Source: Methyloligella sp. | GTDB taxonomy: Bacteria; Pseudomonadota; Alphaproteobacteria; Rhizobiales; HXMU1428-3 | Direction of reading: 5' to 3' | Length of the DNA: 64,000 nt | Assembly: GCA_021604645.1 (NCBI GenBank) | Contig: BQJJ01000004.1 | Location: 186,001-250,000 of the forward strand | Shown here: piece by piece, positions 1-64,000 of the stretch | How positions within the stretch are numbered: position 1 is the stretch's first letter | How the letters are laid out: the number at the start of each line of letters is the position of its first letter | The notes under the pieces: model-generated | The model's database searches: none | Told to the model about the DNA's origin: nothing | The model's input: the letters and a program-made list of their open reading frames with translations, nothing else | Program-made: the position numbers and the translations under genes

Positions 1-1472
1 CTGTTGAGATCTTAGGTTGGCTTAGAAATGCGGGTGCATCTTTGGCACTCGATGATTTTGGTACTGGCTATTCGAGCCTTAGTTATTTGCACCGTTTTCC
101 GTTTGATACTTTGAAAGTGGATCGCTCCATTGTTCACAATGTTTCTTCAGGTAAAACTGGCCCTGCAATTTTACGCTCTGTGGTTGCGCTTGCGAGTGAG
201 CTGAATATGGGAGTTGTTGCAGAAGGTGTTGAAAGCGAAGAGGATGTTACTTTCCTTCGCTCTATTGGCTGTGGGTATGCACAAGGGTTTTATTTTGGCG
301 AACCTATGAACCAAAAAGATGTGATTTATCTTCTTGAAGCGTTGGCAAAAGATGTGAAGATTAAAGGTCGCTCTGGTTTGTTTGGAGCCATTCGTTCTAA
401 AACAGGCGCTGATGCCAAACAAATAGTCAAAGAAGATCAAATTCAGACTACTGATGTGTCTAGAGAAGAAAACTCTGTAAATGGACATGTTCCTCAAGGT
501 GAAGCTGCAGAAGTGCCGGTTTTGAACAGTGATGGTACTGTTATGGATTATTCTCAAACGGATCAGCAGATTGCAAATGAGGCTGGTTCTGGATATTTAG
601 AACAAAATACGGGCGTACAAACTCCAATCGTTGTTGAACAAGCAGGTGAGGTTGCTGCGAATGGTGGCATGACCGGGGTTCAGCCTCTTCACCATCAAGG
701 TCTAAGCCATAATCAAGATGCAAACCAGGTCGTACAGGATCAGCAAATGTTGCAACAGCAAAATGGTCATTTGCCTGGTGAAGTTTCAGAAACGGTGGGG
801 CAAAAGGTTGATCCATCAGTTGCAGCGGCACTAGCTAATTTGCAAAATAGTGAAATGAAAAAACAGCAACCAGTTGGTATGAATAGTGCTGACCATCTAC
901 AGGCTGGTCAAAATATGGATCCTGGTCACACTGCTTCTGAGGATGCTTATTTGCAGAAGCATGCCGCTCTTAGTGAGCAAGTAAGCCAAAAAGTAGATCA
1001 AGGATTGAACCAAGGGTTAGGGCAGGTATCTGGACAAGAACCAAAGCGGACAGGTCTTAATGATGCTTTAAAACTAGCTGAACAAGCGGCTGTTGCCGGG
1101 TCGACAGGTGCAGTTCGGAAAAAAGTAACTAAGAACAAGAAATCTCAAAAGATTAAAGGGCAAGTTTCTGCTCCGTCTCCACAAGGTTCGGGTGATTTGA
1201 ATCCTAAGGTCATGGATGTTTATGCTCAATTGGCCAGTGGTGGTACATATTCAGATGTCGGAGAGCAGCCATCTGCTGGGACGGTTGAGAATAAAGAAAG
1301 AAAATTCAACTTTAATAACGCCCCTTTAAATGGAGCTCCTCAAGCAGGTGATGCAGGTGTTAATGGCCAGCACCCTCAAGGTTCTCAAGTTCAGGCTTCT
1401 CATCAAAAGGGCACTGGTGGTCCTAAGGGGGCAAAGCCTCCTAAAAAAGGGAATAAAAAAGGCAAAAGATAA
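1..1472 (+). CDS. EAL-domain cyclic-di-GMP phosphodiesterase-like protein, C-terminal part
   Basis: Partial: the reading frame is open from base 3 and the start lies before the window. The first ~110 visible residues are the C-terminal half of an EAL domain, which hydrolyses cyclic di-GMP: DDFGTGYSS (the DDFGTG loop with metal-binding aspartates), then FDTLKVDRS and the late GVVAEGVE motif with its conserved Glu. The EAL signature itself lies upstream and is not visible, so activity cannot be judged. After the domain come about 360 residues of Gln/Asn/Gly/His-rich low-complexity sequence ending in a Lys/Gly-rich basic tail (PPKKGNKKGKR). That extension is unusual for EAL proteins and is probably disordered. 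A family A repeat begins 8 bp after the stop. Confidence 0.85.
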   Translation, partial: VEILGWLRNAGASLALDDFGTGYSSLSYLHRFPFDTLKVDRSIVHNVSSGKTGPAILRSVVALASELNMGVVAEGVESEEDVTFLRSIGCGYAQGFYFGEPMNQKDVIYLLEALAKDVKIKGRSGLFGAIRSKTGADAKQIVKEDQIQTTDVSREENSVNGHVPQGEAAEVPVLNSDGTVMDYSQTDQQIANEAGSGYLEQNTGVQTPIVVEQAGEVAANGGMTGVQPLHHQGLSHNQDANQVVQDQQMLQQQNGHLPGEVSETVGQKVDPSVAAALANLQNSEMKKQQPVGMNSADHLQAGQNMDPGHTASEDAYLQKHAALSEQVSQKVDQGLNQGLGQVSGQEPKRTGLNDALKLAEQAAVAGSTGAVRKKVTKNKKSQKIKGQVSAPSPQGSGDLNPKVMDVYAQLASGGTYSDVGEQPSAGTVENKERKFNFNNAPLNGAPQAGDAGVNGQHPQGSQVQASHQKGTGGPKGAKPPKKGNKKGKR

Positions 1473-1480
1473 GCTCTTTT

Positions 1481-1595
1481 TCTCTCTCACGGCTATTCCA
1501 CCACTGAAGCGGTGGGCCTCCGAGGGGGCGGCGCACACGCCGGACGCCTCTGGCGTCATGTACGCACTCTGAAGTAGAGAGCTTCCTTCTTCGTG
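1481..1595 (+). repeat. Family A structured repeat, copy A1
   Basis: Begins TCTCTCACGGCTATT and ends CTTCCTTCTTCGTGA. Four hairpins follow in order: CCACC/GGTGG (1498-1515), CGGCG/CGCCG with a CACA loop (1529-1542), GACGCC/GGCGTC with a TCT loop (1543-1557), and CTCT/AGAG with a GAAGT loop (1567-1579). The ends TCACG and CGTGA are themselves complementary and could close the whole element. It lies 3' of the EAL gene in the sense orientation. The rest of this 200-bp gap, near 1624-1657, holds a decayed family B-like sequence (GGCGCTTCAG followed by a poorly matching 3' half). Confidence 0.75.
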
Positions 1596-1669
1596 ATGTT
1601 CGTTAGTAGATAACGCATTTAATTGGCGCTTCAGCTGCTGACTAATTACCGCAATCGCAAATTTAGATT

Positions 1670-2278
1670 TTATGCATGCCCGGTTTGGTTGACTAGGTGG
1701 GTTGGGTTGATGCCGAGTGAATTGAAGGCTGTGTCATATTTTGAAGCGGCGTCAGTTTCAAAAATTAAATCTGGGTTTGCTTTGCAGTGTAGCCAACCAT
1801 TATCACTTAATTCTTCTTCTAACTGCCCTGGTGCCCAACCGGCATATCCAAGAGCAAGTAAAACTTGGTCTGGGCCTGTACCTTCTGCAATTGCTTTTAA
1901 AATATCTATGGTAGCAGTAAGCGAAATATTGTCATTTACCGGGAATGTATGGCTTTTCGAATGATAATCTGATGAATGTAGGACAAAGCCTCTTTCTGTC
2001 TCCACTGGCCCGCCTAAGTGAATGAATGGCACGTCTTTTGTGTTTTCTGATAGAGACAGAGGGCTATTGTCTATTGTTGGGAAGATTTGTTCCAAAATAT
2101 CCGTAAAATTCATAGATTTTGCGTGACGATTGATGATCAACCCCATTGCGCCCTCTTCTGAGTGGGCGCAGATATATATGACACTTTTTGAAAAACGATC
2201 GTCTTGCATACTCGGCATAGCTAAAAGAAGTTGTCCGCTTAGACCTGATGCATTGTTATTTTTTAATAAGTTTTGCAT
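1670..2278 (-). CDS. yqgE: YqgE/AlgH family protein (DUF179)
   Basis: A 202-residue protein of the YqgE/AlgH family, matching the usual length of about 190-200. The hallmark N-terminal pattern is present: SGQLLLAMPSMQDDRFSKSV, then ICAHSEEGAMGLIINR, and later FIHLGGPVETERGFVLHS. The family is widespread in proteobacteria; its biochemical role is not established, although AlgH was named for an effect on alginate regulation. Family members are often annotated as transcriptional regulators without a DNA-binding domain, and none is seen here. The gene is monocistronic and convergent with the EAL gene. The ATG at 2278 matches the family N-terminus. Confidence 0.92.
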   Translation of the reverse strand: MQNLLKNNNASGLSGQLLLAMPSMQDDRFSKSVIYICAHSEEGAMGLIINRHAKSMNFTDILEQIFPTIDNSPLSLSENTKDVPFIHLGGPVETERGFVLHSSDYHSKSHTFPVNDNISLTATIDILKAIAEGTGPDQVLLALGYAGWAPGQLEEELSDNGWLHCKANPDLIFETDAASKYDTAFNSLGINPTHLVNQTGHA

Positions 2279-2314
2279 TTGCTTTATCCATGACAGCTAG
2301 ATCATTTCTTTTTG

Positions 2315-2432
2315 TTGAATTCAATGAAATGTTCTAGATGTTTTTCTAGCGTTTCTTTTTTATGGCTTCAGTTGCCCACTAGCAACCTCGCATTCCCAAC
2401 ACCGATTCCACTTTTCGGAGTAATGCTCTAAT
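2315..2432 (+). repeat. Composite repeat: family C-like tail, family B hairpin, family C
   Basis: Within the 380-bp gap 2279-2657. A GAAATGTTCTAG-type block (about 2318-2360) is followed by a family B hairpin (2363-2392; inner stem GTTGC/GCAAC, loop CCACTA) and then a family C-like unit (2398-2432: CCGATTCCACTTTTCGG, followed by AATGCTCTAATC). The same three-part order recurs at 16866-16980. The remaining 2433-2657 is AT-rich and presumably holds the promoter of the following gene; I see no further motif in it. Confidence 0.6.
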
Positions 2433-2657
2433 CTTTTGTTTAGTGTAGCTAAAAAATATTGGTTTTGGGAAGAGTGAGCTTTGAATTGGTTAATTGGATG
2501 TTTTTTGTTGTTGCCTAATTGTGTCACCTAATTGTGATATATGTTTTAAAGATCAGTTGTTTTGAGAATGGTAGTATTGAAAATATCGGTTTTGGTATCT
2601 ATTTACCTGGATTGATCGGTTTAATATAATTTTCGAAATTGGTTTAAAGGATTTGCT

Positions 2658-3536
2658 GTGACTTTTACATTCCGAAATAAAATTCAGGGACCTGTTTTAA
2701 TTAGCTTTTTCGCTACTTTCTTATCTATTTTAAGTGGTTCCGCGTTAGCTTTTGACCCTTCAACTGAGGGAAGATGGCAGGGAAATGGAAAGTCTCAACT
2801 TCGTTTAATTGGTGCCAAAACAGAGTGGCTTGGGCAGAATCAATTATTTGCAGGTATAGAAATTCGCCTCGCTCCAAAGTGGAAAACTTATTGGCGAACC
2901 CCTGGAGATACGGGGATTCCCCCTTATTTTGATTGGAGTGGCTCTGAAAATTTGAAAAAAGCTGAAGTTATGTATCCTGTTCCGGGGAGATTTCAAGATC
3001 CGACCGGTATGACTATTGGTTATAAATCTCAGGTGACATTACCGGTTTTATTAACGCCTGAAGACCCTCTTAAACCTATAAAACTGAAATTGTCTGCTCA
3101 ATATGCCATTTGTTATGATTTATGTGTTCCCGTTAGTGCTTCCCAAAGTTTGACGATTGATGGAGATAGTGCACAGCGCTTTGCTCCTGTTTTATCTATG
3201 GCACTAGCTCTGACGCCTAAACCTGTGAAAGAAGCAAAGGATGGTTTGGGTGTTAGGACTGTTAAAATTGAGAAAGAAAAAGATACATCTTCTTTAACTC
3301 TCAATGTATTGGTGCCGGCTTCTTCTAAAGAGGTGGATTTATTTGTTGAGGGGCCTGATGGTATGTATGTGCCAACTCCAAAGCTTGTTAAAAAAGCACA
3401 GACAAGTGATACAGCATCGCTTTATAAAATTAGTCTCTCTGATGTAGATGAAGCGCAAAAATTTAAAGGTCTGGTTTTGACATGTACGCTTCGGGCTGAC
3501 GATTTGGCTGTGGTGCAACCTTGCCCAGTACAATAG
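2658..3536 (+). CDS. Periplasmic DsbD N-terminal-domain-like protein
   Basis: A 292-residue secreted protein. Residues 10-31 form a Sec signal peptide ending SALA, with probable cleavage before FDP. The mature part resembles the N-terminal periplasmic domain of the disulfide reductase DsbD (alphaproteobacterial protein-disulfide reductase DsbD domain family): WKTYWRTPGDTGIPP at about 75-89 and the Cys pair in ICYDLCVP (C152, C156), which in DsbD-alpha passes electrons to periplasmic partners. There is no membrane electron-transport domain or C-terminal thioredoxin domain, so it must work with another transmembrane partner, if it acts in redox at all. The start is GTG, chosen because AAAGGA lies 7 bp upstream and no better start exists before the signal peptide. 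A peroxiredoxin gene follows 86 bp downstream. Confidence 0.8.
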   Translation: MTFTFRNKIQGPVLISFFATFLSILSGSALAFDPSTEGRWQGNGKSQLRLIGAKTEWLGQNQLFAGIEIRLAPKWKTYWRTPGDTGIPPYFDWSGSENLKKAEVMYPVPGRFQDPTGMTIGYKSQVTLPVLLTPEDPLKPIKLKLSAQYAICYDLCVPVSASQSLTIDGDSAQRFAPVLSMALALTPKPVKEAKDGLGVRTVKIEKEKDTSSLTLNVLVPASSKEVDLFVEGPDGMYVPTPKLVKKAQTSDTASLYKISLSDVDEAQKFKGLVLTCTLRADDLAVVQPCPVQ

Positions 3537-3622
3537 TTATATTCTCATAAAATGATTGTAAAAAATTATTATTCTTTTAGGCTAAGTCTCAGAAACTTGA
3601 TAATTTAAAGGGGGGCTTAGTT

Positions 3623-4108
3623 ATGGCCATTTCTGTTGGAGAAAGACTACCTGACGTTCAATTAATGATTATGACTGCAGATGGTCCAAGCGCTCAGTCT
3701 GTCGCTGATTTTTGCAAGGGAAAGAAAACGGCTTTGTTTGCTGTGCCTGGTGCTTTTACACCGACTTGTCATATGAACCACGCACCAGGATATTTGGCAT
3801 CTCATGATGAGCTTAAAGCTAAGGGCGTTGATCAAATCGCTTGTGTTTCAGTGAATGATGTATTTGTCATGGATGCTTGGAGTAAATCGCTTGGGGCCGA
3901 TGGCAAAATCGTTATGTTGGCTGATGGTAGCGGCGAATTTACGGAAGCATTAGGGCTTGAACTTGATGCAACCGGGCATGGACTTGGTGTGCGCTCGCAT
4001 CGTTATGGAATGTTGGTTGATGATGGTGTTGTTTCTGTTTTAAATATTGAAGGAAACCCAACTGAGGCTGACGCAAGCTCAGCTGAAACTTTGCTTAAGA
4101 GTCTCTAG
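3623..4108 (+). CDS. Peroxiredoxin, PRX5-like (AhpC/TSA superfamily, redoxin)
   Basis: A 161-residue thiol peroxidase of the Prx5/hybrid type, reducing H2O2 and organic hydroperoxides in the cytoplasm. The catalytic motif PGAFTPTCH places the peroxidatic Cys at residue 49, with Thr46 (PxxxT) three residues before it. Another Cys at 31 and one in QIACVSVND could act as resolving residues. Length and layout agree with glutathione- or thioredoxin-dependent Prx5 proteins. A strong Shine-Dalgarno stretch (AAAGGGGGG) precedes the ATG. The 3' region carries a family A and a family B element before a good terminator, which suggests that both repeats are transcribed on this mRNA. Confidence 0.93.
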   Translation: MAISVGERLPDVQLMIMTADGPSAQSVADFCKGKKTALFAVPGAFTPTCHMNHAPGYLASHDELKAKGVDQIACVSVNDVFVMDAWSKSLGADGKIVMLADGSGEFTEALGLELDATGHGLGVRSHRYGMLVDDGVVSVLNIEGNPTEADASSAETLLKSL

Positions 4109-4111
4109 TTT

Positions 4112-4182
4112 TGTCTCACGGGCGATGGGCACGAAGTGCCCGCCCTGCGACGGCGCGGGGCTAAGCCCCGACGGCTTCTTTT
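4112..4182 (+). repeat. Family A structured repeat, short copy A2
   Basis: Starts GTCTCACGGGC, 3 bp past the peroxiredoxin stop. Hairpins: GGGCAC/GTGCCC with a GAA loop, bracketed by GGC/GCC, and CGGGGC/GCCCCG with a TAA loop (4156-4170). The second hairpin is the counterpart of CGGTGC-TAA-GCACCG in copy A7, so one base pair has changed in both arms. The third and fourth hairpins are missing; the copy ends CGGCTTCTT and runs directly into a family B unit. Confidence 0.7.
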
Positions 4183-4219
4183 AGTTGCGTTTTAGGTTGC
4201 CCACCAGCAACCGCACTGA
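4183..4219 (+). repeat. Family B hairpin
   Basis: Inner stem GTTGC/GCAAC with loop CCACCA; outer arms TGCG and CGCA; 5' linker TTTTAG, where other copies have TTCAG. It lies between repeat A2 and the terminator at 4292, so it is probably part of the peroxiredoxin mRNA. Confidence 0.65.
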
Positions 4220-4291
4220 GGCCTACGTTTTTTGTCTTCTGCAGATTGCAGATTGTCGGATAAGGGCTTTGATACTAAATGAAAGAAAATC

Positions 4292-4328
4292 AATGCGCCC
4301 TTGCCTTTGAGGCAGGGGCGCATTTTTG
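4292..4328 (+). terminator. Rho-independent terminator after the peroxiredoxin gene (possibly bidirectional)
   Basis: A long GC-rich hairpin with arms AATGCGCCCTTGCCT and AGGCAGGGGCGCATT (one mismatch or bulge) and a short TTG loop, followed on the plus strand by TTTTG. On the minus strand it lies 10 bp past the aminotransferase stop, with a weaker T-rich tail, and may serve both convergent genes. Confidence 0.8.
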
Positions 4329-4332
4329 TTTA

Positions 4333-5457
4333 TTAAAGAGCTGCTTTGACTTCTTCGATAATCTTATCTTGCACGTCTGGTTTTAGGTAAGGGTGCATTG
4401 GTAGGCTGATGACTTCGTGTGAGAGGCTATCAGTTACAGGGAGTTTGCCGCCGCCAACAGGGTATTTTGCATAAACTGTTTGGGTATGCATTGGTTTGAC
4501 ATAATAGATCGCTGTTGGAATATTATTCTCACCCAAGTGCTTTGCAATGGCATCTCTTTTTGGCGTTTTGATTGTGTATTGGGCCCAGGTTGAGATGATG
4601 TTATCAGGCACAAAAGGAACCTCGACTGCATCTTTCAAGCCTTCGCTGTATCTGTCTGCGATTTCATTTCTTGCTTTAATTTCATCTGGGAAAATTTCGA
4701 GTTTTAACAGAAGAACAGCGGCTTGAATTGAATCTAGGCGGCCATTAATGCCGATGCGCACATTGTCATATTTATCAACGCCTTGCCCGTGATTTCTCAA
4801 CGAAACGAGTGTGTTGTAAATTTCATCATCATTGGTGAGAACTGCACCGCCATCTCCATAACAACCAAGAGGTTTGGCTGGGAAGAAGCTTGTTGTAAGC
4901 ACGTCAACATATTCTCCGGCTTGGGTGTTATTGATGGTTGAGCCAAAACCTTGAGCAGCATCCGCGATTACTTTTAAGCCAGCTTCTTTTGCGATTTGGC
5001 TGATTTCTGGATAGTTTGCAATTTGACCGAACAGGCAAACAGGCATCACAGCTTTTGGTGTGAATTCACCTTTTTCTTTCACTTCTTTGATGGCTTGTTT
5101 TAAATGCTCTGGGTCCATGTTCATGGTGTCTGGTAGTACATCAACAAAAACGGGTGTTGCGCCTGAAAGGGCGACCATTTCACCAGTTGCTGCAAAGGTG
5201 AAGCTTGGAACGAACACAGCATCACCTTGGCCAATGTCTAGGGCTAACAGAGCCAAAAGAATGGCGTCTGATCCGTTAGAGCAAGAGAGTGTGTGTTTTG
5301 TTCCAGCAAATGAACTTAATTTTTCTTCTAGTTCAGTGATTTCAGGGCCCATGATGTAGCGACCATGGCCAAGGATGTCATTAATTTTGCTATTAATTCT
5401 ATCAGCGCCGATACGAGCTTGTTGCGCTTTTAAATCGATGAACTGGATCGGTTCCAT
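4333..5457 (-). CDS. DegT/DnrJ/EryC1/StrS sugar aminotransferase (WbpE/WlbC-like)
   Basis: A 374-residue PLP enzyme of the DegT/DnrJ/EryC1 family. The opening FIDLKAQQARI and HGRYIMGPE match the WbpE/WlbC subgroup, which aminates UDP-2-acetamido-3-oxo-glucuronate. The Schiff-base lysine is K195 in TSFFPAKPLGCYGDGGA, the cofactor-binding Asp/Gln lie in DAAQGFGS (about 166-173), and GINGRLDSIQAA is conserved. The upstream minus-strand gene encodes a Gfo/Idh dehydrogenase of the kind that makes the keto substrate, so the two probably supply an amino-sugar nucleotide for LPS or capsule. They are separated by about 200 bp holding a family B array. The exact substrate is inferred from resemblance only. 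Confidence 0.88.
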   Translation of the reverse strand: MEPIQFIDLKAQQARIGADRINSKINDILGHGRYIMGPEITELEEKLSSFAGTKHTLSCSNGSDAILLALLALDIGQGDAVFVPSFTFAATGEMVALSGATPVFVDVLPDTMNMDPEHLKQAIKEVKEKGEFTPKAVMPVCLFGQIANYPEISQIAKEAGLKVIADAAQGFGSTINNTQAGEYVDVLTTSFFPAKPLGCYGDGGAVLTNDDEIYNTLVSLRNHGQGVDKYDNVRIGINGRLDSIQAAVLLLKLEIFPDEIKARNEIADRYSEGLKDAVEVPFVPDNIISTWAQYTIKTPKRDAIAKHLGENNIPTAIYYVKPMHTQTVYAKYPVGGGKLPVTDSLSHEVISLPMHPYLKPDVQDKIIEEVKAAL

Positions 5458-5477
5458 TTTCTTATTCTTTCTCTTTT

Positions 5478-5620
5478 TAGTGGCGCTTCAGATGCCCACA
5501 AAGCATCCGCGCTATTAAGTGGCGCTTCAATGCCCACTAGCATCTGCGTTATTAAGTGGCGCTTAAGTTGCCTTTTTTAGTGGGCCTTCAGGTTTCCCAC
5601 CAGAAACCGGCCCGCGAGTA
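5478..5620 (+). repeat. Tandem array of family B hairpins (about 4 units)
   Basis: Unit 1 (5478-5516): outer TAGTGGCGC/GCGCTATTA, a 9-bp stem with two G.U pairs, and inner GATGC/GCATC. Unit 2 (5517-5554): inner ATGC/GCAT in the same frame. Unit 3 (5555-5578) has only a 5' half (GGCGCTTAAGTTGC) ending in a T-run. Unit 4 (5579-5615): outer GGGCC/GGCCC and inner GGTTTC/GAAACC. Stems differ between units while pairing is kept. The array lies upstream of the aminotransferase gene on its coding strand. Confidence 0.8.
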
Positions 5621-5665
5621 ACCATCGAATTTTGTGCTCTTGGTTTGAGTTTGTGGGGCAAGTAG

Positions 5666-6664
5666 TTAGCTTGCTTGACTGAGGCTTGTTTCCGTTTTTA
5701 TAGCTGGATCTGCTTCTTCTAGCAGTTTGATCACGCGGCAGGCTTCTTCACCGTTGCTTGGTGGTTGTGCGCCTGTTGCAATGCAGGTTAGAAATGTTGC
5801 GCATTCGTTTAATAGAGGTTCTTTAAAGGGCACTTTGACGGCTTCACCTTCCATATCACGGTCTAATACAGCTGGTTTGTTATATTCCATGGCGCAGTTA
5901 TGACGGTGAATACGTAGTTTTTCATCCCATTCCAATGTGTCATCAAATACAGCCATAGCTTTTGATCCCACAACAATGAGGCGGTGCTCTTTTTGTGGCG
6001 TAAGCCAGGAGAGGCTCAACTCTGCATTGATGTTATTTTTAAATTCAAGATTTATGGTTGCAAAATCACTTACGGTTGGGAGCAAGTAGCTGCTTGCGCT
6101 TGTTCTAATTGAGGTTGGTTCATCATTGATTAGAGAGAGAACCATTGATGCATCATGTGGGCCTAAATCCCATATGACATTTTCTTCCTGGCGGAACTTG
6201 CCAATGTTGAAACGGCGTGAATGAACATGGCGTAATTCACCTAGTTCTCCGTTATGGACAAGTTCTTTCATTTTTTCAAAGCAAGGGTGGTATTGCAATA
6301 AATGACCGATCATTAAAATGAGGCCTTTATCTTTGGCAGCTTTGGTTAGGCTAAGGGCGTCAGGCGTATTCAGTGCAATGGGCTTTTCGATAAAAAGATG
6401 TTTGCCTTGTTCTATCGCTTTGAGCCCAAGCTCTTTGTGTGTGTTGGCCGGTGTGACCAAAACGACGGCATCAATTTGAGGATCATGAATGATCTCTTCA
6501 AAAGATCTATTGCTGACACCGTAGTCGTCATACATTTTTTGTGCGACGTCTGGATTTGTTTCACAAATGGCTTTTAATGAGCCAAGTTCGTGAAACTTGC
6601 GGACGTGGTTTTTGCCCCAATCGCCCGCGCCGATTACGGCTGTTGATACCGCATGGCTGGTCAT
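5666..6664 (-). CDS. Gfo/Idh/MocA-family NAD(P)-dependent dehydrogenase (WbpB/WlbA-like)
   Basis: A 332-residue oxidoreductase. The N-terminal Rossmann motif is AVIGAGDWGKNHVR (about 9-22), followed by VVLVTPANTH and HLFIEKPIAL, the EKP motif of the Gfo/Idh/MocA family, whose Lys is catalytic. The C-terminal alpha/beta domain contains WDLGPHDASM. Together with the adjacent DegT-type aminotransferase it resembles the WlbA/WbpB plus WbpE pair, which oxidises and then aminates the C3 position of a UDP-N-acetylglucosaminuronate. The ATG at 6664 has AAGGA upstream. Gap 6665-6868 shows no convincing gene or repeat. Confidence 0.87.
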   Translation of the reverse strand: MTSHAVSTAVIGAGDWGKNHVRKFHELGSLKAICETNPDVAQKMYDDYGVSNRSFEEIIHDPQIDAVVLVTPANTHKELGLKAIEQGKHLFIEKPIALNTPDALSLTKAAKDKGLILMIGHLLQYHPCFEKMKELVHNGELGELRHVHSRRFNIGKFRQEENVIWDLGPHDASMVLSLINDEPTSIRTSASSYLLPTVSDFATINLEFKNNINAELSLSWLTPQKEHRLIVVGSKAMAVFDDTLEWDEKLRIHRHNCAMEYNKPAVLDRDMEGEAVKVPFKEPLLNECATFLTCIATGAQPPSNGEEACRVIKLLEEADPAIKTETSLSQAS

Positions 6665-6868
6665 GTTTCATTTCCTTATATTTTATGGCCGCTACTAGGT
6701 TTGGCCATAAGGGAGTTGTCATGCATTTCACAGGGATAAATAGCATTAAAATGCTCTCTCGCAAGGAAAATGAGTGAGTTATGACAGTGAAATTATATTT
6801 CTGAATGTTGCATCAAATGTAATTTATGGAAGCGATAATGTTGCTTTGATGAGCAACATTCTTCTCTT

Positions 6869-7276
6869 TTACAGATAGTTTTGTAGGAATGGGAGGTTGT
6901 AGCCGGCTTTTTCTACTGAGTTGATGACCTCTTGAGTTTCTGTTTGGCCAATTTTTGAGAAGGCCCAGAGGGTGATTGACCTTGTGCCTGAACGGCAATA
7001 GGCAAATGCTGGGCCATCAATGTTAGCGATGAGCTCTTTTGTTTGCTCAACAGCTTCCATCGGCAAGCTTCCTGATTGGATGGGAAGAAAATAATAATCC
7101 AAGCCAGCCTCTTCAACTAGGACGCGTATTTCTTCTGAGGTTGGTTGTCCTTCGACCTCGTGATCAGGTCTGTTATTGATGATTGCCACATATCCGAGGG
7201 CTTTGATCTCTTTGATATGTTCAGGACTGATTTGTGGGGCGACTGCAAAATCGCTTGTGACAACTCTATAATCCAT
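6869..7276 (-). CDS. DUF442/TIGR01244 phosphatase-like protein (Blh N-terminal domain type)
   Basis: A 135-residue protein of the DUF442/TIGR01244 group, related to dual-specificity phosphatases and found fused to or near metallo-beta-lactamase-fold sulfur dioxygenases in other bacteria. The start (YRVVTSDFAVAPQIS), the block IINNRPDHE, and the phosphatase-like loop FAYCRSGTRS (Cys94, Arg99; the Cx5R signature) are all visible. Tyr replaces the usual His before the Cys, as is common in this family. No sulfur-metabolism gene is adjacent here, so the role is open. Confidence 0.85.
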   Translation of the reverse strand: MDYRVVTSDFAVAPQISPEHIKEIKALGYVAIINNRPDHEVEGQPTSEEIRVLVEEAGLDYYFLPIQSGSLPMEAVEQTKELIANIDGPAFAYCRSGTRSITLWAFSKIGQTETQEVINSVEKAGYNLPFLQNYL

Positions 7277-7619
7277 CGTTTCAGTTTCCTGTTTTGTCTC
7301 TAACGAACATCAAATAGCTAGACTATACTCTCTAGTGAATTGAATCGACTAATTGCTCTAAATTTTTAGGCACTTTTAAGACCTAAGTTCGCTTTTTTAT
7401 CGTTTGGTAATGGTCTAAAACGTCTTTCAGAGTGTTTATTGTTGATTGAAGTGATAGTCAATTCAGAAAATTACCCCAATTAGAGGTTTGAGCCTCATAA
7501 AACCTCTAAAAAAACGAAGTAATTGCGATATTTATTATATGTGTGATTGCTTAAGTTCGAAAGATATTTATAAGATAAAAGATGGGTTATTTCATTTAAT
7601 TTAGGAGGAGAACTATTCT
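7277..7619. other. Intergenic region upstream of phaA, with an inverted repeat
   Basis: A 340-bp divergent promoter region. The arms TTAGAGGTTT (7480-7489) and AAACCTCTAA (7500-7509) form a 10-bp inverted repeat about 110 bp before phaA. There is no T-run after the stem on the plus strand, so it looks more like an operator or an mRNA 5' hairpin than a terminator. No other gene or repeat is seen. Confidence 0.4.
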
Positions 7620-8804
7620 ATGTCGGATGATCAAGACATTGTAATTGCTAGTGCTGTTCGAACAGCTGTTGGCTCATTTAATGGTAGTTTAGCCAGTGTT
7701 TCTGCGCATGAGCTTGGACAAACAGTAATTTCAGAAGCGATCTCTCGAGCTGATGTTGCTCCTGGGGATGTGAGTGAAGTTATTTTGGGTCAAGTATTGA
7801 CTGCTGGACAGGGACAAAACCCTGCTCGCCAAGCGTCTGTTGCTGCTGGATTGCCTCATGAAACTCCTGCTGTGACCATTAATCAGGTTTGTGGTTCAGG
7901 TCTTAGAACTGTAGCACTTGGCATGCAATCCATCAAAAATGGTGACGCGAAAATCGTTGTTGCGGGTGGCCAAGAATCTATGAGCCAGTCTGCGCATGTG
8001 GCGCATTTGAGAAATGGCACCAAAATGGGCAACATGGAAATGATTGATTCCATGATCAAGGATGGCTTATGGGATGCTTTTAATGGCTATCACATGGGTA
8101 CTACTGCTGAGAATGTAGCTAAAGAATTTCAAATTGACCGTCAAACTCAAGATGAATTTGCTCTAGCCTCTCAAAATAAAGCTGAAGCCGCACGTTCTGC
8201 TGGTAAATTTAAAGATGAAATCGTACCAGTGACGGTTAAAACACGCAAAGCTGAAGTTGTTTTTGACCAGGATGAATATATCCGTGAAGGTGCGGTTATT
8301 GAAAATATGTCTAAGCTTCGCCCTGCTTTTGATCGTGAAGGTACTGTGACGGCTGGTAATGCATCTGGTATCAATGATGGTGCAGCGGCTCTTGTGCTTA
8401 TGACAGCAGCTGAAGCTAAGTCACGCGGCATTGAGCCTTTGGCTCGTATTGTTTCGTTTGGACAAGCTGGTGTTGACCCAGCTGTAATGGGAACAGGCCC
8501 AATTCCGGCATCTAAAGTGGCTTTGGAGAAAGCTGGCTGGACTATTGATGACCTTGATGTGATTGAAGCTAACGAAGCTTTTGCAGCGCAAGCGATTGCT
8601 GTGAATAAAGGTCTTGGCTGGGATACGTCTAAAGTGAATGTAAATGGTGGTGCTATTGCTATTGGTCACCCGATTGGTGCTTCTGGTGCACGTGTTCTTG
8701 TGAGCTTGTTGCATGAAATGAAGCGTCGTGGCAGTGCCAAAGGTTTGGCAACACTTTGTATCGGTGGTGGTATGGGTGTAGCTCTTTGTGTTGAGCGTGC
8801 TTAA
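7620..8804 (+). CDS. phaA: Acetyl-CoA C-acetyltransferase (beta-ketothiolase)
   Basis: A 394-residue biosynthetic thiolase that condenses two acetyl-CoA to acetoacetyl-CoA, the first step of polyhydroxybutyrate synthesis (reversible, so also usable in ketone-body or fatty-acid breakdown). The active-site residues are visible: nucleophile C91 in [10 protein letters not shown]350 in GHPIGASG, and C380 in CIGGGMG. An AGGAGG Shine-Dalgarno lies about 13 bp before the ATG. phaB follows after 47 bp on the same strand with one shared terminator, giving a phaAB operon. No PHA synthase is in the window. Confidence 0.96.
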
Positions 8805-8851
8805 TTTACAAAAACTGAAATAAAAATATTAAAAAATTTAGGAGAAAACAT

Positions 8852-9577
8852 ATGGCACGTGTAGCTGTTGTAACTGGTGGAACCCGGGGTATTGGTCGGG
8901 CTATTTCTGAAACATTGAAAGCTAAAGGCTATCAAGTTGCGGCCAACTATGGTGGTAATGATGATGCGGCTAATCAATTTCAAACTGAAACTGGTATTCC
9001 TGTATTCAAATTTGATGTGGGCTCATTTGAGGGCTGTACTGAAGGTTTGGCTGCTATTGAAGAAAAGCTAGGGCCTGTTGATGTGATTGTGAACAATGCT
9101 GGTATTACAAGAGACTCTATGCTTCACAAGATGTCTCAAGAGCAATGGGAAGATGTGATCCGTGTTGATTTAACATCTTTGTTTAACATGACACGCCCTG
9201 TGATTAATGGCATGCGTGAACGTGGCTTTGGTCGTATTGTTTCAATCTCTTCAATCAATGGTCAAAAAGGTCAGATGGGTCAATCAAACTATTCAGCTGC
9301 TAAAGCTGGCTTGATTGGTTTTTCTAAAGCTTTGGCTCAAGAAAATGCTCGTAAAGGCATCACGGTTAATGTTGTGGCACCTGGTTATGTTGATACTGAA
9401 ATGGTAGCGGCTGTTCCTGAAAAAGTGTTGGAGAGCATCATTGCGCAAATCCCTGTTGGTCGTCTTGGTAAGGCTGAAGAGATTGCTGATTGCGTGGCAT
9501 TCTTAGCTGATGATAACACTGGCTTTATTACTGGTGCGACGATTACAGCGAATGGTGGACAATACTTCACTTCATAA
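8852..9577 (+). CDS. phaB: Acetoacetyl-CoA reductase
   Basis: A 241-residue short-chain dehydrogenase, the standard PhaB length. It reduces acetoacetyl-CoA to (R)-3-hydroxybutyryl-CoA, probably with NADPH. The cofactor motif is TGGTRGIG (8-15), NNAG is at 81-84, and the catalytic residues are S133/S134, Y147 and K151 (YSAAK). Assignment as PhaB rather than FabG rests on the adjacent phaA and on sequence feel; FabG is the main alternative. TTTAGGAGAAAACAT supplies a good ribosome site. Confidence 0.94.
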   Translation: MARVAVVTGGTRGIGRAISETLKAKGYQVAANYGGNDDAANQFQTETGIPVFKFDVGSFEGCTEGLAAIEEKLGPVDVIVNNAGITRDSMLHKMSQEQWEDVIRVDLTSLFNMTRPVINGMRERGFGRIVSISSINGQKGQMGQSNYSAAKAGLIGFSKALAQENARKGITVNVVAPGYVDTEMVAAVPEKVLESIIAQIPVGRLGKAEEIADCVAFLADDNTGFITGATITANGGQYFTS

Positions 9578-9631
9578 ACTGAATTTATTTTTGATAAGTT
9601 GAATTTTTTTGATTTATCATTCTGAAATAAA

Positions 9632-9667
9632 AAAACATAGGTGATTAATTTCACCTATGTTTTTTTA
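9632..9667 (+). terminator. Rho-independent terminator of phaAB
   Basis: A perfect 10-bp stem ACATAGGTGA/TCACCTATGT (9635-9644, 9651-9660), TTAATT loop, A-run before and a T-run of about 8 after. It lies 58 bp beyond the phaB stop and 52 bp before the convergent NYN gene stop, so it can act on both strands. Confidence 0.92.
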
Positions 9668-9718
9668 TGTTTGGAATTTGAGAATTTATGATTGAGTTTG
9701 AGGTTTAACCAACCAAGC

Positions 9719-11461
9719 CTAGCCATCAGAACCGAGGCGGAACATTCTTGGCAGTTCTTTTTCCATATGCTCATGGCTTTCATGATGTTCTTGAGAGACA
9801 TGATTTGGATTTAATGGATCAATATAAGGATGGCGCAATTGCTGGGCTGGTTCCATGTGGGCTTCATGCTCGCTATTTGGGAGCAACCAGGTCTCTTGGC
9901 TTTGGTGACTGATTTGCTCTGGCTCAGCGTAATTTTGATGATGAGCCAGGCTTTTTGTATTTCCAGTGAACCAAGCAGACACAAGCTCAAACTCTTCTTG
10001 GGTCAAATGTAGACCGTTTGCACGGCATCTTGCGATAATCGCATTTAAAAAGCGTTCAGCAAAAAGAGGAGGGCTAATTCCTTTTTCGAACCATGGGTCT
10101 GCTTCAGAGATAATGTCGAGAACAAATTGAGCATCTTCTGGTGTTAGATCTACAGCTTCAACTTTTGCCCTGCTTGAGATGTTATAGGCTGTTTGTCTGC
10201 CCTTAAGACCAACTTCGCTTAGCTCATCTGTGATGACTTCAAACATAATCTGATATTCACTTGGCGCTAAGGCTGGCACGTGTGTGTATTCATGAACACG
10301 GCTTATTGTGTCTCTGATTGACTGATTATTTTCTAATATCTTATTGGCTTCTTGCTGACGTGCTGGAATAGAATATGTGTTTTGGTCTATTTCGCCATGA
10401 TCTGGTTCAGCGTAGTAATCTCTTGCAGGTGGCGTGTGGTAGTTATGTTCTGTAAGTTGTGAGACTGTTTCAGTTTCTGAAGCGGGAGCTTCTGTTGTCG
10501 TTCTCGGTGCTTTATGACGGCTTTCATCAACCACATAATAGGGTTGGTTGGTTGTGACGCGCATGGTCTCTGGCAAGTTGTTTTGTAAAAAGTTTAAAAA
10601 ACTACCGTAGCCTGCCCAATTTGAGCCAACTGTTTTTTCATGGCCAATAGTTCGCTGTGCTTTATCAGCTAAAAATGAGAGTGCTACTGGAGCACTTGAA
10701 TTAGAGACAGCTCTTTCGATTTCATTTGTGATTTGAGTGCGAATGTCTGAAAGGGCTGGGGCGTTTGAACTTGTGTTATTGGCACCAGAAATTTCCAGGC
10801 CTGTTTTATCAGGTTCTGGTAATAAATTTTTGTTTTTGCGTTCGAGTTTTTTATTACTGCTGGCTTCTTGCTTTGCAAATTTTTGCATGCGGTTGAGCAG
10901 GTCTTGTTCGCGAACTTGAGCATCGCACAAGGCTACATATGGCACAGCAGTGTTTTCATTGACGTAAATAGTTGTATTGCGTGCATGGGTGCGAAGTCTT
11001 TGCAAAATAGGGGCAAAGTCAGCATCACCAGATAGAATCATAAATTCGTCGAAATGGGTTTTGTGATCCAGGAAATCTTGAATATCCATGACCATGCGGA
11101 TATCGGACGAATTTTTTAATTGTGATGTTAATGGAGGGCAATCAACGATGTCAAAGCCAGCGCGAAGAAAATGATGACGCACAAATGGAAATGAGCCAAT
11201 GTCTGTGCTTTGGTCACTGCTGTTTCGGCGCGGCACTGGGTTGCCATAACAACGGCACATCACCAAACGGCGCTCAATTTTAGCACCACTGTTACTTGTC
11301 TCGGTGATCAACTCACCAGTTTCCAATTGGCGTAACCAATGAATGACGCTTTTTGGGAATTGTTTAGCCGCAAGCTCATCCTGCCGTCTGAGAGACAGGT
11401 AGATATTGTCGTAATCAACAAAGACCGCGCAGAGACGTGTCTCAGCTGGCAACTTTTTCAT
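9719..11461 (-). CDS. NYN-domain (PIN-like nuclease fold) protein with OST-HTH/LOTUS domain
   Basis: About 580 residues. The N-terminus (AVFVDYDNIYLSL) starts an NYN domain, a PIN-like RNase fold; the acidic residues continue in SSDIRMVMDIQDFL and MILSGDADFAPIL. Around residue 240-320 a LOTUS/OST-HTH-like segment (ITNEIERAVSNS through NWAGYGSFLNFL to YYVVDES) suggests RNA binding. The rest is hydrophilic, with a second helical region about 385-480 and a His/Glu-rich tail. The predicted role is a cytoplasmic RNA-processing or RNA-decay factor. The start at 11461 is chosen because GGGGGAA precedes it by about 7 bp; an in-frame upstream ATG at 11524 lacks a ribosome site. Upstream 11462-11759 shows no other gene or repeat. 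Confidence 0.8.
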   Translation of the reverse strand: MKKLPAETRLCAVFVDYDNIYLSLRRQDELAAKQFPKSVIHWLRQLETGELITETSNSGAKIERRLVMCRCYGNPVPRRNSSDQSTDIGSFPFVRHHFLRAGFDIVDCPPLTSQLKNSSDIRMVMDIQDFLDHKTHFDEFMILSGDADFAPILQRLRTHARNTTIYVNENTAVPYVALCDAQVREQDLLNRMQKFAKQEASSNKKLERKNKNLLPEPDKTGLEISGANNTSSNAPALSDIRTQITNEIERAVSNSSAPVALSFLADKAQRTIGHEKTVGSNWAGYGSFLNFLQNNLPETMRVTTNQPYYVVDESRHKAPRTTTEAPASETETVSQLTEHNYHTPPARDYYAEPDHGEIDQNTYSIPARQQEANKILENNQSIRDTISRVHEYTHVPALAPSEYQIMFEVITDELSEVGLKGRQTAYNISSRAKVEAVDLTPEDAQFVLDIISEADPWFEKGISPPLFAERFLNAIIARCRANGLHLTQEEFELVSAWFTGNTKSLAHHQNYAEPEQISHQSQETWLLPNSEHEAHMEPAQQLRHPYIDPLNPNHVSQEHHESHEHMEKELPRMFRLGSDG

Positions 11462-11759
11462 TTTCAATTCCCCCACTGAAATTGTGCATGTCAAAAGGCC
11501 ACCCTTTTGACACGTCTTCGCCATATTAGGAGATGCGCCATTGTGAACTCAATAGAAGTTGGGGGATTGGATGGGGAGATGCACAGTTTTCGGACTAATT
11601 CGTATGTTGTTTCTCGAAATTGCGACACATATGTTACTAAATTGATGAGAGTGCTTAGAAAATCATAGCTAAAAGACGTGATTTTGGCCTCAAAAAACGA
11701 ATCACTTTGGCATGATTTTTTGCAAGAATGCCTGTTGACAATTGAGTGTGTTTGACGGG

Positions 11760-12539
11760 TTAGCTTGATTCGTTTTTGTTTGTTGTTTGCGGCGCCAAGC
11801 GGTTTAGTTCATTCGTGATATGTTCGGCAAGTTTGCTGTTATTTTTTAAATCTTCTTTCTCACCTTCTGAGCTTATTTCATTGTTGTTCCAGTGATTTTT
11901 CATGATCAGCTCATTTAAGTTTAGCCGTTTGCGCCAGCCCTTTCGTGAAAGGTCTGGTTCTTGATGAAATGTGCTGACATGGCCTACGGTTAAATAAGCT
12001 ATGAGATGGATCTCTTCTGGGATACCAAGGAGTTCTTTCACTTCTTTTTCATGGAAAATACTAACCCAACCAACGCCAATATTCTCAGCCCGTGCGGCGA
12101 GCCAAAAGTTTTGAACAGCGCATACAGTTGAATATAAATCCATGTCGCTCATGTGGGTTCGTCCTAGAACAACGGGACCAGCTCTGTTCCTGTCACAGGT
12201 GATACAAACATGGAGCGGTGAGGTTAAGAGGCCTTCTAATTTTAAAGATTGATAAAGGCTTTGTTTTTCCTCTTCAAACATTGAGGCGGCTTCTTCATTC
12301 GCCTTTACAAAGAGAGCATGGATGTTTTCCTGGACTTTTTCATCATCGATGAGAAGGAAGTTCCAGGGTTGCATGAAACCAACAGACGGTGCGTGGTGAG
12401 CTGCGATGAGGAGCCTAGCCAAGATAGAATCATCAATAGGATCACTTTTAAATTCACCTCTGACATCTCTACGGTTGAAGATTATATCGTAGAGTGTGTC
12501 TCTTGCAGTTTGGGTGAAAAGTTTGTTGTCTTGGCTCAT
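11760..12539 (-). CDS. bluB: 5,6-dimethylbenzimidazole synthase
   Basis: About 259 residues. BluB is a flavin-destructase of the nitroreductase fold that converts FMNH2 and O2 to 5,6-dimethylbenzimidazole, the lower ligand of cobalamin. The family signature is seen: IIFNRRDVRGEF, LLIAAHHAPSVGFMQPWNF, and GRTHMSDMDLYSTVCAVQNFWLAARAENIGVGWVS. The ATG at 12539 fits the family N-terminus; the longer frame up to 12599 would run through a family B repeat and is unlikely. The C-terminus has about 30 extra polar residues. It fits with the window's PduO adenosyltransferase and riboswitch-controlled CbiM, although these are unlinked. Confidence 0.92.
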   Translation of the reverse strand: MSQDNKLFTQTARDTLYDIIFNRRDVRGEFKSDPIDDSILARLLIAAHHAPSVGFMQPWNFLLIDDEKVQENIHALFVKANEEAASMFEEEKQSLYQSLKLEGLLTSPLHVCITCDRNRAGPVVLGRTHMSDMDLYSTVCAVQNFWLAARAENIGVGWVSIFHEKEVKELLGIPEEIHLIAYLTVGHVSTFHQEPDLSRKGWRKRLNLNELIMKNHWNNNEISSEGEKEDLKNNSKLAEHITNELNRLAPQTTNKNESS

Positions 12540-12556
12540 GTTGTTCTTTTTTGTTT

Positions 12557-12585
12557 GTGCTTCAGTTGCCCACCAGCAACCGCAC
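12557..12585 (+). repeat. Family B hairpin
   Basis: Textbook copy: outer GTGC/GCAC, linker TTCA, inner GTTGC/GCAAC, loop CCACCA. It lies only 17 bp upstream of the bluB start codon, on the opposite strand, inside the probable bluB leader, and 5 bp before repeat A3. Confidence 0.8.
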
Positions 12586-12590
12586 TTGTT

Positions 12591-12763
12591 TTCTCTCACG
12601 GCTATTTCAAAACGCTGTCGTGTTTGAGCCTCCGAGGGGCGGCATTTCTTACGATCAGCTTGTCCGTGCTTGCTAAGCTCCGCTCGGGCTGATCTTGTGC
12701 GCCGGGCTGCGCTGGCACTTCGCCATGTCCCTCAGCCCTAAAAACGGCTGAGCTCCTTCTTTG
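12591..12763 (+). repeat. Family A structured repeat, long copy A3
   Basis: Starts TTCTCTCACGGCTATTTC and ends GCTCCTTCTTTG. The conserved linker CCTCCGAGGGGCGG is at about 12630-12643. Hairpins include CAAA..CG/CGTGTTTG (imperfect), a long-range GATCAGC/GCTGATC stem (12653-12659, 12688-12694) enclosing AGCTT/AAGCT, TGGC/GCCA, and CTCAGCC/GGCTGAG (12731-12752). At about 170 bp it is the largest copy. The remaining gap to 12932 carries two decayed B-like sequences (near 12791-12825 and 12848-12880) and no gene. Confidence 0.7.
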
Positions 12764-12932
12764 TATAGCTCGTATTTTGTTTTCTTTTACTACAATTGCT
12801 TGTTAGTTGCCTAATAACAACCGGATTAAGGCGTCACACCTTCTTCGTGCCATAGTCTACTCTTGCTTCAGTTACTTACTTAGCAGCGAAATGTTTTAGC
12901 CTATGAGTATCTGTTGTTATTTTTCATCATTA

Positions 12933-13700
12933 TTACTCGTTGTTTTTTCTGTTGCGTATTTCTGTGAACACTTCTTCATCTGTTGCATTTGCGAGGTTTA
13001 GGTTTTCTCGTAGTTCTGGGCTTGAGGCCCTTAAGAATGGATTGGTGAGCAATTCTTTCTCAATGGTTGTTGGTATGGTTGGTTGGTTTTTTGACCTTGC
13101 GGCTCTGATTTCTAAAATTCTTGTTTGTAGGTCAATATTGTTTGGCTCATATTTACATGCAAACTCAGCGTTTGAAAGCGTATATTCATGTCCGCAATAG
13201 ACTTTAGTCTTTTTAGGTAGGGGCATTAATTTTGAAAGTGAGTGCCACATTTGAGCTGGGGTGCCTTCAAATAGGCGGCCGCAACCAAGTGCAAATAAAG
13301 TGTCACCTGTGAAGATGATGTTATCTTCTTTAAAATGATAACAAACGTGGCCTAATGTGTGGCCAGGGGTTTCTAGAATATCAATCTCTCTACCCGACCA
13401 GGTGAGGGGGGTGCCTTCTTTAACAAGCTCATCGAGCCCCGGGATTTGAAGTTTTTCAGCTTCTGGCCCGTAGGTTTTAGCGCCTGTGATTTCTTTTATC
13501 TGGTCTATGCCTGCGATATGATCTTTGTGGTGATGAGTGATTAAAAGCGTATCTAGGGACCAATTGCGCTCAGAAAGGGCAGATAGTATTGGTCGGGCTT
13601 CTGGGGCGTCAATGCAGATTGTTTTATTTGTTTTGTCATCATGAAGAAGGACAGCGTAGTTATCTGTATAGCAGGGGACTAGGATGGTCTCTAAGCTCAT
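12933..13700 (-). CDS. gloB: Hydroxyacylglutathione hydrolase (glyoxalase II)
   Basis: About 255 residues, the usual length. It hydrolyses S-lactoylglutathione in methylglyoxal detoxification. The metallo-beta-lactamase motif THHHKDH (55-61) binds the two metals; ETPGHTLGHVCY, FTGDTLFALGCGR and VYCGHEYT complete the metal and glutathione sites; the C-terminal NPFLR is typical. The ATG at 13700 gives the family start (MSLETILVPCYTDNYAVLL); an upstream TTG at 13715 is less likely. It is divergent from a methyltransferase gene, an arrangement I recall from other Rhizobiales. Confidence 0.95.
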   Translation of the reverse strand: MSLETILVPCYTDNYAVLLHDDKTNKTICIDAPEARPILSALSERNWSLDTLLITHHHKDHIAGIDQIKEITGAKTYGPEAEKLQIPGLDELVKEGTPLTWSGREIDILETPGHTLGHVCYHFKEDNIIFTGDTLFALGCGRLFEGTPAQMWHSLSKLMPLPKKTKVYCGHEYTLSNAEFACKYEPNNIDLQTRILEIRAARSKNQPTIPTTIEKELLTNPFLRASSPELRENLNLANATDEEVFTEIRNRKNNE

Positions 13701-13962
13701 AGCGGGGTCTTTCAAATTTTTTTATTGGCGCATCGGTTTGTTCGTGCATTTCTTTGGCACTTTTTATTTTGGGTAGTTTAGATCTTATCGTTATATTTGT
13801 CATGTTTGGTGTTATTACAATAAGGCTCATTTCAGTTTTCTGGGGTAAATGATCATTTACTATCCACAAAATTTATTGTGTTTCGAGATGCGCTAAGTGT
13901 TATTGTTTTTCAAGTGTTTATAAAGCGTCCTTAAACTTGTAGTTATATATGGTTATGGCCCA

Positions 13963-14691
13963 ATGCATCTAGATGTTGTTGAAATTCGTGATTTTTATGC
14001 CAGCGCCCTTGGTTTGCGGGTACGCCAGCAAATAACGCAAAAAATAAAAGATCATTGGCCAAGTGGGTCTCAGCTCAATTTAGCTGGTGTTGGGTACCCG
14101 TCTCCCTATTTGAGACCTTATTTAACAAGTTCATATCAAGTGGGCGCTTTTAGTCCTGCTGGACAGGGGGGGCTCATTTGGCCAGCTGAGGGACCTCTTC
14201 GTTCGGTGATGATTGACGAAGATATGTTTCCGGTTGCTGATGAGTGTTATGACCGGGTGATAGAAATTCACGGGCTTGAATTTTTTTCAGATGTGGAAAT
14301 GCATTTAAAAGAAGTGTGGCGCATTATGAAACCGGAAGGACGGCTTCTTCTCATTGTGCCTAATCGCTCTGGATTATGGGCGCGGGTTGATACCACTCCA
14401 TTTGGCCATGGGCAACCGTTTAGCCGGGGGCAATTGCGGGATCTTCTTATTCGTTCTTGGTTTCGCCCCCTTACTATTGAACCGCTTGTTCACTTTGCTC
14501 CCTTTGATACGAAATTGAAATTGGCAACGAGCCCGGCGATTGAACGTATTGGCGCTAAAGTTTGGCCGCGATTTTCTGGGATGTTTATGGTTGATGCCAT
14601 TAAGGAGGTGGCCCAACCAATTCGTCCGAAGGGCATTAAGGTCAGCCGAATGAAAACAGCGCCTATGCAAGTGCGACCTCTTCCGGCTTAA
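13963..14691 (+). CDS. Class I SAM-dependent methyltransferase-like protein
   Basis: A 242-residue protein resembling the methyltransferase type-11 family that lies beside gloB in many alphaproteobacteria. LNLAGVGYPSPYLRPY stands at the SAM-binding motif I position (the GxGxG is imperfect). YDRVIEIHGLEFFSDVE, then LKEVWRIMKPEGRLLLIVPN, form motifs II/III. The substrate is unknown. No clear ribosome site is seen before the ATG at 13963. The ChaC gene follows closely on the same strand, so the two are probably co-transcribed. Confidence 0.8.
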   Translation: MHLDVVEIRDFYASALGLRVRQQITQKIKDHWPSGSQLNLAGVGYPSPYLRPYLTSSYQVGAFSPAGQGGLIWPAEGPLRSVMIDEDMFPVADECYDRVIEIHGLEFFSDVEMHLKEVWRIMKPEGRLLLIVPNRSGLWARVDTTPFGHGQPFSRGQLRDLLIRSWFRPLTIEPLVHFAPFDTKLKLATSPAIERIGAKVWPRFSGMFMVDAIKEVAQPIRPKGIKVSRMKTAPMQVRPLPA

Positions 14692-14719
14692 GACTTGAAT
14701 TTTGAATGAAAGCGAATTT

Positions 14720-15334
14720 ATGAAAATCAGTTTAGAGGTTGGTAAAGCCAGAGAGTTAGATGATAGCTTGGTATCTTCTGGTCAAGGACTTTCTTCCAAT
14801 CAAGGATTGTGGGTTTTTGGTTATGGCTCTCTTATGTGGCGGCCTGAATTTTCTTATGAGTACCGGGTAAAGGGGCGATGCGCTGGGTTGCAGCGTTCGT
14901 TTTGTGTGCGCTCTGTTCATCATCGGGGGTCTTATGCTCAACCCGGTTTGGTTCTTGGACTTGATCGGGGAGGGGCTTGTGACGGGGTGTTGTTTTATGT
15001 GCCTCGACCGCAAGCTTTACAAACACTGACTTATTTGCGCAAGCGAGAGCAAGTGACACGGGTTTACAAAGAGCTTTATATGCCTGTTGAGTTGCTAGAT
15101 GGTAGTGGCCGAGTTTGTAGAGCTTTATGTTATGTGGCTGACCGAGGACATAAGCAATATATTGGTTCGCTATCGGTTCAGAGAAAAGCTGATATTATTA
15201 AGCGGTGTGTTGGTCGATCTGGTAAGAATATTGATTATTTTCTCTCAACTTTGCGCCATATGGATGAGCTTGGGTTTTATGATGCAGAGCTTAAGCGGAT
15301 CTTGGCGCTGACGGGTTGTGCTTATAGATTGTAG
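14720..15334 (+). CDS. chaC: Gamma-glutamylcyclotransferase, ChaC family
   Basis: About 204 residues. ChaC-type enzymes cleave glutathione to 5-oxoproline and Cys-Gly. The substrate loop WVFGYGSLMW is at 31-40, followed by RVKGRCAGLQRSFCVRSVHHRGS and CDGVLFYVP; an acidic residue in LRKREQV stands where the catalytic Glu of the family is expected. The start is uncertain: ATG at 14720 is preferred, while an in-frame TTG at 14702 would add six residues. It lies close behind the methyltransferase gene and near gloB, which fits a glutathione theme. Confidence 0.9.
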   Translation: MKISLEVGKARELDDSLVSSGQGLSSNQGLWVFGYGSLMWRPEFSYEYRVKGRCAGLQRSFCVRSVHHRGSYAQPGLVLGLDRGGACDGVLFYVPRPQALQTLTYLRKREQVTRVYKELYMPVELLDGSGRVCRALCYVADRGHKQYIGSLSVQRKADIIKRCVGRSGKNIDYFLSTLRHMDELGFYDAELKRILALTGCAYRL

Positions 15335-15348
15335 GGGATAGAACCAGC

Positions 15349-15472
15349 ATTACGAAGAAGGAGTGACGCTTCTTCGGTGTCATGACTGGCGAACCGCAAA
15401 CGAAGTTCGGTGCCTAGCGCGGTTGCTAGTGGGAACTGAAGCGCCTCTAAAAAACAATAGCCGTGAGAGAGA
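15349..15472 (-). repeat. Family A structured repeat, copy A5 (contains a family B unit)
   Basis: Read on the minus strand it begins CTCTCTCACGGCTATTG, about 14 bp after the stop of the next minus-strand gene, and ends CTCCTTCTTCG. The first hairpin position is occupied by a family B unit (15417-15444; outer GCGC/GCGC, inner GTT/AAC). CGAAC/GTTCG and CGAAGAAG/CTTCTTCG stems follow. It is the only minus-strand copy in the window and keeps the sense, 3'-of-gene placement. Confidence 0.7.
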
Positions 15473-15485
15473 AAGACCAAGCACT

Positions 15486-15926
15486 CTAATGCTTTGGGCT
15501 TTGGCCGTTGATTGATTGGCAGCCTAATAAATCCAAGCGGACCATATTACGTTCGTGGTCATTTTTCGTCATCACATTTACATGGATTTCGTTAGCGCCA
15601 AATTTGGCAGCGCTTTGACGAAGGAACGCTAGGTTTAATGAATTTGCATTTGCAGTTGTTTGGCCAATTGAAAGGGCTGTGCACTCATCATTTTCATCAC
15701 GTCTCACCAAAACATAATTTGCTTTTGGTAATTCTGGGCAGGTAAAAAGAGAATAAACACTGTGGATGTATCTCTTTCCTGAAGCACCTTGCCAAAAATG
15801 GAAAGCATTTTCTAACTCGGCGTCATTTGAAATATGAAGTGGTTCGTTTAAGTTAATTTGCTCAACGATTTGTTGAGAAGAAGATTTACGCATGTTACCC
15901 GACTTACACTGTACATTTACTAACAT
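15486..15926 (-). CDS. Conserved protein of unknown function
   Basis: About 146 residues. I do not recognise a named domain. The body (AFHFWQGASGKRYIHSVYSLFTCPELP, then NYVLVRRDE, then GANEIHVNVMT) looks like a soluble globular protein, and similar alphaproteobacterial hypotheticals with FWQGASGKRYIH come to mind. There is no signal peptide or membrane segment. The ATG at 15926 is chosen because GGGAGG precedes it by 7 bp. A family A repeat lies in its 3' region. Gap 15942-16112 holds no gene. Confidence 0.75.
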   Translation of the reverse strand: MLVNVQCKSGNMRKSSSQQIVEQINLNEPLHISNDAELENAFHFWQGASGKRYIHSVYSLFTCPELPKANYVLVRRDENDECTALSIGQTTANANSLNLAFLRQSAAKFGANEIHVNVMTKNDHERNMVRLDLLGCQSINGQSPKH

Positions 15927-16112
15927 AATTCTGCCTCCCAAATTTCTTTAGCTAATCTAGCTCTCTATTTAAACGAATATAGAGGCAAGACTTGCCGAAA
16001 AAAGGGCTGACTTATGGCCTTCTTGGGGCCATTGATAACATTATTGTTAAGACTTAAGGGTTAAGAGGAGGTAAGCGGAATGATTTTTTAGGAAAAAAAT
16101 ATCGTTTTATTT

Positions 16113-16850
16113 TTAAATCTTTGAATTTAAATGACTTTCTTTTTCATCTTCACCTTCTTTTTGGAGCTCGTTGCATTTTTCTTCAATGGTGTTGATGAGG
16201 GTTTCTTTGAAGATTTTTCTCTCTAAACCAGGTGGAATGGGGGGGAGAAATTCAATAATTATGGTGCCTTTGTAGAGTTTTTTCTCATTTCTTGGCCAAA
16301 ATACGCCTGAATTAAGAGCAACTGGGACACAAGGGATATTCAAACTTTCATAAAGTTTAATGACGCCTGGTTTGTAATTTGGCTCTGCTCCAGGGACTTG
16401 TCGTGTGCCTTCAGGGAAGATGATGATTTCTCGATTATCTTGTTTGCGGGTTTCAGCTTCACGGAGCATTTCTTTTAGAGCAATTGCTGCACGTTCCCGG
16501 CGAATGGGGATCATTTTAAATTTGCGAGAAAACCAGCCATAAAAGGGTATGGCCATGAGCTCTTCTTTCATGATGAGAGCCGGGTCTTTTAATATTGTTG
16601 GAAGGGCAAATGTTTCCCATGGGGCTTGGTGCTTGGCGGCAATGAGGACAGGATTGTCAGGTAAGTTTTTAAGGCCGCGAACTTCTATTTTTGTTCCAAC
16701 TGTTAATTCCAACCACCATAAGACAAACTTCCCATGCAAGGCGAGTCCGGCCATGGCCCAGGATCTTTTGCCAAATAAAAGAGGAGAACCAATGACAAGA
16801 ATAAGTGCTGAGCCGATATAAAAGCCGATTTTAAAGATTAGCGAACGCAC
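16113..16850 (-). CDS. plsC: 1-acyl-sn-glycerol-3-phosphate acyltransferase (PlsC family)
   Basis: A 245-residue membrane-associated acyltransferase making phosphatidic acid from lysophosphatidate. The N-terminal hydrophobic segment is about 8-25. The catalytic motif is KHQAPWET (H74, with Glu79 in place of the usual Asp of HX4D, a variant I recall from alphaproteobacterial members). FPEGTR is at 145-150 and a Pro-rich PCVPVALNSG follows. It sits downstream of ftsE-ftsX on the same strand, as in related genomes. It could instead be a lipid acyltransferase of different specificity, such as OlsA-like. Confidence 0.88.
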   Translation of the reverse strand: MRSLIFKIGFYIGSALILVIGSPLLFGKRSWAMAGLALHGKFVLWWLELTVGTKIEVRGLKNLPDNPVLIAAKHQAPWETFALPTILKDPALIMKEELMAIPFYGWFSRKFKMIPIRRERAAIALKEMLREAETRKQDNREIIIFPEGTRQVPGAEPNYKPGVIKLYESLNIPCVPVALNSGVFWPRNEKKLYKGTIIIEFLPPIPPGLERKIFKETLINTIEEKCNELQKEGEDEKESHLNSKI

Positions 16851-16865
16851 TAGAGCATCCTTTTT

Positions 16866-16980
16866 TCGATAGATTCATTTGAATGTTCTAGCTTCTTGCT
16901 TTAGCGTTCCTTTATGTGCTTCAGTTGCCCACTAGCAACCGCACTAACCTAAAACCGGTGCCCACTTTAAGGTGAAACGC
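16866..16980 (+). repeat. Composite repeat: family C-like tail, family B hairpin, family C
   Basis: AATGTTCTAG with a downstream CTTTAGCG block, then a perfect family B unit (16916-16944; outer GTGC/GCAC, inner GTTGC/GCAAC, loop CCACTA), then a family C unit (16946-16980: CCTAAAACCGGTGCCCAC followed by TTTAAGGTG). The same order occurs at 2315-2432. Confidence 0.65.
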
Positions 16981-17035
16981 AAAAATAAAATTCCTGTTAG
17001 GTCTTTGAATCGTTGGAAATTTCAACTTCAAAAAA

Positions 17036-18031
17036 TTAGTGATGTTGAGAATTAAGAATGCGGTAGACCCCGTAACGGGTAGTTAGCATACAAAGAGCTG
17101 CGATCACTACAACGACTATTCCTAGCAAAATAAACCCTGGTAAATCAAGGGCAGCTGTGCCGAGAAGGCGGCGCACTTCTGCGCTTGTCATGTTGCTTCC
17201 GCCTAATACACGCATGAAGAATGGCATAAAGATGAAGACGATGAGTGAGCCTGTGGCACCAACCAGTCCTGAGCGAATGCCTAATGAGAGAAAGTGGCGC
17301 TCAAATTCACGGGCGATAAAACGGTCTGTTGCACCGACAAAATGAAGAACTTCTACGATCTCTCTGTTGGATGACATGGCAGAACGGGTGGCGGAGACAA
17401 TGACCGCGGTTGTGGCCAAGCCAACTAATATGAGTACAGCAAGGCCTGCTAAAGCCATTGAGCGGGTGACTGTTTGGATTTGTGATTGCCAGCGACGGTG
17501 ATCATCCAATGTGGCGTTTTTGAAATTCTTCTTTATGTCACTGCGGAGTTTATCAAGATTTGGTTTGCTCTCTCTATCTAGTTCAACAGCTATCAAGCGG
17601 GGAATGGGCAAGTCTTTTAAATTAGCACCATCGCCGAGCCAGGGTTCCAGGAGGTCTGCGCTTTCATCTAGTGGCAGAGGGCGTACGCCGGTGATACCTG
17701 GTTGATTTGTTAGGAAAAAAGAGATTTTTGAAAGCTTGTCTTCAATGTTTTCAGTGCGATTTATGCTGATTTGCACTGTGACTTCACTGGCGATGTTATC
17801 TGTCCATGCTGCGGCAGATTGATTAATTAAATATACGCCGCCAGCGGTGAGTGATGCCAGGAAACACATGATGGAGATCACCACAACAAGTGAGCTGCCT
17901 GTTACGGATTTGGCCTGGACGATGGGTGTGTGCTGATTGCCCCAGCCACGTTCTTTGGGGCGAGAAGGAGAGTAAAGCTCCTTGCTCGCTGGTGTAACTG
18001 GTGGTGCTGAATTATTGGGTTGGAACGTCAT
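17036..18031 (-). CDS. ftsX: Cell division protein FtsX
   Basis: A 331-residue membrane partner of FtsE. The Pro/Ser-rich cytoplasmic N-terminus is followed by TM1 (about 48-72), a periplasmic domain (about 73-190) that in other bacteria activates peptidoglycan hydrolases, and three further TM segments near 195-215, 250-275 and 295-320, the expected four-TM FtsX topology. Its start lies 2 bp after the ftsE stop, so the two are translationally coupled. Confidence 0.93.
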   Translation of the reverse strand: MTFQPNNSAPPVTPASKELYSPSRPKERGWGNQHTPIVQAKSVTGSSLVVVISIMCFLASLTAGGVYLINQSAAAWTDNIASEVTVQISINRTENIEDKLSKISFFLTNQPGITGVRPLPLDESADLLEPWLGDGANLKDLPIPRLIAVELDRESKPNLDKLRSDIKKNFKNATLDDHRRWQSQIQTVTRSMALAGLAVLILVGLATTAVIVSATRSAMSSNREIVEVLHFVGATDRFIAREFERHFLSLGIRSGLVGATGSLIVFIFMPFFMRVLGGSNMTSAEVRRLLGTAALDLPGFILLGIVVVVIAALCMLTTRYGVYRILNSQHH

Positions 18032-18033
18032 GT

Positions 18034-18693
18034 TTATCCTACCTGATGAATTCTACCGTCGTGAAGCTCAAGACGTGGTGCTTGAAATTGTTGCATTAGC
18101 TGATGATCGTGCGTCGCGATAATAACAGATGTTCCTAAACGATTTAATTCAATGAACAAACGAAGAAGACGGCGCGCCATTTGAGGATCAACGTTACCGG
18201 TTGGTTCGTCTGCAAGCAGAAGTTCTGGTTTGCCAATTACGGCGCGGGCAATGGCTGCTCTTTGTTTTTCACCGCCAGATAAAACAGGTGACAGGGCATA
18301 CATACGTTCACCCAAGCCTACCCACTGGAGAAGATCTGTGACGTCTTCTTGATAGTCATTTGGTTTTTTGCCGGTGACCCGAAGAGGAAGCGCGACATTT
18401 TCCCAAGTGCTGAGATGATCAAGTAAGCGGAAATCTTGAAAAACAATGCCAATTCTTCGACGTAAATCTGCCCGTCGTGATGGGGTGATTCGGGTTACAT
18501 TTTGGCCAAATAGGTGAATGAGGCCGCGTGTTGGCTGGATAGACATAAATAAAAGCCGTAAAAGCGATGTTTTACCGGAACCAGACGGGCCGGTTAGAAA
18601 GTGTAATGACCCGGGACGAAGATGAAAATTAACATCTCGTAGGATTTCAGGCCCTCTTCCATAACGAAGAGCGACGTTTTCTAATCGAATCAA
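18034..18693 (-). CDS. ftsE: Cell division ATP-binding protein FtsE
   Basis: A 219-residue ABC ATPase of the divisome. Walker A is GPSGSGKT (35-42), the Q-loop is VFQDFRLL (84-91), the signature is LSGGEKQR (138-145), Walker B is LLLADEP (158-164), and the switch His lies in IIATHDH. Its size and its ftsX partner identify it. It is divergent from the zinc-ribbon protein across about 260 bp that hold no other convincing gene. Confidence 0.95.
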   Translation of the reverse strand: MIRLENVALRYGRGPEILRDVNFHLRPGSLHFLTGPSGSGKTSLLRLLFMSIQPTRGLIHLFGQNVTRITPSRRADLRRRIGIVFQDFRLLDHLSTWENVALPLRVTGKKPNDYQEDVTDLLQWVGLGERMYALSPVLSGGEKQRAAIARAVIGKPELLLADEPTGNVDPQMARRLLRLFIELNRLGTSVIIATHDHQLMQQFQAPRLELHDGRIHQVG

Positions 18694-18952
18694 TGGTCTA
18701 ATACCCTCTATTTGATGTGTTTTGGCTTGTTTTTTGAACTTTTCAACTGGCTAGGCTGTGTTTTATGAAAGTGCCGAAATTTATGTTTATCTTAGCCGCC
18801 ATTATTGACAGCAAAAAGTGTTTTGTAAATTTTATTTATCCTCTGAATGAGGCCAAAGCGGGGATAAGTCTGGAAAAGAAGGGCTTCTTTAATTATTTCT
18901 CGGTTATTTCTAGATATCTTTATGTTTTGAACCGCAATTGGTGCCCTTTATT

Positions 18953-20194
18953 ATGATTTTGGTTTGTCCAGAATGTTCGACCCATTATGAAATCCCTTCA
19001 GCTTTGCCTGAAGAGGGGACCAAGGTGCGTTGTACCAGCTGTACCCATGTCTGGATGGCGACCTCGGATGATGTTTTTGAAAATGCCGCTTTGGCAGAAG
19101 AAAGCACAAAAGCTAAAGAGGCAATCCCTGAAGTTGCTGATGTTGGTATTCCAGCGATTTCTCCTACTGATGAAGACCCTTTGGAAGAGCTTGATTTTGA
19201 AGAAATAGAAGAAGAGTTAGAAGATGGTGGGGACGAACTAGATCAAGCCGAATTGGATAGTTTGTTTGAAGAGATGGGTGTAGAACCTGAACCAGAGCCC
19301 GAGCCAGAACCAGAACCTGAAGAAGAAAACTCACAAGGTGACATTGATAGTCTGTTTGATGAAATGGGCGATGAACCTGAGGAAGAAAATTCTCAGGGTG
19401 ATATTGATAGCTTATTTGATGAAATGGGTGATGAACCTGAGGAAGAAAATTCTCAAGACGATATTGATGGTTTGTTTGATGAGCCTGCCGCCGAACCAGA
19501 AGAAGAAAACAATCAAGACGATATAGATGGATTATTTGATGAACCTTCCTCGGAAGAAGGAGAGGATAATTCTCAAGATGATATTGATGGGCTTTTTGAT
19601 GAAGACCCTCCAGCTGAAGAAAGCCCTGTAGAAGAGCCCGTTGAAGAACCAATTGCTGCTGCTACAGAAGATTTACAAGACCCATTTGAGAATGAAATTG
19701 AAGAGGATGACGACCAACCTGCGCCTGAGGCTGAGCCTGTTGCGGCCAAATTACCAATTTGGAAAAGAATGAGCCGAGAAGAAATGATCGGCTGGGGAAG
19801 TTATGGTCTTTCACTTGTCTTGGTTTTTGCCATTGTGATTTTTGCTCGGGTTTCGATTGTTAAAGCTATTCCAAGTATGGCAGGTGTTTATTCTGTTTTG
19901 GGCATGGATGTAAATGTGAGAGGATTAACATTTACGAATGTGCAGCAGAAATGGGTGATTGAAGATAACCGACTTTTATTAAAAGTTCAGGGTGAGGTTA
20001 CGAACCAAACGAATAGATATAAGACTTTACCTCCTATGGTTTTTGGAGCTGTTGGAACGGATAAAAAAGAAATTTTTCGTTGGGTTATGCGGGTGAGAAA
20101 AAAACCTTTATTGCCTGGAGAAAAAGCGCCTTTTATGGCGATGGTTCCTCTACCACCAAAACAAGCTAAGCATCTATTTATTAGTTTTCAGTGA
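18953..20194 (+). CDS. MJ0042-type zinc-ribbon membrane protein with acidic SQxDIDxLFDE repeats
   Basis: About 413 residues. The N-terminal zinc ribbon has Cys at 5, 8, 27 and 30 (CPEC and CTSC; MJ0042/TIGR02098 family). Residues 80-260 are very acidic. Five copies of a 20-residue repeat with core SQDDIDGLFDE start near 127, 147, 167, 187 and 207, and a diverged sixth (DQAELDSLFEE) is near 97. One TM segment (about 283-300) leads to a C-terminal extracytoplasmic domain of DUF3426 character. The family is usually divergent from ftsE, as here; its role is unknown. The ATG at 18953 precedes the Cys motif directly; a TTG at 18938 is possible. A CpdR-like receiver gene follows. Confidence 0.85.
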   Translation: MILVCPECSTHYEIPSALPEEGTKVRCTSCTHVWMATSDDVFENAALAEESTKAKEAIPEVADVGIPAISPTDEDPLEELDFEEIEEELEDGGDELDQAELDSLFEEMGVEPEPEPEPEPEPEEENSQGDIDSLFDEMGDEPEEENSQGDIDSLFDEMGDEPEEENSQDDIDGLFDEPAAEPEEENNQDDIDGLFDEPSSEEGEDNSQDDIDGLFDEDPPAEESPVEEPVEEPIAAATEDLQDPFENEIEEDDDQPAPEAEPVAAKLPIWKRMSREEMIGWGSYGLSLVLVFAIVIFARVSIVKAIPSMAGVYSVLGMDVNVRGLTFTNVQQKWVIEDNRLLLKVQGEVTNQTNRYKTLPPMVFGAVGTDKKEIFRWVMRVRKKPLLPGEKAPFMAMVPLPPKQAKHLFISFQ

Positions 20195-20196
20195 TG

Positions 20197-20312
20197 CCTC
20201 TCACGGCTATTCGATGAGCTGAAGCTCATCGGCCTACGAGGTGCGGCGGCTAGGCGCCGGGCAGCGGAAGCTGCCATGTCCTGGCGTCGAAGTGACGCCA
20301 CTCCTTCTTTGA
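20197..20312 (+). repeat. Family A structured repeat, copy A4 (best-paired copy)
   Basis: Starts CTCTCACGGCTATT 3 bp after the zinc-ribbon stop and ends CTCCTTCTTTG. All four hairpins are present: CGATGAGC/GCTCATCG with a TGAA loop (20212-20231), CGGCG/CGCCG (20244-20259), GGCAGC/GCTGCC with a GGAA loop (20260-20275), and TGGCGTC/GACGCCA with a GAAGT loop (20282-20300). Linker GGCCTACGAGGTG lies between hairpins 1 and 2, and ATGTCC lies before hairpin 4. Confidence 0.85.
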
Positions 20313-20457
20313 AATTCTAGAAATTGAGCTTTAATCGGATTTTTTTCGTTATCTTTTGTAACCATTGTGAAATTTAAGTTTTGTTAACTCTGCATTGAGG
20401 GTTGTGGGTTTAGTATTAGAGTTTCAGACAGAATTTTTTCTAATCTTAGGTGATGAG

Positions 20458-20862
20458 ATGGCTCGGATATTAATAGCTGAAGATGATTTCGCGGTTAGAG
20501 ATTTTACGTATCGCGCTCTATCTATGGATCATCATGATGTGGTTGTGGCACACGAAGGGCAAGAAGCTCTTAGGTGCTTGACTGTGCCAGATGATAATTA
20601 TGACCTTATGATTAGTGATATACGCATGCCGGTTATTGATGGTGTGACCTTAGCGAAATTGATTTTTAAGCAACAACCGCATTTGCCAATTTTACTGATG
20701 ACTGGCTATTCAACTGCAGAAGATTCTGATTACGCACCTTCTGTTGTAGGGGTTTTGCAAAAACCTTTTACCTTAGAAATGATCCGGCAAGCGGTTCATT
20801 CAGCTTTGGGGCAAGGACGGGAAAAGTCTTTAGACAAGCAGTTAAAGCTTGGTTTGATGTAG
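20458..20862 (+). CDS. cpdR: CpdR-like single-domain response regulator
   Basis: A 134-residue stand-alone receiver domain. The acidic pair is EDD (8-10), the phosphoacceptor is D54 in MISDIRMP, the Thr is in LLMTGYS, and the Lys is in LQKPF. There is no output domain. In Caulobacter and relatives CpdR directs ClpXP proteolysis during the cell cycle under the CckA-ChpT phosphorelay. Assignment rests on domain architecture, the MARILIAEDD start and its position near ftsE and the zinc-ribbon gene. The ATG at 20458 with AGGTG upstream is preferred; an in-frame start at 20395 would add 21 unrelated residues. Confidence 0.82.
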   Translation: MARILIAEDDFAVRDFTYRALSMDHHDVVVAHEGQEALRCLTVPDDNYDLMISDIRMPVIDGVTLAKLIFKQQPHLPILLMTGYSTAEDSDYAPSVVGVLQKPFTLEMIRQAVHSALGQGREKSLDKQLKLGLM

Positions 20863-20875
20863 TTTGTTCTTTTTT

Positions 20876-20970
20876 GCTTCAGATGCTCACTTTTATGCCG
20901 GGCTGCATTTGCTAAAAGTAATAGCGCTAGATTGAAAACCCGGTCTCTACTTTTAAGTGATAAGCTCTAG
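20876..20970 (+). repeat. Decayed family B unit and a family C unit
   Basis: GCTTCAGATGC (20877-20886) with a partner GCAT about 25 bases later looks like a degraded B unit. A family C unit follows at 20931-20970 (AAACCCGGTCTCTACTTTT, then AGTGATAAGCTCTAG) and touches the stop of the convergent DUF4175 gene. Confidence 0.45.
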
Positions 20971-23531
20971 AACCTTTTTATCAATCTCTCAATATAATCT
21001 ATCTCTGGAGCAGGGCGATTGGGGTCACTTAATTTTTCCTGTAGATTTCTTAAGATTTCTCGGGCTCGTTGGGTATCAATTTTATCTGGCACCTTTGTGC
21101 TTTCACTTGTATCCATTCCCTTAGAACTTTGAGGACGACCAAGCGGATCTTTACCGCCAGCTTTTTGGCTGCCACCTTTTCCTGACATACCTTGCATTTC
21201 TTCCGCCATTTGCTCCATACCTTTACGAAGTTGGTCGAGAGCTTGTCCTTCTTGACTGAGCGCGTTTCCTAATTCTTTTCCTTTTAGTAATTCTTCAGCT
21301 CTTTGCATCGCCCGGTCAGCATTTTCTAAAGGTGAGCCATTCTGTCCTTTGTTCCCTTTACCAGGTTGACCTTTTCCTTGTTTGGAATTCTTTAGCTTTT
21401 TCATTAGTTCTTGTAATTGTTTTCGAAGGGCTTGCTGTTCCTGATCTAGTTTATGAGCGCCGCTTGGTTGACCATTGTGTTGTTGGTTTTGTTGGCCTTG
21501 TTGACGATTTTGTTGTCTTGATTGCTTGCGATCTGCATTCTGAGAATTTTGTTTTCTATTTTGTTCAAAGGTTTTATCCATCAGTCTTTGTTGTTGCTGA
21601 AGGATTTTTCCTAGCTCTTCTATGTTCTTTGCAGCCCTGTTTTGCTCTTGTTGATTTTGGTTTTTGCCTGTTTGCAAATTTTCTAACATGTTTTGTAACT
21701 GACTTAACATTTGGCGGGCTAAGTCTTTTGCACCAGATTTTGAGAGTTCCTCAATCGTCTTGAGCATTTGCTCAAAATCTTTAGAATCCATGTTTCTTTG
21801 ATTTGCCCGGTTGTTTTGAGCTTGTTGTTTCTTTTGTTGTTTGGACAAAGCTTGCATGTATTTTTGAAGAGCTTTTCTTAACTTCTCAATGCTTTTTTGA
21901 ATATCTTTGTTTGATGAATTTTCTTGTAGGGCTTTGCGCAGTTCTTCTTGCGCAGCTCTTAATTCGCGTTCGGCTGCAGAGAGATCGCCATCTTCAGCAT
22001 GGCGGGCTAATTTGTATAAGAGTTTGGATAGATCTTCTTTTTCTTTTCGTGTTGCAGCTGTTTCCAGACGAGTGACAGCGACTTTAAGGCCTAGGTAAAG
22101 GGTTAGGTCTTTTTCAAACGGTTTTTTATTAAATAAAATAGTGTTTAGCTTTTGTGAAAGTAGGGGACTTTCTGAGGGGGCCATGATCAATTGCTTTCTT
22201 AAGCGTATGATATTTTTGGCGATAGGTTTTGTGAATTCATATTCTGGTAGAGTGATGTTTATCTCTGGGCTATTTGATGTGTTTTCACCTTCATCTTTGG
22301 CAGAAAGATAAAGAGTGATTGGTAGGCCAGCCCATGGATGGTCTGTGAGATCTTTGTATGTCGTTCCTTCGCTTGACTTTGTTCCTTGTTCTTTAAGGTT
22401 TAGCGGAAATTCGGCTGGTGAACCTAAAGGGCGTTCTTCTTTGTTGTTTAGTGTGGTAGCTGATTTATCTTTTTTGAAAATTTCTTTGAGATGAGCTTTT
22501 GCTTCTAGAACACCATAATCATCAGCAACGCGATATTTTAATTTAAGTGCGCGACTTTCGGCTGGTACTGGGAGCTCAACTAACCCGATGATTGGTGGAT
22601 TATCAGGCGTAATTTCAAAGCGCCAATCTTTTAATGGGATTGTGTCGATGGTGAGCTTAACCGGACCGTTTTCGGTTAGTTTTATATGAAACTCTTTTGT
22701 TTTATTTTTATTGTCTGTTTGTTCAGAATTTAAACTTTGAGATGTTTTTTTTGTTTCTGGTTTCTCTGATTTTAAAGGGCTGTTTAAGCTTTCAATTTCG
22801 ACATGTTTTGCTTCACTGCCATTAATGCGGATTGTTAAGGTTGAGTTTTGAGGAACTGTGAACCCTTTTTTCTTATGATTTGGATTGTTGGAGCTTGTTG
22901 TTACTTGATCTTTTGCGCTCTTTCCACCATCGGCGATTAAGATAGGCGCTTTGCCTGTGTAGGATGGTGGTGTTACCCATGCATCAACTCTAAGATTTGA
23001 TGTGTTGATCATTGGAGGCAGTGTTATAGCATTTGCAATGAGTGATTTTACATTGCCGCCCTGAAAAAACAGTCCACAAGCTACAATAAGCATCAAGACC
23101 ATTCTTAAGGCGTAGGGGTCTTGCTTGTAAGTTTCAGGTTGAGGAGGACGTACTTTCAGTAGTTTGATTTTTTCTACAAGCCGGTTTTTGAACTGAAGCC
23201 AAATGGCTTCTGTTTGCTTATTTGATTGTGCTTTAAGGTTGGGTTCTAATTTATCTTTAAACGCTTGTGCCGGTTGGTGGGGGAGCGTTGAGTTCTTATC
23301 CAATCTCTTAAGTGCTTGGCTTTCTTTGGGGAAGCGCAATGAAAACAGAGGGTAAAAGCTACCTATAAACGCCATTGCAAAGAGGGCTAACCCTAAGCGA
23401 TGCATTAGAGGAGAGAGCAATGGCCATATGTGGAAAAGAGTTAAGATTAAAAAAAGAGAAATAACAATAAAGGGGGCCCAAAGTTTTATCCAAAGACGCT
23501 CAAACAGCATAGCGATTTTAGTCCAGCGCAA
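20967..23531 (-). CDS. DUF4175/TIGR02302 family membrane protein
   Basis: About 854 residues, the expected size of the alphaproteobacterial TIGR02302 family. Two TM segments lie near 15-60 and a third near 137-155, followed by a periplasmic beta-rich region with PSYTGK and PDNPPIIG. A long Gln/Asn/Lys-rich helical region, probably coiled coil (about 500-760), precedes a conserved C-terminus ending DYIERLIKRF. The function is unknown. It is downstream of lysA, the conserved neighbour order. The start is uncertain: TTG at 23531 with GAGAGA just upstream; the frame stays open for about 35 more codons without a standard start. Confidence 0.85.
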   Translation of the reverse strand: MRWTKIAMLFERLWIKLWAPFIVISLFLILTLFHIWPLLSPLMHRLGLALFAMAFIGSFYPLFSLRFPKESQALKRLDKNSTLPHQPAQAFKDKLEPNLKAQSNKQTEAIWLQFKNRLVEKIKLLKVRPPQPETYKQDPYALRMVLMLIVACGLFFQGGNVKSLIANAITLPPMINTSNLRVDAWVTPPSYTGKAPILIADGGKSAKDQVTTSSNNPNHKKKGFTVPQNSTLTIRINGSEAKHVEIESLNSPLKSEKPETKKTSQSLNSEQTDNKNKTKEFHIKLTENGPVKLTIDTIPLKDWRFEITPDNPPIIGLVELPVPAESRALKLKYRVADDYGVLEAKAHLKEIFKKDKSATTLNNKEERPLGSPAEFPLNLKEQGTKSSEGTTYKDLTDHPWAGLPITLYLSAKDEGENTSNSPEINITLPEYEFTKPIAKNIIRLRKQLIMAPSESPLLSQKLNTILFNKKPFEKDLTLYLGLKVAVTRLETAATRKEKEDLSKLLYKLARHAEDGDLSAAERELRAAQEELRKALQENSSNKDIQKSIEKLRKALQKYMQALSKQQKKQQAQNNRANQRNMDSKDFEQMLKTIEELSKSGAKDLARQMLSQLQNMLENLQTGKNQNQQEQNRAAKNIEELGKILQQQQRLMDKTFEQNRKQNSQNADRKQSRQQNRQQGQQNQQHNGQPSGAHKLDQEQQALRKQLQELMKKLKNSKQGKGQPGKGNKGQNGSPLENADRAMQRAEELLKGKELGNALSQEGQALDQLRKGMEQMAEEMQGMSGKGGSQKAGGKDPLGRPQSSKGMDTSESTKVPDKIDTQRAREILRNLQEKLSDPNRPAPEIDYIERLIKRF

Positions 23532-23795
23532 TTTTCTCTCTAGGAGAATTTCACCCTGGTGACGATGTTCAGGACCAAGCTCTTGATTGAGCTCATGATT
23601 TTGATTTGGTGCGTTTGGATCTGTAACTATTGGTTTGCTCTCTCAGTTTCAACAATCTTAACTTTAGTACGGGGACACGCCCTTTTGGTGTTGTCGCACC
23701 ATATCATAGAAATGAGATCTTTGACCATGGGGACATCTCGTCCAAAGGTAAGGTTATTGTGAGATAGAGGCTATTTTGGGGTAAATCCGAGGAAA

Positions 23796-25064
23796 TTAAT
23801 CAATCCAATTTGGTAATTGATCCAAATTTATAAGGTCTTCATAAGTTGGGCGCGGGCGAATAACTGCGTAGTTTTCTCCTTTAACCATGACTTCTGGGAT
23901 GGTTAAACGGCTGTTATATGTACAGGCTTGGACAGCGCCGTAAGCACCGGCTGACATAACTGCAATTAGATCGTCAGGTGCAAATTCTGGCATTTGGCGG
24001 TTTTCAGCTAAAAAATCACCTGTTTCACATACAGGTCCAACAACATCCATTAAAGTTTTGGTGCCATGATTTTGATTTTCATTAATGGGTATAATTTGGT
24101 GATAGGCTTCATAGAGAGTTGGGCGTATGAGGTCATTCATAGCCGCGTCAACAATGAGGAAGTCTTTTGCAGCTCCTTTTTTCAAGTAAAGAACTTTAGA
24201 GACTAAGATGCCGGCGTTGCCTGCTATCAGACGGCCAGGCTCAAAAATAAGCGTGGCATCAAGGTCACCTATGGCTTTTTCAATAATTGCTGCATAGTCA
24301 TTTGGATGAGGTGGGTCTTTTGCGTCTTCCTCGTAAGGAATGCCAAGACCGCCACCTAAGTCAATGTGAGTGATTTTATGTCCGTCTGCACGCAGGTCTT
24401 TCACGAGTTCACGCATGAGCCGAAAGGCATTGTCAAAGGGCGTCAAATCTGTGATTTGGCTGCCAATATGCATGTGAACACCATGTGGCTCTAGCCCAGG
24501 TAATTTAGCAGCAATGGCGTAAATATCTCTGGCTCTTTCAAAGGGAATGCCGAATTTGTTTTCAGCTTTCCCAGTTGAAATTTTTGCATGAGTTTTGGCA
24601 TCAACATCTGGGTTTACGCGAATGGCGATGCTAGCTGTTTTTCCAAGACCTTCTGCTACTTCACTTAGTGTGTGAAGTTCTGGCTCAGATTCGATGTTGA
24701 AACTTAGAATATTGGCGTTTAAAGCTGCGGCCATTTCTTCTTTGGTTTTACCAACACCTGAAAAACAGATTTTTCTTGGGCTGACACCTGCCTGTAAGGC
24801 ACGGTGCAATTCGCCTTCAGAGACGACGTCCATGCCAGCGCCCTGATTGGCCAGGGTTTTAATAACCGCCTGATTGGAGTTTGCTTTTATTGCGTAACAA
24901 ACGAGATGATCAACATTTGCAAATGCTTGGTCAAAAACTTGATAATGACGTTCTAGCGTTGCGCTTGAATAGCAATAAAAGGGGGTCCCAACTTCTTTAG
25001 CGATGGTTGTCAGGGCCACATTTTCAGCGTGTAGCGCACCATTTATGTATGAAAAGTGGCGCAT
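23796..25064 (-). CDS. lysA: Diaminopimelate decarboxylase
   Basis: About 422 residues. A PLP enzyme converting meso-diaminopimelate to lysine. The PLP lysine is K60 in LVCYAIKANSNQAV; HIDLGGGLGIPY holds the glycine loop for PLP phosphate; GPVCETGDF supplies the second catalytic Cys/Glu region. The ATG at 25064 gives MRHFSYINGALHAE, which matches family starts; the upstream frame (to 25103) is Lys/Asn-rich and lacks a ribosome site. It lies between the LptM-like lipoprotein and the DUF4175 gene. Confidence 0.95.
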   Translation of the reverse strand: MRHFSYINGALHAENVALTTIAKEVGTPFYCYSSATLERHYQVFDQAFANVDHLVCYAIKANSNQAVIKTLANQGAGMDVVSEGELHRALQAGVSPRKICFSGVGKTKEEMAAALNANILSFNIESEPELHTLSEVAEGLGKTASIAIRVNPDVDAKTHAKISTGKAENKFGIPFERARDIYAIAAKLPGLEPHGVHMHIGSQITDLTPFDNAFRLMRELVKDLRADGHKITHIDLGGGLGIPYEEDAKDPPHPNDYAAIIEKAIGDLDATLIFEPGRLIAGNAGILVSKVLYLKKGAAKDFLIVDAAMNDLIRPTLYEAYHQIIPINENQNHGTKTLMDVVGPVCETGDFLAENRQMPEFAPDDLIAVMSAGAYGAVQACTYNSRLTIPEVMVKGENYAVIRPRPTYEDLINLDQLPNWID

Positions 25065-25189
25065 TTTATTCTTTTTGTTTCTGTTTAAAAGCAGAAAGAA
25101 CAAGAGATGCTATTTCATCATCTTGTTCTTTCTATTGTTAGTTTACAAAGGTTCTCTTAGTTAAAGGCTTTTTAGTTTAAGAGATTGTC

Positions 25190-25384
25190 TTAGTTTAAGA
25201 GACCATCAAGGATAAATCCTCTGTGTGGTTTTTCCTCTTTAACTACAGGTGCATCACCTTCAGTTTGAGCTTCTGGTGGTGCTTCCAATGGTCCCTTCAC
25301 ACCGCATGCTGTGAGTGACAAGGCAGCAAGTACTAGTGCCAAGCCAGCTAAAATATTAATAGCTTTTGCAGTGCGCAGAAACAT
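25190..25384 (-). CDS. lptM: LptM-like small lipoprotein (YifL family)
   Basis: 64 residues. The signal peptide ends in the lipobox LTAC, giving a lipid-anchored Cys at about 27, and is followed by GVKGPLEAPPEA, the CGxKGPL start typical of LptM/YifL. In E. coli LptM assists oxidative maturation of the LptD LPS translocon. Its position between argH and lysA is the conserved one. Confidence 0.85.
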   Translation of the reverse strand: MFLRTAKAINILAGLALVLAALSLTACGVKGPLEAPPEAQTEGDAPVVKEEKPHRGFILDGLLN

Positions 25385-25519
25385 GGTTTGCGATCCTTTT
25401 AAGTGCTCAGACGTCTATTTCAATTCGTTTGAACTTTGTAATTTCTCTTTCATTACAAATTTCAATGCCAAATTCATAAATTGGCTGGAAAATCTGATTT
25501 GGTGATGAACTTACCTTGC

Positions 25520-26908
25520 TTAAACTGATTTTTCCAGTGATTTTATCCACTTCTTCGCCATTTTTCGAACCTCTGTGGGCGCTGTGCCACCATAAGATTT
25601 GCGGCTTTTCACGGAATTTTCGACTGAAAGTACGTTAAATATGTCTTTTGTGATTTTGGGCTCGACCGATTGCATGTCTTCCAGAGTTAATTCATGCAGT
25701 CGCAAATCCTGTTTTTCAGCTAGGGCAACTATGCTGCCAGTGACATGATGTGCGTCTCTGAAGGGTAAATTAATCACGCGAACCAACCAATCAGCGATGT
25801 CAGTGGCTGTAGAAAAGCCGCCGCCAGCAGAGGCTGCCATTTTTTCTTTGTTCGGGTGCATATCTTCAATCATGCCGGTGAGGGCTGCAAGCGCCAGAGA
25901 GTAATTATCTAACGCATCAAAGGCCATTTCTTTGTCTTCTTGCATGTCTTTTGAATAAGCTAACGGTAAGCCTTTCATGACCATAGATAGTCCGTTAAAG
26001 GCACCAATGATGCGGCCAACTTTTGCTCTGATGAGTTCTGCTGCATCTGGGTTACGCTTTTGGGGCATGATGGAAGAGCCGGTTGTGAAGCTATCTGAGA
26101 GTTTAATAAAATTAAATTCAGCAGATGACCAGATGACTAATTCTTCGGCAAAACGAGACAAATGAATAGCGCTGATTGAGGCTGTACTTAGAGTTTCTAG
26201 TATGAAATCTCTGTCTGCAACGCTATCAAGTGAATTGGCTGTGGGACGATCGAAACCCAAAGCTTTTGCTGTCATTTTTCTATTAATTGGGAATGATGTG
26301 CCGGCTAATGCAGCTGCACCTAATGGGCATTCGTTTAATCTTTTTCTGGCATCTTTAAAACGTGTTGCATCACGGCCAAGCATTTCAACATAAGCCAAGC
26401 AATGGTGACCAAAAGTCACTGGTTGTGCTGTTTGTAAGTGGGTGTAACCGGGCATCACGACATCTGCGTGTTCTTCAGCTTTTATGGCTAAGGCTAATTG
26501 CAGGGTGGCTAATTGGTTTATAAAATGGTCAATCGTGTCTCTAACATAGAGTTTGAAATCTGTTGCGACTTGATCATTTCGTGAGCGTGCCGTGTGGAGG
26601 CGGCCTGCTGCATCACCAATGAGCTCTCTTAATCTTGATTCGACATTCATGTGAATATCTTCTAATTGCCGAGAGTAGGTGAATTGATCCGCTTCGATTT
26701 CTTGTTTGATTTGCTTCAATCCGTTGATGATTTTTTTGCAATCAGATTTACTCAAAATGCCAGCGTCTACTAGCATTTCGGCGTGAGCGATTGAGCCTGT
26801 AATATCCTGGTTATAGAGGCGCTTGTCATATCCGATGGAGGCGTTTATTTCTTCCATAATTTCGGACGGACCTGAGGCAAAGCGTCCGCCCCACATTTTA
26901 TTTGTCAT
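25520..26908 (-). CDS. argH: Argininosuccinate lyase
   Basis: 462 residues, the last step of arginine synthesis (argininosuccinate to arginine and fumarate). The fumarase/aspartase-superfamily signature [12 protein letters not shown] is at 277-288, [10 protein letters not shown] is at 105-114, and a catalytic His is in [10 protein letters not shown] (H157). Length and start (MWGGRF) are standard. It is divergent from the tlpA-like gene, as in many alphaproteobacteria. Confidence 0.97.
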
Positions 26909-27010
26909 CCACGTTGGCCTTCTTTATTGATTGTGTTCAAAATCTTTAGTTTATTGTATTCAAACTTTTCAGTGCTTATATCTGCTTAGATACCAATTAG
27001 AGGTAAATTT

Positions 27011-27610
27011 ATGAGACTTACGATAATTTCCGCACTTGTTGCAACTTTAATTGGCTTTGTCGCTGTATATGCGAGTTTGACCCTTAGTGGCAATGGGGAA
27101 AAGAAAACTGATGCCACAAATCAGGAAAAATATCAAAAAATGCAGGGTGAACGGCTTAGAGCCTTCATTTTTCATAAAGAACCCAAGATAATTGAAGATT
27201 ACAAATTTCAGGATGCATTTGGTAAAACGCGGGCTTTTTCTGATTGGAAGGGCAAGGTTGTTCTTGTGAACCTTTGGGCGACATGGTGTGCGCCATGCCG
27301 GGAAGAAATGCCTTCGCTTGATAATTTAAAAAAGCATTTTTCTAATAGCCCTTTTGATGTAGTGACCATTTCAATGGACCGAGGTGGACTTGGTAAGCCT
27401 AGAAAGTTTTTCGATGAAGAGCGAATTAAATATCTGGACCTTTACATCGATAAGACAACAAAGCTGATGTTTAAAATGCGCGCTGTTGGATTGCCGGCTA
27501 CGATTTTGCTAGATGCTGAGGGACGAGAAATTGGTCGTTTAGCAGGCCCGGCTCAATGGGATAGTGATCGAGCTATTGAAATTGTGCAGAAGGCGTTGAT
27601 GAAAGATTAG
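27011..27610 (+). CDS. tlpA: TlpA-like periplasmic thiol:disulfide oxidoreductase
   Basis: 199 residues. A single N-terminal membrane anchor or signal (about 5-25) is followed by a thioredoxin-fold domain with WATWCAPCREEMPSL (C93, C96) and a cis-Pro in VGLPATILLD. TlpA proteins reduce periplasmic cysteines, for example in cytochrome c and cytochrome oxidase maturation. The start ATG has GAGGT upstream. Its divergent placement from argH is the usual alphaproteobacterial arrangement. Confidence 0.9.
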   Translation: MRLTIISALVATLIGFVAVYASLTLSGNGEKKTDATNQEKYQKMQGERLRAFIFHKEPKIIEDYKFQDAFGKTRAFSDWKGKVVLVNLWATWCAPCREEMPSLDNLKKHFSNSPFDVVTISMDRGGLGKPRKFFDEERIKYLDLYIDKTTKLMFKMRAVGLPATILLDAEGREIGRLAGPAQWDSDRAIEIVQKALMKD

Positions 27611-27745
27611 TAGGGAGATTTTTTTTAATAATTTTAGTAGGTTAGTATATTGTTTAAATGTTAAATGTTGCGTTCTTTACTGTTCATTAGCTATCTTAGT
27701 TGTATTCTGTTTCCTAGGGGTGACTGCATTTAGGGATATTGAAGA

Positions 27746-29944
27746 ATGATTAATAAACTAATGGATCTGAAACTGGCTTATAAGATACCGGGCCTTATTG
27801 TGCTTAGTGCCCTGATTATTGGGGTATCTGTTGGGGTTTTGAGCTTTTTTTCTGCAAAAAATCTGGGTGATGACTTAATCGCTAAACAGAAAATAGGCGT
27901 ATTAAAAGCTAAAAAGGCTAAATTGAATACATTTTTAAGCACTATTGAGCAGGATTTAAAGCTGACTGCTGAAAACCCTGTAACGATCAGTGCGTTTAAA
28001 GAATTTCAAACCGCTTTTCTTGAGTTTGATAACGCTAAAGAAGACTTACAAAAAACTTATATTGCAGATAATAAGCACCCAGCTGGTGAAAAAGATAAAT
28101 TAAACGCCGGATATTCTGGATCTACCTATGATACTGTTCATGGTAAATATCACTCAATGTTTCGCAAAAGACTGCAAGCATTTGGTTATTATGATATTTT
28201 TCTCTTCGATCTTGAAGGGAATGTGATTTATAGCGTTTTCAAAGAAACTGATTATGCGACGAATGTTATTTCTGGAAAATGGAAAAGCTCTGATTTAGGG
28301 ACTATTTTTAGAGCGTCTCAAAAAAGTACTGATAATAAAAAGGTACATTTTACAGATTTTAAAGCTTACGGCCCTTCAGCTAATGCTCCAGCCAGTTTTG
28401 TTTCCATTCCCTTGATGGATCGAGGTGAGAAAATTGGTGTCATTTCGTATCAATTACCAACTGAGTCTTTTAATTCAATCATTTCTAAAGATGTGGGCCT
28501 AGGCGACACAGGTGAAGTTCTTGTTGTTGGTTCTGATTATAAGCTTCGAGTTGATTCTAAATTCACTAAAGAATTTGATGTTTTTAAAACCGAAGTGAAA
28601 AATGAAGCTATTACAGCTGCTCTATCTGGTAAACAGGGATATGTAGTTGATGGGAATTATCGCAACCTTGATATTGTCTATTCATCATCTCCATTTGAAT
28701 TTAAGGGAGTGAAGTGGGCTTTGGCTGCTGTTCAATCTTCCGATGAAATTAATGCCCCAATTTATTCTATGGGATTACAAATTTTTCTTGTTGTTTCTGG
28801 TCTTATCGCGGCTTTAGCTTTTGCGGGTTATTTTGTAGGAAGGCAGACTACAAAACCTATTTCTCAATTAGTTGATGAGACAACTAAACTTGCTGAGGGT
28901 GATACGAGTGTGGCGATTGATGGTCGTACCCGCCCTGATGAGATTGGTGAATTGAGCCGAGCTATTAGCGTGTTTAAAGATAATTTGATTGCAAATAAAA
29001 AACTCGAAGAAGACGCAAGACGTAAGCAAGCTGAAGATCAGAAACGCAGCGAACATCTCGAGCATGTCATTAATGATTTCAGGCAGGTTATGGTTGATGT
29101 TGTTGATGGTGTGGTGAGTGAAGCTGATAAAATGAAAGAAAGTGCTGGAACGCTTGGCCGGGCTTCAGCTACTGCTGAAAATGAAACTGAGATGGTTCTC
29201 AACTCTTCAACGGATGCGACGCGAAATGTTCAAGATGTTGCAAGTGTTGCTGAAGAGCTTTCTTCAGCAATTCGTGAAATTGCACAACAAACAAACAAAG
29301 CGAATGAAAGTGTAAAAACTGCTGCAGGTGTTGCTGAAAAAACGGAGCAAGATGTAAAAGGTCTTTCTGAAGCAGCAGGGAAAATTGGAGAAGTTGTCTC
29401 ACTCATTAGTGAGATTGCTGAGCAGACCAACTTACTTGCACTGAATGCTACGATTGAAGCGGCGAGAGCCGGTGATGCTGGCAAAGGATTTGCCGTGGTT
29501 GCCTCTGAAGTGAAGCAATTATCTCAGCAAACAGCGAATGCTACAGAGGAAATTTCTTCTCAGATTAGTGCTATTCAACAATCGACGAATGTTACTGTTG
29601 CTTCGATCTCCGATATCTCAACTTCTGTCTCAGAAATTCAACAAGTAACATCGACGATTTCCGCAGCTGTTGAGGAACAAGATGCAGCGACGCAAGATAT
29701 AGCGTCTAGTATTTCACTTGCCTCTGATGGCAGTATCAAAGCTTCTGAGGGGGTTTCTTCAGTGGCGAACACGATTAAAGAAACGGCACAAGAAGCTGAG
29801 ACCGTTCAGAGTGTATCTGATCGTTTAGGAGAAGTAACCGAGAGGTTATCTAGCTCAGTAAATCAATTTCTTGAAAATGTTTCAGAGGATGTCGAAGGGG
29901 AAGATGCTTTGGATGAGGCTCCTTCTTTACGTACAGGCACTTAA
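27746..29944 (+). CDS. Methyl-accepting chemotaxis protein (transmembrane)
   Basis: 732 residues. TM1 is near 15-37, a periplasmic sensing region spans about 40-340, TM2 is near 343-366, then HAMP ([18 protein letters not shown] to FKDNLI) and a long cytoplasmic coiled coil. The receptor tip is conserved: [34 protein letters not shown]. The sensing region could be a dCache or helical-bundle type; the ligand is unknown. There is no C-terminal CheR-docking pentapeptide. It is monocistronic and ends at a strong terminator. Confidence 0.95.
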
Positions 29945-29990
29945 AAGAATAGCCTAGATAACAACTTTACATGTAGAAGAAAAGATTATT

Positions 29991-30028
29991 AAAACCAGGT
30001 GCTTAGGAATATCTAAGCGCCTGGTTTA
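29991..30028 (+). terminator. Bidirectional terminator between the chemoreceptor and metW
   Basis: The arms AAACCAGGTGCTTAG and CTAAGCGCCTGGTTT (one mismatch) enclose a GAATAT loop, followed by an A/T-rich tail on both sides. It overlaps the metW stop codon from the other strand. Confidence 0.85.
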
Positions 30029-30667
30029 TTTATTTTTAGAGAGTAGGAAAACAGATTCCCGGCCGAGAAGATTGTGAATGAACAACGGAATGTCATCACT
30101 TAACTCTTTGCCATAGCCATTGATTGAAATGGCTTCTTCTACTTTTGTATTTATGGTTTTGCATAGGGTCGCAAAGTCTTTGACGGTGCAAAAGTGAATG
30201 TTTGGTGTGTCATACCATTGCTCTGGTAATTTGTCTGTTACGGGCATGCGGCCGAAGGCTAAAATTTGCCAACGGATTTTCCAATGCCCAAAATTTGGGA
30301 ACGAAACTATGGCGTAATCCGCGATGCGGAGAAGTTGTTCGAGGACTAGTCTTGGATTTTTGGTCGCTTGGATTGTGAGACTGAGCACGGCGTAATCAAA
30401 GCTATTATCGGGGTAATTAATCAGATCGCTATCTGCATCACCTTGAATAACACTTAGGCCTTTTGCGACTGCATGATTTACATTTTTTTGGTTGATTTCA
30501 ATGCCGCGGCCATCGACGTTTTTTTCTTCGCGCAAGAGCTCAAGTAATGCTCCATCACCGCAACCAATATCGAGCACACGGGCATTGGGGCTGATCATTG
30601 ATTTGATGATCAGGTGGTCATGTCTGATTGAGTGCGGTGTTTTTAGTCGTTCTTGATTGTTGCTCAC
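30026..30667 (-). CDS. metW: Methionine biosynthesis protein MetW
   Basis: 213 residues with a SAM-methyltransferase fold: [15 protein letters not shown] at about 32-46 and [11 protein letters not shown] downstream, both typical of MetW. MetW works with MetX in methionine synthesis, and in some bacteria the pair is needed for activity. Its ATG overlaps the metX stop by 4 bp (ATGA), showing translational coupling. Confidence 0.94.
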
Positions 30668-31938
30668 GAGGATACCTTTTTTGGAGCGCTTGCGCTGAGG
30701 CCTTTTTGTTTGGCACCAGCACTAATGAAACCTCTGATAGCTGAAATCATTTCTGGTTCATCTAGCAAGAAGGCGTCATGGCCTTTTTCTGATGCAATAT
30801 CTACAAATGAAACATTGGCGGCATTTGCTGTGAGGGCGTGGACAATTTGCCGGCTAGCTCTTGACGGGAAGAGCCAATCACTGGTGAAAGAAACGACGCA
30901 AAACCGCGTTTTTGTATCTTTAAAGGCACCAGCTAGAATACCATCATGCTCAGCAAATAAATCAAAATAGTCCATTGCTCTTGTTATATAGAGATATGAA
31001 TTGGCATCAAATCTATCTACAAATCTGAAACCCTGGTGGCGCAAATAACTCTCAACCTGAAAGTCGGCATCAAATCCGAATGTGATTTTTTCTCGTTCTT
31101 GTAAGTTGCGTCCAAATTTTGAATGCAGAGCTTCATCAGAGAGATAGGTGATGTGGGCGGCCATGCGGGCAACGGCCAACCCTTTACGGGGATTGGTTTT
31201 TTCTTCTAAATAGCGTCCGCTTTTCCACTCGGGGTCAGCCATAACTGCCTGGCGGCCAACCTCATGAAACGCAATGTTTTGGCTTGAGTGACGGGCTGCA
31301 GTGGCGATTGGGATGGCTGAGAATACACGCTCGGAATATTTTGATGCCCACTGGAGCACTTGCATACCGCCCATTGAGCCGCCGATAACTGAAAAGAGTT
31401 GATCGATGCCTAGGCTATCTATGAGGTGGACTTGTGCGTTGACCATATCTCCGATGGTAATTACTGGGAAGTCAAGGCCGTAAACATTGCCTGTTTTTGG
31501 GTTTATAGAAGCTGGACCAGTGGAGCCCATACAACCGCCGATGACGTTTGTGCAAAGGACGAAATATTTATCTGTATCAATTGGTTTGCCAGGGCCGACT
31601 AGAATTTCCCACCAGCCTTCTTTGCCTGTGACAGGGTGCTTGCTAGCGGCGTACTGATCCCCGGTTAATGCATGACAGACTAAAATGGCATTGGTTTTGT
31701 CTGCGTTTAAGGTGCCGTAGCTTTCATAGGCGATGGTGAAGGGCGAAAGAGTTGCGCCTGATTCTAATTTTAGCTCTGTATTCTCAAAGGTTTTGGTTTC
31801 TGATTTGGTGATGGCATGACGATATATTGCCTCGTCAGAGGATTTATTCCTCTTCAAATCAGCGCTTGTGTCTTTGTTTAAGACCTCTTCTTCAGATTGA
31901 CCAATGAGTTGATCTCTGTTTTTAGGATGGCTTGTCAT
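30664..31938 (-). CDS. metX: Homoserine O-acetyltransferase (MetX)
   Basis: 424 residues of alpha/beta hydrolase fold. The nucleophile is S188 in [12 protein letters not shown], the Asp is in FTSDWLFPS, and the His is in KGHDAFLL, making up the triad. [12 protein letters not shown] and HALTGDQY are typical of MetX. It activates homoserine for methionine synthesis; some MetX homologues use succinyl-CoA, so acyl specificity is not certain. There are about 40 extra N-terminal polar residues compared with most family members; the first ATG is kept because no stronger internal start is evident. Confidence 0.93.
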
Positions 31939-32066
31939 ACAGTCTTTCGAAGTTAGGGTCTAAAAATACTCAATAAATTTAAAGTTAGCTCTCTTATTTA
32001 CGATATTTTTCTATGAAGATCATTAATTTTATGGAGCTTTGATTTGGCATTTAAAAAAAAATTAGT

Positions 32067-32096
32067 GCAGGTTAGGTGAAATTCGCTTAAACCTGC
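32067..32096 (+). promoter_or_regulatory. Inverted repeat between metX and hisC
   Basis: GCAGGTT/AACCTGC (7 bp) around a 16-base spacer, 34 bp upstream of the hisC start on the plus strand. It has no T-run, so it is not a terminator; it could be a leader hairpin or an operator. I could not match it to a known riboswitch. Confidence 0.35.
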
Positions 32097-32129
32097 TGAT
32101 AAATCTTAAAATACACGGAAAAAACTAAA

Positions 32130-33230
32130 ATGAGCTCGGACTTTACGCCAAGAAAGACCATTCTTGATATTTCGCCTTATGTGCCAGGAAAATCAAGTGC
32201 TGGGGCCAACAAAAAAATCATTAAACTTTCTTCGAATGAAACCCCTCTTGGGCCGAGTTCAAAGGCTGTTGAGAGCTATGCGCATGGGGCTGAAAAGTTG
32301 TTTCGATACCCAGATGGGTCTGCAACCGAGCTTCGGGCAGCGATTGCCAAACAATATGGTTTGGATGCTGCGCGGATAATATGCGGCGCTGGGTCAGATG
32401 AATTGCTTAACCTTATAGCACAAGCCTATTTGCAAGATGGTGATGAAGCGATTTACACGGAACATGGGTTTCTGGTTTACAAGATTGCGATTATGGCGGC
32501 AGGGGCGACGCCTGTTGTTGCCAAAGAAGTTGATTTAACAGCGAATGTTGATGAGATTTTAAAGGTGGTGACGCCGAAGACGAAACTGGTGTTTATAGCT
32601 AATCCGAATAATCCAACTGGTACGTACTTGCCTCATGATGAGATTAAGCGTCTGCGGGCTGAGCTGCCGAATTCAGTTGGATTGGTGCTTGATGGGGCAT
32701 ATGCTGAATATGTGCGCCGCAATGATTATGAAGCTGGACTTGAATTGGTGGCGACAACAGAAAACACCATCATGACACGGACGTTTTCGAAAATTTATGG
32801 ACTGGCTGCGCTTCGTATTGGCTGGGCGTTTGGGCCGGCTTCGATTATTGATGTTCTTAATCGTATTCGTGGGCCGTTTAATCTCTCAACACCGGCATTA
32901 GCAGCTGGTGCTGCGGCGATGGAAGATGTTGCTCATATAGAGCGGTCGATTGATCATAATGATCAATGGGTTTCTTGGTTGAGTGGGCAACTAACAGATC
33001 TTGGGCTTAAAGTTACACCTTCTGTTGCTAATTTTATTCTGGTTAGTTTTGATGAAACGGGCGCTAAAACAGCGGCGAATGCTGACGCGTATTTGATCAA
33101 TGATGGGATTATTGTGCGCCGGATGGAGAGTTATGGCTTGCCGAATAGTTTGCGGATCACCATTGGTACACAAGCTGAAAATGAGGCCGTGGTCAAAAGC
33201 TTAGCTCAATTTGTGAAACAGGCGGGTTAG
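32130..33230 (+). CDS. hisC: Histidinol-phosphate aminotransferase
   Basis: 366 residues, class-II-like PLP aminotransferase of fold type I. It transaminates imidazole-acetol phosphate in histidine synthesis, and many homologues also act on aromatic amino acids. [11 protein letters not shown] at 33-43, NPNNPTG at 158-164, and the Schiff-base K221 in [15 protein letters not shown] are visible. Its pairing with tyrC, 4 bp downstream, suggests a double role in histidine and tyrosine/phenylalanine supply. Confidence 0.93.
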
Positions 33231-33233
33231 CTT

Positions 33234-34133
33234 ATGAAGGATTTTGATACAGTTTTCGATAAAGTTGCGATCATTGGACTTGGGCTTATTGGTTCCTCTC
33301 TTACCAGGGCGATTAGCGATAAGAAGTTAGCAAACCAAGTTTTGGGATTTGATGGTTCTGAGGTTGTTCGTGCTGAGGCACGGGGCATTGAGGGGTTTGG
33401 TGCTGATGTGACTGAGACGCTTGAAGAAGCTGTCTCGAATGCTGACTTAATTATCATGGCTGTGCCTGTGGGGGCTGTTGGTTCTTTGGCTCAAGAGCTT
33501 TGTCCTCACCTCAAGGATGGAGCGATTTTATCTGATGTAGGATCAGTTAAAAAAAGCATAATCGACACTGTCGTTCCTCACCTTCCTGAGACTTGTCATT
33601 TTGTGCCAGGCCATCCCGTGGCTGGCACAGAATATTCTGGCCCGAAAGCCGGGTTCTCGACTTTGTTTGAAGGGCGCTGGTGTATTTTAACGCCGATTGA
33701 AAATACGCCTCGACTTGAGGTTGAGAAAGTCTCGAACCTTTGGGCCGGGCTTGGCTCTGATGTGGAAGAAATGGACGCAGAGCATCATGATATTGTTCTT
33801 GCTATCACCAGTCACATTCCTCATCTCATTGCTTATAATATTGTGGGAACTGCAGCTGATCTTGAAGAGGTAACGTCTAGCGAAGTGATAAAATATTCTG
33901 CTGGTGGTTTCAGAGATTTTACACGGATTGCAGCTTCTGATCCGGTGATGTGGCGTGATGTTTTCATGAACAATAAAGAAGCCGTTTTAGAGATGCTTGG
34001 TCGTTTTACTGAAGATTTAACTCAACTTCAGCGGCATATTCGGCGCGGCGACGGGCAGGCTTTGGAAGATTTATTCACCAGGACGCGAGAAATTCGCCGC
34101 TCGATTATTGAAGCTGGACAGGCGACTGAATGA
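33234..34133 (+). CDS. tyrC: Prephenate/arogenate dehydrogenase (cyclohexadienyl dehydrogenase)
   Basis: 299 residues. Oxidative decarboxylation of prephenate or arogenate toward tyrosine. The NAD-binding motif is IIGLGLIGSS (about 13-22). GHPVAGTEYSGP holds the substrate-binding His, and HHDIVLAITSHIPHLIAY is conserved in the TyrA domain. No chorismate mutase domain is present. Translation is probably coupled to hisC. Confidence 0.92.
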   Translation: MKDFDTVFDKVAIIGLGLIGSSLTRAISDKKLANQVLGFDGSEVVRAEARGIEGFGADVTETLEEAVSNADLIIMAVPVGAVGSLAQELCPHLKDGAILSDVGSVKKSIIDTVVPHLPETCHFVPGHPVAGTEYSGPKAGFSTLFEGRWCILTPIENTPRLEVEKVSNLWAGLGSDVEEMDAEHHDIVLAITSHIPHLIAYNIVGTAADLEEVTSSEVIKYSAGGFRDFTRIAASDPVMWRDVFMNNKEAVLEMLGRFTEDLTQLQRHIRRGDGQALEDLFTRTREIRRSIIEAGQATE

Positions 34134-34138
34134 TCGCG

Positions 34139-34348
34139 CTAAGCTTTTTTCAGGAATTGGGTTTTTAGGACGATGGTGGATTTGCCTTGACGGCATTCGA
34201 CTTCGCCTTCTTTAGAGGTGAAGCGGATGTTTTTCATCACTGTGCCGCGCTTAAGGTTTAGGGATGTGCCTTTTACTTTCAAGTCTTTGATGAGGGTTAC
34301 GTTGTCACCTTCGGTGAGTTCATTGCCGTTACTATCTGTCACGTCCAT
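34139..34348 (-). CDS. PhnA/YjdM C-terminal-domain protein
   Basis: 69 residues, matching the C-terminal domain of PhnA (YjdM): DSNGNELTEGDNVTLIKDLKVKG, then GTVMKNIRF and ending VLKTQFLKKA. The N-terminal zinc ribbon of full PhnA is absent, as in many alphaproteobacterial short versions annotated as alkylphosphonate utilisation protein; that name is historical and the function is not established. It is convergent with tyrC, 5 bp apart. Confidence 0.9.
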   Translation of the reverse strand: MDVTDSNGNELTEGDNVTLIKDLKVKGTSLNLKRGTVMKNIRFTSKEGEVECRQGKSTIVLKTQFLKKA

Positions 34349-34419
34349 CAGGTGATCTTTTCTCGATTGTCTGAGTTGATTTATTTTTTGCTTGGCTATC
34401 TAGTTGGAACTGGTGTCCT

Positions 34420-35319
34420 CTATCTTGTAGGAACAGGCGTTCCATCGCGATAATCATAGAACCCACGGCCGGCTTTTTGGCCTGTCCAACCGGCTTCAAC
34501 ATATTTAACCAATAGTGGGCAAGGACGATATTTTGGATCTGCTAAACCTTCATAGAGTTTTTGCATGATGCCTAGGCAATTATCTAGCCCGATAAAATCA
34601 GCTAGTTCCAAAGGGCCCATTGGATGATGCGCACCATAACACATGGCAGTGTCGATGGCTTCAACTGTGCCAACGCCTTCATAGAGTGTGTAAATCGCTT
34701 CGTTGATCATCGGGATCATAATGCGGTGAACAATAAAGGCTGGAAAATCTTCTGAAACGGCTGTGTATTTCTCAAGTGATTTCACAAAGGCTTTGCAGGT
34801 TTGATAGGTTTCTTCTTCTGTTGCGATGCCTCTGATGAGCTCGACTAATTCCATAACCGGTACAGGGTTCATGAAGTGCATGCCAATGAATTTTGCTGGA
34901 CGGTCAGTTTTGGCAGCGAGGCGGGTGATTGAGATGGTGGAAGTGTTTGAGCAGAGGATTGCTTCAGGTTTTAAAACGGGGCAGAGGTCTTTGTAAATTT
35001 CTTGTTTTAGGTCTTCATCTTCTGTGATGGCTTCGACGACAAGATCTGCTTCTGAAAGTTGGTTGATGTCTGAGGTAATTGTGATGAGGTCTAGTGCGGC
35101 TTGTTGTTGGTCTTGGGTCATGGTGTCTTTAGAGACTTGCCGAGCTATGTTGCCATTAATGGTGGCGAGGGCGGCTTCTGTCTTTTCTTTCGAGACGTCG
35201 ACAAGGATGACCTTATAGCCTGCTAATGAGGCGACTTGAGCTATGCCTGAGCCCATATGTCCTGCGCCAATAATACCGATTTGTTTAATCATTTCCACTG
35301 GCTGTGTCGTTTCCGCCAT
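34420..35319 (-). CDS. hbdA: 3-hydroxybutyryl-CoA dehydrogenase
   Basis: 299 residues. Dinucleotide motif IGIIGAGHMGSGIAQVA at about 14-30. SNTSTISITRLA, the catalytic His region KFIGMHFMNPVPVMELVEL, and HHPMGPLELADFIGLD identify the 3-hydroxyacyl-CoA dehydrogenase family. It oxidises (S)-3-hydroxybutyryl-CoA to acetoacetyl-CoA. The order etfB-etfA-hbd is common in Rhizobiales, linking it to acyl-CoA oxidation. Here it is set off from etfA by 620 bp full of repeats. Confidence 0.94.
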   Translation of the reverse strand: MAETTQPVEMIKQIGIIGAGHMGSGIAQVASLAGYKVILVDVSKEKTEAALATINGNIARQVSKDTMTQDQQQAALDLITITSDINQLSEADLVVEAITEDEDLKQEIYKDLCPVLKPEAILCSNTSTISITRLAAKTDRPAKFIGMHFMNPVPVMELVELIRGIATEEETYQTCKAFVKSLEKYTAVSEDFPAFIVHRIMIPMINEAIYTLYEGVGTVEAIDTAMCYGAHHPMGPLELADFIGLDNCLGIMQKLYEGLADPKYRPCPLLVKYVEAGWTGQKAGRGFYDYRDGTPVPTR

Positions 35320-35336
35320 GTCGTCCTCATTCTTGA

Positions 35337-35550
35337 TCGCGCTTCAAATGCCCATATAACATCCGCGCTAGTTAGTTGCGCTTTAGATTGCCCGCAAGCA
35401 ACCGCGATTTTTAGTGCCCTTTAGGTTGCCTTTTTTGTGTTTCAGATACCCACAAAGCATCCGCAGGTGCACCCGCGCTGTTTAATCGCCCCTTCAGGTT
35501 GCCGATCAGCAAAGATGCACAGCATCAGCTATAACAACCGGAGTTTTAAT
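35337..35550 (+). repeat. Tandem array of family B hairpins, partly degraded
   Basis: At least four units upstream of the hbd start: GCGC..ATG/CAT..GCGC (35338-35370), GCGC with TTGC/GCAA (35378-35407), a 5' half only (35410-35436: TTTAGTGCCC, then TTAGGTTGCC and a T-run), and a unit GATAC..GCATC (35438-35465) followed by CGCCCCTTCAGGTTGC (about 35487), whose 3' partner ACAACCGG is delayed to 35542 by an interposed AGATGCACAGCATC sequence. 35551-35690 is AT-rich with nothing recognisable. Confidence 0.65.
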
Positions 35551-35691
35551 ACTGTTTTAAAATTTAGGTATGTTTCAGCAATAAATGGCTGAATATGAAC
35601 TTTAATATAGCAATAAGCGAAAATAAAACCATTAGTTTTTTACATTAAAACACAGGATGTAAAAGCTTTTGGTTACATAGTTTTCTCTCAC

Positions 35692-35815
35692 AGATTTTTT
35701 GCTGTGCTTCAGATGCCCACTATGCATCGGCACTTTTAGTGGCGCTTCAGTTTGCCTACAAGCAACCACGCTGGCGTCATGTCCTAACGTAGAAGTGGTG
35801 CTGCTCCTTCTGAGT
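35692..35815 (+). repeat. Family A structured repeat, copy A6 (two family B units as modules)
   Basis: Framed by TTCTCTCACAGATT at the 5' end and GCTCCTTCTGAG at the 3' end. The inner hairpins are family B units: GTGC/GCAC with GATGC/GCATC (35704-35732), and GCGC..TTGC/GCAA..CGC (35741-35771). The ATGTCC linker follows at about 35779. Confidence 0.65.
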
Positions 35816-35867
35816 GTTTAGGCATCGAGTTCGTTAGAAATTGCAGATTTTGGGAAAGTTTTTTTGC

Positions 35868-35890
35868 CAGAGGGAAAAGTTTTCCCTCTG
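35868..35890. terminator. Hairpin downstream of etfA (terminator-like)
   Basis: A perfect inverted repeat CAGAGGGAAAA/TTTTCCCTCTG centred on one G, 48 bp past the etfA stop. The T-run lies on the plus-strand 5' side, so for the minus-strand etfA transcript there is no clear U-tract; it may only protect the 3' end. Confidence 0.45.
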
Positions 35891-35938
35891 ACTTGATTTG
35901 GCTGACTTGTTTCAAATTTTTCTATAAAGAGGTTAGGC

Positions 35939-36871
35939 TTATTTAGAAAGTTCAGCTTCTAGCTCTGGTAGAGCTTCAAAAAGATCTGCTACAAGGCCGT
36001 AATCAGCGACTTGGAAAATAGGAGCTTCTTCATCTTTATTGATGGCGACGATGACTTTACTGTCTTTCATGCCAGCTAGATGCTGAATGGCGCCTGAGAT
36101 GCCAACTGCGATATAAAGCTCTGGAGCTACAACTTTACCTGTCTGACCTACCTGATAGTCGTTTGGCACAAAGCCACTATCAACAGCGGCTCTAGAGGCA
36201 CCAACGGCAGCACCGAGTTTATCTGCGATTTTTTCAATTAGGGCAAAATTTTCACCAGACCCCATGCCGCGACCACCAGAGATGATGATATTGGCTGATG
36301 TTAGTTCTGGGCGATCTGATTTAGAAAGTTCAGCTGATACGAATTCAGAAATCCCAACTGGCGCTGGTGCGCTGATGGCTTCAACTGAGGCTGAGCCGCC
36401 TTCGCTTGCTGCTTCAAAAGCTGTTGTACGAACAGTGATGATTTTTTTAGGATCACTTGTTTCAACGGTTTGAAGGGCGTTACCTGCATAAATTGGGCGC
36501 TCAAAGGTGTTTGGTGATTTCACAGCAATGATGTCTGAGAGTTGGCCAACATCTAGTTTTGCAGCAACGCGCGGCATGAAGTTTTTGCCTGTTGTGGTTG
36601 CGGCAACAAGAGCTGCGTCATAATCTGCCATTAATGGCACAATGAGTTCAGCCATTTCTTCAGCTAGTTGAGATTGAAGTTGAGGAGCATCAGCTACGAG
36701 AACTTTTCTCACGCCTGTTAATTTTGCGGCCTGTTCGGCTACAGCATTACAATTTTCACCGGCTACCAAAATGTCTGTGTCGCCGCCAATTGCGATGGCT
36801 GCTGTGAGCGCTTTGGCAGTCGCTGGGTTTAGATTACTGTTATCGTGATCAGCAATGAGTAGGTTTGTCAT
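35939..36871 (-). CDS. etfA: Electron transfer flavoprotein subunit alpha
   Basis: 310 residues. With EtfB it accepts electrons from acyl-CoA dehydrogenases and passes them to ETF-quinone oxidoreductase. The FAD-binding C-terminal domain is clear: GGRGMGSGENF, GASRAAVDSGFVPNDYQVGQTGK, YIAVGISGAIQHLAGMK and VAINKDEEAPIFQVADYGLVADL. Its ATG lies immediately after the etfB stop. Confidence 0.97.
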   Translation of the reverse strand: MTNLLIADHDNSNLNPATAKALTAAIAIGGDTDILVAGENCNAVAEQAAKLTGVRKVLVADAPQLQSQLAEEMAELIVPLMADYDAALVAATTTGKNFMPRVAAKLDVGQLSDIIAVKSPNTFERPIYAGNALQTVETSDPKKIITVRTTAFEAASEGGSASVEAISAPAPVGISEFVSAELSKSDRPELTSANIIISGGRGMGSGENFALIEKIADKLGAAVGASRAAVDSGFVPNDYQVGQTGKVVAPELYIAVGISGAIQHLAGMKDSKVIVAINKDEEAPIFQVADYGLVADLFEALPELEAELSK

Positions 36872-37621
36872 TTATAGTACTCCTGCTTCATTTTTAAGTT
36901 TGTCGACAAGTTCTGCTACCGTTTCAACCTTAACACCCGCTTCGCGTGCTGCTGGTTCTGTTGTTGTTACGATTGAATGGCGTGTTGCTGTGTCGACGCC
37001 GTATGAGCCGAGCTCTTTTTCTTCAAGAGGCTTTTTCTTTGCTTTCATGATATTTGGCAAAGAGGCGTATCTTGGTTCGTTCAAGCGTAGGTCTGTTGTA
37101 ACAATCGCTGGTAAATTCAGTGAAACCGTTTGAAGGCCACCATCAATTTCGCGGGTTACAATTGCTTTTTCACCCTCTAGCTCAAGCTTGTAAGCAAATG
37201 TGCCTTGAGGCCAGCCTAAGAGTGCGGCTAACATTTGGCCTGTTTGGTTGCAATCATCATCAATGGCTTGCTTGCCAAGTAGAACAAGGCCTGGGTTCTC
37301 TTCTTCTACAACGGCTTTTAGCAATTTCGCGGCTGCAAGAGGCTCAATCACTTCATCGCATACGATGTGGATGGCTCTATCTGCGCCCATTGCAAGGGCT
37401 GTGCGGAGAGTTTCCTGAGTTTTTTTGGTGCCAATTGAAACTGTAATAATTTCTTCGGCTTTGCCGGCTTCTTTTAGACGAACAGCTTCTTCAACTGCGA
37501 TTTCGTCAAAAGGGTTCATGGACATTTTAACGTTTGCCAGGTCGACACCAGATCCATCTGATTTCACACGGATCTTAACATTGTAATCTACGACCCGTTT
37601 TATCGGAACTAGGATCTTCAT
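36872..37621 (-). CDS. etfB: Electron transfer flavoprotein subunit beta
   Basis: 249 residues, the standard length. [18 protein letters not shown] at the start, then [43 protein letters not shown], and [29 protein letters not shown], the ETF-beta signature. It is translationally coupled to etfA. GGAGGGCCAC lies upstream of the ATG. Confidence 0.97.
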
Positions 37622-37645
37622 TTATGTGGCCCTCCACTTGTTTCT

Positions 37646-37711
37646 GTTTCAGATGCTCTTATTTAGCGTGACTTCAGGTTGCCCACTAGCAACCGGCACA
37701 AGCATCCACCT
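37646..37711 (+). repeat. Family B hairpin nested inside another family B hairpin
   Basis: The outer unit TTCAGATGC (37649-37657) finds its partner GCATCC only at 37703-37708. Between them lies a complete inner unit, GTGACTTCA then GGTTGC/GCAACC then GGCAC, with loop CCACTA. The outer 5' half stops at a CTCTTATTTAG sequence, like other interrupted units. The rest of gap 37712-37970 shows no gene. Confidence 0.65.
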
Positions 37712-37970
37712 GGTTTGTTGGGATATACTTTAACTTTCAAAAGCCAATAGCTGATAAAAATTGCTGAAAGATTTCAAGCAGCAATTTTTTTCAATTGCTT
37801 CCAGAATAATCGAGCGTGTTCAGCGTATCCTTTTGTTGGAAATTAGTCAGACGGAACCTAACTGCCATAAAATAGGCTGTCAATAGAGTTGCAGAGCCCT
37901 CTGGTCTAAGGTTCAAGATGTACAAGTCTAATGTTCAAAAAGATCAGGCCTAACGCTCAGGTCAATAAAG

Positions 37971-38678
37971 TTAATTTCGCTCAAATAAGGGAACATCTCT
38001 GCGTTTCATGAATACAACCAGGACAATACCGGCTAAAAATCCACCAATATGGGCCCACCAGGCGGTATTTCCGCCATCCATATATACGATATGGAAGATT
38101 TGAAAAACAAACCAAGCCAAAATGGCGATGGCTGCATTGACTGGTAATGGAATATTACCCAAGACAAGGACCCATAGTTTAACTTTTGGATGTAGCATCA
38201 AATAAGCGGCGATTACCCCTGCGACTGCACCAGAAGCGCCTATGAGCGGGATTTCAGAATTTGGAGCCATTAATGAATGAACATAACCAGCTATAATACC
38301 GCAAAGAAGATAGAAAATAAGAAATGTGAAATGCCCCATTGCGTCTTCAATGTTATCTCCAAAAACCCATAAAAACAACATGTTACCACCCAGGTGCAAC
38401 CAACCGCCATGAAGGAACATGTAAGAGATTAGTGTGATTTTTTCCGAGATTGGGAGAAAATCAAATTTTTCACCTGGTATATTGGGGCCGATTAGGCCTT
38501 CAGGTAATAATTCACTTGGAACGACAGCAAAACTCGCCATGGCGGCTTCGTTAATTGGGTAGACAATTCCTGATTGGAACATGACAAAGATTACAACGTT
38601 TGCAACGATGATCAGTATTGTCATGAATTGAAATTTAATGTGCTCTAGTGGATTGGTATCATGTAGGGGGACAAACAC
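37971..38678 (-). CDS. Rhomboid-family intramembrane serine protease
   Basis: 235 residues with about six TM segments. The catalytic dyad is Ser149 in GASGAVAG and His210 in WWAHIGGFLAG; the oxyanion residues H95 and N99 are in WLHLGGNMLFLW, and Glu/Asp follow in FGDNIEDAMGH. It cleaves membrane proteins within the bilayer; substrates are unknown. It lies upstream of the etf genes on the same strand, but a long gap with repeats separates them. Confidence 0.93.
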   Translation of the reverse strand: MFVPLHDTNPLEHIKFQFMTILIIVANVVIFVMFQSGIVYPINEAAMASFAVVPSELLPEGLIGPNIPGEKFDFLPISEKITLISYMFLHGGWLHLGGNMLFLWVFGDNIEDAMGHFTFLIFYLLCGIIAGYVHSLMAPNSEIPLIGASGAVAGVIAAYLMLHPKVKLWVLVLGNIPLPVNAAIAILAWFVFQIFHIVYMDGGNTAWWAHIGGFLAGIVLVVFMKRRDVPLFERN

Positions 38679-38917
38679 TTGGCTAACCTCTTATTTGGGC
38701 CCGTTTTCAGGGTCTGTTTTTAGGTCACTGGCGCTTTTGCTCTGACCCTACTGCACTAAATTAGCTGAAATTCCAATATTTTCTTAGCCAATATACTACG
38801 GAATTCTTACCCATAATGGATGTTTTGACCACTAAATTTTCTCAAAAAGTTTCTCACAAGGGATGAGATGGGGTAATTAAGTCAACTTTTGAGGGATTGA
38901 ACGGGGTGCTGGCCCCG

Positions 38918-39517
38918 TTAACTGCGGTTTTGTCCGGGGGTCCAAAGGATATCTGTTTTGCCCTTATCGTTGACATATCTGCTCATAACAAAGAGTAGAT
39001 CTGATAAGCGATTGATATATTGCAGAGCTTCTGTTGAGACGATTTCATTTTCTGTTTCACTCAGTTCGACCATAAGTCGTTCGGCTCGTCTTGAAACTGT
39101 TCGTGCCAAATGTAGGTAGGCAGCCAGCGCTGTACCGCCGGGAAGAACGAAGGAGCGTAATGGTTCTAGTTCTTCATTTAGTTGGTCAATTTCATTTTCC
39201 AAGCGTGTAACTTGTTCTGCTGTAATGCGCAATGGAGGGTATTCAGGTTCTGGAGCTCCGGGTATTTCAGGAGTTGCAAGGTCTGCTCCTAAGTCAAATA
39301 AGTCATTTTGGATCCGGAGTATCATCGCTTTTAGGTCATCATATTTTTCATCAGATGGCTCTAGAGCAATGATAGCAAGACCAAGGGCTGCGTTTGTTTC
39401 GTCGACCGTGCCATAGCTTGCAATTCGAATATTGTGTTTTGCTACACGATCACCAGAGGCTAGACCTGTTGTGCCTTTGTCACCCGTTTTTGTGTAGATT
39501 TTATTGAGTTTTACCAT
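38918..39517 (-). CDS. Cob(I)alamin adenosyltransferase, PduO type
   Basis: 199 residues. KIYTKTGDKGTTGLASGDRVAKH at the start is the ATP-binding signature of PduO-type ATP:cob(I)alamin adenosyltransferases; VDETNAALG and FVLPGGT, then ARTVSRRAERLMV, are also conserved. It makes adenosylcobalamin, the cofactor of methylmalonyl-CoA mutase and relatives. It is one of three cobalamin-related loci in the window, with bluB and cbiM. A GC-rich hairpin AACGGGG/CCCCGTT overlaps the stop. Confidence 0.94.
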   Translation of the reverse strand: MVKLNKIYTKTGDKGTTGLASGDRVAKHNIRIASYGTVDETNAALGLAIIALEPSDEKYDDLKAMILRIQNDLFDLGADLATPEIPGAPEPEYPPLRITAEQVTRLENEIDQLNEELEPLRSFVLPGGTALAAYLHLARTVSRRAERLMVELSETENEIVSTEALQYINRLSDLLFVMSRYVNDKGKTDILWTPGQNRS

Positions 39518-39658
39518 TTGAAATTAGCCATTCGATTTTTTGAGCGAGATTTGCATATGAGAAGTGGCGACACTTTTTAGTATGCCGTTTTTCGGTTTCT
39601 CTTTAGTTTTTGGTTATTACTTTTTATGCCGTGAATTTAGCAGGGCTTGAAAGGAATT

Positions 39659-39847
39659 TTAGGCATCCATGAAAATGACAGTCATTAAGATGCAAACTGC
39701 TACGAATTGTAGACCGACACGCCATCGCATGAGCCTTTGACTTAAATTTGGGTTGGTGCCTCGCATCATATTCCACAGTCCCAGGCATAGAACTATAAAG
39801 ACTAAAACAACAGCAATTGGTGCGACCATGTAGGCTAGATTTTCCAT
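39659..39847 (-). CDS. HIG1-domain (twin transmembrane) small protein
   Basis: 62 residues with two hydrophobic helices (about 7-28 and 43-60) separated by a short basic segment (MMRGTNPNLSQRLMRWRVGLQ), the layout of the hypoxia-induced HIG_1_N domain, related to cytochrome oxidase assembly factors Rcf1/HIGD. It is found next to the PduO gene and etf cluster in related genomes. There is no direct evidence of function here. Confidence 0.85.
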   Translation of the reverse strand: MENLAYMVAPIAVVLVFIVLCLGLWNMMRGTNPNLSQRLMRWRVGLQFVAVCILMTVIFMDA

Positions 39848-39921
39848 ATTCTTCTATCTTCTAAAACTCATAGTTGGTTGGGCTTTGATACAAAATTTTC
39901 CATCCGGATTGTTCGATAAAA

Positions 39922-40746
39922 TCAATTGTTTATCAGTATTTTATCTATCATTTTGGTTGGTAAAAAACGTTTTGCATAGGCCAATACATATGTTGGCACA
40001 GTTACATAATAACGGATTTTTGGGTTTTTGCTAGTGAGGGCGTGGATTAGCTTATCAACGACAACATCTGGTTCTAATTTAAACTTGTCTGTACCGCCTT
40101 TTTTCATAGCGGCTATCCTTTTTCTGTAACTTTCTTTATGAGGAGAATTTTCTGTATCGATATTCTCTTCATAGGCCTTTAAGCATCTAGGGACAAATTC
40201 TGTTCTGATGGGGCCAGGTTCTATGATGGCGACTTTTATGTTCGTTTCTCTTAGTTCTTGGCGCATTGCATCTGATAGAGCTTCAACGGCATATTTAGAG
40301 GCGTTATATGCCCCTCTGTAATGGGCGCTAACAAAGCCGAAGATGCTTGAGCATTGGACAATGCGACCTTCATTATTTTCACGCATAGCTGGTATTAACT
40401 GTCTTGTAAGATCGTGCCAGCCAAAAAAATTGGTTTCAAATTGCTCTCTTAATACCTCTGTTGGTAAATCTTCTACAGCGCCTGGCTGACCATAGGCTCC
40501 ATTGTTAAAAAGAGCGAAGAGTTTACCATCTGTTTGTTTTAAAACTTCATCAGCAACCGTTTTGATTGAGGCCTCATCTCGATAATCCATATAAAGAGCT
40601 GTGACACCGAGGTCTTCTTCAAGCATTTTCAAGTCTTCAGGCTTTCGCGCAGTTGCGAAAACCTGCCATCCTTTTTCGTTGAGAATTTTTGCAGCGCATC
40701 TACCGATGCCAGTAGAGCAGCCGGTTATGAGAATTGATTTGGTCAT
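39922..40746 (-). CDS. Short-chain dehydrogenase/reductase
   Basis: 274 residues, classical SDR fold: ITGCSTGIGRCAAKIL (cofactor, about 7-22), NNGAYGQPGAV in place of NNAG, catalytic Ser in CSSIFGFVS and YNASK (Tyr/Lys). The C-terminal half is longer than in FabG-like SDRs and carries a hydrophobic stretch near the end (VPTYVLAYAKRFLP), like retinol-dehydrogenase or steroid-type SDRs. Substrate unknown. A decayed family B 5' half lies just upstream (about 40773-40800). Confidence 0.88.
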   Translation of the reverse strand: MTKSILITGCSTGIGRCAAKILNEKGWQVFATARKPEDLKMLEEDLGVTALYMDYRDEASIKTVADEVLKQTDGKLFALFNNGAYGQPGAVEDLPTEVLREQFETNFFGWHDLTRQLIPAMRENNEGRIVQCSSIFGFVSAHYRGAYNASKYAVEALSDAMRQELRETNIKVAIIEPGPIRTEFVPRCLKAYEENIDTENSPHKESYRKRIAAMKKGGTDKFKLEPDVVVDKLIHALTSKNPKIRYYVTVPTYVLAYAKRFLPTKMIDKILINN

Positions 40747-40809
40747 GAAAATGAGCTTTTTTTGAATGTTTATGTTTGCGCTTTAGATTGCCCAGTTGTT
40801 GTAATTGGG

Positions 40810-41250
40810 TTATTTAGTTGAGAAGCGGGCAAATTCTTTGTTGCCTTCTTTATAGAGAACGAGTTCTTCACCTTCAAATTTATAGGTTTTTACTTGCTCT
40901 AAACCTTCGGTATAGGTTTGTTCGATGGCCATTTTATTACCGACATTGCAGATCACTTGTGTAATGCCAATGCGGAAGAAATGAATGGTTTGATCTTTTC
41001 CTAATGAGTAAACGCCATCATAGATGTTGCAGGTGGATTGGCCTTCAATGCTGCCGTTTAAAAACTTGATAAACCCTAAATGAAGTTGTTTGTAAGTTTC
41101 TTTTTCATCTTTACTAATGGACTGAATGATCCATTTTTTATCTTCTAGCTTCTTTTTATTTTCTATTGACGTTGTTTCTGCAGCTAATGTGAGCGGCAGA
41201 ACGCTGATTGAAATGACAAAAAAGATAGTTTTCATTATGAATTTGAACAT
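40810..41250 (-). CDS. Secreted META-domain protein (HslJ-like)
   Basis: 146 residues. A Sec signal peptide (MKTIFFVISISVLPLTLA region, cleavage after AA near 24) is followed by a META-like domain: EDKKWIIQSI, GSIEGQSTCNIYDGVYSLG and ITQVICNVGNKMAIEQTYTEGLEQVKTYKFEGEELVLY, with the two Cys of the CNxYxG and xxxC motifs. META proteins such as HslJ are linked to stress or drug tolerance, with no known reaction. AGGAG precedes the ATG at 41250 by about 6 bp. The divergent gap to 41543 (about 290 bp) shows no gene or repeat. Confidence 0.75.
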   Translation of the reverse strand: MFKFIMKTIFFVISISVLPLTLAAETTSIENKKKLEDKKWIIQSISKDEKETYKQLHLGFIKFLNGSIEGQSTCNIYDGVYSLGKDQTIHFFRIGITQVICNVGNKMAIEQTYTEGLEQVKTYKFEGEELVLYKEGNKEFARFSTK

Positions 41251-41542
41251 TCACAGCTCCTGGATCAGTCGTTTGTTTTCTTTAAAAATGATAAGCATCT
41301 TTTAATAGTGTTAGTCAATTTAGATGGTGAATTTTAGGCTTGTTGTGGTTTGATTTTTCTTTTTAAGACCAATCATTTGTTTGATTTAAACTTTTTATGT
41401 CTAGAAAGTTGGTTTTTCTTCACATTGTTATAAATTTCGTGGTTTATCTGCTAACAATATCTGGGATTGGTTTTGTTTGGGAGAATTCAAACGTTTCGGG
41501 GATGATGGCGTTTGGATTTAGGACTACTAAATTGGGGGTATT

Positions 41543-42448
41543 ATGCTGGTTTCTTATGTTGTGACTTTTTATAATAAGTTTGAATTTATTTCCTCACTGA
41601 TTAGCAGCATTGAAACTCAAGAGGGAAACTTTGAAAAGCAACTTATCATTGCTGATGATTGTTCTGAAGAGCGAGAGCTTGCACAGCTTAAAGCTTTTGT
41701 TGCGGCATATGATTTGTTTCCGATAAAAATTATTTCTTCTTCTCAAAATACAGGGCCAGCTCAATGTTTTAATCGTGGTTTAGAAGCGGTTGACGGCGGC
41801 GTGGTTATTGCCATTGATGCTGATGATGTTTTTGTACCATCAGCGACATCTTATTATCTTGAGCAGATGCAGTCTCATTCGGCCGATTTTATTTATGGCA
41901 GGCGCCGGAAGTGTGGCCATAAAAAAAATGATAAAACTGAATTTGAAGTGATTGATGATCCTTTGGATTATGTGATTAAAAATAATATTGTTCATATGTG
42001 TTTTGCAGCCAAAACAGAGGTGCTGCGCCGTGTTGGTGGGGCTGATCCTCGGTTGTTTATTCAGGATCAATCGCTTCCTTTGCGATTGGCGTCTGGCGCG
42101 AAACGTATGGTGCGTTCTGAAGTGGTGACTGTTTATATTAATAGTGATGAGGATGGATTATCTAAAAATGTTGCGCAGCAACATTATGATCGATTTTGGA
42201 TGGTGATGAATTTTTTAGATGATCATTCAGGTCTGTCACAATCTGTTCGCTCTGGGTTAAAGGATATTGCTCGGTCCTCTCTTTGGAAGATGGATCGTGA
42301 TAAGGGTGCGTTGAAGTTATCATCTCCGCATTTTTGGACTTATATTTTAGGCCGATTGTTTGGTGTAAGTCCGACTATCAACAAATTAAAACTTGCAGCC
42401 GAAGAAGTGTTTAAAGGAGAAAATATTCGGCGGGTTGGCCATGAATAG
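41543..42448 (+). CDS. Glycosyltransferase family 2 protein
   Basis: 301 residues. GT-A fold: SYVVTFYNKFEFISSLISSI at the start, the nucleotide-binding IIADDCSEE (about 34-42), SQNTGPAQCFNRGLEA, and the metal-binding IDADDVFVP (about 93-101). Donor and acceptor are unknown. The next gene overlaps its end by 8 bp, forming a two-gene glycosyltransferase operon, perhaps for a surface polysaccharide. Confidence 0.9.
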   Translation: MLVSYVVTFYNKFEFISSLISSIETQEGNFEKQLIIADDCSEERELAQLKAFVAAYDLFPIKIISSSQNTGPAQCFNRGLEAVDGGVVIAIDADDVFVPSATSYYLEQMQSHSADFIYGRRRKCGHKKNDKTEFEVIDDPLDYVIKNNIVHMCFAAKTEVLRRVGGADPRLFIQDQSLPLRLASGAKRMVRSEVVTVYINSDEDGLSKNVAQQHYDRFWMVMNFLDDHSGLSQSVRSGLKDIARSSLWKMDRDKGALKLSSPHFWTYILGRLFGVSPTINKLKLAAEEVFKGENIRRVGHE

Positions 42449-43535
42449 GCAGGTACACTTTATGGGAAAGAAAATTGCAATAATTTTACCTTACCGAGCT
42501 AACTTCAATCCAGCCACTGCTGGGGGGCTTGAGATCGGTGTTTTTTATCAGAATAAATCGAGCACTTTTCTAGATGGTATCACAGTTTATGGCGGACCTC
42601 AGGACGCTCCGTATAGTGATGTGCCTTATAGATCTGTTCCGCTTGGTGCCTATCGGATGTTTGGAAAAAATGGTGGGTTGTCACGGGCGTTAAAAAATAT
42701 CTGGGATAAAGATCTACCGGATATGTTTGAGGTGCATAATCGGGCCACTGTTTTTATGAATTTGGTTTCCCTTGTGCCTGATATCCCATCCGTTCTTTAT
42801 TTGCATAATGTCCCGCAAACTATAAAGGGTCTAAAAACGGCCTCTGAGCGCGCGAGGGTTTTAGAAAAAGCTAGTGCGATTGTTTGCTGTAGCTCTTGGG
42901 TTAAACAGCGGTTTTGTGAAGGCTTAAGTGGTGATTTTTCCAAGCTGCATATTGTTGTTAATGGAGTGCCACGCCCTTGGGAGAAAAAACCGAAAAAAGA
43001 GAAATTAATTTTGTTTCCTAATCGTTTGATTAAAGATAAAGGGACGGAACTTTTTGCTGAAGCGCTTGCGCATGTTTTACCTCGTTATCCTGAATGGAGG
43101 TGCATGTTTGTTGGCGCTGGTGACCAGGATGTGCTCTCTAATCTTGATCGGATATTAAAACCGCTCGGGAGTAGGGCTGAAGTTCATGGGCTGATGCCCT
43201 ATGATGAAATTTTGGATTTATTTGCTCGCTCTTCCATTATTGGGGTTCCTGTTTTTTGTGATGAGGCATTTGGCCGGACGGCTGCAGAAGCTTTGGCTGC
43301 TGGTGCGGCTTTGATTGCGACCAACAAAGGAGGCTTGGATGATATATTGCAAAGAGCTGGAATTTGTGTGGAGCCAACCGTTGAAAGTATGGCAGACGCG
43401 CTTGAGTTATTGGTTGGCGAGAGGGAAGAGCTCATAAAAGAACAGGAAAAATCCTGGACAAATTTTGATTACAGCGTTGAGCAGTCAGCTTCACAGCTTG
43501 AAGCTGTTAGGGAACGGTTATTTGAAATTTCGTGA
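42441..43535 (+). CDS. Glycosyltransferase family 4 (GT-B fold)
   Basis: About 364 residues. The C-terminal GT4 domain is clear: LILFPNRLIKDKGTELFAEAL, MFVGAGDQD, VHGLMPYDEILDLFARSSIIGVP, and the EX7E-like CDEAFGRTAAEALAAGAALIATNKGGL. The start is not firm: ATG at 42441 overlaps the preceding GT2 gene and is favoured by coupling; ATG at 42462, with AGG upstream and a hydrophobic KKIAIILPYRA start, is a good alternative. Confidence 0.9.
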   Translation: MNRQVHFMGKKIAIILPYRANFNPATAGGLEIGVFYQNKSSTFLDGITVYGGPQDAPYSDVPYRSVPLGAYRMFGKNGGLSRALKNIWDKDLPDMFEVHNRATVFMNLVSLVPDIPSVLYLHNVPQTIKGLKTASERARVLEKASAIVCCSSWVKQRFCEGLSGDFSKLHIVVNGVPRPWEKKPKKEKLILFPNRLIKDKGTELFAEALAHVLPRYPEWRCMFVGAGDQDVLSNLDRILKPLGSRAEVHGLMPYDEILDLFARSSIIGVPVFCDEAFGRTAAEALAAGAALIATNKGGLDDILQRAGICVEPTVESMADALELLVGEREELIKEQEKSWTNFDYSVEQSASQLEAVRERLFEIS

Positions 43536-43699
43536 TTATTTATGTGCGGGACTTTTGGTTTTATCTATTGATTTTGTTTCTGAAGTTTCTTTAATAGACG
43601 ATTGATTTTATGTTTGTTTCATTTTATGCCACTTTTAAGGTGTTACCTCTTTTAAATGGCATCGATGGTTTTACGTTTTTAATAAATGGGGGATGAGTT

Positions 43700-44494
43700 A
43701 TGGAAGTTTTATTTACAGCTGAGGGGATGTTTACTCTCTTCATGCTTGTGGTGTTACAAGCTGTTCTAGGCTTTGATAATTTGCTTTATATTTCAATTGA
43801 ATCCAAGCGAGTTGAAGCCGATAAGCAAGCCTATGTTCGCCGACTTGGCGTTGGTCTTGCAATTATTCTACGGATTGTACTTTTATTTGTTATCCTCAAG
43901 GCTGTGAAAGCTTTGCAAGGAACAATCTTTAGTTTTGATATTCCAGAGATTGCGAAGGGTGCGATTAGTGGGCATTCCTTAATCGTTTTGTTTGGTGGCG
44001 CTTTTATTATTTATACTGCCATCAAAGAGATCACGCATCTATTGGTTGTGAATAATCTTGAAGATGAGAATGGTGGGCCGACCCGCTCTATTGCGAAATC
44101 AGTTTTCTTGATTGTTCTGATGAACCTTGTTTTCTCTTTTGATTCTATTTTGTCTGCTATGGCTCTTACAGATAGTTTTTGGATTATGGCTATAGCTATT
44201 GTGATTTCAGGTGTCCTGATGATTTGGTTGGCGGATCATGTAGCTGTTTTTCTTGAGAAGAACCGGATGTATGAAGTCTTGGGTCTGTTCATTTTGTTTA
44301 TTGTAGGCATTCTACTTGTTAGTGAAGGTGGGCATCTATCACATCTTGAGTTCTTTGGTCATCCAGTTGAAGCGATGTCTAAATCAACCTTCTATTTTGT
44401 TCTCTTTGTTCTTGTTGTTGTTGATGTGGTGCAGGGGCAGTATCAAAAGAAACTTATGCGAGCTGAGGCTCTTAAAAAATCTAAAGTCGCTTAG
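43700..44494 (+). CDS. TerC-family integral membrane protein
   Basis: 264 residues with about seven TM helices. TerC signatures with buried acidic residues are visible: LQAVLGFDNLLYISIESKRV near residue 20 and LMNLVFSFDSILSAMALT near 137, two related halves. Family members are implicated in manganese or other metal export and in tellurite resistance. No ter operon partner is adjacent. GGGGGA lies before the ATG, and a strong terminator follows 25 bp after the stop. Confidence 0.9.
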   Translation: MEVLFTAEGMFTLFMLVVLQAVLGFDNLLYISIESKRVEADKQAYVRRLGVGLAIILRIVLLFVILKAVKALQGTIFSFDIPEIAKGAISGHSLIVLFGGAFIIYTAIKEITHLLVVNNLEDENGGPTRSIAKSVFLIVLMNLVFSFDSILSAMALTDSFWIMAIAIVISGVLMIWLADHVAVFLEKNRMYEVLGLFILFIVGILLVSEGGHLSHLEFFGHPVEAMSKSTFYFVLFVLVVVDVVQGQYQKKLMRAEALKKSKVA

Positions 44495-44517
44495 GTTCTT
44501 TAATGTGAAGCTAAAAC

Positions 44518-44547
44518 TAAAGCCCGGAAATTGCTTTCCGGGCTTTA
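44518..44547. terminator. Bidirectional Rho-independent terminator
   Basis: A perfect 12-bp stem AAAGCCCGGAAA/TTTCCGGGCTTT with a TTGC loop, between the convergent terC and soluble chemoreceptor genes; short T-runs lie within the stem ends on both strands. Confidence 0.85.
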
Positions 44548-44574
44548 ATCATTTGGGGAATTTATCTGTTTATA

Positions 44575-46065
44575 TTATAGGGCTCTTACTTCGAGTAAGA
44601 ATTCGGCGACGCGCTCTTTTAAATTCTCTGCGTTGCCAGATAGATCTGTTGCTGCTGTTTCGACGGAGTTTGCAACTTGGCCAGATTGAGATGAGGCTTG
44701 AGATACACCTTCAATATTTTGAGCCACTTGCTGAGTTGCTGCTGATTGTTCTTCGACAGCCGCTGCAATGGTTGATGAAATTTCTGCAATTTCAGAAATA
44801 ATCTTTTTGATGGCTCCCATGGATTCAACAGTAGATTCTGTTGAGTTTTGGATTTCATCAATTTGTTGAGCTATATCTTGTGTGGCTTTTGATGTTTGGG
44901 AGGCAAGCTCTTTTACTTCAGAGGCAACAACCGCAAAGCCTTTGCCAGATTCGCCGGCTCTTGCTGCTTCAATCGTTGCGTTTAAGGCCAACAGATTGGT
45001 TTGGTCTGCGATCTCTTGAATGATGTTGACAACTTCACCAATTTTAACAGCTGCATGGCTCATGCCATTGATCAGGCTATCTGAATGTTCGGCAGCTTCA
45101 ACGGCATCATTTGCCACTTTGGTTGAAGAAGCAACTTGAACAGATATTTCAGTAATTGCATTTGATAATTCTGATGAGGCAGTTGAGACGCCATCAGCTT
45201 GGGTGTTTGTTTCTTCAGCTGCTGCTGAAAGCGTTGTGGCATTTTCTCGCATATCACCAGCTGAGGCTAAAACTTGCTCAACAACTGTAGCCACATTCTC
45301 TTCGAAGGTATCGGCCAGCTTGACTTGACTTGTTGCAACTGTCCAAGTGAGCATTGGTCCAACATATGTTCCATCATTATCTATAATTGCTGATGCAGAT
45401 AGATCTAGAGTTTCTTCGCCGAGTTTAATTTTTGTTCGATAGGGAAGATTATCTGCTGAAGCCAGGAGATTGCGCTGATGGGCTGGGTTTTTATGGAAGA
45501 CGTCAATGCAAGTGCCCTTTAGCTTATCTACCGGAACAGGTAATAAGCTTTGTAAGGGACGTAACGTATTTAGAGATGTTTCATTTATAAGTTCGATTTC
45601 AAGGGTGTCTTTGTTGGCGAACATAACATTAACGGGCATTTTATTGATCATTTGCTCGCGCAGCTTGTTTTCTTTTTCTGCCATGACTTTATCAGTTACG
45701 ACTGACCAAGATAGGACTGGGCCTACATATTTGCCATTTTCGTATATGGCTTCGACGTGTAGGTCTAGATATTCACCGCCAACTTCAATTTGCGTTGAGT
45801 GAGGAAGGTTATTTGGATTTTTCAGCATTTCCCTTTGGTGCTGAGGGTTTTTATGAAAAATATCGATGGATTGCCCCATGATATCTTCAGCTTTACAAGG
45901 GAGGACATGTTCGATTTTTTTTAGATTTTCAATTGTCGATTTGTTGATATAGACAATTTTGAAATCTTCCAGGTCACATCTCATAACGGATAGAGGAAGT
46001 GTTTCTACGATTGATTCAAATACTTTACTGGAATTGCCTTTAAATTTTTTTGACAAGGATTTCAT
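44575..46065 (-). CDS. Soluble methyl-accepting chemotaxis protein with tandem PAS-like domains
   Basis: 496 residues, with no membrane segment. Two homologous PAS-like units (about 18-130 and 140-250) share an IDxFHKNPxHQRxxL motif ([16 protein letters not shown] and [16 protein letters not shown]), then NLPxxT..LxLxxxAI and YVGPxLxW. The MCP signalling domain follows, with tip [34 protein letters not shown]. It is a cytoplasmic sensor, possibly of redox or energy state. No CheR-docking pentapeptide is seen. Gap 46066-46410 (345 bp) is AT-rich with no recognisable gene or repeat. Confidence 0.93.
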
Positions 46066-46410
46066 CTTAATTTCCCCAGGACGTTATGTGATGTTTGCTC
46101 TCATTATCTTTATTCAATCACTAGAAACGAAATTTGGAGCTATCTATTAAACAGCTTGATTGTCTTCATCCTTAGGTTTTTAAGGTAAACTTTTGGTAAA
46201 GATTTTCAATCAAAGGTTTTAATTTCTTAGTAACAATACACTTTATTGGTGTTTTTTTTGGTTTGGTTACTATTTTTAAGTTATTTTTAGTTGCTTAATA
46301 GCACCAGTGTTGCTTTTGACATACTATTTCCACAGACTGGCCTTTTTGTTGCCGCCAAGTTTTTTGATCTTTCTTCAAGAAGAAAAGTAAGATTCTTTTA
46401 GGAGAGAATT

Positions 46411-47169
46411 ATGAGGTCCAAGGGTGACCAATCGTTCAAAGTGCAGCGTGAAAAAGAGGCCTTTGATAAAAGACTAATGGATAATGAGAAGGGCGATGCC
46501 GCGCGAAACACTTGTTATCGCAATGATAATGGGCCCCAAAAAGATCGATTTAATGAGGTCTTTGATAAAGCTTTAGGACAACAACGATTTGACCTTGGAT
46601 TATATCCTGGCAATTTTTTATTAGGTCGCCAGCATATTCTGCCTCAAGCATCAGGTGATATTCTGGAACTTGGTGTGCGACGTGGGCGAAACCTACCTTT
46701 TTATAAGCCACAGAATGTTCGTTCATTTGTTGGAGTTGATCATTCTCCGAATGTTAGGCAGATTTGCCAAATGGCGCGGAAAGTAAATTTCCCAGTGGAA
46801 GTCGTTGCTTCAATGCCAGATGCTCTTTCTTTACCAAATGAAAGTATGGATTGTGTTGTTAGTACCTATACTCTTTGTTCTGTAAAGCATCCGCAAAAAG
46901 TTATGAGCGAAATCTGGCGTGTTTTACGACCTGGTGGCATGCTTTTGTTTTGTGAAGAAGGGCGACATCCATCCCGGCATGTGGCGTTTCTACAGGATAA
47001 ATTAACACCTCTATGGCGACGTTTTTCTTTTGGTAGATCTTTAAATCGGAATATGTTTCGGCTTATTTCAGGAGCTGGTTTTAAAATGGACTTTTTTGAA
47101 ATGGACCGGCCACCGCTTAAACCTCCCATTCTTGGTTATCATTATGCGGGGATCGCAGTTAAACTCTGA
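46411..47169 (+). CDS. Class I SAM-dependent methyltransferase (type 11 domain)
   Basis: 252 residues. Motif I is DILELGVRRGRNLPFY (a loose ExGxxxGxN form). SFVGVDHSP and LSLPNESMDCVVSTYTLCSVKHPQKVMSEIWRVLRPGGMLLFCEEG are standard type-11 motifs. It resembles small-molecule or lipid methyltransferases (phospholipid N-methyltransferase-like), but the substrate cannot be told. The N-terminal 45 residues are highly charged. AGGAGAG precedes the ATG. Repeat A7 follows the stop. Confidence 0.88.
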   Translation: MRSKGDQSFKVQREKEAFDKRLMDNEKGDAARNTCYRNDNGPQKDRFNEVFDKALGQQRFDLGLYPGNFLLGRQHILPQASGDILELGVRRGRNLPFYKPQNVRSFVGVDHSPNVRQICQMARKVNFPVEVVASMPDALSLPNESMDCVVSTYTLCSVKHPQKVMSEIWRVLRPGGMLLFCEEGRHPSRHVAFLQDKLTPLWRRFSFGRSLNRNMFRLISGAGFKMDFFEMDRPPLKPPILGYHYAGIAVKL

Positions 47170-47195
47170 TTGGCTCACGGGCTATTGCTTTTTTT

Positions 47196-47312
47196 CTCTC
47201 ACGGCTATTCCAAGCGCTTAAGGCGCTTGGGCCTCCGAGGGGCGGTGCTAAGCACCGGACGCCTTTGGCGTCATGTCCCCCAGCCCGAAAATGGGCTGAG
47301 CTCCTTCTTCAG
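47196..47312 (+). repeat. Family A structured repeat, copy A7 (complete)
   Basis: Starts TCTCTCACGGCTATT, 27 bp after the methyltransferase stop, with an extra partial start CTCACGGGCTATTG at 47174. All four hairpins are present: CCAAGCGC/GCGCTTGG (47210-47230), CGGTGC/GCACCG with a TAA loop (47243-47257), GACGCC/GGCGTC with a TTT loop (47258-47272), and CAGCCC/GGGCTG (47281-47298). The linkers are GCCTCCGAGGGG and ATGTCCCC, and the 3' end is GCTCCTTCTTC. Confidence 0.85.
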
Positions 47313-47332
47313 AATTTAAGATGGAGATTTTT

Positions 47333-47398
47333 TTTAGTTGCACTTTTTATGTGAGTCTTCAGTTGCCCACTAGCAATCAGCATAAGTAACCGCGCTAA
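47333..47398 (+). repeat. Family B hairpin, probably nested
   Basis: The inner unit GTCTTCAGTTGC/GCAAT (loop CCACTA) sits between an outer 5' half TTTAGTTGC (47334-47342) and a 3' half GTAACCGCGC (47386-47395), the same nested plan seen at 37646-37711. It reaches the stop of the convergent gene. Confidence 0.55.
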
Positions 47399-48639
47399 TT
47401 ACGCTTTAAAATTGATTTTGGATTTTTGGCGATTTTTGAAACTGATTGTGCTGCTTTTTTAAGAGCAGGTCGTGTGCGTTTTAGGTAAGCTTCTTCATAA
47501 AGGCGGCCCTTTATGCTTGTGCTATAGGCAAAGTCATAGACCGGAACGGATTGTTCAGTCCATTCAAATTTATATGGATCACCTGGTGCAAAGAGATCAA
47601 TTACTTTCACGCCTTTTTCAATAAGAGCTGCAATTGTATCCTGCATTTGTAAACTGCCTGGGCTATGGGCTATGTAAGTGGGGTCATAAACACCTAAATG
47701 GGCACCATAATAATCTTTGACTAAAATTCCGATTTCTATGGCTGCTGGGTGATTGTCGACGCACAGCTCAGATACTTTAATATTAACGGAGTGATTATTC
47801 TCTTTAGTCGCAGCATCGAAGAATTGATCTATGATTGTGCTGCTGAAAGCTGGTGAAATTGTTTTGGTCGCTTTGAGCCAATCCCTTTTGAGATTGATTG
47901 CATGATTAGCTGCTCGGTTTGCGTCTCCCCCTTCATCATATAGGTTAAAGGTTAGAGGTCCTTTTTCCTCTAATTTTCGTCTATGACGTCTTTTGGCTTT
48001 GCGACTGCGCTGGGAGTACCTTTTATTAAATTCTGTGAAATTTTCATCACCTCTGACTTCAATATAAGGCGCTTCTGTTTCTTCTAGAATGGTCGCGTTA
48101 TACATTTCCAATAGAGGTGTGATGGCTGCGTCAAAGCGAGTTTTTCTGAGGTGAAATAAATCTGGCTTTATGGTTTCGTTTATATAATTAAACCCAGCTT
48201 TCAACCAGTGGAGGTTTTGAGCATTTTCTTTTATTAGAATGTCACCATATTGGCTGACGGGTTCACCAATCCATTTTAAAAGCTTGAGGCCAAATTTATT
48301 TTCTAAAATTAACGGGGCAACCAAGATCAGCTCATCGTCAATTTTACCTGTTAAGATGACCATGTTTCTTGGACATAATTCGAATTGGTTGATCCAATGC
48401 CAAATCCAGTTATATGTTTGAAAGAGTTGTGTGCCTGTTCCGTGAGCTTCGAACAGTTCATTCCATTCTTGCTTTAATCCATCGAATTCTTTGGCTGTTT
48501 TTATGATGGAAAAGGATGGAGTGATTAGCTCATCGTTGAGGGATACTTTATTCAGTGATGCTTTTTTTTCTGATGATGCATTCTCAAGTGGCGATGTATC
48601 GGCCTTTTTTTCTGGCGATTGATCGCTTGGGGACGTCAT
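47395..48639 (-). CDS. GNAT-fold acyltransferase, BioF2-like/FemAB-type domain
   Basis: 414 residues. The central and C-terminal parts fit the acetyltransferase-6 (BioF2-like, FemAB/CelD) family: WNELFEAHGTGTQLFQTYNWIWHW, RSRKAKRRHRRKLEE, and IEIGILVKDYYGAHLGVYDPTYIAHSPGSLQMQDTIAALIEKGVKVIDLFAPGDPYKFEW. Family members often act in exopolysaccharide or cell-envelope synthesis. The first ~45 residues are polar, possibly disordered. The ATG at 48639 is accepted; no strong ribosome site was noted. Confidence 0.82.
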   Translation of the reverse strand: MTSPSDQSPEKKADTSPLENASSEKKASLNKVSLNDELITPSFSIIKTAKEFDGLKQEWNELFEAHGTGTQLFQTYNWIWHWINQFELCPRNMVILTGKIDDELILVAPLILENKFGLKLLKWIGEPVSQYGDILIKENAQNLHWLKAGFNYINETIKPDLFHLRKTRFDAAITPLLEMYNATILEETEAPYIEVRGDENFTEFNKRYSQRSRKAKRRHRRKLEEKGPLTFNLYDEGGDANRAANHAINLKRDWLKATKTISPAFSSTIIDQFFDAATKENNHSVNIKVSELCVDNHPAAIEIGILVKDYYGAHLGVYDPTYIAHSPGSLQMQDTIAALIEKGVKVIDLFAPGDPYKFEWTEQSVPVYDFAYSTSIKGRLYEEAYLKRTRPALKKAAQSVSKIAKNPKSILKRN

Positions 48640-48780
48640 AACTCTTTTACTCCATACATACTTTTAAGGGTAGCATTTAGCTAAACATCACAATGAAAAA
48701 CCATATTTAACTTCCTATTTTAAAGGGAGTTTGGTTTTTCTTCAACTTAGCTATGGTGCGGGTTGTTAGTGCCTGTCATT

Positions 48781-48822
48781 TTACCTAAAACCGGTACCCA
48801 CTTTTAGGTAACAAGCTCTAAT
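48781..48822 (+). repeat. Family C repeat with strong hairpin
   Basis: TTACCTAAAA and TTTTAGGTAA form a perfect 10-bp stem around CCGGTACCCAC, followed by CAAGCTCTAATAA. It is the clearest of four family C units in this window. The rest of gap 48640-48919 is AT-rich without a gene. Confidence 0.65.
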
Positions 48823-48919
48823 AACAAAAAGAAAATAGTTTTTGTTACTTTGGTCATTATTAGTATGACTTGGAAAGAATAAAATTTTGTTTATTTTAGC
48901 AATATTTTATTGCTGGACT

Positions 48920-50089
48920 TTAGGATATCACGCTTGAATAAAAATCAATTTCGTATGGGCTCATCAGAGTTAATTGCTCTAGATTGCTGCTTGGAGGACT
49001 AAATTCCTGAAAAGATGGGTAGGCTGACATTACGCTTTTATGCGTATTCGCGATAATAACGAGATAAATTTGTCTTGGTGTTTGACCAAAAGATTGGCTT
49101 AAATTTTCCATGACTTGCATGAGCCAGCTTGATGATTGTGGGTTGAATATGTGTACAACTAATGGTGCTACAGGCCATTCAACGAGCCGGAAATCACTTG
49201 TTATTAGCTCTACCTGGCGCTGTGTCATGAATGTTCTTGGGTATTGGGCGATATTAATGGCTGCATCATCTGCCCAGTTTCCACGAGATTCAATGCCATA
49301 AATTGCTCTGAAATCTCTATGAGATGCTAATAGTACCGTGCGGCCATGACCGGCTTCTGGGTCAACAAAAACATAATGACGAAAACTTGCACCTTGTTGG
49401 TAAGAGGCAATACAATCAAGAGACCAATCAACAAGCTTTGTAGGTGCGCAAGGTGCGGCTTCTTCTCGTTCTCTTAATGTTTGTGAGCGGGCCATTGTGC
49501 GGTATTTGGCTAATGGATTGAAGAGACGTTGCTCAATTTCGCGGTCATAGCGACGTTGATGCCATGATAAAAAGAGGTTGCGGCGCATGAAATCCCAGCT
49601 TTTTAAATCAAGCTGTGTGCTAACTTTTGCTAACTGCTCTCTTAAAAAGTCGATGATTTTTTCTAGCTTAGCGTCTGGGTTTAAACGTTCATTTCTGCGT
49701 GAGAGCGCTTTTGTTTGCAGATGACTGATGTGTTTTGCGTGTTTTTCATCGCTTTCGGAAATTTCTATTTCTTCTTCAGCTTCATTGACGGTGCCGATTT
49801 CTTCTTCGTTGATATTTGATAATGCCGCTGCTATTTCATAGCGGTGCTTTTCTAGGCGTCGTAAGTTTCTTGCAATCGCTAGATCTTGTTCTTGAACGAC
49901 ATCATCACTGAGGCTTGGTTTATTGGGGTCAATAAGGCCGATAAGCTGTTCTTCACCCTCTTGACTAGCTTCATCGCTCTCATCATTAAGAGCATTTGAC
50001 GCAGCAAGGGCGTGATTTCCACTCGAACTTTCGAGTTGATCTTCATTTAAGAGATCTAGGTTTTCAGCTTCCATTTTTACGGTGTTCAT
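48920..50089 (-). CDS. Unknown protein with a degenerate methyltransferase-like domain
   Basis: 389 residues, no named family recognised. Residues 1-170 are acidic and helical (many Glu, ALAIARNLRRLEKHRYEIA), probably coiled coil or disordered. Residues about 215-385 look like a Rossmann methyltransferase-like core: FRHYVFVDPEAGHGRTVLLASHRDFRAIYGIES lines up with the xFxDxGxGxGRxxLxA...GVE pattern of class I enzymes, but the first glycine position is Glu/Ala (PEAGHG), so SAM binding is doubtful. WPVAPLVVHIFNP would be the motif-III strand. It lies between a FemAB-like gene and the DUF262 gene on the same strand. Confidence 0.6.
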   Translation of the reverse strand: MNTVKMEAENLDLLNEDQLESSSGNHALAASNALNDESDEASQEGEEQLIGLIDPNKPSLSDDVVQEQDLAIARNLRRLEKHRYEIAAALSNINEEEIGTVNEAEEEIEISESDEKHAKHISHLQTKALSRRNERLNPDAKLEKIIDFLREQLAKVSTQLDLKSWDFMRRNLFLSWHQRRYDREIEQRLFNPLAKYRTMARSQTLREREEAAPCAPTKLVDWSLDCIASYQQGASFRHYVFVDPEAGHGRTVLLASHRDFRAIYGIESRGNWADDAAINIAQYPRTFMTQRQVELITSDFRLVEWPVAPLVVHIFNPQSSSWLMQVMENLSQSFGQTPRQIYLVIIANTHKSVMSAYPSFQEFSPPSSNLEQLTLMSPYEIDFYSSVIS

Positions 50090-50198
50090 TTACCGTTTGC
50101 TCCAAGATGAGTTTCAAACAGTGATTATCAAACTGAATTTAAACAACGAATCACTTTTGCATATTGCTCATTGTCTCTGAAAGTTTTGCTGAAGAATA

Positions 50199-50208
50199 GG
50201 GGGGGGGG
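50199..50208. repeat. Ten-base G homopolymer
   Basis: A run of ten consecutive G in the AT-rich gap (50090-50326) downstream of the DUF262 gene on its strand. No other G-run of this length was noticed in the window. The reading frame open across it on the minus strand does not look like a real gene. Confidence 0.6.
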
Positions 50209-50326
50209 CGTTGTAATTTTATTTTTTCCCTGAAAAAGATGCTGCTCTTAAGGGAAGAGTGAATTAGATGTTGCAATTTTGGCGCTAAAACATTTAAAAA
50301 CAGTGTTTTATTTATGCGTTCAGGGT

Positions 50327-52045
50327 CTAGTCTAATGGAAAGCGCCAAATTTTAACAGCTTCTCCCGCCAACCAATTTTGCCGTCTATTAATGGCACTTG
50401 CTGTCCATTTTTCTTCCTCAAGTATACGGATTGTGATTTCCAGGCAATCTTTAGCGTAGACTTCTTTTTTTGCCTCAAAATTAGTGTTTCCCAAACGGCG
50501 ATTTAACTCTGGAGAGATCAGGGTCATATTTCCTAATCGATTGATAAATTTTGTCGCACCGCCAGGGAAGTCTTTATTTGGTGTTTTCCAATGATCCAAA
50601 AACTTTTTAGGCAAGATATGTTCTAAGTCAGTTTCGGTGCTGGTAGCGCTATATCTTGGCGCTTCTTCATCTGAGAGGTTGTTGTTGATTTCTGAGAGGA
50701 TATATCTGGCAAGCACTGTTGATTTGATCGTCTTTTTTGAAAAGGTTGATTGGAATTGGTTATCTTGCGGGTAAATATCTTTAAAAAAGAGATTAAAGGC
50801 TTCGGCGGCACTTATGTCTTCTTGTTGATTTTTTGTGTTTTCGCGGATCGCATGAGCGGTTCTTATGTAAGTTCGAAGTAATTCAGCTGTGTTTTTTCCA
50901 CCGATGGTGCTGAAACGAAAGGTGAAGTTTTTAATCATCAATAAATAATCATAGAACAAATGTGGTGTGTTTTCGAGAACAGCAAGAAGTAGAATATAGC
51001 ATTGTTCCGCTCGTATGATGCTGAGATGGTCGAGTTTGTTTTTTATTTCATTAATATTATTAATATCGAGACGCTGCCAAAGGTCGTGATCAGCGTCGAT
51101 GATTGCACCGTAATATTCTGAGCTTACTGTGATTTGATCTGAAAGGTGTCTGGCGTCATCTGGGGTTTCAATGCTTTTTTTAATTGCTGCAAAGAGACCG
51201 GCACTTGGGATGGCGCCGTGGTTTGAATTCCAATGATGGCGCAAGAAGCGCATTAATGAGAAGTGGCCGATATTTAGGCTCATATTTTCCCAGTTGTTTT
51301 TCACTATGCTTAAATGTTCTCCGGCTTTTGAGAAAATAAAGTTTTTAAGCAAATCGGCTTCTGAGAGTTCAACGCCTCTGTTGTTTAGGGCTTCAAATAG
51401 GGTGAACGCTCTTAGGTCATCTTCGACATCAATGCGAATGAGAAAGACTTTTTCACGAAGAGCTGTGATGATGCGGTGTGCTACGGTTTGTAGAGAGGGG
51501 CCTTCTTTAATAAGCAGGCCAATCTGTTTGCACATATAGATGTAACAGCGTGCTAATTGTAAATTTGAAGGCGAACATGTGTCTTCATCTGCAATGGTTT
51601 TTAGAAATTTAGGATCGGTTGCAGAAATGATGTGATGCTCGAAAAAGGATCTGTCATTTAAATTCAAGATAAGGTTGGGTTGTTGACCATTTAGCGTATA
51701 GTCAGGCCTGTTTAGAAAATCTTGTGATAAAAGATTGGCAAGTTCTGTTTCATCTTCAGATTGCAAATGCCATTTGAGAGCGCAGATGAGAATGGTTGTC
51801 GTTGTAACCCTTTGTTGGCCATCGATTAGGGTTAGGTCTGGATTTGTTGAGTTGTCTATGACAACGGAGCCCAGGAAATATTCGTCTGCGCAGCCTTTGA
51901 AAGTTTCTTGTATGTCCATCCAAAGATCGGCATAATTTTCTTCATCCCAGGCATAGTTGCGTTGGTATGGTGGAATGACGAGTTTGCCATTTGATCTGAG
52001 TAATTCACCGATGGAGGTGATCTGACTGGATATAGCTGAAGACAT
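50327..52045 (-). CDS. DUF262-DUF1524 protein (GmrSD-like putative defence nuclease)
   Basis: 572 residues. DUF262 at the N-terminus: IPPYQRNYAW (24-33), YFLGSVVID and LIDGQQRVTT (73-82), the ParB/sulfiredoxin-like nucleotide-binding motifs, followed by FEALNNRGVELSEADLLKNFIF. DUF1524 at the C-terminus: TDLEHILPKKF (His476) and NRLGNMTLIS (about 502-511), a His-Me finger-type nuclease core. This architecture matches GmrSD-type type IV restriction and related anti-phage proteins. It is a single gene with no modification or helicase partner adjacent. The ATG at 52045 fits the family. Confidence 0.88.
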   Translation of the reverse strand: MSSAISSQITSIGELLRSNGKLVIPPYQRNYAWDEENYADLWMDIQETFKGCADEYFLGSVVIDNSTNPDLTLIDGQQRVTTTTILICALKWHLQSEDETELANLLSQDFLNRPDYTLNGQQPNLILNLNDRSFFEHHIISATDPKFLKTIADEDTCSPSNLQLARCYIYMCKQIGLLIKEGPSLQTVAHRIITALREKVFLIRIDVEDDLRAFTLFEALNNRGVELSEADLLKNFIFSKAGEHLSIVKNNWENMSLNIGHFSLMRFLRHHWNSNHGAIPSAGLFAAIKKSIETPDDARHLSDQITVSSEYYGAIIDADHDLWQRLDINNINEIKNKLDHLSIIRAEQCYILLLAVLENTPHLFYDYLLMIKNFTFRFSTIGGKNTAELLRTYIRTAHAIRENTKNQQEDISAAEAFNLFFKDIYPQDNQFQSTFSKKTIKSTVLARYILSEINNNLSDEEAPRYSATSTETDLEHILPKKFLDHWKTPNKDFPGGATKFINRLGNMTLISPELNRRLGNTNFEAKKEVYAKDCLEITIRILEEEKWTASAINRRQNWLAGEAVKIWRFPLD

Positions 52046-52178
52046 AAGGTTTTTTATTTTATCTATTGAAGTGCAATTTTGTTTTTTTCTATTGGGCCTG
52101 TTTTATACTTTGTCGTCAAGTGATATTCAGGGTAGTTTTTGACTAAAAGCAAAGTAATAAAAATTTAGGAGAGTGGTT

Positions 52179-53675
52179 ATGGGTGAGGGCTCAATTCTTT
52201 TTATAGGTGTGTTTGCTGCGTTCTATTTTATGGTTTTATTAGCGTCGCAAATGCGGCTTCGCTCGCAACCATCTTCATTGTCTGAATTTTTTGTCGCTTC
52301 TCGTAATATTAAGCTGCCCGCAGCGATTGCAACTTTGGGGGCCACAGAGATTGGCCTAATTACAATCGCTTATAATGCGCAGACAGGCTTTGGTGCCGGG
52401 TTTTCGGCTTTTCATATTGGTGTTGCTGCATTTATTGGTTGTTTGTTTGTTGGTTTAACCGGGTTTATTGTCGGGCCTTTGCGGCGTAGCGGCGTTCTTA
52501 CTGTCCCAGAATTTTACGAACAACGTTTTGGCCGTGATATTCGGCTTTTCGGTGGGATCATTATGGTCTTGGCTGGTGTCCTTAATATGGGTTTGTTCCT
52601 GAAAGTTGCGGCTCTTTATATCTTGCCCCTATTACCTCCTGAAATAGGAAATGCTTCCATTGAAGTGATTATGGTTGTTCTCATTGCTATTGCGGTTTCT
52701 TATACGGCTTTTGGTGGCATGCGGGCGGTTATTGTTACCGATATTATTCAATTTTGTCTTATGGCAATTGGGTTGATTGGGATTTTGATATATCTCACTG
52801 GGGTCGTGCCGCTTTCTGAAGCCGTTGAAACTGTGCAGCGAGTAAAAGGAGACGAAGGGTTTAATCCGCTCTTAGCAAAAGATTTCGGGGTTGATTATAT
52901 TTTGTGGATGGTGATTGTCGCGGGGATTGTTAGTTCCGCTGTTTGGCCAACTGCACTGAGCCGTGCGCTTTGTATTGAGAATGAGAAAACTACAAAGCAA
53001 GCTTATCTGGTCTCTTCTGTTTTGTTTGCTGGTCGGATGATTTTGCCGGCTCTGTTGGGTATCCTTGCTTTTAGTTTTTATGCGCGCTCTGGTGCTGATG
53101 CGACCAACTTGGTTGGTGATGCAAAACTGGCGGCGACGGCTCAATTTATGGCTGATGTTTTACCGCCCTGGATTATTGGATTAACGGTTGTTGTTTTCTT
53201 TGCTTCTTTTATGTCGACCCAAGATGGTTATTTGTTTTGTTGGGCGAGTGTTTTGTCACGGGATATTTTAGGTGTGATTACGGGTAAAGTTGATGATGAG
53301 GGATACCAGAAGAAATGGACGCGTATCTTTATTGTTTTAATTGCGCTCTATGAGCTTTATTGGGGGCTTATCTATTCTGGGACAGAAGATGTTTGGAAAT
53401 ATATTGCCATCACTGGCTCAATATATTTTTGTTCAGGTATCGTTTTGTTGGCTGGCGGGCTCTATTGGAAAGGCGCCACTCGATTTGGAGCTTGGTGCGC
53501 GTTGATCCTCGGGTTTTCGGCACTCTTTGCACTTGGGCCGATAAAAGAGGCCACTGTTTTTTCTAGCTGGAGCGAGCCTCAGATCGGGTTTTTCTCGATT
53601 GGTTTGTCTATTTTTGGGTTGGTTGCGGGCTCTTATTTTGAGCGTTTTTTCTTCCAAAAGCCTATTTCTAGCTAA
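52179..53675 (+). CDS. Sodium:solute symporter family transporter
   Basis: About 498 residues, 13 or so TM helices, SSS family. LSEFFVASRNIKLPAAIATLGATEIGLITI, GGMRAVIVTDIIQF and FASFMSTQDGYLFCWASVLSRDI are typical core and Na+-site regions. The substrate is unknown; the family moves sugars, amino acids, vitamins or short-chain acids with Na+. The ATG at 52179 is chosen because TTAGGAG precedes it by 8 bp. Confidence 0.92.
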   Translation: MGEGSILFIGVFAAFYFMVLLASQMRLRSQPSSLSEFFVASRNIKLPAAIATLGATEIGLITIAYNAQTGFGAGFSAFHIGVAAFIGCLFVGLTGFIVGPLRRSGVLTVPEFYEQRFGRDIRLFGGIIMVLAGVLNMGLFLKVAALYILPLLPPEIGNASIEVIMVVLIAIAVSYTAFGGMRAVIVTDIIQFCLMAIGLIGILIYLTGVVPLSEAVETVQRVKGDEGFNPLLAKDFGVDYILWMVIVAGIVSSAVWPTALSRALCIENEKTTKQAYLVSSVLFAGRMILPALLGILAFSFYARSGADATNLVGDAKLAATAQFMADVLPPWIIGLTVVVFFASFMSTQDGYLFCWASVLSRDILGVITGKVDDEGYQKKWTRIFIVLIALYELYWGLIYSGTEDVWKYIAITGSIYFCSGIVLLAGGLYWKGATRFGAWCALILGFSALFALGPIKEATVFSSWSEPQIGFFSIGLSIFGLVAGSYFERFFFQKPISS

Positions 53676-53922
53676 TTGGGGAGTGGTTTGAGCCCTTGAA
53701 TTTGCTGATTCTCGGTTTAAATTTTGTGGCTAAACTAACCTTATTTTGGCTAAATAGCTGGTGAAAAGCTGGTTTTAGAGGTTGGTGGGCCACTTTTAAG
53801 GGCTATATCCACTAGAAAATGCATTTTCTTAGCGAATTTCTTTGTATTTTTTACTTTTTGTCTGCTAAAGGGGTAGGCAACTGAAGTTTACCAATAAAAT
53901 GAAAACGTTAAGGAGAGTTATC

Positions 53923-54132
53923 ATGTCAACTGAAGCAGATCACAAAGCGATCGTTGTATTTAAAGAAGGCACAACATTGAATGTTGAAGGTCGTAAGTAC
54001 CACATCAATAAACTTGTGAAAGCAGTTCAAGAAGGTGGCAAAGGCGTGCATGTTCAAGACACTGGCGCTAATGGTGGCTCTATTGCTATCGTTCCAACTG
54101 AAGTTGCTGCTATTCACGTTGAAAAGCTTTAA
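53923..54132 (+). CDS. Small conserved-looking protein of unknown function
   Basis: 69 residues, unrecognised. AAGGAGAG lies 8 bp before the ATG at 53923, and a perfect terminator follows 60 bp after the stop. Codons lean to those typical of highly expressed genes (CGT, GGT/GGC, AAA, GTT). The sequence (KAIVVFKEGTTLNVEGRKYHINKLVKAVQEGGKGVHVQ, later SIAIVPTEVAAIHVEKL) is soluble with alternating beta-like segments, no Cys, and no signal peptide. A short SH3-like or beta-barrel fold is a guess only. Upstream gap 53676-53922 is AT-rich; no other gene seen. Confidence 0.75.
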   Translation: MSTEADHKAIVVFKEGTTLNVEGRKYHINKLVKAVQEGGKGVHVQDTGANGGSIAIVPTEVAAIHVEKL

Positions 54133-54191
54133 GCTTTTCTAATGTGAATGAGTGAATGAGCCGGTTTTATTTCCGCGCTCAGTTTATTCAA

Positions 54192-54228
54192 AAAAAGTCC
54201 CCATCAAGAAATTGATGGGGACTTTTTT
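54192..54228 (+). terminator. Rho-independent terminator of the small gene
   Basis: A perfect stem of about 16 bp, AAAAAGTCCCCATCAA/TTGATGGGGACTTTTT, GAAA loop, and a continuing T-run. One of the strongest terminators in the window. Confidence 0.93.
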
Positions 54229-54230
54229 AT

Positions 54231-54350
54231 TTCTCACGGCTATTCTATGAGCTAATGCTCAAAGGCCTCCGAAGGGGCGGTGCTTGCGCCGGGCTGCGCT
54301 GGCGCTTCGCCATGCCCTGACGCTGAAAAGGCGTCATTCCTTCTTCGTGA
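54231..54350 (+). repeat. Family A structured repeat, copy A8 (complete)
   Basis: Starts TTCTCACGGCTATT and ends TTCCTTCTTCGTGA; TCACG and CGTGA at the ends can pair. Hairpins: TGAGC/GCTCA with a TAAT loop (54248-54261), CGGTG/CGCCG with one G.U pair (54278-54291), TGGCG/CGCCA (54300-54312), and TGACGC/GCGTCA (54318-54336). The linker GGCCTCCGAAGGGG is conserved. Unlike other copies, it follows a terminator. Confidence 0.85.
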
Positions 54351-54363
54351 AAGTCATTTGTTG

Positions 54364-54390
54364 TTTCGGATGCCAAACAGGCATCCGAAA
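54364..54390. terminator. Perfect hairpin downstream of cbiM
   Basis: TTTCGGATGCC/GGCATCCGAAA, an 11-bp stem with an AAACA loop, 15 bp past the cbiM stop. It lacks a U-run on the cbiM (minus) strand, so it is terminator-like at best. Confidence 0.5.
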
Positions 54391-54404
54391 TAATTGTCGT
54401 GAAT

Positions 54405-55085
54405 TTAGCCTGCTGCTGAGTATAGTCTTTTTTCTACCAGAGGGCTGTTTTGGAATTGGTGAGCGGTTTTCGCGATTGCTAGTACTGCTAAATCAACAAG
54501 TGGTTCAATGATGATCACTGTTAGGTATGCTGCTCCAAAACTAGCTACTTGTGCGACATTCTCAGCTCCAAACCCTTGACCATAAAACGCCCAAAATGCG
54601 ACCCAAGCGATAATGCCACCTTGATAGGCGGTTGATAGCGCAAGAGCATGGCGATATTGGATGTCTTTGTAAGCGGTGTGTTCTGGAATGATTTGTTTGG
54701 CTAACGCGCTCATAGCAAATAGAGGTACTAAGAGTGTTGTTAAATTGATGCCGTATTGTGGTAGATCAGCAGGAGCGAATAACGCGCCTTGTAACAATAA
54801 ACCTGCCGCTAAGCCAATGGCTGTTGGTGCCAATCCGAATAAAAGGAATAAAGTAGAGCCCATAATGAGATGGACTTCAGAAACTCCAATAGGATGATGA
54901 GGTAAGACCTCAAAATAACAAAATACAATAAGGCTGGTGATGATGCTTCTTATTAGGAGTGAGAAGGCTCCATCTTTTTTTATGGTATCTATCGCGACTT
55001 TACCGACGAGACCTAATGAGCCAACTGCTGTTGCATAGCTCAATGTTATTTTTGCCCCTTCAACAATTCCAGGTTCAATATGCAT
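54405..55085 (-). CDS. cbiM: CbiM-like cobalt transporter permease (energy-coupling factor type)
   Basis: About 226 residues with about six TM segments. It begins MHIEPGIVEGAKITLSYA; the N-terminal Met-His-Ile is the metal-binding start of CbiM substrate-specificity subunits, and HHPIGVSEVHLIMGSTLFLLFG (two conserved His) fits CbiM. It imports Co2+ for cobalamin synthesis. The ATG at 55085 has AAGGAA upstream; an in-frame start at 55124 would bury the functional His. It is preceded by a cobalamin riboswitch. No CbiN/Q/O energising subunits are adjacent, so it is either a solitary type or uses distant partners. Confidence 0.88.
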   Translation of the reverse strand: MHIEPGIVEGAKITLSYATAVGSLGLVGKVAIDTIKKDGAFSLLIRSIITSLIVFCYFEVLPHHPIGVSEVHLIMGSTLFLLFGLAPTAIGLAAGLLLQGALFAPADLPQYGINLTTLLVPLFAMSALAKQIIPEHTAYKDIQYRHALALSTAYQGGIIAWVAFWAFYGQGFGAENVAQVASFGAAYLTVIIIEPLVDLAVLAIAKTAHQFQNSPLVEKRLYSAAG

Positions 55086-55204
55086 GTTTTTTCCTTCACA
55101 TAACTGTGCACTTACCCCGTGCACTCGGTGTTAAAATACAAGCATTTTGGAAGAGAAATTGTCATAAGATGACTTTGCATTGATAGAGATGGACCAATGC
55201 TTCA

Positions 55205-55445
55205 TGCCCCTAATGACCACTGCCCTCCGCAATGCCAAATGGTTCATTTCAGGTCGGTCTCCGGACTTGTGAGTGCCTTTTTACGGGCTAAGATAAACTG
55301 CCTTCCCACATTTGTTTCTAAGAGGTTGTCTCTTGTTGACGAATGCAGTGGCTTTTTGTTTATCGCAACTCACCTACCGTTGCGGGGGCAGTGCCAGATT
55401 TGCCATTTAATTGATTAAATGGCGCACAGGCTTCCCAGTTATTTC
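55205..55445 (-). promoter_or_regulatory. Cobalamin (AdoCbl) riboswitch controlling cbiM
   Basis: On the minus strand the 5' GGGAAGCCTGTGCGCC is followed by the conserved core GCACTGCCCCCGCAACGGTA (about 55372-55391 in window numbering), a GCCACTG segment, GTGGGAAGGC, and the terminal AGTCCGGAGACCGACCTG (about 55250-55267). This is the B12-element pattern in correct order. It ends about 120 bp before the cbiM start, leaving room for an expression platform. The limits are approximate. Confidence 0.92.
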
Positions 55446-55601
55446 ATTTGTCGGAACATCTCACTAAGAAGTAAGTGTGCTCTGGCGATTTCATGAAAAT
55501 CCCTGAATTGAACTGAGACACTAGGTCTTTGATTATGGTCTGTCAAACTAATTGAGCTATGGGAAGTTTTTACTAGGGCTGTGAAGGAATGATGAATAAG
55601 C

Positions 55602-55637
55602 AAAAAAAGGACAAAGCTTAATGCCTTGTCCTTTTTG
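55602..55637 (-). terminator. Rho-independent terminator of the peptidoglycan-binding-domain gene
   Basis: An 11-bp stem AAAAAGGACAA/TTGTCCTTTTT. On the minus strand it ends in a T7 run, about 150 bp after the stop of the next minus-strand gene, with a family B array in between. It also has T5 on the plus strand. Confidence 0.75.
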
Positions 55638-55639
55638 TT

Positions 55640-55786
55640 GGCGCTTCAGATTGCCCACTAGCAACCGCGCTATTGTATGCGCTTCAGGTTGCTCTCTTTA
55701 GTGAGCCTTCAGTTGCCTACTAGCAACCGGCTTAACCAACCGTGCTTTACATTTGCGCTTTAGGTTGCCCATAACCAACCGCGCTG
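55640..55786 (+). repeat. Family B array with a nested unit
   Basis: Unit 1 (55641-55670): GCGC/GCGC, TTGC/GCAA, loop CCACTA. Unit 2 (55679-55744): GCGCTTCAGGTTGC with its partner AACCAACC at about 55733, interrupted by a full inner unit GAGCC, then GTTGC/GCAAC, then GGCTT. Unit 3 (55754-55784): GCGCTTTAGGTTGC with ACCAACCGCGC. All are on the plus strand, opposite to the neighbouring gene. Confidence 0.8.
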
Positions 55787-55788
55787 TA

Positions 55789-56523
55789 TTAGTTTGAACA
55801 GTCGATTGTGACGTCGAATTTTCTGATGTTGTTAGCTTCGTTGCTTTCTTCGATCAGATTGTATGGATCAACTTGAGCATAAAGCGTTACTTTAGTTACG
55901 CCATTGGCACCTGTTGCATTATCGAATTCTTGAATGCCAGCTTCTTTAATAAGTTTTTGAAATTGAGCTGTTGTTAGAGTGCCTGTTCGTGCTGCGCCTT
56001 GGTCACCTTGGAAGGCACGAATTGCTGTGCGCGTGTTAGAACCAATCACACCATCAATGCCTCTTGGGTCAAAGCCTAATTTTGAAAGAGCCGTTTGGAT
56101 GGTTGCTGCACGGTTACGGTTTGATAGTTGTTTTTGTGCGGCTTGTAGTTGTCCTTTAGAAATTGAAAGGAAAAAACGACCTTTTTTCAAAACACCTTTA
56201 GCAAGCTCAAACGCTAGGCCTTCTTGATCAAGTGGCTTTAGATTTGCTTTCTCTTTGATTTTTGCAATCATGTCGATGTTTTCTGGAACCCAAACAGCCA
56301 GAATTGAGCGAAATGTTTCTGAGAGACCAAAAGAAGCGGCTTCAGTACCAATGTTTTTAATTGCGATACGGCCAGAAGCAAGAGGTTCGCTTGTGAGGCA
56401 AGAGCCAGCGTAAATGCGGCTGTCTTTTTCATTGATTACCAGGTCAGGCTGAGCGTTCGCTGGCGCAGCGCTTGATAGGCTTAAAGAGAATAGTAGTGCG
56501 CCAAGCAAACCTACTTTTTTCAT
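55789..56523 (-). CDS. Secreted protein with CARDB-like segment and peptidoglycan-binding-1 domain
   Basis: About 244 residues. Signal peptide MKKVGLLGALLFSLSLSSAAPANA. A PGBD1 domain lies near 125-190: RAATIQTALSKLGFDPRGIDGVIGSNTRTAIRAFQ is the classical pattern, with DGxxGxxTRxAIxxFQ. It is flanked by halves that look like a CARDB/adhesion-type beta-sandwich (PDLVINEKDSRIY..GRIAIKNIGTEAASFG and VTLYAQVDPYNLIEESNEANNIRKFDVTI), so the PGBD may be inserted in it. It is exported to the periplasm, probably wall-associated; no catalytic domain. The ATG at 56523 gives the best signal peptide, with AAGGAG 9 bp upstream; 56544 is possible. Confidence 0.8.
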   Translation of the reverse strand: MKKVGLLGALLFSLSLSSAAPANAQPDLVINEKDSRIYAGSCLTSEPLASGRIAIKNIGTEAASFGLSETFRSILAVWVPENIDMIAKIKEKANLKPLDQEGLAFELAKGVLKKGRFFLSISKGQLQAAQKQLSNRNRAATIQTALSKLGFDPRGIDGVIGSNTRTAIRAFQGDQGAARTGTLTTAQFQKLIKEAGIQEFDNATGANGVTKVTLYAQVDPYNLIEESNEANNIRKFDVTIDCSN

Positions 56524-56544
56524 TGAAAAGTGCTCCTTCGTCAT

Positions 56545-56985
56545 GACACTTTACTCCGTTCTTTCTTTAGTTTTGGTTCTATTAAAATCTTGATTATCTA
56601 GTAGGAAGCTCTTGAATTGCCTTACTTGTTTTGACAAAATTATCCTGATTTCTATGCCTAAAAAAAGCGGTCAGTATAAAATTTGTAAAATTTCTGCAAA
56701 ATCCCGTAGAAATCCCCTTATTCTGATCAGTGCCATAATGAGGCCTTTTTTGCAAGTTTTCCATTCGCATTCAATTGGTTATTAACATTGATTAGTATCA
56801 AGGTTTGATATTTTAGCCTCACTTTTTTCGTTTTTGCTCAGTTCTGAGGGAATTTTATCGATTTTGGGGAGTTTTTTGTTTTTCTTTAATGAGGCCATTT
56901 GGTGGTTTGTTAAAGTGAAAATTGATTTCAAGGGGGGAAGGTTTTCGATTTTTAGCTATTTTTTTGTAAAATGCGGTTAATGTGC
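56545..56985. other. Intergenic region without recognisable features
   Basis: A 440-bp AT-rich stretch between two minus-strand genes. No convincing reading frame, repeat family member, terminator or riboswitch was seen. Confidence 0.5.
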
Positions 56986-58161
56986 TTAGCGCATTAACTC
57001 GCCCATAGCTTTTGACACACCACCAACAGTAAGCGGGTACATTTGATTTTCAAAGTTATGTTTGATCATTTTTATAGAGGGGGTCCAGTTCCAATGTTCT
57101 TCAGGGATTGGATTTAACCAGGCTATATGGTCAAAACTGTTCACAACGCGTTTTAGCCAGACTTCTCCCGGTTCGTCATTCATATATTCAACTGAACCGC
57201 CTGGGATGGTTAGCTCATAGGGGCTCATTGAGGCGTCACCTACAAAAATGACTTTATAGTCTTTGTTGTATTTATGCAGGAGATCATAGACTGGGACGCG
57301 TTCTTGCCAGCGGCGGGCATTGTTTTGCCAAACAAAATCATAAAGACAATTGTGAAAATAATAATAATCTAAATGCTTGAATTCTTGATGAGCGGCTGCA
57401 AACAATTGTTCTACTAATTTAATATGCCAGTCCATTGACCCGCCCACATCAAAAAACACAAGGAGTTTTACAGCGTTGCGTCTTTCTGGGCGGTGGCGAA
57501 TGTCAAGATAGCCTTTTTTTGCAGTGGCTTTAATGGTTTGGTCAATATCAAATTCTGTGGCAGCACCATTTCGAACATGTTGGCGAAGGCGGCGAAGGGC
57601 CACTTTCATGTTTCTTGTGCCGAGCTCTTTATCTGGATCTAAGTCTTTAAACTCTCGTTTGTCCCATACTTTGATGGCTTTAAAGTTTCGATTGCCTTTT
57701 TGGCCAATCCGAATGCCTTCTGGGTTATAGCCATAAGCGCCAAAAGGAGATGTACCTCCCGTGCCTATCCATTTGTTCCCGCCTTGGTGACGCTCTTTTT
57801 GTTCCTCCAGGCGTTTTTGGAGTTCTTCCATGATTTTTTCCCAACCGCCTAAGCTCTCAAGTTCTTTGCGTTCTTCTTCGCTTAGGTAAAGTTCGGTTAG
57901 TTTTTGAAGCCATTCTTCAGGGATTTCTGCTGTTGAGAGGTCTTCCATCAGATCTAGCCCCTTAAAACTGTGACTAAAAACTTGGTCAAATTTATCTAAA
58001 TGGCGCTCATCTTTTATCAGGCACATGCGGGAAAAATAATAGAAGTCTTCAATCTTTTTCTTAGGAATATCGTTTTTTAACCCTTCCATCAGTGTGAGAT
58101 ATTCTCGAATTGTCACAGGAAGATTTGCGGTTTTTAATTCGTAAAAAAACTTTAAAAACAT
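56986..58161 (-). CDS. CoxE-like VWA-domain protein
   Basis: 391 residues of the VWA CoxE-like family. The N-terminus FLKFFYELKTANLPVTIREYLTLMEGL is characteristic; the MIDAS region is KLLVFFDVGGSMDWHI (DxGxS variant) with a later Thr/Asp in VIFVGDASMSPYEL. The family works with MoxR AAA+ ATPases, which remodel or load metals into enzymes. No MoxR gene is next to it in the window, which is unusual because the pair is normally adjacent. Several RWQERVPVYDLL-type conserved blocks support the call. Confidence 0.88.
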   Translation of the reverse strand: MFLKFFYELKTANLPVTIREYLTLMEGLKNDIPKKKIEDFYYFSRMCLIKDERHLDKFDQVFSHSFKGLDLMEDLSTAEIPEEWLQKLTELYLSEEERKELESLGGWEKIMEELQKRLEEQKERHQGGNKWIGTGGTSPFGAYGYNPEGIRIGQKGNRNFKAIKVWDKREFKDLDPDKELGTRNMKVALRRLRQHVRNGAATEFDIDQTIKATAKKGYLDIRHRPERRNAVKLLVFFDVGGSMDWHIKLVEQLFAAAHQEFKHLDYYYFHNCLYDFVWQNNARRWQERVPVYDLLHKYNKDYKVIFVGDASMSPYELTIPGGSVEYMNDEPGEVWLKRVVNSFDHIAWLNPIPEEHWNWTPSIKMIKHNFENQMYPLTVGGVSKAMGELMR

Positions 58162-58425
58162 GGTGTTAACTTATTTTCCTATGAAATGAAGGGAGGCTTG
58201 TTTACGGTTTTATTGAGGGCATTAAGCTTATCATAGGGGCAGGGTTAGGACAATATTCAGAAAGAAAATTAGTAATAATGATAAAAATATGAGAAATTCA
58301 GTATTTGTTTTGCTATGTTCTTATCTTAATCAGTATTTTCTTATGGTTTGTGATCTATTTTAAACAGAAATCAAACTATTTAGATAATTATTCTTTATAA
58401 ATATAAATAAAGGAAGGTGGAAAAC

Positions 58426-58656
58426 ATGACACGCATGGATAGATCTTCTGGAAGTATTGAGGGGCATTTTCCAGTTTCTGCGGATGCAAAACAACCAAGG
58501 GTCGTAAAGTATGGAGAGCGACAAGCTTTCTCAACGAAGTTACAGCTTCTAATTCATCAAGCTCAAATAATGAATGAACGAAGTTGTGCACTTCATTTAA
58601 AATTTGCGTTGGCGGCTTTGAAATCTCACGTGCCGTTAAACGAACAAGACCCTTAG
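58426..58656 (+). CDS. Small hypothetical protein
   Basis: 76 residues, unrecognised. AGGAAGGTGG lies about 6 bp before the ATG at 58426, a very good ribosome site, in otherwise AT-rich DNA, which is the main reason to believe it. The protein is basic-neutral with a central amphipathic helix (KLQLLIHQAQIMNERSCALHLKFALAAL), no signal peptide and no Cys motif. It is divergent from the CoxE-like gene. It could be a small regulator; nothing more can be said. Confidence 0.55.
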   Translation: MTRMDRSSGSIEGHFPVSADAKQPRVVKYGERQAFSTKLQLLIHQAQIMNERSCALHLKFALAALKSHVPLNEQDP

Positions 58657-59236
58657 AGAGAGGGTATGTAGTTATGTTTGAGTTTACAGTTTGAATAGCT
58701 CAGCATAAATATCTTTCATTACAATCTGAGATTTTTGATTTGGGTGAATGTTTTGTTTTTAATGATCATTCACTCAATCAGTTTTCTTTTTTTCTAACTT
58801 GCTGTTCTTGTTTGTTTTTTGGTCGTTTTGGACAAGATTGTGAGTTGGTATAGATTAAGTTTGAAAAATGTTTTTTCTCAATTTTGCCATTAAAATAGAT
58901 CAGGATAGAAGATGTAATTATTGTACTTTTCTATTTTAGTTGATTAATTCATTGAATTTATTACTATAAATTTGTTTATACCGAATTGTTTTTATTGGTG
59001 AGCTTTTTAATTTTATAAAAAATGTTCTTTTCGATTATTGATTTGATTTAAGATTTTAATTTTAAATCGATGTTATTCTAAAATTAATAATCCGTATGCA
59101 AACATTTTGAATGAATTTGTATTTGAAGAAATAGATGTTTTTCAATAGCTTTTCGGGTTTCTTAAAATCGATTTTTTTGTTTTTAGAGCTGTGTTTTTGA
59201 TTTTGAGTTTGTTTGGGGTTGAGGGGAGTTTTAGTT
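58657..59236. other. Long, very AT-rich intergenic region
   Basis: About 580 bp with the lowest GC in the window by eye, rich in TTTT/AAAT tracts, between the small gene and the TAXI gene. No repeat of families A-C and no reading frame with a ribosome site was found. It may be a promoter or upstream regulatory region with curved DNA. Confidence 0.5.
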
Positions 59237-60658
59237 TTGGTTGAGTACTCTTTTTGGGGCTATGGACGGACTCTATTTAAAGGCGGGGTTACTTACCGTT
59301 TTCTTTCTTGTGTCATTCTAATTATTCTGTCTTTTTCATTTACTTCTTTTTCGCATGCGGCTCCTTTTTATGAAGAGCTGTTTAGTGCTGCTGAAGAAAC
59401 ACAAACATCGGTGAAGCCTCAACAAGACAAAAAACGTCACCCCAACAAATTAAAATTGAATTCTCCGTCTTCTTCTGCTGGAAAAGTGTTAGCTCAATCT
59501 ACACGATTGGCTCAATCAGAAAAAGTACGCCGTGATGCCAAGACAAAAAGAACACCAAAAAAATCACTTTATGGTCGGGAGGTTTTTCGCAGAAACCACC
59601 ATGTAGTGACTTTATTATCTGGAGGTTTAGCGGGAACGGACGCGCGAATGGCTTCTGATATTAGTAATGTTTTGGATCGGGATGATGGAGATCTCCCTAT
59701 TCGTGTTGTGCCTATGTTAGGACGTGGCGGTGTTCAGAATGTAAAAGATCTTTTGTTTTTAAAAGGGGTTGATATGGCAATTATCTCCCAGGGACAATTA
59801 GGTTTTTTGGAGCTGCAAGATCCTGATTTTTATAAGAACATTCGTAAAAACGTGCAGTATATCACGAAGCTATATAACTCTGAGATGCAGATATTGGCTC
59901 ACCGAAGTGTTGACAATTTGTTGGAGCTTTCAGGGAAGCGGGTGGTGCTGGGTAAGAAGCTTGGTGCCACTGATATGGATGCACGTTATGTGTTTGCACA
60001 ATTGGGTATTGATATTGAGGCGGTGAATGTTGATTTTTCAAATGGCTTAGATCAGTTGGAAAATAATGAAGTTGATGCTATTGTTACCTTTGGAGGTGCA
60101 CCTGTAGAAGGATTTAGAGCATTAAGAGATCCTTCTAAGTTTCATTTTTTACCGATTACTCCCCAGACTGTTGGTTTAGGCCCATATTTTAAAATTACAG
60201 ATGAGTATTTGCCGATTAAGTTAACTTCGAAACAATATCCGAACTTAATAGCAAAAAATAAACCAATATCGACAATTTCTTCCAGTGTGGTTTTGGCCAT
60301 TTATAAATGGAAGCGCAGTCATAAACGATATAAAAAATTGAGCCGTTTTGTTCAGGCTTTTTTTACAAATTTATATGGTTTCGATCAAAGATCGCGTCAT
60401 CCAAAATGGCAAGAAATTAACATTGATGCAAAAGTAGTTGGGTGGTCTCAATTTGGGGCTGCTTCTGAATGGCTTAGAAACCGGCGCAAAGAAATCGGAC
60501 AAGAAGTTTCGGCTGGTGAAATGAAAATAGCAATGGATGCCTTTGTTCGGCAATATTCCAAAATCGGGAATTCTGAACAAGTTGGACCTCTATTAAGGGA
60601 CGATATTTGGGCATCGATGACCAGGGTTTTCGGACGCTGGTGGGCTGTTGGACAATAA
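59237..60658 (+). CDS. TAXI-family TRAP transporter solute-binding-like protein
   Basis: About 473 residues. The N-terminal hydrophobic segment (about 22-42, FLSCVILIILSFSFTSFSHA) is a signal peptide or anchor. After a basic linker, residues about 105-380 form a TAXI periplasmic binding domain: LLSGGLAGTDARMASDI, RGGVQNVKDLLFLKGVDMAIISQG, LLELSGKRVVLGKKLGATDMDAR and NNEVDAIVTFGGAPVEGF. The C-terminal ~90 residues are extra. No ATG is available; the TTG at 59237, with GGGGAG 9 bp upstream, is preferred. No TRAP permease is in the window, so it may act as a sensor or scaffold rather than in transport. Confidence 0.8.
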   Translation: MVEYSFWGYGRTLFKGGVTYRFLSCVILIILSFSFTSFSHAAPFYEELFSAAEETQTSVKPQQDKKRHPNKLKLNSPSSSAGKVLAQSTRLAQSEKVRRDAKTKRTPKKSLYGREVFRRNHHVVTLLSGGLAGTDARMASDISNVLDRDDGDLPIRVVPMLGRGGVQNVKDLLFLKGVDMAIISQGQLGFLELQDPDFYKNIRKNVQYITKLYNSEMQILAHRSVDNLLELSGKRVVLGKKLGATDMDARYVFAQLGIDIEAVNVDFSNGLDQLENNEVDAIVTFGGAPVEGFRALRDPSKFHFLPITPQTVGLGPYFKITDEYLPIKLTSKQYPNLIAKNKPISTISSSVVLAIYKWKRSHKRYKKLSRFVQAFFTNLYGFDQRSRHPKWQEINIDAKVVGWSQFGAASEWLRNRRKEIGQEVSAGEMKIAMDAFVRQYSKIGNSEQVGPLLRDDIWASMTRVFGRWWAVGQ

Positions 60659-60684
60659 GTTCTAATTGGGATGGGATTAGTATT

Positions 60685-62805
60685 GTGAGTAAATTTGGTA
60701 GTGATGATGGATCTAATTCAAATGGTCCAAAGAGAGATCAGGTCTCTGTTGACGGGTTTCGTCTTGATAGTTCTCAGTCTTCTTGGTTGATGGATCGTTT
60801 AGGGGCGCTTGATGAGGAAGATAAGCTGAGTTTATCCAGTTCCGCCGCACAAGTGCAAATGTCTGATAACCGGGATGATCATCCCACACCGCATCAAGAC
60901 CAACAATCGCAACAACAGCATGAACCAACTCGAGATAATGTGTCTCATCTCCAGCCTGTTCACAATCCAGCTCCGCCTCGCAATCAAAATCCATCTGGAG
61001 TTCAACAGGCACAAGATCAGATGAATTCTAAAAAGACACCGGTTCATCCGTCTCAACAGGTTGGGCACCAGGGGGTGCCTGATATTCAACAGAATACTGA
61101 ACAGCATGGTGAGATTGATAGTGAAAGTGCGTTATTACTGCGCCAAAAAATTGAGAACCTAGAGCACCAATTAGCTGAAATTTCGGACCTTACTGGAGAG
61201 CAAAGAGCGAAATATGTTGAAGAGCTAACTCAGCCACAAGGTCGGGGGCCTGTTGGGCCGCCGCATTTGCATGGTGGTGAGGGTTTTGAAGAAGATGTAA
61301 CTTTTCACGATGAAGCTATAGATCCTCATGGTGCTCATTCGCAGGGATATGAGCCGCAAGGCTATCCCCCTCATGGCCAAGAACAGCAGTATCAAACTTC
61401 TGACGAGCACTCGCAATATGCTCACTCTCATGAGGTGCAAACCCCGCACACACATAATCCAAATGCCCATATAGATACAAATGGAGATGGTTATGCTCAT
61501 GAAACTGTTGGCGATGCAGGGCATGGCAATGATCCTTTGACTATGGTCCCTGACTACTCTGACCATCCGCAACATCATGATGCCTCTCATTCTCATGAAA
61601 GAGGTGTGCCATTAGGTTCAAGAGAGGTGCAGTTGCATTCTGATGAGCAGAGAGCTTATGAACAGCAAGCTCAACATGATGCTTATCGTTCGCGTCAAGG
61701 CGGAACGTCTCCTGAGATGCAACATGTTCAAGGTGGTCATCCGCATATGCAACAGGGGGGGCAGGTTCAACACGCACCTCATCAACAGGAATATGCTGAA
61801 CTGCCGCAATTTTTGGCACCTATTCAGCAAGAGAAAAAAGGTCGCCCGGCTTATTTAGCAGTGCTTGGTTCTGTTGGGGCTTTGTTGGTTGCAGGTGGCA
61901 TTGCTTACACTTATTTAAATGGTGGTGTGAGTGATGTTATTAAAAGTGATTTATCTAGCATACGCCTGAAAGAACCATCAAAATTATCTGATGCTGCTGA
62001 CCGTGTTGATGAGCCTTCTGTCAAAGGTGCACAGCTAGCTAAGGTCACACCTAAGATAAACCTCAATAAGCGGTTTACGGTCAACCCACTTGAGGGTACA
62101 GCTGGGCAAAACCTGCCATTGAATATCCAATTGCCAAATGATGCAGGTTTAGCTTCTGCGTTTTTAGTGGTACGTAATTTACCAGATTGGGCGAAGCTTA
62201 ATTATGGGCGTCAGATGAATGGCTTGTGGATGGTTTCTGTTTCTCAAGTTAATGAGTTAGAGATGATTATTCCTGAGGATCAACCAGGGATATTTGCATT
62301 TGAAATTGATTTGGTTGTGAATGCAGGTGATGCGCCGGTGACGAAAAAAGTCACAGCAAATATTACTCCTTATAAAGCGCCAGAACCTGAAAAGGTTGAG
62401 CAACCTGAAGTCGTTACGCCGGCTGCTGAAGAAAAACAAAAAGTGGCATCGATTGAAGCCGATACTGAAAATTCAGAGCTTATTAAACAACCTGGTGTTG
62501 GCGTTAATCAAGGGCCTTTGATTATTGACCAGGCTTTGGAAGAAAAATGGTTGGAGCGAGGAACGCGGCTCTTGCGTGCTGGAGATGTTTCGGCTGCACG
62601 CCTTGCATTTTCTCATTTGGCTGAACAGGGTTCTGGACGCGCGGCTCTTGCTATGGGGATGACTTTTGACCCTAATCAGCCAAGTGCGCGGGTGGTTTCT
62701 GGGATTAAGCTTGATAAGAAACGTGCCAGGTTTTGGTATCAACGCGCTTTGTCTCTTGGTCATGAAGGGGCACGTGATCCATTGCGCCAATTAGATCGAA
62801 ATTAG
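60685..62805 (+). CDS. Large disordered His/Gln-rich single-TM protein with Sel1-like C-terminus
   Basis: About 706 residues starting at GTG 60685, 27 bp after the TAXI stop. Residues 1-385 are low-complexity, rich in Gln, His, Asp and Pro with a short coiled coil near 155-180 (LRQKIENLEHQLAEI). One TM helix is near 388-408 (LAVLGSVGALLVAGGIAYTYL). A predicted beta-sandwich follows (about 455-580: NPLEGTAGQNLPLNIQLP, NLPDWAKLNYG), and then a Sel1/TPR-like end (about 615-700: ARLAFSHLAEQGSGRAALAMGMTF and ARFWYQRALSLGHEGARDPL). Its composition is reminiscent of the EAL protein tail at the window start. The two genes form an operon of unknown function. Confidence 0.7.
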   Translation: MSKFGSDDGSNSNGPKRDQVSVDGFRLDSSQSSWLMDRLGALDEEDKLSLSSSAAQVQMSDNRDDHPTPHQDQQSQQQHEPTRDNVSHLQPVHNPAPPRNQNPSGVQQAQDQMNSKKTPVHPSQQVGHQGVPDIQQNTEQHGEIDSESALLLRQKIENLEHQLAEISDLTGEQRAKYVEELTQPQGRGPVGPPHLHGGEGFEEDVTFHDEAIDPHGAHSQGYEPQGYPPHGQEQQYQTSDEHSQYAHSHEVQTPHTHNPNAHIDTNGDGYAHETVGDAGHGNDPLTMVPDYSDHPQHHDASHSHERGVPLGSREVQLHSDEQRAYEQQAQHDAYRSRQGGTSPEMQHVQGGHPHMQQGGQVQHAPHQQEYAELPQFLAPIQQEKKGRPAYLAVLGSVGALLVAGGIAYTYLNGGVSDVIKSDLSSIRLKEPSKLSDAADRVDEPSVKGAQLAKVTPKINLNKRFTVNPLEGTAGQNLPLNIQLPNDAGLASAFLVVRNLPDWAKLNYGRQMNGLWMVSVSQVNELEMIIPEDQPGIFAFEIDLVVNAGDAPVTKKVTANITPYKAPEPEKVEQPEVVTPAAEEKQKVASIEADTENSELIKQPGVGVNQGPLIIDQALEEKWLERGTRLLRAGDVSAARLAFSHLAEQGSGRAALAMGMTFDPNQPSARVVSGIKLDKKRARFWYQRALSLGHEGARDPLRQLDRN

Positions 62806-62838
62806 GTTTCAGTATTCGTTTCATATCTGCTTTGTAAT

Positions 62839-63873
62839 TTATGATTTTTCTGAGTTTGTAAGGCTTGAGCTGACTATTTTAGCAAAGGATGATTTCTTTG
62901 CTGTTATATAGGGGATTGGTCTTGTTACTTCTTGAGCGCTTAGCCCTATGCGAATTGTCAAAGCGCCATTGATCATTCCCTCTCCCAATTTTTTTGAAAG
63001 CTTTGCTGCGATGCTACTGCCGATAAGAGGTTGGAGTAGGTCGCTTGTCATGGCTAGTCCACCAGACAAAGCTAGATGGGCAAGGATGTTACGGCCTAGG
63101 CGAGATAGTCCCCACAGTCCTGGCCTTACACCGTAGACGGTTGAGATTTTTCGGATCATTGTTAGGTTTAAGAGTGTGACGGCAGCCATGTCTATGAAAG
63201 GGCCTGGAGCAATTGCGGTGATTACTGAAACTTTTCTTGCGGTCTCAGAAATGATTTTTTCTGCTTCTTTATCAAGCGGACTGCCGATCTCTGTATCTAC
63301 GAGCTCAATGAGTTCGCGGCCATCCATGATTGTCTGCTCTTGTTCCTTTAACGATTTGAGTATCCACTCTCTTTTGGGAGTATGTTCATATAGTTGTTTG
63401 ATGTTTCTGGTATATTTTTTTGCTGGTTTTAATTCATTGTTGTCATGAATTTGTTGGCCCTTTGTTTTTAGGTTGCCTAGTGTTTTGAGTTTCGAGAGGC
63501 TGACAATTTCATTGGTCATTATTGCCAAGATAGAGATGATGAGTAGGGTTGTGAAGCCGAGGGCGAGCCAGCCTATGATATCATTTCTCTGAAAGAGTTG
63601 CTCGACTGACGTGATGAGGGTTGCTGTTAACCAGAGAGTAAAAAGGCCGAAAAGGGAGGAAAATAATAATAGTCCCCATGAAAGCAGTTTTGTGTTTAGA
63701 GTTTTTCCAGCTCTTGCACCCGGTGGTATTTCGGTTGATTGATTTTCTGTTTCGAACTCATTTTCTTGTGTGCCGTTTTTGTGCGGGGCGTTGGCATAAA
63801 TTTCAGGCTCTTCAGTTACTTTGAAGGACTGATCTTTGACATTGAAAATCTTAGGTTTTTTGCTCTGGTTCAT
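62839..63873 (-). CDS. ycjF: YcjF/TIGR01620 family membrane protein (DUF697)
   Basis: 344 residues. A polar N-terminus (1-60) precedes two TM helices (about 68-90 and 98-120), and a C-terminal DUF697 domain (GPFIDMAAVTLLNLTMIRKISTVYGVRPG, then GRNILAHLALSGGLAMTSDLLQPLIGSSIAAKLSKKLGEGMINGALTIRIGLSA). YcjF is encoded with YcjX in many proteobacteria, often under stress control. Its ATG overlaps the ycjX stop (ATGA). Confidence 0.9.
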   Translation of the reverse strand: MNQSKKPKIFNVKDQSFKVTEEPEIYANAPHKNGTQENEFETENQSTEIPPGARAGKTLNTKLLSWGLLLFSSLFGLFTLWLTATLITSVEQLFQRNDIIGWLALGFTTLLIISILAIMTNEIVSLSKLKTLGNLKTKGQQIHDNNELKPAKKYTRNIKQLYEHTPKREWILKSLKEQEQTIMDGRELIELVDTEIGSPLDKEAEKIISETARKVSVITAIAPGPFIDMAAVTLLNLTMIRKISTVYGVRPGLWGLSRLGRNILAHLALSGGLAMTSDLLQPLIGSSIAAKLSKKLGEGMINGALTIRIGLSAQEVTRPIPYITAKKSSFAKIVSSSLTNSEKS

Positions 63874-64000
63874 TTTAATTTGTCTCCAATGAGCATATTT
63901 AACGCACGGTCTAGTCGAATATGAGGCATTTTGTTTTGTGAATTTTTATCAACTTGCGGTGGGGCAAAATTAATGATTTCAATAGACGCGTTTTTGTCGT
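63870..64000 (-). CDS. ycjX: YcjX-family P-loop protein, C-terminal end
   Basis: Partial; it runs out of the window. The last 43 codons are visible and end PHIRLDRALNMLIGDKLK, the conserved terminus of the YcjX (DUF463) family of GTPase-like proteins. The stop overlaps the ycjF start, consistent with the usual ycjX-ycjF operon. Confidence 0.85.
   Translation of the reverse strand, partial: DKNASIEIINFAPPQVDKNSQNKMPHIRLDRALNMLIGDKLK

Follow-up and report, generated by a model that had tools for sequence, protein, structure and literature searches.

The locus raises two questions: why a zinc-ribbon membrane protein encoded beside ftsEX carries tandem copies of a peptide resembling that through which FliM binds phosphorylated CheY (CheY-P), and which receiver, if any, those copies serve to bind. 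The stretch analysed (the window) comprised 64,000 nucleotides of a Methyloligella sp. genome (contig BQJJ01000004.1, positions 186,001 to 250,000), and features of the locus are listed in Table 1 by window position.

The N-terminal four-cysteine zinc ribbon of the encoded protein scored 46 bits against PF13717 (cut-off 30.3) and 26.7 bits against PF13719, the family named for ZitP (cut-off 29.3), and residues 1-41 were matched with an E-value of 8.4e-7 by PDB 2nb9, which we take to be the zinc ribbon of Caulobacter ZitP. In the alignment to 2nb9, the cysteines, the tryptophan and R27 were kept while K18, R24 and R34 were replaced by A, T and V, respectively. An AlphaFold model, built from a two-sequence alignment and with a mean pLDDT of 51, showed the ribbon as ordered and the linker as disordered, and placed a helix at residues 275-304 ahead of a beta domain; a hydrophobic segment readable in the sequence likewise indicated a single span before the C-terminal domain, the helix itself being modelled with low confidence. 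The repeat region is predicted to be flexible, with pLDDT values mostly under 50 and no helix or strand over residues 121-270. Scores for DUF3426 (cut-off 27.7) were 12.4 bits for this protein, 13.3 bits for the orthologue in genome G483 and 32.6 bits for a repeat-bearing orthologue in G110, which belongs to another order. The layout described for Caulobacter ZitP is a cytoplasmic zinc ribbon, a membrane span and a periplasmic DUF3426 domain (PMC5182065, PMC5182063), and binding of PopZ by its ribbon is reported to involve W35, the cysteines and a basic patch of K18, R24, R27 and R34 (PMC5182065). The present protein shares with it the N-terminal CxxC ribbon, the W35- and R27-type residues, the single span and a C-terminal domain presumed to be extracytoplasmic, but differs in its long acidic linker with putative receiver-docking repeats and in a DUF3426 score below cut-off. 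The protein resembles ZitP and is referred to here as ZitP-like.

Table 1. Features of the ZitP-like locus, in order of window position
Feature	Positions	Strand	Details and basis
ftsX	17036..18031	-	TIGR00439 67.3 bits, below its cut-off
ftsE, divergent neighbour	18034..18696	-	TIGR02673 275.8 bits, cut-off 264.85
ZitP-like gene	18953..20194	+	413 aa, ATG at 18953; zinc ribbon, acidic disordered repeat linker, one membrane helix, C-terminal beta domain
MJ0042/Zn_ribbon_4 domain (C5, C8, C27, C30, W34)	18953..19060	+	PF13717, TIGR02098; alignment to 2nb9
Motif copy 6, diverged, DQAELDSLFEE, residues 97-107	19241..19273	+	translation
Motif core 1, SQGDIDSLFDE, from residue 127	19331..19363	+	core comparison
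Motif core 2, SQGDIDSLFDE, from residue 147	19391..19423	+	core comparison
Motif core 3, SQDDIDGLFDE, from residue 167	19451..19483	+	core comparison
Motif core 4, NQDDIDGLFDE, from residue 187	19511..19543	+	core comparison
Motif core 5, SQDDIDGLFDE, from residue 207	19571..19603	+	core comparison
Predicted membrane helix, residues 275-304	19775..19864	+	AlphaFold secondary structure, low confidence
Beta-rich domain at the C-terminus (residues 313-412), presumed periplasmic and DUF3426-like	19889..20188	+	AlphaFold; DUF3426 below cut-off
CpdR-like single-domain receiver, a conserved neighbour and improbable docking partner	20458..20862	+	PF00072 69 bits (20458-20859)

An array of five 20-residue repeats in exact period and a diverged sixth, as described in the initial annotation, was confirmed by translation and by Tandem Repeats Finder (60-bp period, 19313-19603, 4.8 copies, 79% matches). 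The five 11-residue cores (19331-19603) follow the pattern [SN]Q[DG]DID[SG]LFDE and recur exactly every 20 residues. The core sequence given in that annotation, SQDDIDGLFDE, is literally present in two of the five; SQGDIDSLFDE accounts for two more and NQDDIDGLFDE for one. All five fit the docking-peptide core [SN]Qx[DE][IV]DxL[FL] with its essential ID dipeptide. Differences between repeats were frequent at silent sites (pS 0.76) and rare at amino-acid sites of the cores (pN 0.09), with an amino-acid difference of 0.27 over the nine residues preceding the core. Similarly, pN/pS values from comparison with three of the five congeners (G004 and G001 being excluded by a start-codon filter) were 0.03, 0.04 and 0.06 for the cores as opposed to 0.15, 0.22 and 0.56 for the remaining linker. 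This strong constraint indicates that the cores are selected as protein. Elsewhere in the window, Tandem Repeats Finder noted arrays at 5479-5572 (period 37) and 25138-25202 (period 18).

These results bear on the reading that the linker is an acidic low-complexity spacer, its likeness to FliM accidental and its copies products of slippage that have no ligand. The linker is 40% D/E, and tandem arrays are prone to slippage. However, when the acidic linker was shuffled 20,000 times, at least one match to the loose pattern Q..[ILV][DE].[LM][FL] arose in only 0.3% of the shuffled sequences (an expectation of 0.003 for this linker) whereas six were observed, with the caveat that five copies made by duplication do not represent five independent events. 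Among 91 motif-free proteins (72 from the class and 19 from the order), 0.017 chance matches were expected and none was seen. The constraint on the cores and the occurrence in several families of separate arrays with different spacers, described below, also disfavour an accidental spacer, which we regard as extremely improbable.

A degenerate nucleotide pattern encoding Q-x-[DE]-I-D-x-L-[LF] matched 12 sites in the 3.57-Mb genome, while the reversed pattern matched none. Nine of the 12 fell in five plausible proteins, with five of these nine in the ZitP-like gene, and the other three were in short frames that are probably non-coding. FliM (PF02154, 209 bits) carries one copy, NQDEIDNLL, in its N-terminal region (SERILNQDEIDNLLG), and two CheZ proteins carry the motif at the very C-terminus, as NQDDIDALFD in one (PF04344, 61.1 bits) and SQNDIDNLF in the other (42.7 bits); the PF04344 alignments extend through these tails. 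The second cheZ lies after a cheY, and the product of this cheY matched structures of E. coli CheY at 143 bits. A PDB sequence search with CheZ gave no match. The motif also ends a 188-aa protein with no Pfam family (VQDEIDALFD; L075:5508-6071, plus strand, contig C4 at about 127.5-128.1 kb, outside the window), the tail of which is kept in the two congeners read (QADIDALFD and QNEIDALFD); this is possibly another CheY-binding protein. The set of motif proteins in congeners was similar.

The known role of this peptide is informative. The Caulobacter FliM peptide ILNQDEIDSLLG, which differs from the corresponding FliM sequence of the present genome, ILNQDEIDNLLG, at one residue of twelve, is reported to bind CheY-like Cle proteins, and a change of ID to WA to abolish this binding (PMC5677366). 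The EIDALL motif of FliM is described as docking in the alpha4/alpha5 groove of CheY-P, with a Kd near 27 uM cited for the FliM peptide in the same source (PMC9126983); given so weak an affinity, several copies make sense. The C-terminal CheY-P-binding region of CheZ is described as conserved between E. coli and Azorhizobium (PMC7750401). The repeats share with the N-terminal peptide of FliM a motif of the [SN]QxEID.LL type (NQDEIDSLL in Caulobacter; PMC5677366), although FliM of the present genome has one copy, in its N-terminal region, whereas the ZitP-like protein has five to six internal tandem copies that end in LF. They are similarly like the CheY-P-binding tail of CheZ; CheZ, however, is a phosphatase, and its FQD(L/I)TGQ segment is absent from the ZitP-like protein. 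Thus, the likeness to the CheY-binding peptide of FliM that had first drawn attention to the locus is borne out by FliM and by both CheZ C-termini of the same genome, as well as by tandem recurrence on orthologues in other families, and reading the repeats as docking motifs is well supported by sequence comparison.

Whether the repeats are kept in orthologues, a check proposed in the initial annotation, was then examined. In a first search of relatives, a match was found in 46 of 61 genomes. Four to six copies are retained in each of the five matched congeners. Congeners G003 and G005 gave no match in that search, and a scan of genome contigs gave one relative only. Tandem arrays were found on positional orthologues in five families, namely f1 (that of the present genome), f44, f51, f13 and f102, the last from another order, and the positional orthologue in f11 has two motif copies. 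Positional orthologues across the class were located via ftsE. FtsE was detected at E <= 1e-70 in 99 of the 172 genomes sampled, and the region upstream of ftsE was taken from the 97 that remained besides the present genome and G110. No zinc-ribbon ORF was present at 25 of these 97 loci, some of which were short contig ends, and neither the motif nor its reverse was present in any of the 72 orthologues with such an ORF. The repeats are thus kept in the matched congeners and, as tandem arrays, in several families, but not across the class. The motif is not a function of the ZitP family, as the majority of orthologues do not have it.

A tandem-motif pattern applied to 385 genomes of the class matched nine (control, one match). 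On reading, the arrays were real in the present gene, in the ZitP-like orthologue of G110 (four copies, gene divergent from ftsE), in two CheZ proteins and in a TRAP permease, while four looked spurious. Within the order, 41 of 297 genomes were matched by this pattern (control, none). One of the 41 matches was spurious, and the others were assigned to 25 ZitP-like proteins, 11 CheZ, two PopZ (DUF2497, 97.1 and 93.4 bits), one receiver and one EAL protein. The 25 ZitP-like arrays comprised six from the genus of the present genome, ten from genus g343, six from genus g51 and one each from G622, G483 and G448. Those of g343 have up to nine copies, and some g343 genomes carry CheZ arrays too. Array cores (SQDDIDALF, DQGAIDDMF, NQADLDALF and SQDAVDSLF) and spacings vary, and several arrays were therefore probably gained or expanded separately.

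Other carriers were noted in the course of these searches. Two to five motif copies were seen in some CheZ proteins. The CheZ proteins at L308 and L309 (G470 and G578) carry five to six motif-like copies, and in both genomes the array of the ZitP-like protein is long as well. A CheY-like single receiver (L312:2684-3454, plus strand, G517) has four SQDDIDNMF copies in its own C-terminal tail, a natural fusion of receiver and motif. An EAL-domain membrane protein (L311:3267-5312, minus strand, G031) has four copies of SQ(D/G)DVDA(L/M)F at its C-terminus. Three related copies are at the C-terminus of a TRAP DctM permease (L170:5233-7032, plus strand, G089). An origin of the arrays by copying of a genome's own CheZ tail was considered and found unsupported (f51 arrays read DQGAIDDMF and DQSSIDDMF, as opposed to SQDDIDSLF and AQDDIDAMF in CheZ of G057).

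Within genus g13, ZitP-like proteins of G483 and G448 bear four copies while in G019 three copies are on PopZ and none on the ZitP-like protein. The tandem pattern found no PopZ array in G483 or G448. ZitP and PopZ of Caulobacter are reported to bind each other directly (PMC5182065), and the g13 array thus appears to have changed carrier yet remained within one polar complex. The same observations could be read as a pole-targeting or self-association signal of CheZ, ZitP and PopZ, recognised by a polar partner that is not a receiver. Polar localisation is documented for all three proteins in the species studied (PMC7750401, PMC5182065, PMC5182063), and the motif is also found on the 188-aa protein of no Pfam family. 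Against this, the N-terminal helical regions of Azorhizobium CheZ are reported to suffice for polar localisation whereas its C-terminal region binds CheY-P (PMC7750401), and the same motif serves FliM for CheY. A pole signal of this kind is very unlikely.

The best hypothesis for the repeats is that they dock a receiver at the membrane, and the partner first proposed was the product of the adjacent gene, a CpdR-like receiver, with which the array would form a multivalent dock beside FtsEX. This neighbour is indeed a single-domain receiver (Table 1), but its name is loose, with 78.9 bits against a cut-off of 180 for the NCBIfam CpdR equivalog model, which is Brucella-based. Adjacency of the CpdR-like gene is conserved across the order, and Caulobacter CpdR is reported to interact with PopZ and to have a polar location that depends on phosphorylation (PMC11519897). 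However, the CpdR-like gene also adjoins a zinc-ribbon gene without the motif in G013, G031, G049 and G012, an outcome that the initial annotation had named as refuting its idea, and in G110 the contig ends before any receiver gene. Residues that make the FliM contact in CheY are also missing: CpdR-like proteins of repeat-bearing genomes have V, I or F at the position of Y106 and A or I at that of K119 (11 of 11 read), the neighbour itself having V, Q and A at the positions of Y106, V108 and K119, and 23 CpdR-like proteins from repeat-free genomes were similar at the docking positions, with no clear shift. CpdR docking was therefore rejected as the first choice, on both repeat-free synteny and docking residues, and is considered decidedly unlikely. 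Proximity to ftsEX, also mentioned in the initial annotation, is non-specific evidence since the neighbourhood is common to repeat-free orthologues.

Two further observations concern this neighbour. CpdR-like receivers of the genus of the present genome do not have a QRERA-type stretch (alpha4 region) that is present in those of other families and may therefore have diverged from CpdR function. Between the ZitP-like and receiver genes is a cluster of strong hairpins (20197-20300), where a 131-nt stretch folds 2.5 sd below shuffles and the first hairpin has no other copy in the window.

CheY-P or another CheY-like protein is a likelier ligand than the CpdR-like neighbour, to judge from docking residues. 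CheY of the present genome keeps Y106, V108 and K119, only three of the eight FliM-contact residues given for E. coli CheY in PMC8225110. It was nevertheless alone in having all three among the 31 distinct receivers examined, from 45 receiver matches in the genome. CheZ and CheY (E <= 1e-50) were both found in 20 of 20 repeat-bearing genomes among 80 tested, which is consistent with a CheY ligand but non-specific, CheZ being found also in 31 of 60 repeat-free genomes. The number of receivers leaves room for a different ligand, either a Cle-type c-di-GMP effector or a second CheY-like receiver (133-aa frame, contig C9), in which case the array would sense that signal and not cheYZ output. Cle proteins of Caulobacter are reported to bind the same FliM peptide (PMC5677366), and the 133-aa receiver retains Y106 and K119, with L109. 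The combination of residues found only in CheY among the 31 receivers examined argues against such a ligand, which we consider unlikely.

The preferred explanation is that a ZitP-type pole scaffold holds, in its repeats, a multivalent dock for CheY-P, and as a whole it is given a probability of roughly 55%. The protein would be a bitopic scaffold, its zinc ribbon predicted to bind PopZ at the cell pole and its long, acidic, disordered cytoplasmic linker presenting five to six copies of the FliM N-terminal and CheZ tail peptide. Each copy would be a weak docking site for an activated receiver of the CheY family, with the product of the cheY next to cheZ in this genome as the likeliest candidate. 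Jointly, the copies would form a multivalent dock, anchored in the membrane, by which CheY-P is concentrated at the pole, near the flagellum, the receptors and CheZ; this dock would either compete with FliM and CheZ for CheY-P or share it with them. The motif and the constraint on it, its likeness to the motifs in FliM and CheZ of this genome and its recurrence on ZitP-like proteins and on PopZ are observed, whereas CheY-P binding, PopZ binding, polar location and an effect on motility are what we infer. A broader reading, to which we give a little less than even odds, is that the CheY-binding motif of FliM and CheZ is a plug-in peptide in Alphaproteobacteria that has moved repeatedly onto the ZitP-PopZ hub and onto other proteins (CheZ tails, the EAL protein, the TRAP permease and the receiver) and been multiplied there in tandem. 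Multivalent, phosphorylation-controlled capture of CheY would then link chemotaxis output to polarity, with lineages choosing ZitP or PopZ as the carrier.

Polar landmarks of the HubP/FimV type are comparable in being membrane-anchored scaffolds of the pole with acidic cytoplasmic repeats, as in the ZitP-like protein; unlike it, they have to our knowledge no zinc ribbon, and their repeats are not FliM-like. Tandem arrays of the peptide on a ZitP-type scaffold were not found in searches of the open-access literature, although peptide and scaffold are individually known. The arrays are also an instance of a bacterial short linear motif that has been reused and multiplied across unrelated proteins, a pattern better known from eukaryotic signalling.

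Caulobacter ZitP is reported to promote efficient swarming motility "by an unknown mechanism" (PMC5182063). Natural ZitP variants with putative CheY-docking arrays offer a direct and mutable handle on a possible link of the pole scaffold to chemotaxis, and their occurrence suggests, for some bacteria, a coupling of chemotaxis signalling to that scaffold.

Follow-up and report, generated by a model that had tools for sequence, protein, structure and literature searches.

Intergenic hairpin repeats of Methyloligella nested in the loops of their own kind suggest a preferred landing site for a dispersed element

The stretch of DNA analysed here, which we call the window, is 64 kb long and corresponds to positions 186001-250000 of contig C4 (BQJJ01000004.1) of Methyloligella sp. 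(G000; assembly GCA_021604645.1, a 3.57-Mb draft in 27 contigs). With G000, seven congeners make up the eight genus genomes that we compared, among them that of a sister species (G002). Dispersed along the window are copies of a hairpin of about 40 nt, the family B unit. Each unit opens with a 5' head made of a T run and a TAGTG-like stretch, and contains a basal stem of 4-5 bp (GGCGC/GCGC, TGTGC/GCAC and others), a bulge left unpaired on the 5' side (TTCA in 191 of 238 units, TTTA in 30) and an upper stem of 5-6 bp, which is interchangeably GTTGC/GCAAC, GATGC/GCATC or GTTTC/GAAAC and carries a loop starting with CCAC. The TTCA bulge and the CCAC of the loop are the best conserved portions of the unit.

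Simple units, on the plus strand except where stated, stand alone at 12547-12589, in tandem pairs at 35694-35775 and 5473-5553, and as two simple units together with an unbalanced nest, which has the 5' outer arm alone, at 35329-35471. The first unit of 5473-5553 has the stem GATGC/GCATC in G000 and GGTTGC/GCAACC at the same site of G002. Another simple unit, at 4177-4220, lies within a family A repeat, and its G002 orthologue holds a second B unit in the loop. The sole minus-strand unit found in the window is at 15413-15454. Two palindromic elements, of 131 bp (2296-2426) and 132 bp (16851-16982), read TAGAGC...CCTAAAACCGGT...CCACTTTAAGG... and hold one simple B unit each, at 2353-2395 and 16906-16948, respectively; G002 has 0 bp at both places, and similar elements of G002 are missing from G000. 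The family A repeat is composed of several hairpins (CTCTCACGGCTATTC ... GCCATGTCC ... CTCCTTCTTCG), with copies at 1513-1561, 12698-12761, 20199-20239, 47197-47309 and 54232-54317 and many more beyond the window, some of which carry B in one loop (e.g. C4:69703). We also observed an open reading frame at 18938-20194 (plus strand). Its product opens with a zinc-ribbon-like CxxC motif, probably has a membrane helix, and contains some six NSQxDIDxLFDE-like repeats of 20 residues in tandem that we take to resemble the CheY-binding motif of FliM. An Rfam search of the window matched only a cobalamin riboswitch (RF00174; 55235-55478, minus strand, 68.5 bits) and left the B units unmatched.

The initial annotation had described complete B units that separate the two halves of other B units whose arms still pair, and at 37646-37711 and 55679-55744 this is read directly from perfect outer arms of 5 bp. 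In the first nested pair (37652-37706, plus strand), GATGC at 37652-37656 and GCATC at 37702-37706 enclose an inner unit at 37657-37701, which has its TTCA at 37673 and the stem GGTTGC (37677-37682)/GCAACC (37689-37694) around the loop CCACTA. In the second (55687-55741, plus strand), the outer arms are GGTTG (55687-55691) and CAACC (55737-55741), the inner arms are GTTGC (55712-55716) and GCAAC (55723-55727), and the interior reads GAGCC-TTCA-GTTGC-CTACTA-GCAAC-CGGCTT; simple units lie upstream of it, at 55631-55674, right behind a terminator-like hairpin and T run, and downstream, at 55745-55788. The intervals 47333-47398 and 5555-5620, which had been graded as probable nests, have the same architecture in a weaker form, with one G-T wobble each, and that grading is retained. 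At 47337-47390 (plus strand), GTTGC (47337-47341) pairs with GTAAC (47386-47390) around an inner hairpin at 47358-47377; at 5567-5622 (plus strand), adjoining the tandem pair at 5473-5553, GTTGC (5567-5571) pairs with GTAAC (5618-5622) around an inner hairpin GGTTTC..GAAACC at 5591-5608.

A covariance model made from 16 units of the window gave 94 matches in 444 kb of G000 at E values of 1 or less; extrapolated from the 444 kb scanned, the whole genome holds roughly 650-750 copies. Matches were obtained in all seven congeners: 3 in G001, 28 in G004, 41 in G005 and at least 94 to 99 in each of the others. Outside the genus, three weaker matches came from a single genome that belongs to another family, and no match came from the remaining 52 genomes of the order that were searched with the model. 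For the EtfB protein, the closest named record was a Hyphomicrobiales metagenome-assembled genome, at 93% identity. Family B is restricted to the genus. The units are intergenic, with only 3 of 189 inside open reading frames. Among 56 orthologous pairs of units the core is identical in 23, and at orthologous sites whole stems are swapped (e.g. GATGC/GCATC to GGTTGC/GCAACC) in a manner that preserves pairing.

Folded as DNA, the pair at 37646 and a triple nest elsewhere recover both levels; at 55679, 47333 and 5555 the outer stem is not recovered and other folds are favoured. Given that the outer stem is unfolded in these three window cases, each single nest is thermodynamically marginal and weak alone, and the statistical support for nesting comes from the whole set and not from single cases. 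The set covers 2.1 Mb of G000 and G002, with about 17% non-ORF DNA and 273 B units, of which 24 lie within a B-type outer pair; 200 shuffles of the downstream flanks gave 3.9 on average and 10 at most. A stricter independent scan found 28 of 238 units nested, the chance expectation being 1.6 (maximum 5) from the flanks of non-nested units, or 5.8 (maximum 14) with all flanks shuffled; a looser scan, with 67 nests against 39 by chance, was too crude and is superseded by the stricter ones. If units landed at random in intergenic DNA, we estimate that about one nest would be expected (273 loops of about 6 nt, or about 1.6 kb of loop, in about 360 kb of non-ORF DNA). It is hardly credible that the nests are chance pairings of short arms in a repeat-rich region: the arm pairs are indeed only 5-6 bp, three of the four window cases fail to fold at two levels and generic outer arms around B are not above chance; however, B-type outer pairs reach six times the shuffled-flank mean, the junction is fixed, and simple and nested alternatives occur at one locus. 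Chance is refuted for family B overall, and the single weak cases at 47333 and 5555 may be due to it. The notion that B lands in any hairpin loop was also rejected, the generic outer arms being no commoner than by chance (41 against 35, 11 against 10, 3 against 2; non-nested units). A few exact family A and palindrome loops do contain B units.

The nests include a triple nest (L076) and a loop in which two hairpins lie side by side as a three-way junction (L063). Nine nests have GTTGC as the outer and GATGC as the inner stem, nine have GATGC outside and GTTGC or GTTTC inside, six are GTTGC in GTTGC, and none is GATGC in GATGC (Fisher p 0.004). This variety of outer and inner combinations rules out a single composite that was copied around. 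We also observed that GCC precedes TTCA in 9 of 28 nested units and in 7 of 210 others (p 8e-6), and that GTTTC stems are found in 5 of 28 and 6 of 210, respectively (p 0.004), these three p values being somewhat optimistic since orthologous copies of the two species were counted separately. The inner units are thus a biased subset of B, marked by basal stems of the type xGCC..GGCx or TGC..GCA. Some subtypes may enter loops more easily than others, or nests with equal arms may be quickly lost, or the basal stem may change after nesting.

Alignment of the nested cases places the junction consistently inside the loop, and no target-site duplication was seen there. On the 5' side, the outer arm is followed by C, T or CCAC and then by TCTTTTTAGTG or a variant; on the 3' side, the inner basal stem ends, 0-3 A/T follow and the outer arm comes next. 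In the cleanest split loop (G2C2r 12684, in the reversed C2 stretch of G002), CCACTA is cut as CCAC^TA by an insert of 41 nt and both halves are kept: GGTTGC CCAC is followed by the insert, TCTTTTAAGGGCGCC TTCA GATGC CCACTAT GCATC CGGCG, and then by TA GCAACC. In other nests, CCAC is retained on the 5' side or lost, and the loop is partly replaced. The C/T-rich sequence that had been noticed at the 5' junction is present, as TCTTTTTAGTG and its variants, but it belongs to the inner unit, as its 5' part, and is not left over from the interrupted half, since free-standing B units carry the same CTTTTT stretch.

Comparison among relatives revealed that a given site may be empty in one genome and simple or nested in another. 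At 4178, G000 and G006 have a simple unit, G003 has the family A host without the unit, and G002 has a nest, GGTTGG-CTTTTCTTTGC-TTCAAATGC..GCATCCGCAATGA-GCAACC, at the orthologous place; as the unit is simple in both G000 and G006, the nest is, by parsimony, a gain in the G002 line. Nesting is therefore not the ancestral state everywhere, and this is the one clear gain of a nest that we found. At 37646, positions 37641-37714 are absent from G002, and G003 and G006 hold the outer 5' half with different inner content; judging from these alignments, G002 most likely lost the nest. The three-unit block at 55679 is present in G000 and G002 and in neither G003 nor G006; at 47333, a single degenerate hairpin is all that G002 has; and at 5555, G002 has the same arrangement and G003 a different nest. 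Beyond the window, C4:28349 is nested in G000, G003 and G006 and simple in G002, C4:80457 is nested in G002 and G003 and simple in G000, C4:156150 is nested in G002 and collapsed in G000, and at two of these loci a nest common to an outgroup is missing from one species. Several nests predate the species split and were later lost or collapsed, so most cannot be polarised as gains. Contrary to what had been suggested, nesting gives no reliable relative order of insertion: some nests have disappeared or collapsed (C4:28349 in G002; C4:80457 and C4:156150 in G000), composites duplicate in tandem, and, with turnover in both directions among relatives, a nest cannot serve as a one-way clock.

Between G000 and G002, units and even whole nests are commonly gained and lost in tandem, and several sites compare as 0 bp against about 100-190 bp. 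At the G002 site that corresponds to window position 40777, there are three near-identical tandem 40-bp copies of B and a fourth variant where G000 has one decayed unit, which by its sequence looks like a recent tandem expansion. Nests might be the product of rearrangement in tandem arrays, in which slippage or recombination removes a 3' half from one unit and a 5' half from another, so that the arm order a-a-b-b results with no insertion. The frequency with which units of 33-50 bp are gained and lost between G000 and G002 speaks for such a process, as do the tandem duplication of the composites themselves, the existence of one-armed forms (24 with the 5' arm only and 34 with the 3' arm only, chance matches included) and the simple form of C4:28349 in G002, which fits a deletion between direct repeats. 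However, two independent matched deletions would be required, at 4178 neither the simple unit, which stands alone, nor the nest has a tandem neighbour, and the CCAC^TA split retains both loop halves. Insertion into a loop yields a-a-b-b in one step, which tandem duplication or deletion in alternating arrays cannot do. We consider rearrangement an unlikely, though not a negligible, source of the nests, and the insertion of B into its own loop appears well supported by the sequences compared.

The orientation of B is nearly uniform along each contig: 56:1 in C4, 36:2 in C3, 57:1 in the syntenic stretch of G002 C1 and 92:3 in G002 C3, which is not collinear with G000 C3 and corresponds to G000 C1. 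In the sampled C2 it is reversed, with 34 units on the minus strand and 4 on the plus. GC skew is positive in C4 and most of C3 and negative in C2, so that B lies on the G-rich strand in these contigs. By the usual convention, the G-rich strand is the lagging-strand template. The whole of G002 C3 and positions 280000-396800 of G000 C3 have almost zero GC skew, and the orientation of B is still uniform there; these regions are possibly the terminus region or a second replicon. Orientation is likely tied to replication, a link that stops short of proof given that the skew of G002 C3 is near zero and its ratio is nonetheless 92:3. Transcription does not account for the orientation, for flanking genes run both ways.

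Relative to B, the strands of the flanking genes around 185 units of G000 C3 and C4 and G002 C1 and C3 are -- in 85 cases, +- in 51, ++ in 32 and -+ in 17. Divergent gene pairs are avoided (17 of 185), and the right-hand gene is on the opposite strand in 136 of 185, which places B mostly at the 3' ends of genes. A preference of this kind could mean that the nested forms are selected structured elements of RNA or DNA, for instance multi-hairpins with a 3'-end or regulatory role. In keeping with selection, the TTCA bulge and CCAC loop are the parts most conserved, the outer arms remain paired in variants like GGTTGT/ACAACC, and the nest at C4:80457 is common to G002 and G003. Against it, orientation tracks the contig strand and not the transcript, a single locus can be empty, simple or nested among close species, and the only structured RNA that Rfam recognised is the cobalamin riboswitch. 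We regard a selected structure as improbable.

We looked for enzymes that could move B. Y1 transposase was rejected, for Y1_Tnp (PF01797) is found only in G000 and in none of the seven congeners. G000 has two Y1 genes, each about 224 codons long and separated by 3.5 kb (G000:C1:11499-11819 and 15047-15370; L080 and L079), and no B unit lies within about 1.5 kb of either. Reverse transcriptase was likewise rejected, RVT_1 being absent from G000 and G002. A guide model, in which the head TAGTGG would pair with the loop CCCACTA, gained no support: complementarity within units, taken as a proxy for target pairing, is not above that of shuffled units (48 of 300 shuffles reach it). These results bear on the idea that B is a REP/REPIN-type repeat mobilised by a REP-associated tyrosine transposase (TnpA-REP). 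An intergenic hairpin with hundreds of copies, a TAGTGG-like head and a strand preference resembling IS200/IS605-type single-strand transposition (PMC6006769) would suit it; however, GT[AG]G occurs near the foot of the hairpin in just 50 of 273 units, Y1_Tnp is missing from 7 of the 8 genus genomes and distant from B in G000, and B units do not form inverted doublets, neighbours reading in the same direction. We hold this origin to be very doubtful.

The nests had initially been read as the trace of a mobile hairpin that targets its own loop. The consistent junction, the paired outer hairpin and the alternative states among species agree with that reading; the non-random choice of inner units does not, and no target-site duplication was found. 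On balance, we think it rather likely that B is a non-autonomous dispersed hairpin of about 40 nt that has spread through intergenic DNA in one genus and for which its own loop is a preferred landing site. From presence or absence between species we infer that B may be actively mobile. A B unit would land between CCAC and the final loop bases of an existing B unit, with no detectable target duplication. The event would take place at the replication fork while the DNA is single-stranded, as the one-strand orientation of B suggests, probably on the lagging-strand template, where loops would be exposed. Copying might be performed by a putative single-strand transposase acting in trans, or it might occur through polymerase template switching between hairpins, and insertion would be followed by slippage and deletion. 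Template switching between hairpins would yield similar products with no need for an enzyme, and quasi-palindrome correction could generate stem swaps. The more specific proposal, that B is a single-strand mobile hairpin which targets hairpin loops, above all its own, by means of an enzyme other than a Y1 transposase or a reverse transcriptase, and that its multi-level nests record overlapping rounds of insertion and loss, we advance only tentatively. The basal-stem bias of the inner units is evidence against the loop-landing explanation as a whole, as free landing of any B does not predict it.

To our knowledge, small dispersed hairpins are common in bacteria, and how they spread is unclear except for REP/RAYT. 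The small dispersed repeats of cyanobacteria that Elhai is said to have described in 2008 are reportedly very small and thought to be mobile; B is like them in size and presumed mobility, a likeness drawn from description only. In the literature that we searched, which did not extend to comparison with these cyanobacterial repeats, we found no description of a repeat in bacteria that nests within its own loop, and since they lie outside the comparison we claim novelty for B only as a variant. With copies in the hundreds, an almost uniform strand, nesting specific to loops, and gains and losses among closely related species, family B would preserve, in nature, the traces of single-strand insertion or template switching; it is also a place to look for a new enzyme.

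In kind, family B is like REP/REPIN and mitochondrial hairpin elements, yet it departs from REP in the features that define it. Like REP/REPIN, it consists of short intergenic hairpins that are genus-specific, number in the hundreds and undergo compensatory stem changes (PMC3116915, PMC3733652, PMC6006769); unlike them, it has no conserved GT[AG]G foot and no linked Y1 gene, and it shows direct tandems, a uniform strand and nesting in its own loop. Some REP families are located inside other palindromes (PMC3733652). If the proposed mechanism is true, B would match the single-strand transposition of IS200/IS605 in strand preference and hairpin recognition (PMC6006769), but most genomes that carry B are without Y1 and there is no signal of pairing between head and loop. 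The GC clusters of yeast mitochondria are likewise small mobile palindromes present in some strains and absent from others, and their merger and shuffling are reported; they differ from B in being organellar, in their sequence and in their target, AG, and loop-specific nesting is not described in the text consulted (PMC4478555). Finally, B is like the double-hairpin and repetitive hairpin-forming elements of mitochondria (Allomyces, sponges), which are mostly intergenic and occur as single or multiple hairpins of the same family per site; those hairpins, however, are arranged in tandem and not nested, and their stems are conserved and their loops variable, the opposite of B (PMC2800124).
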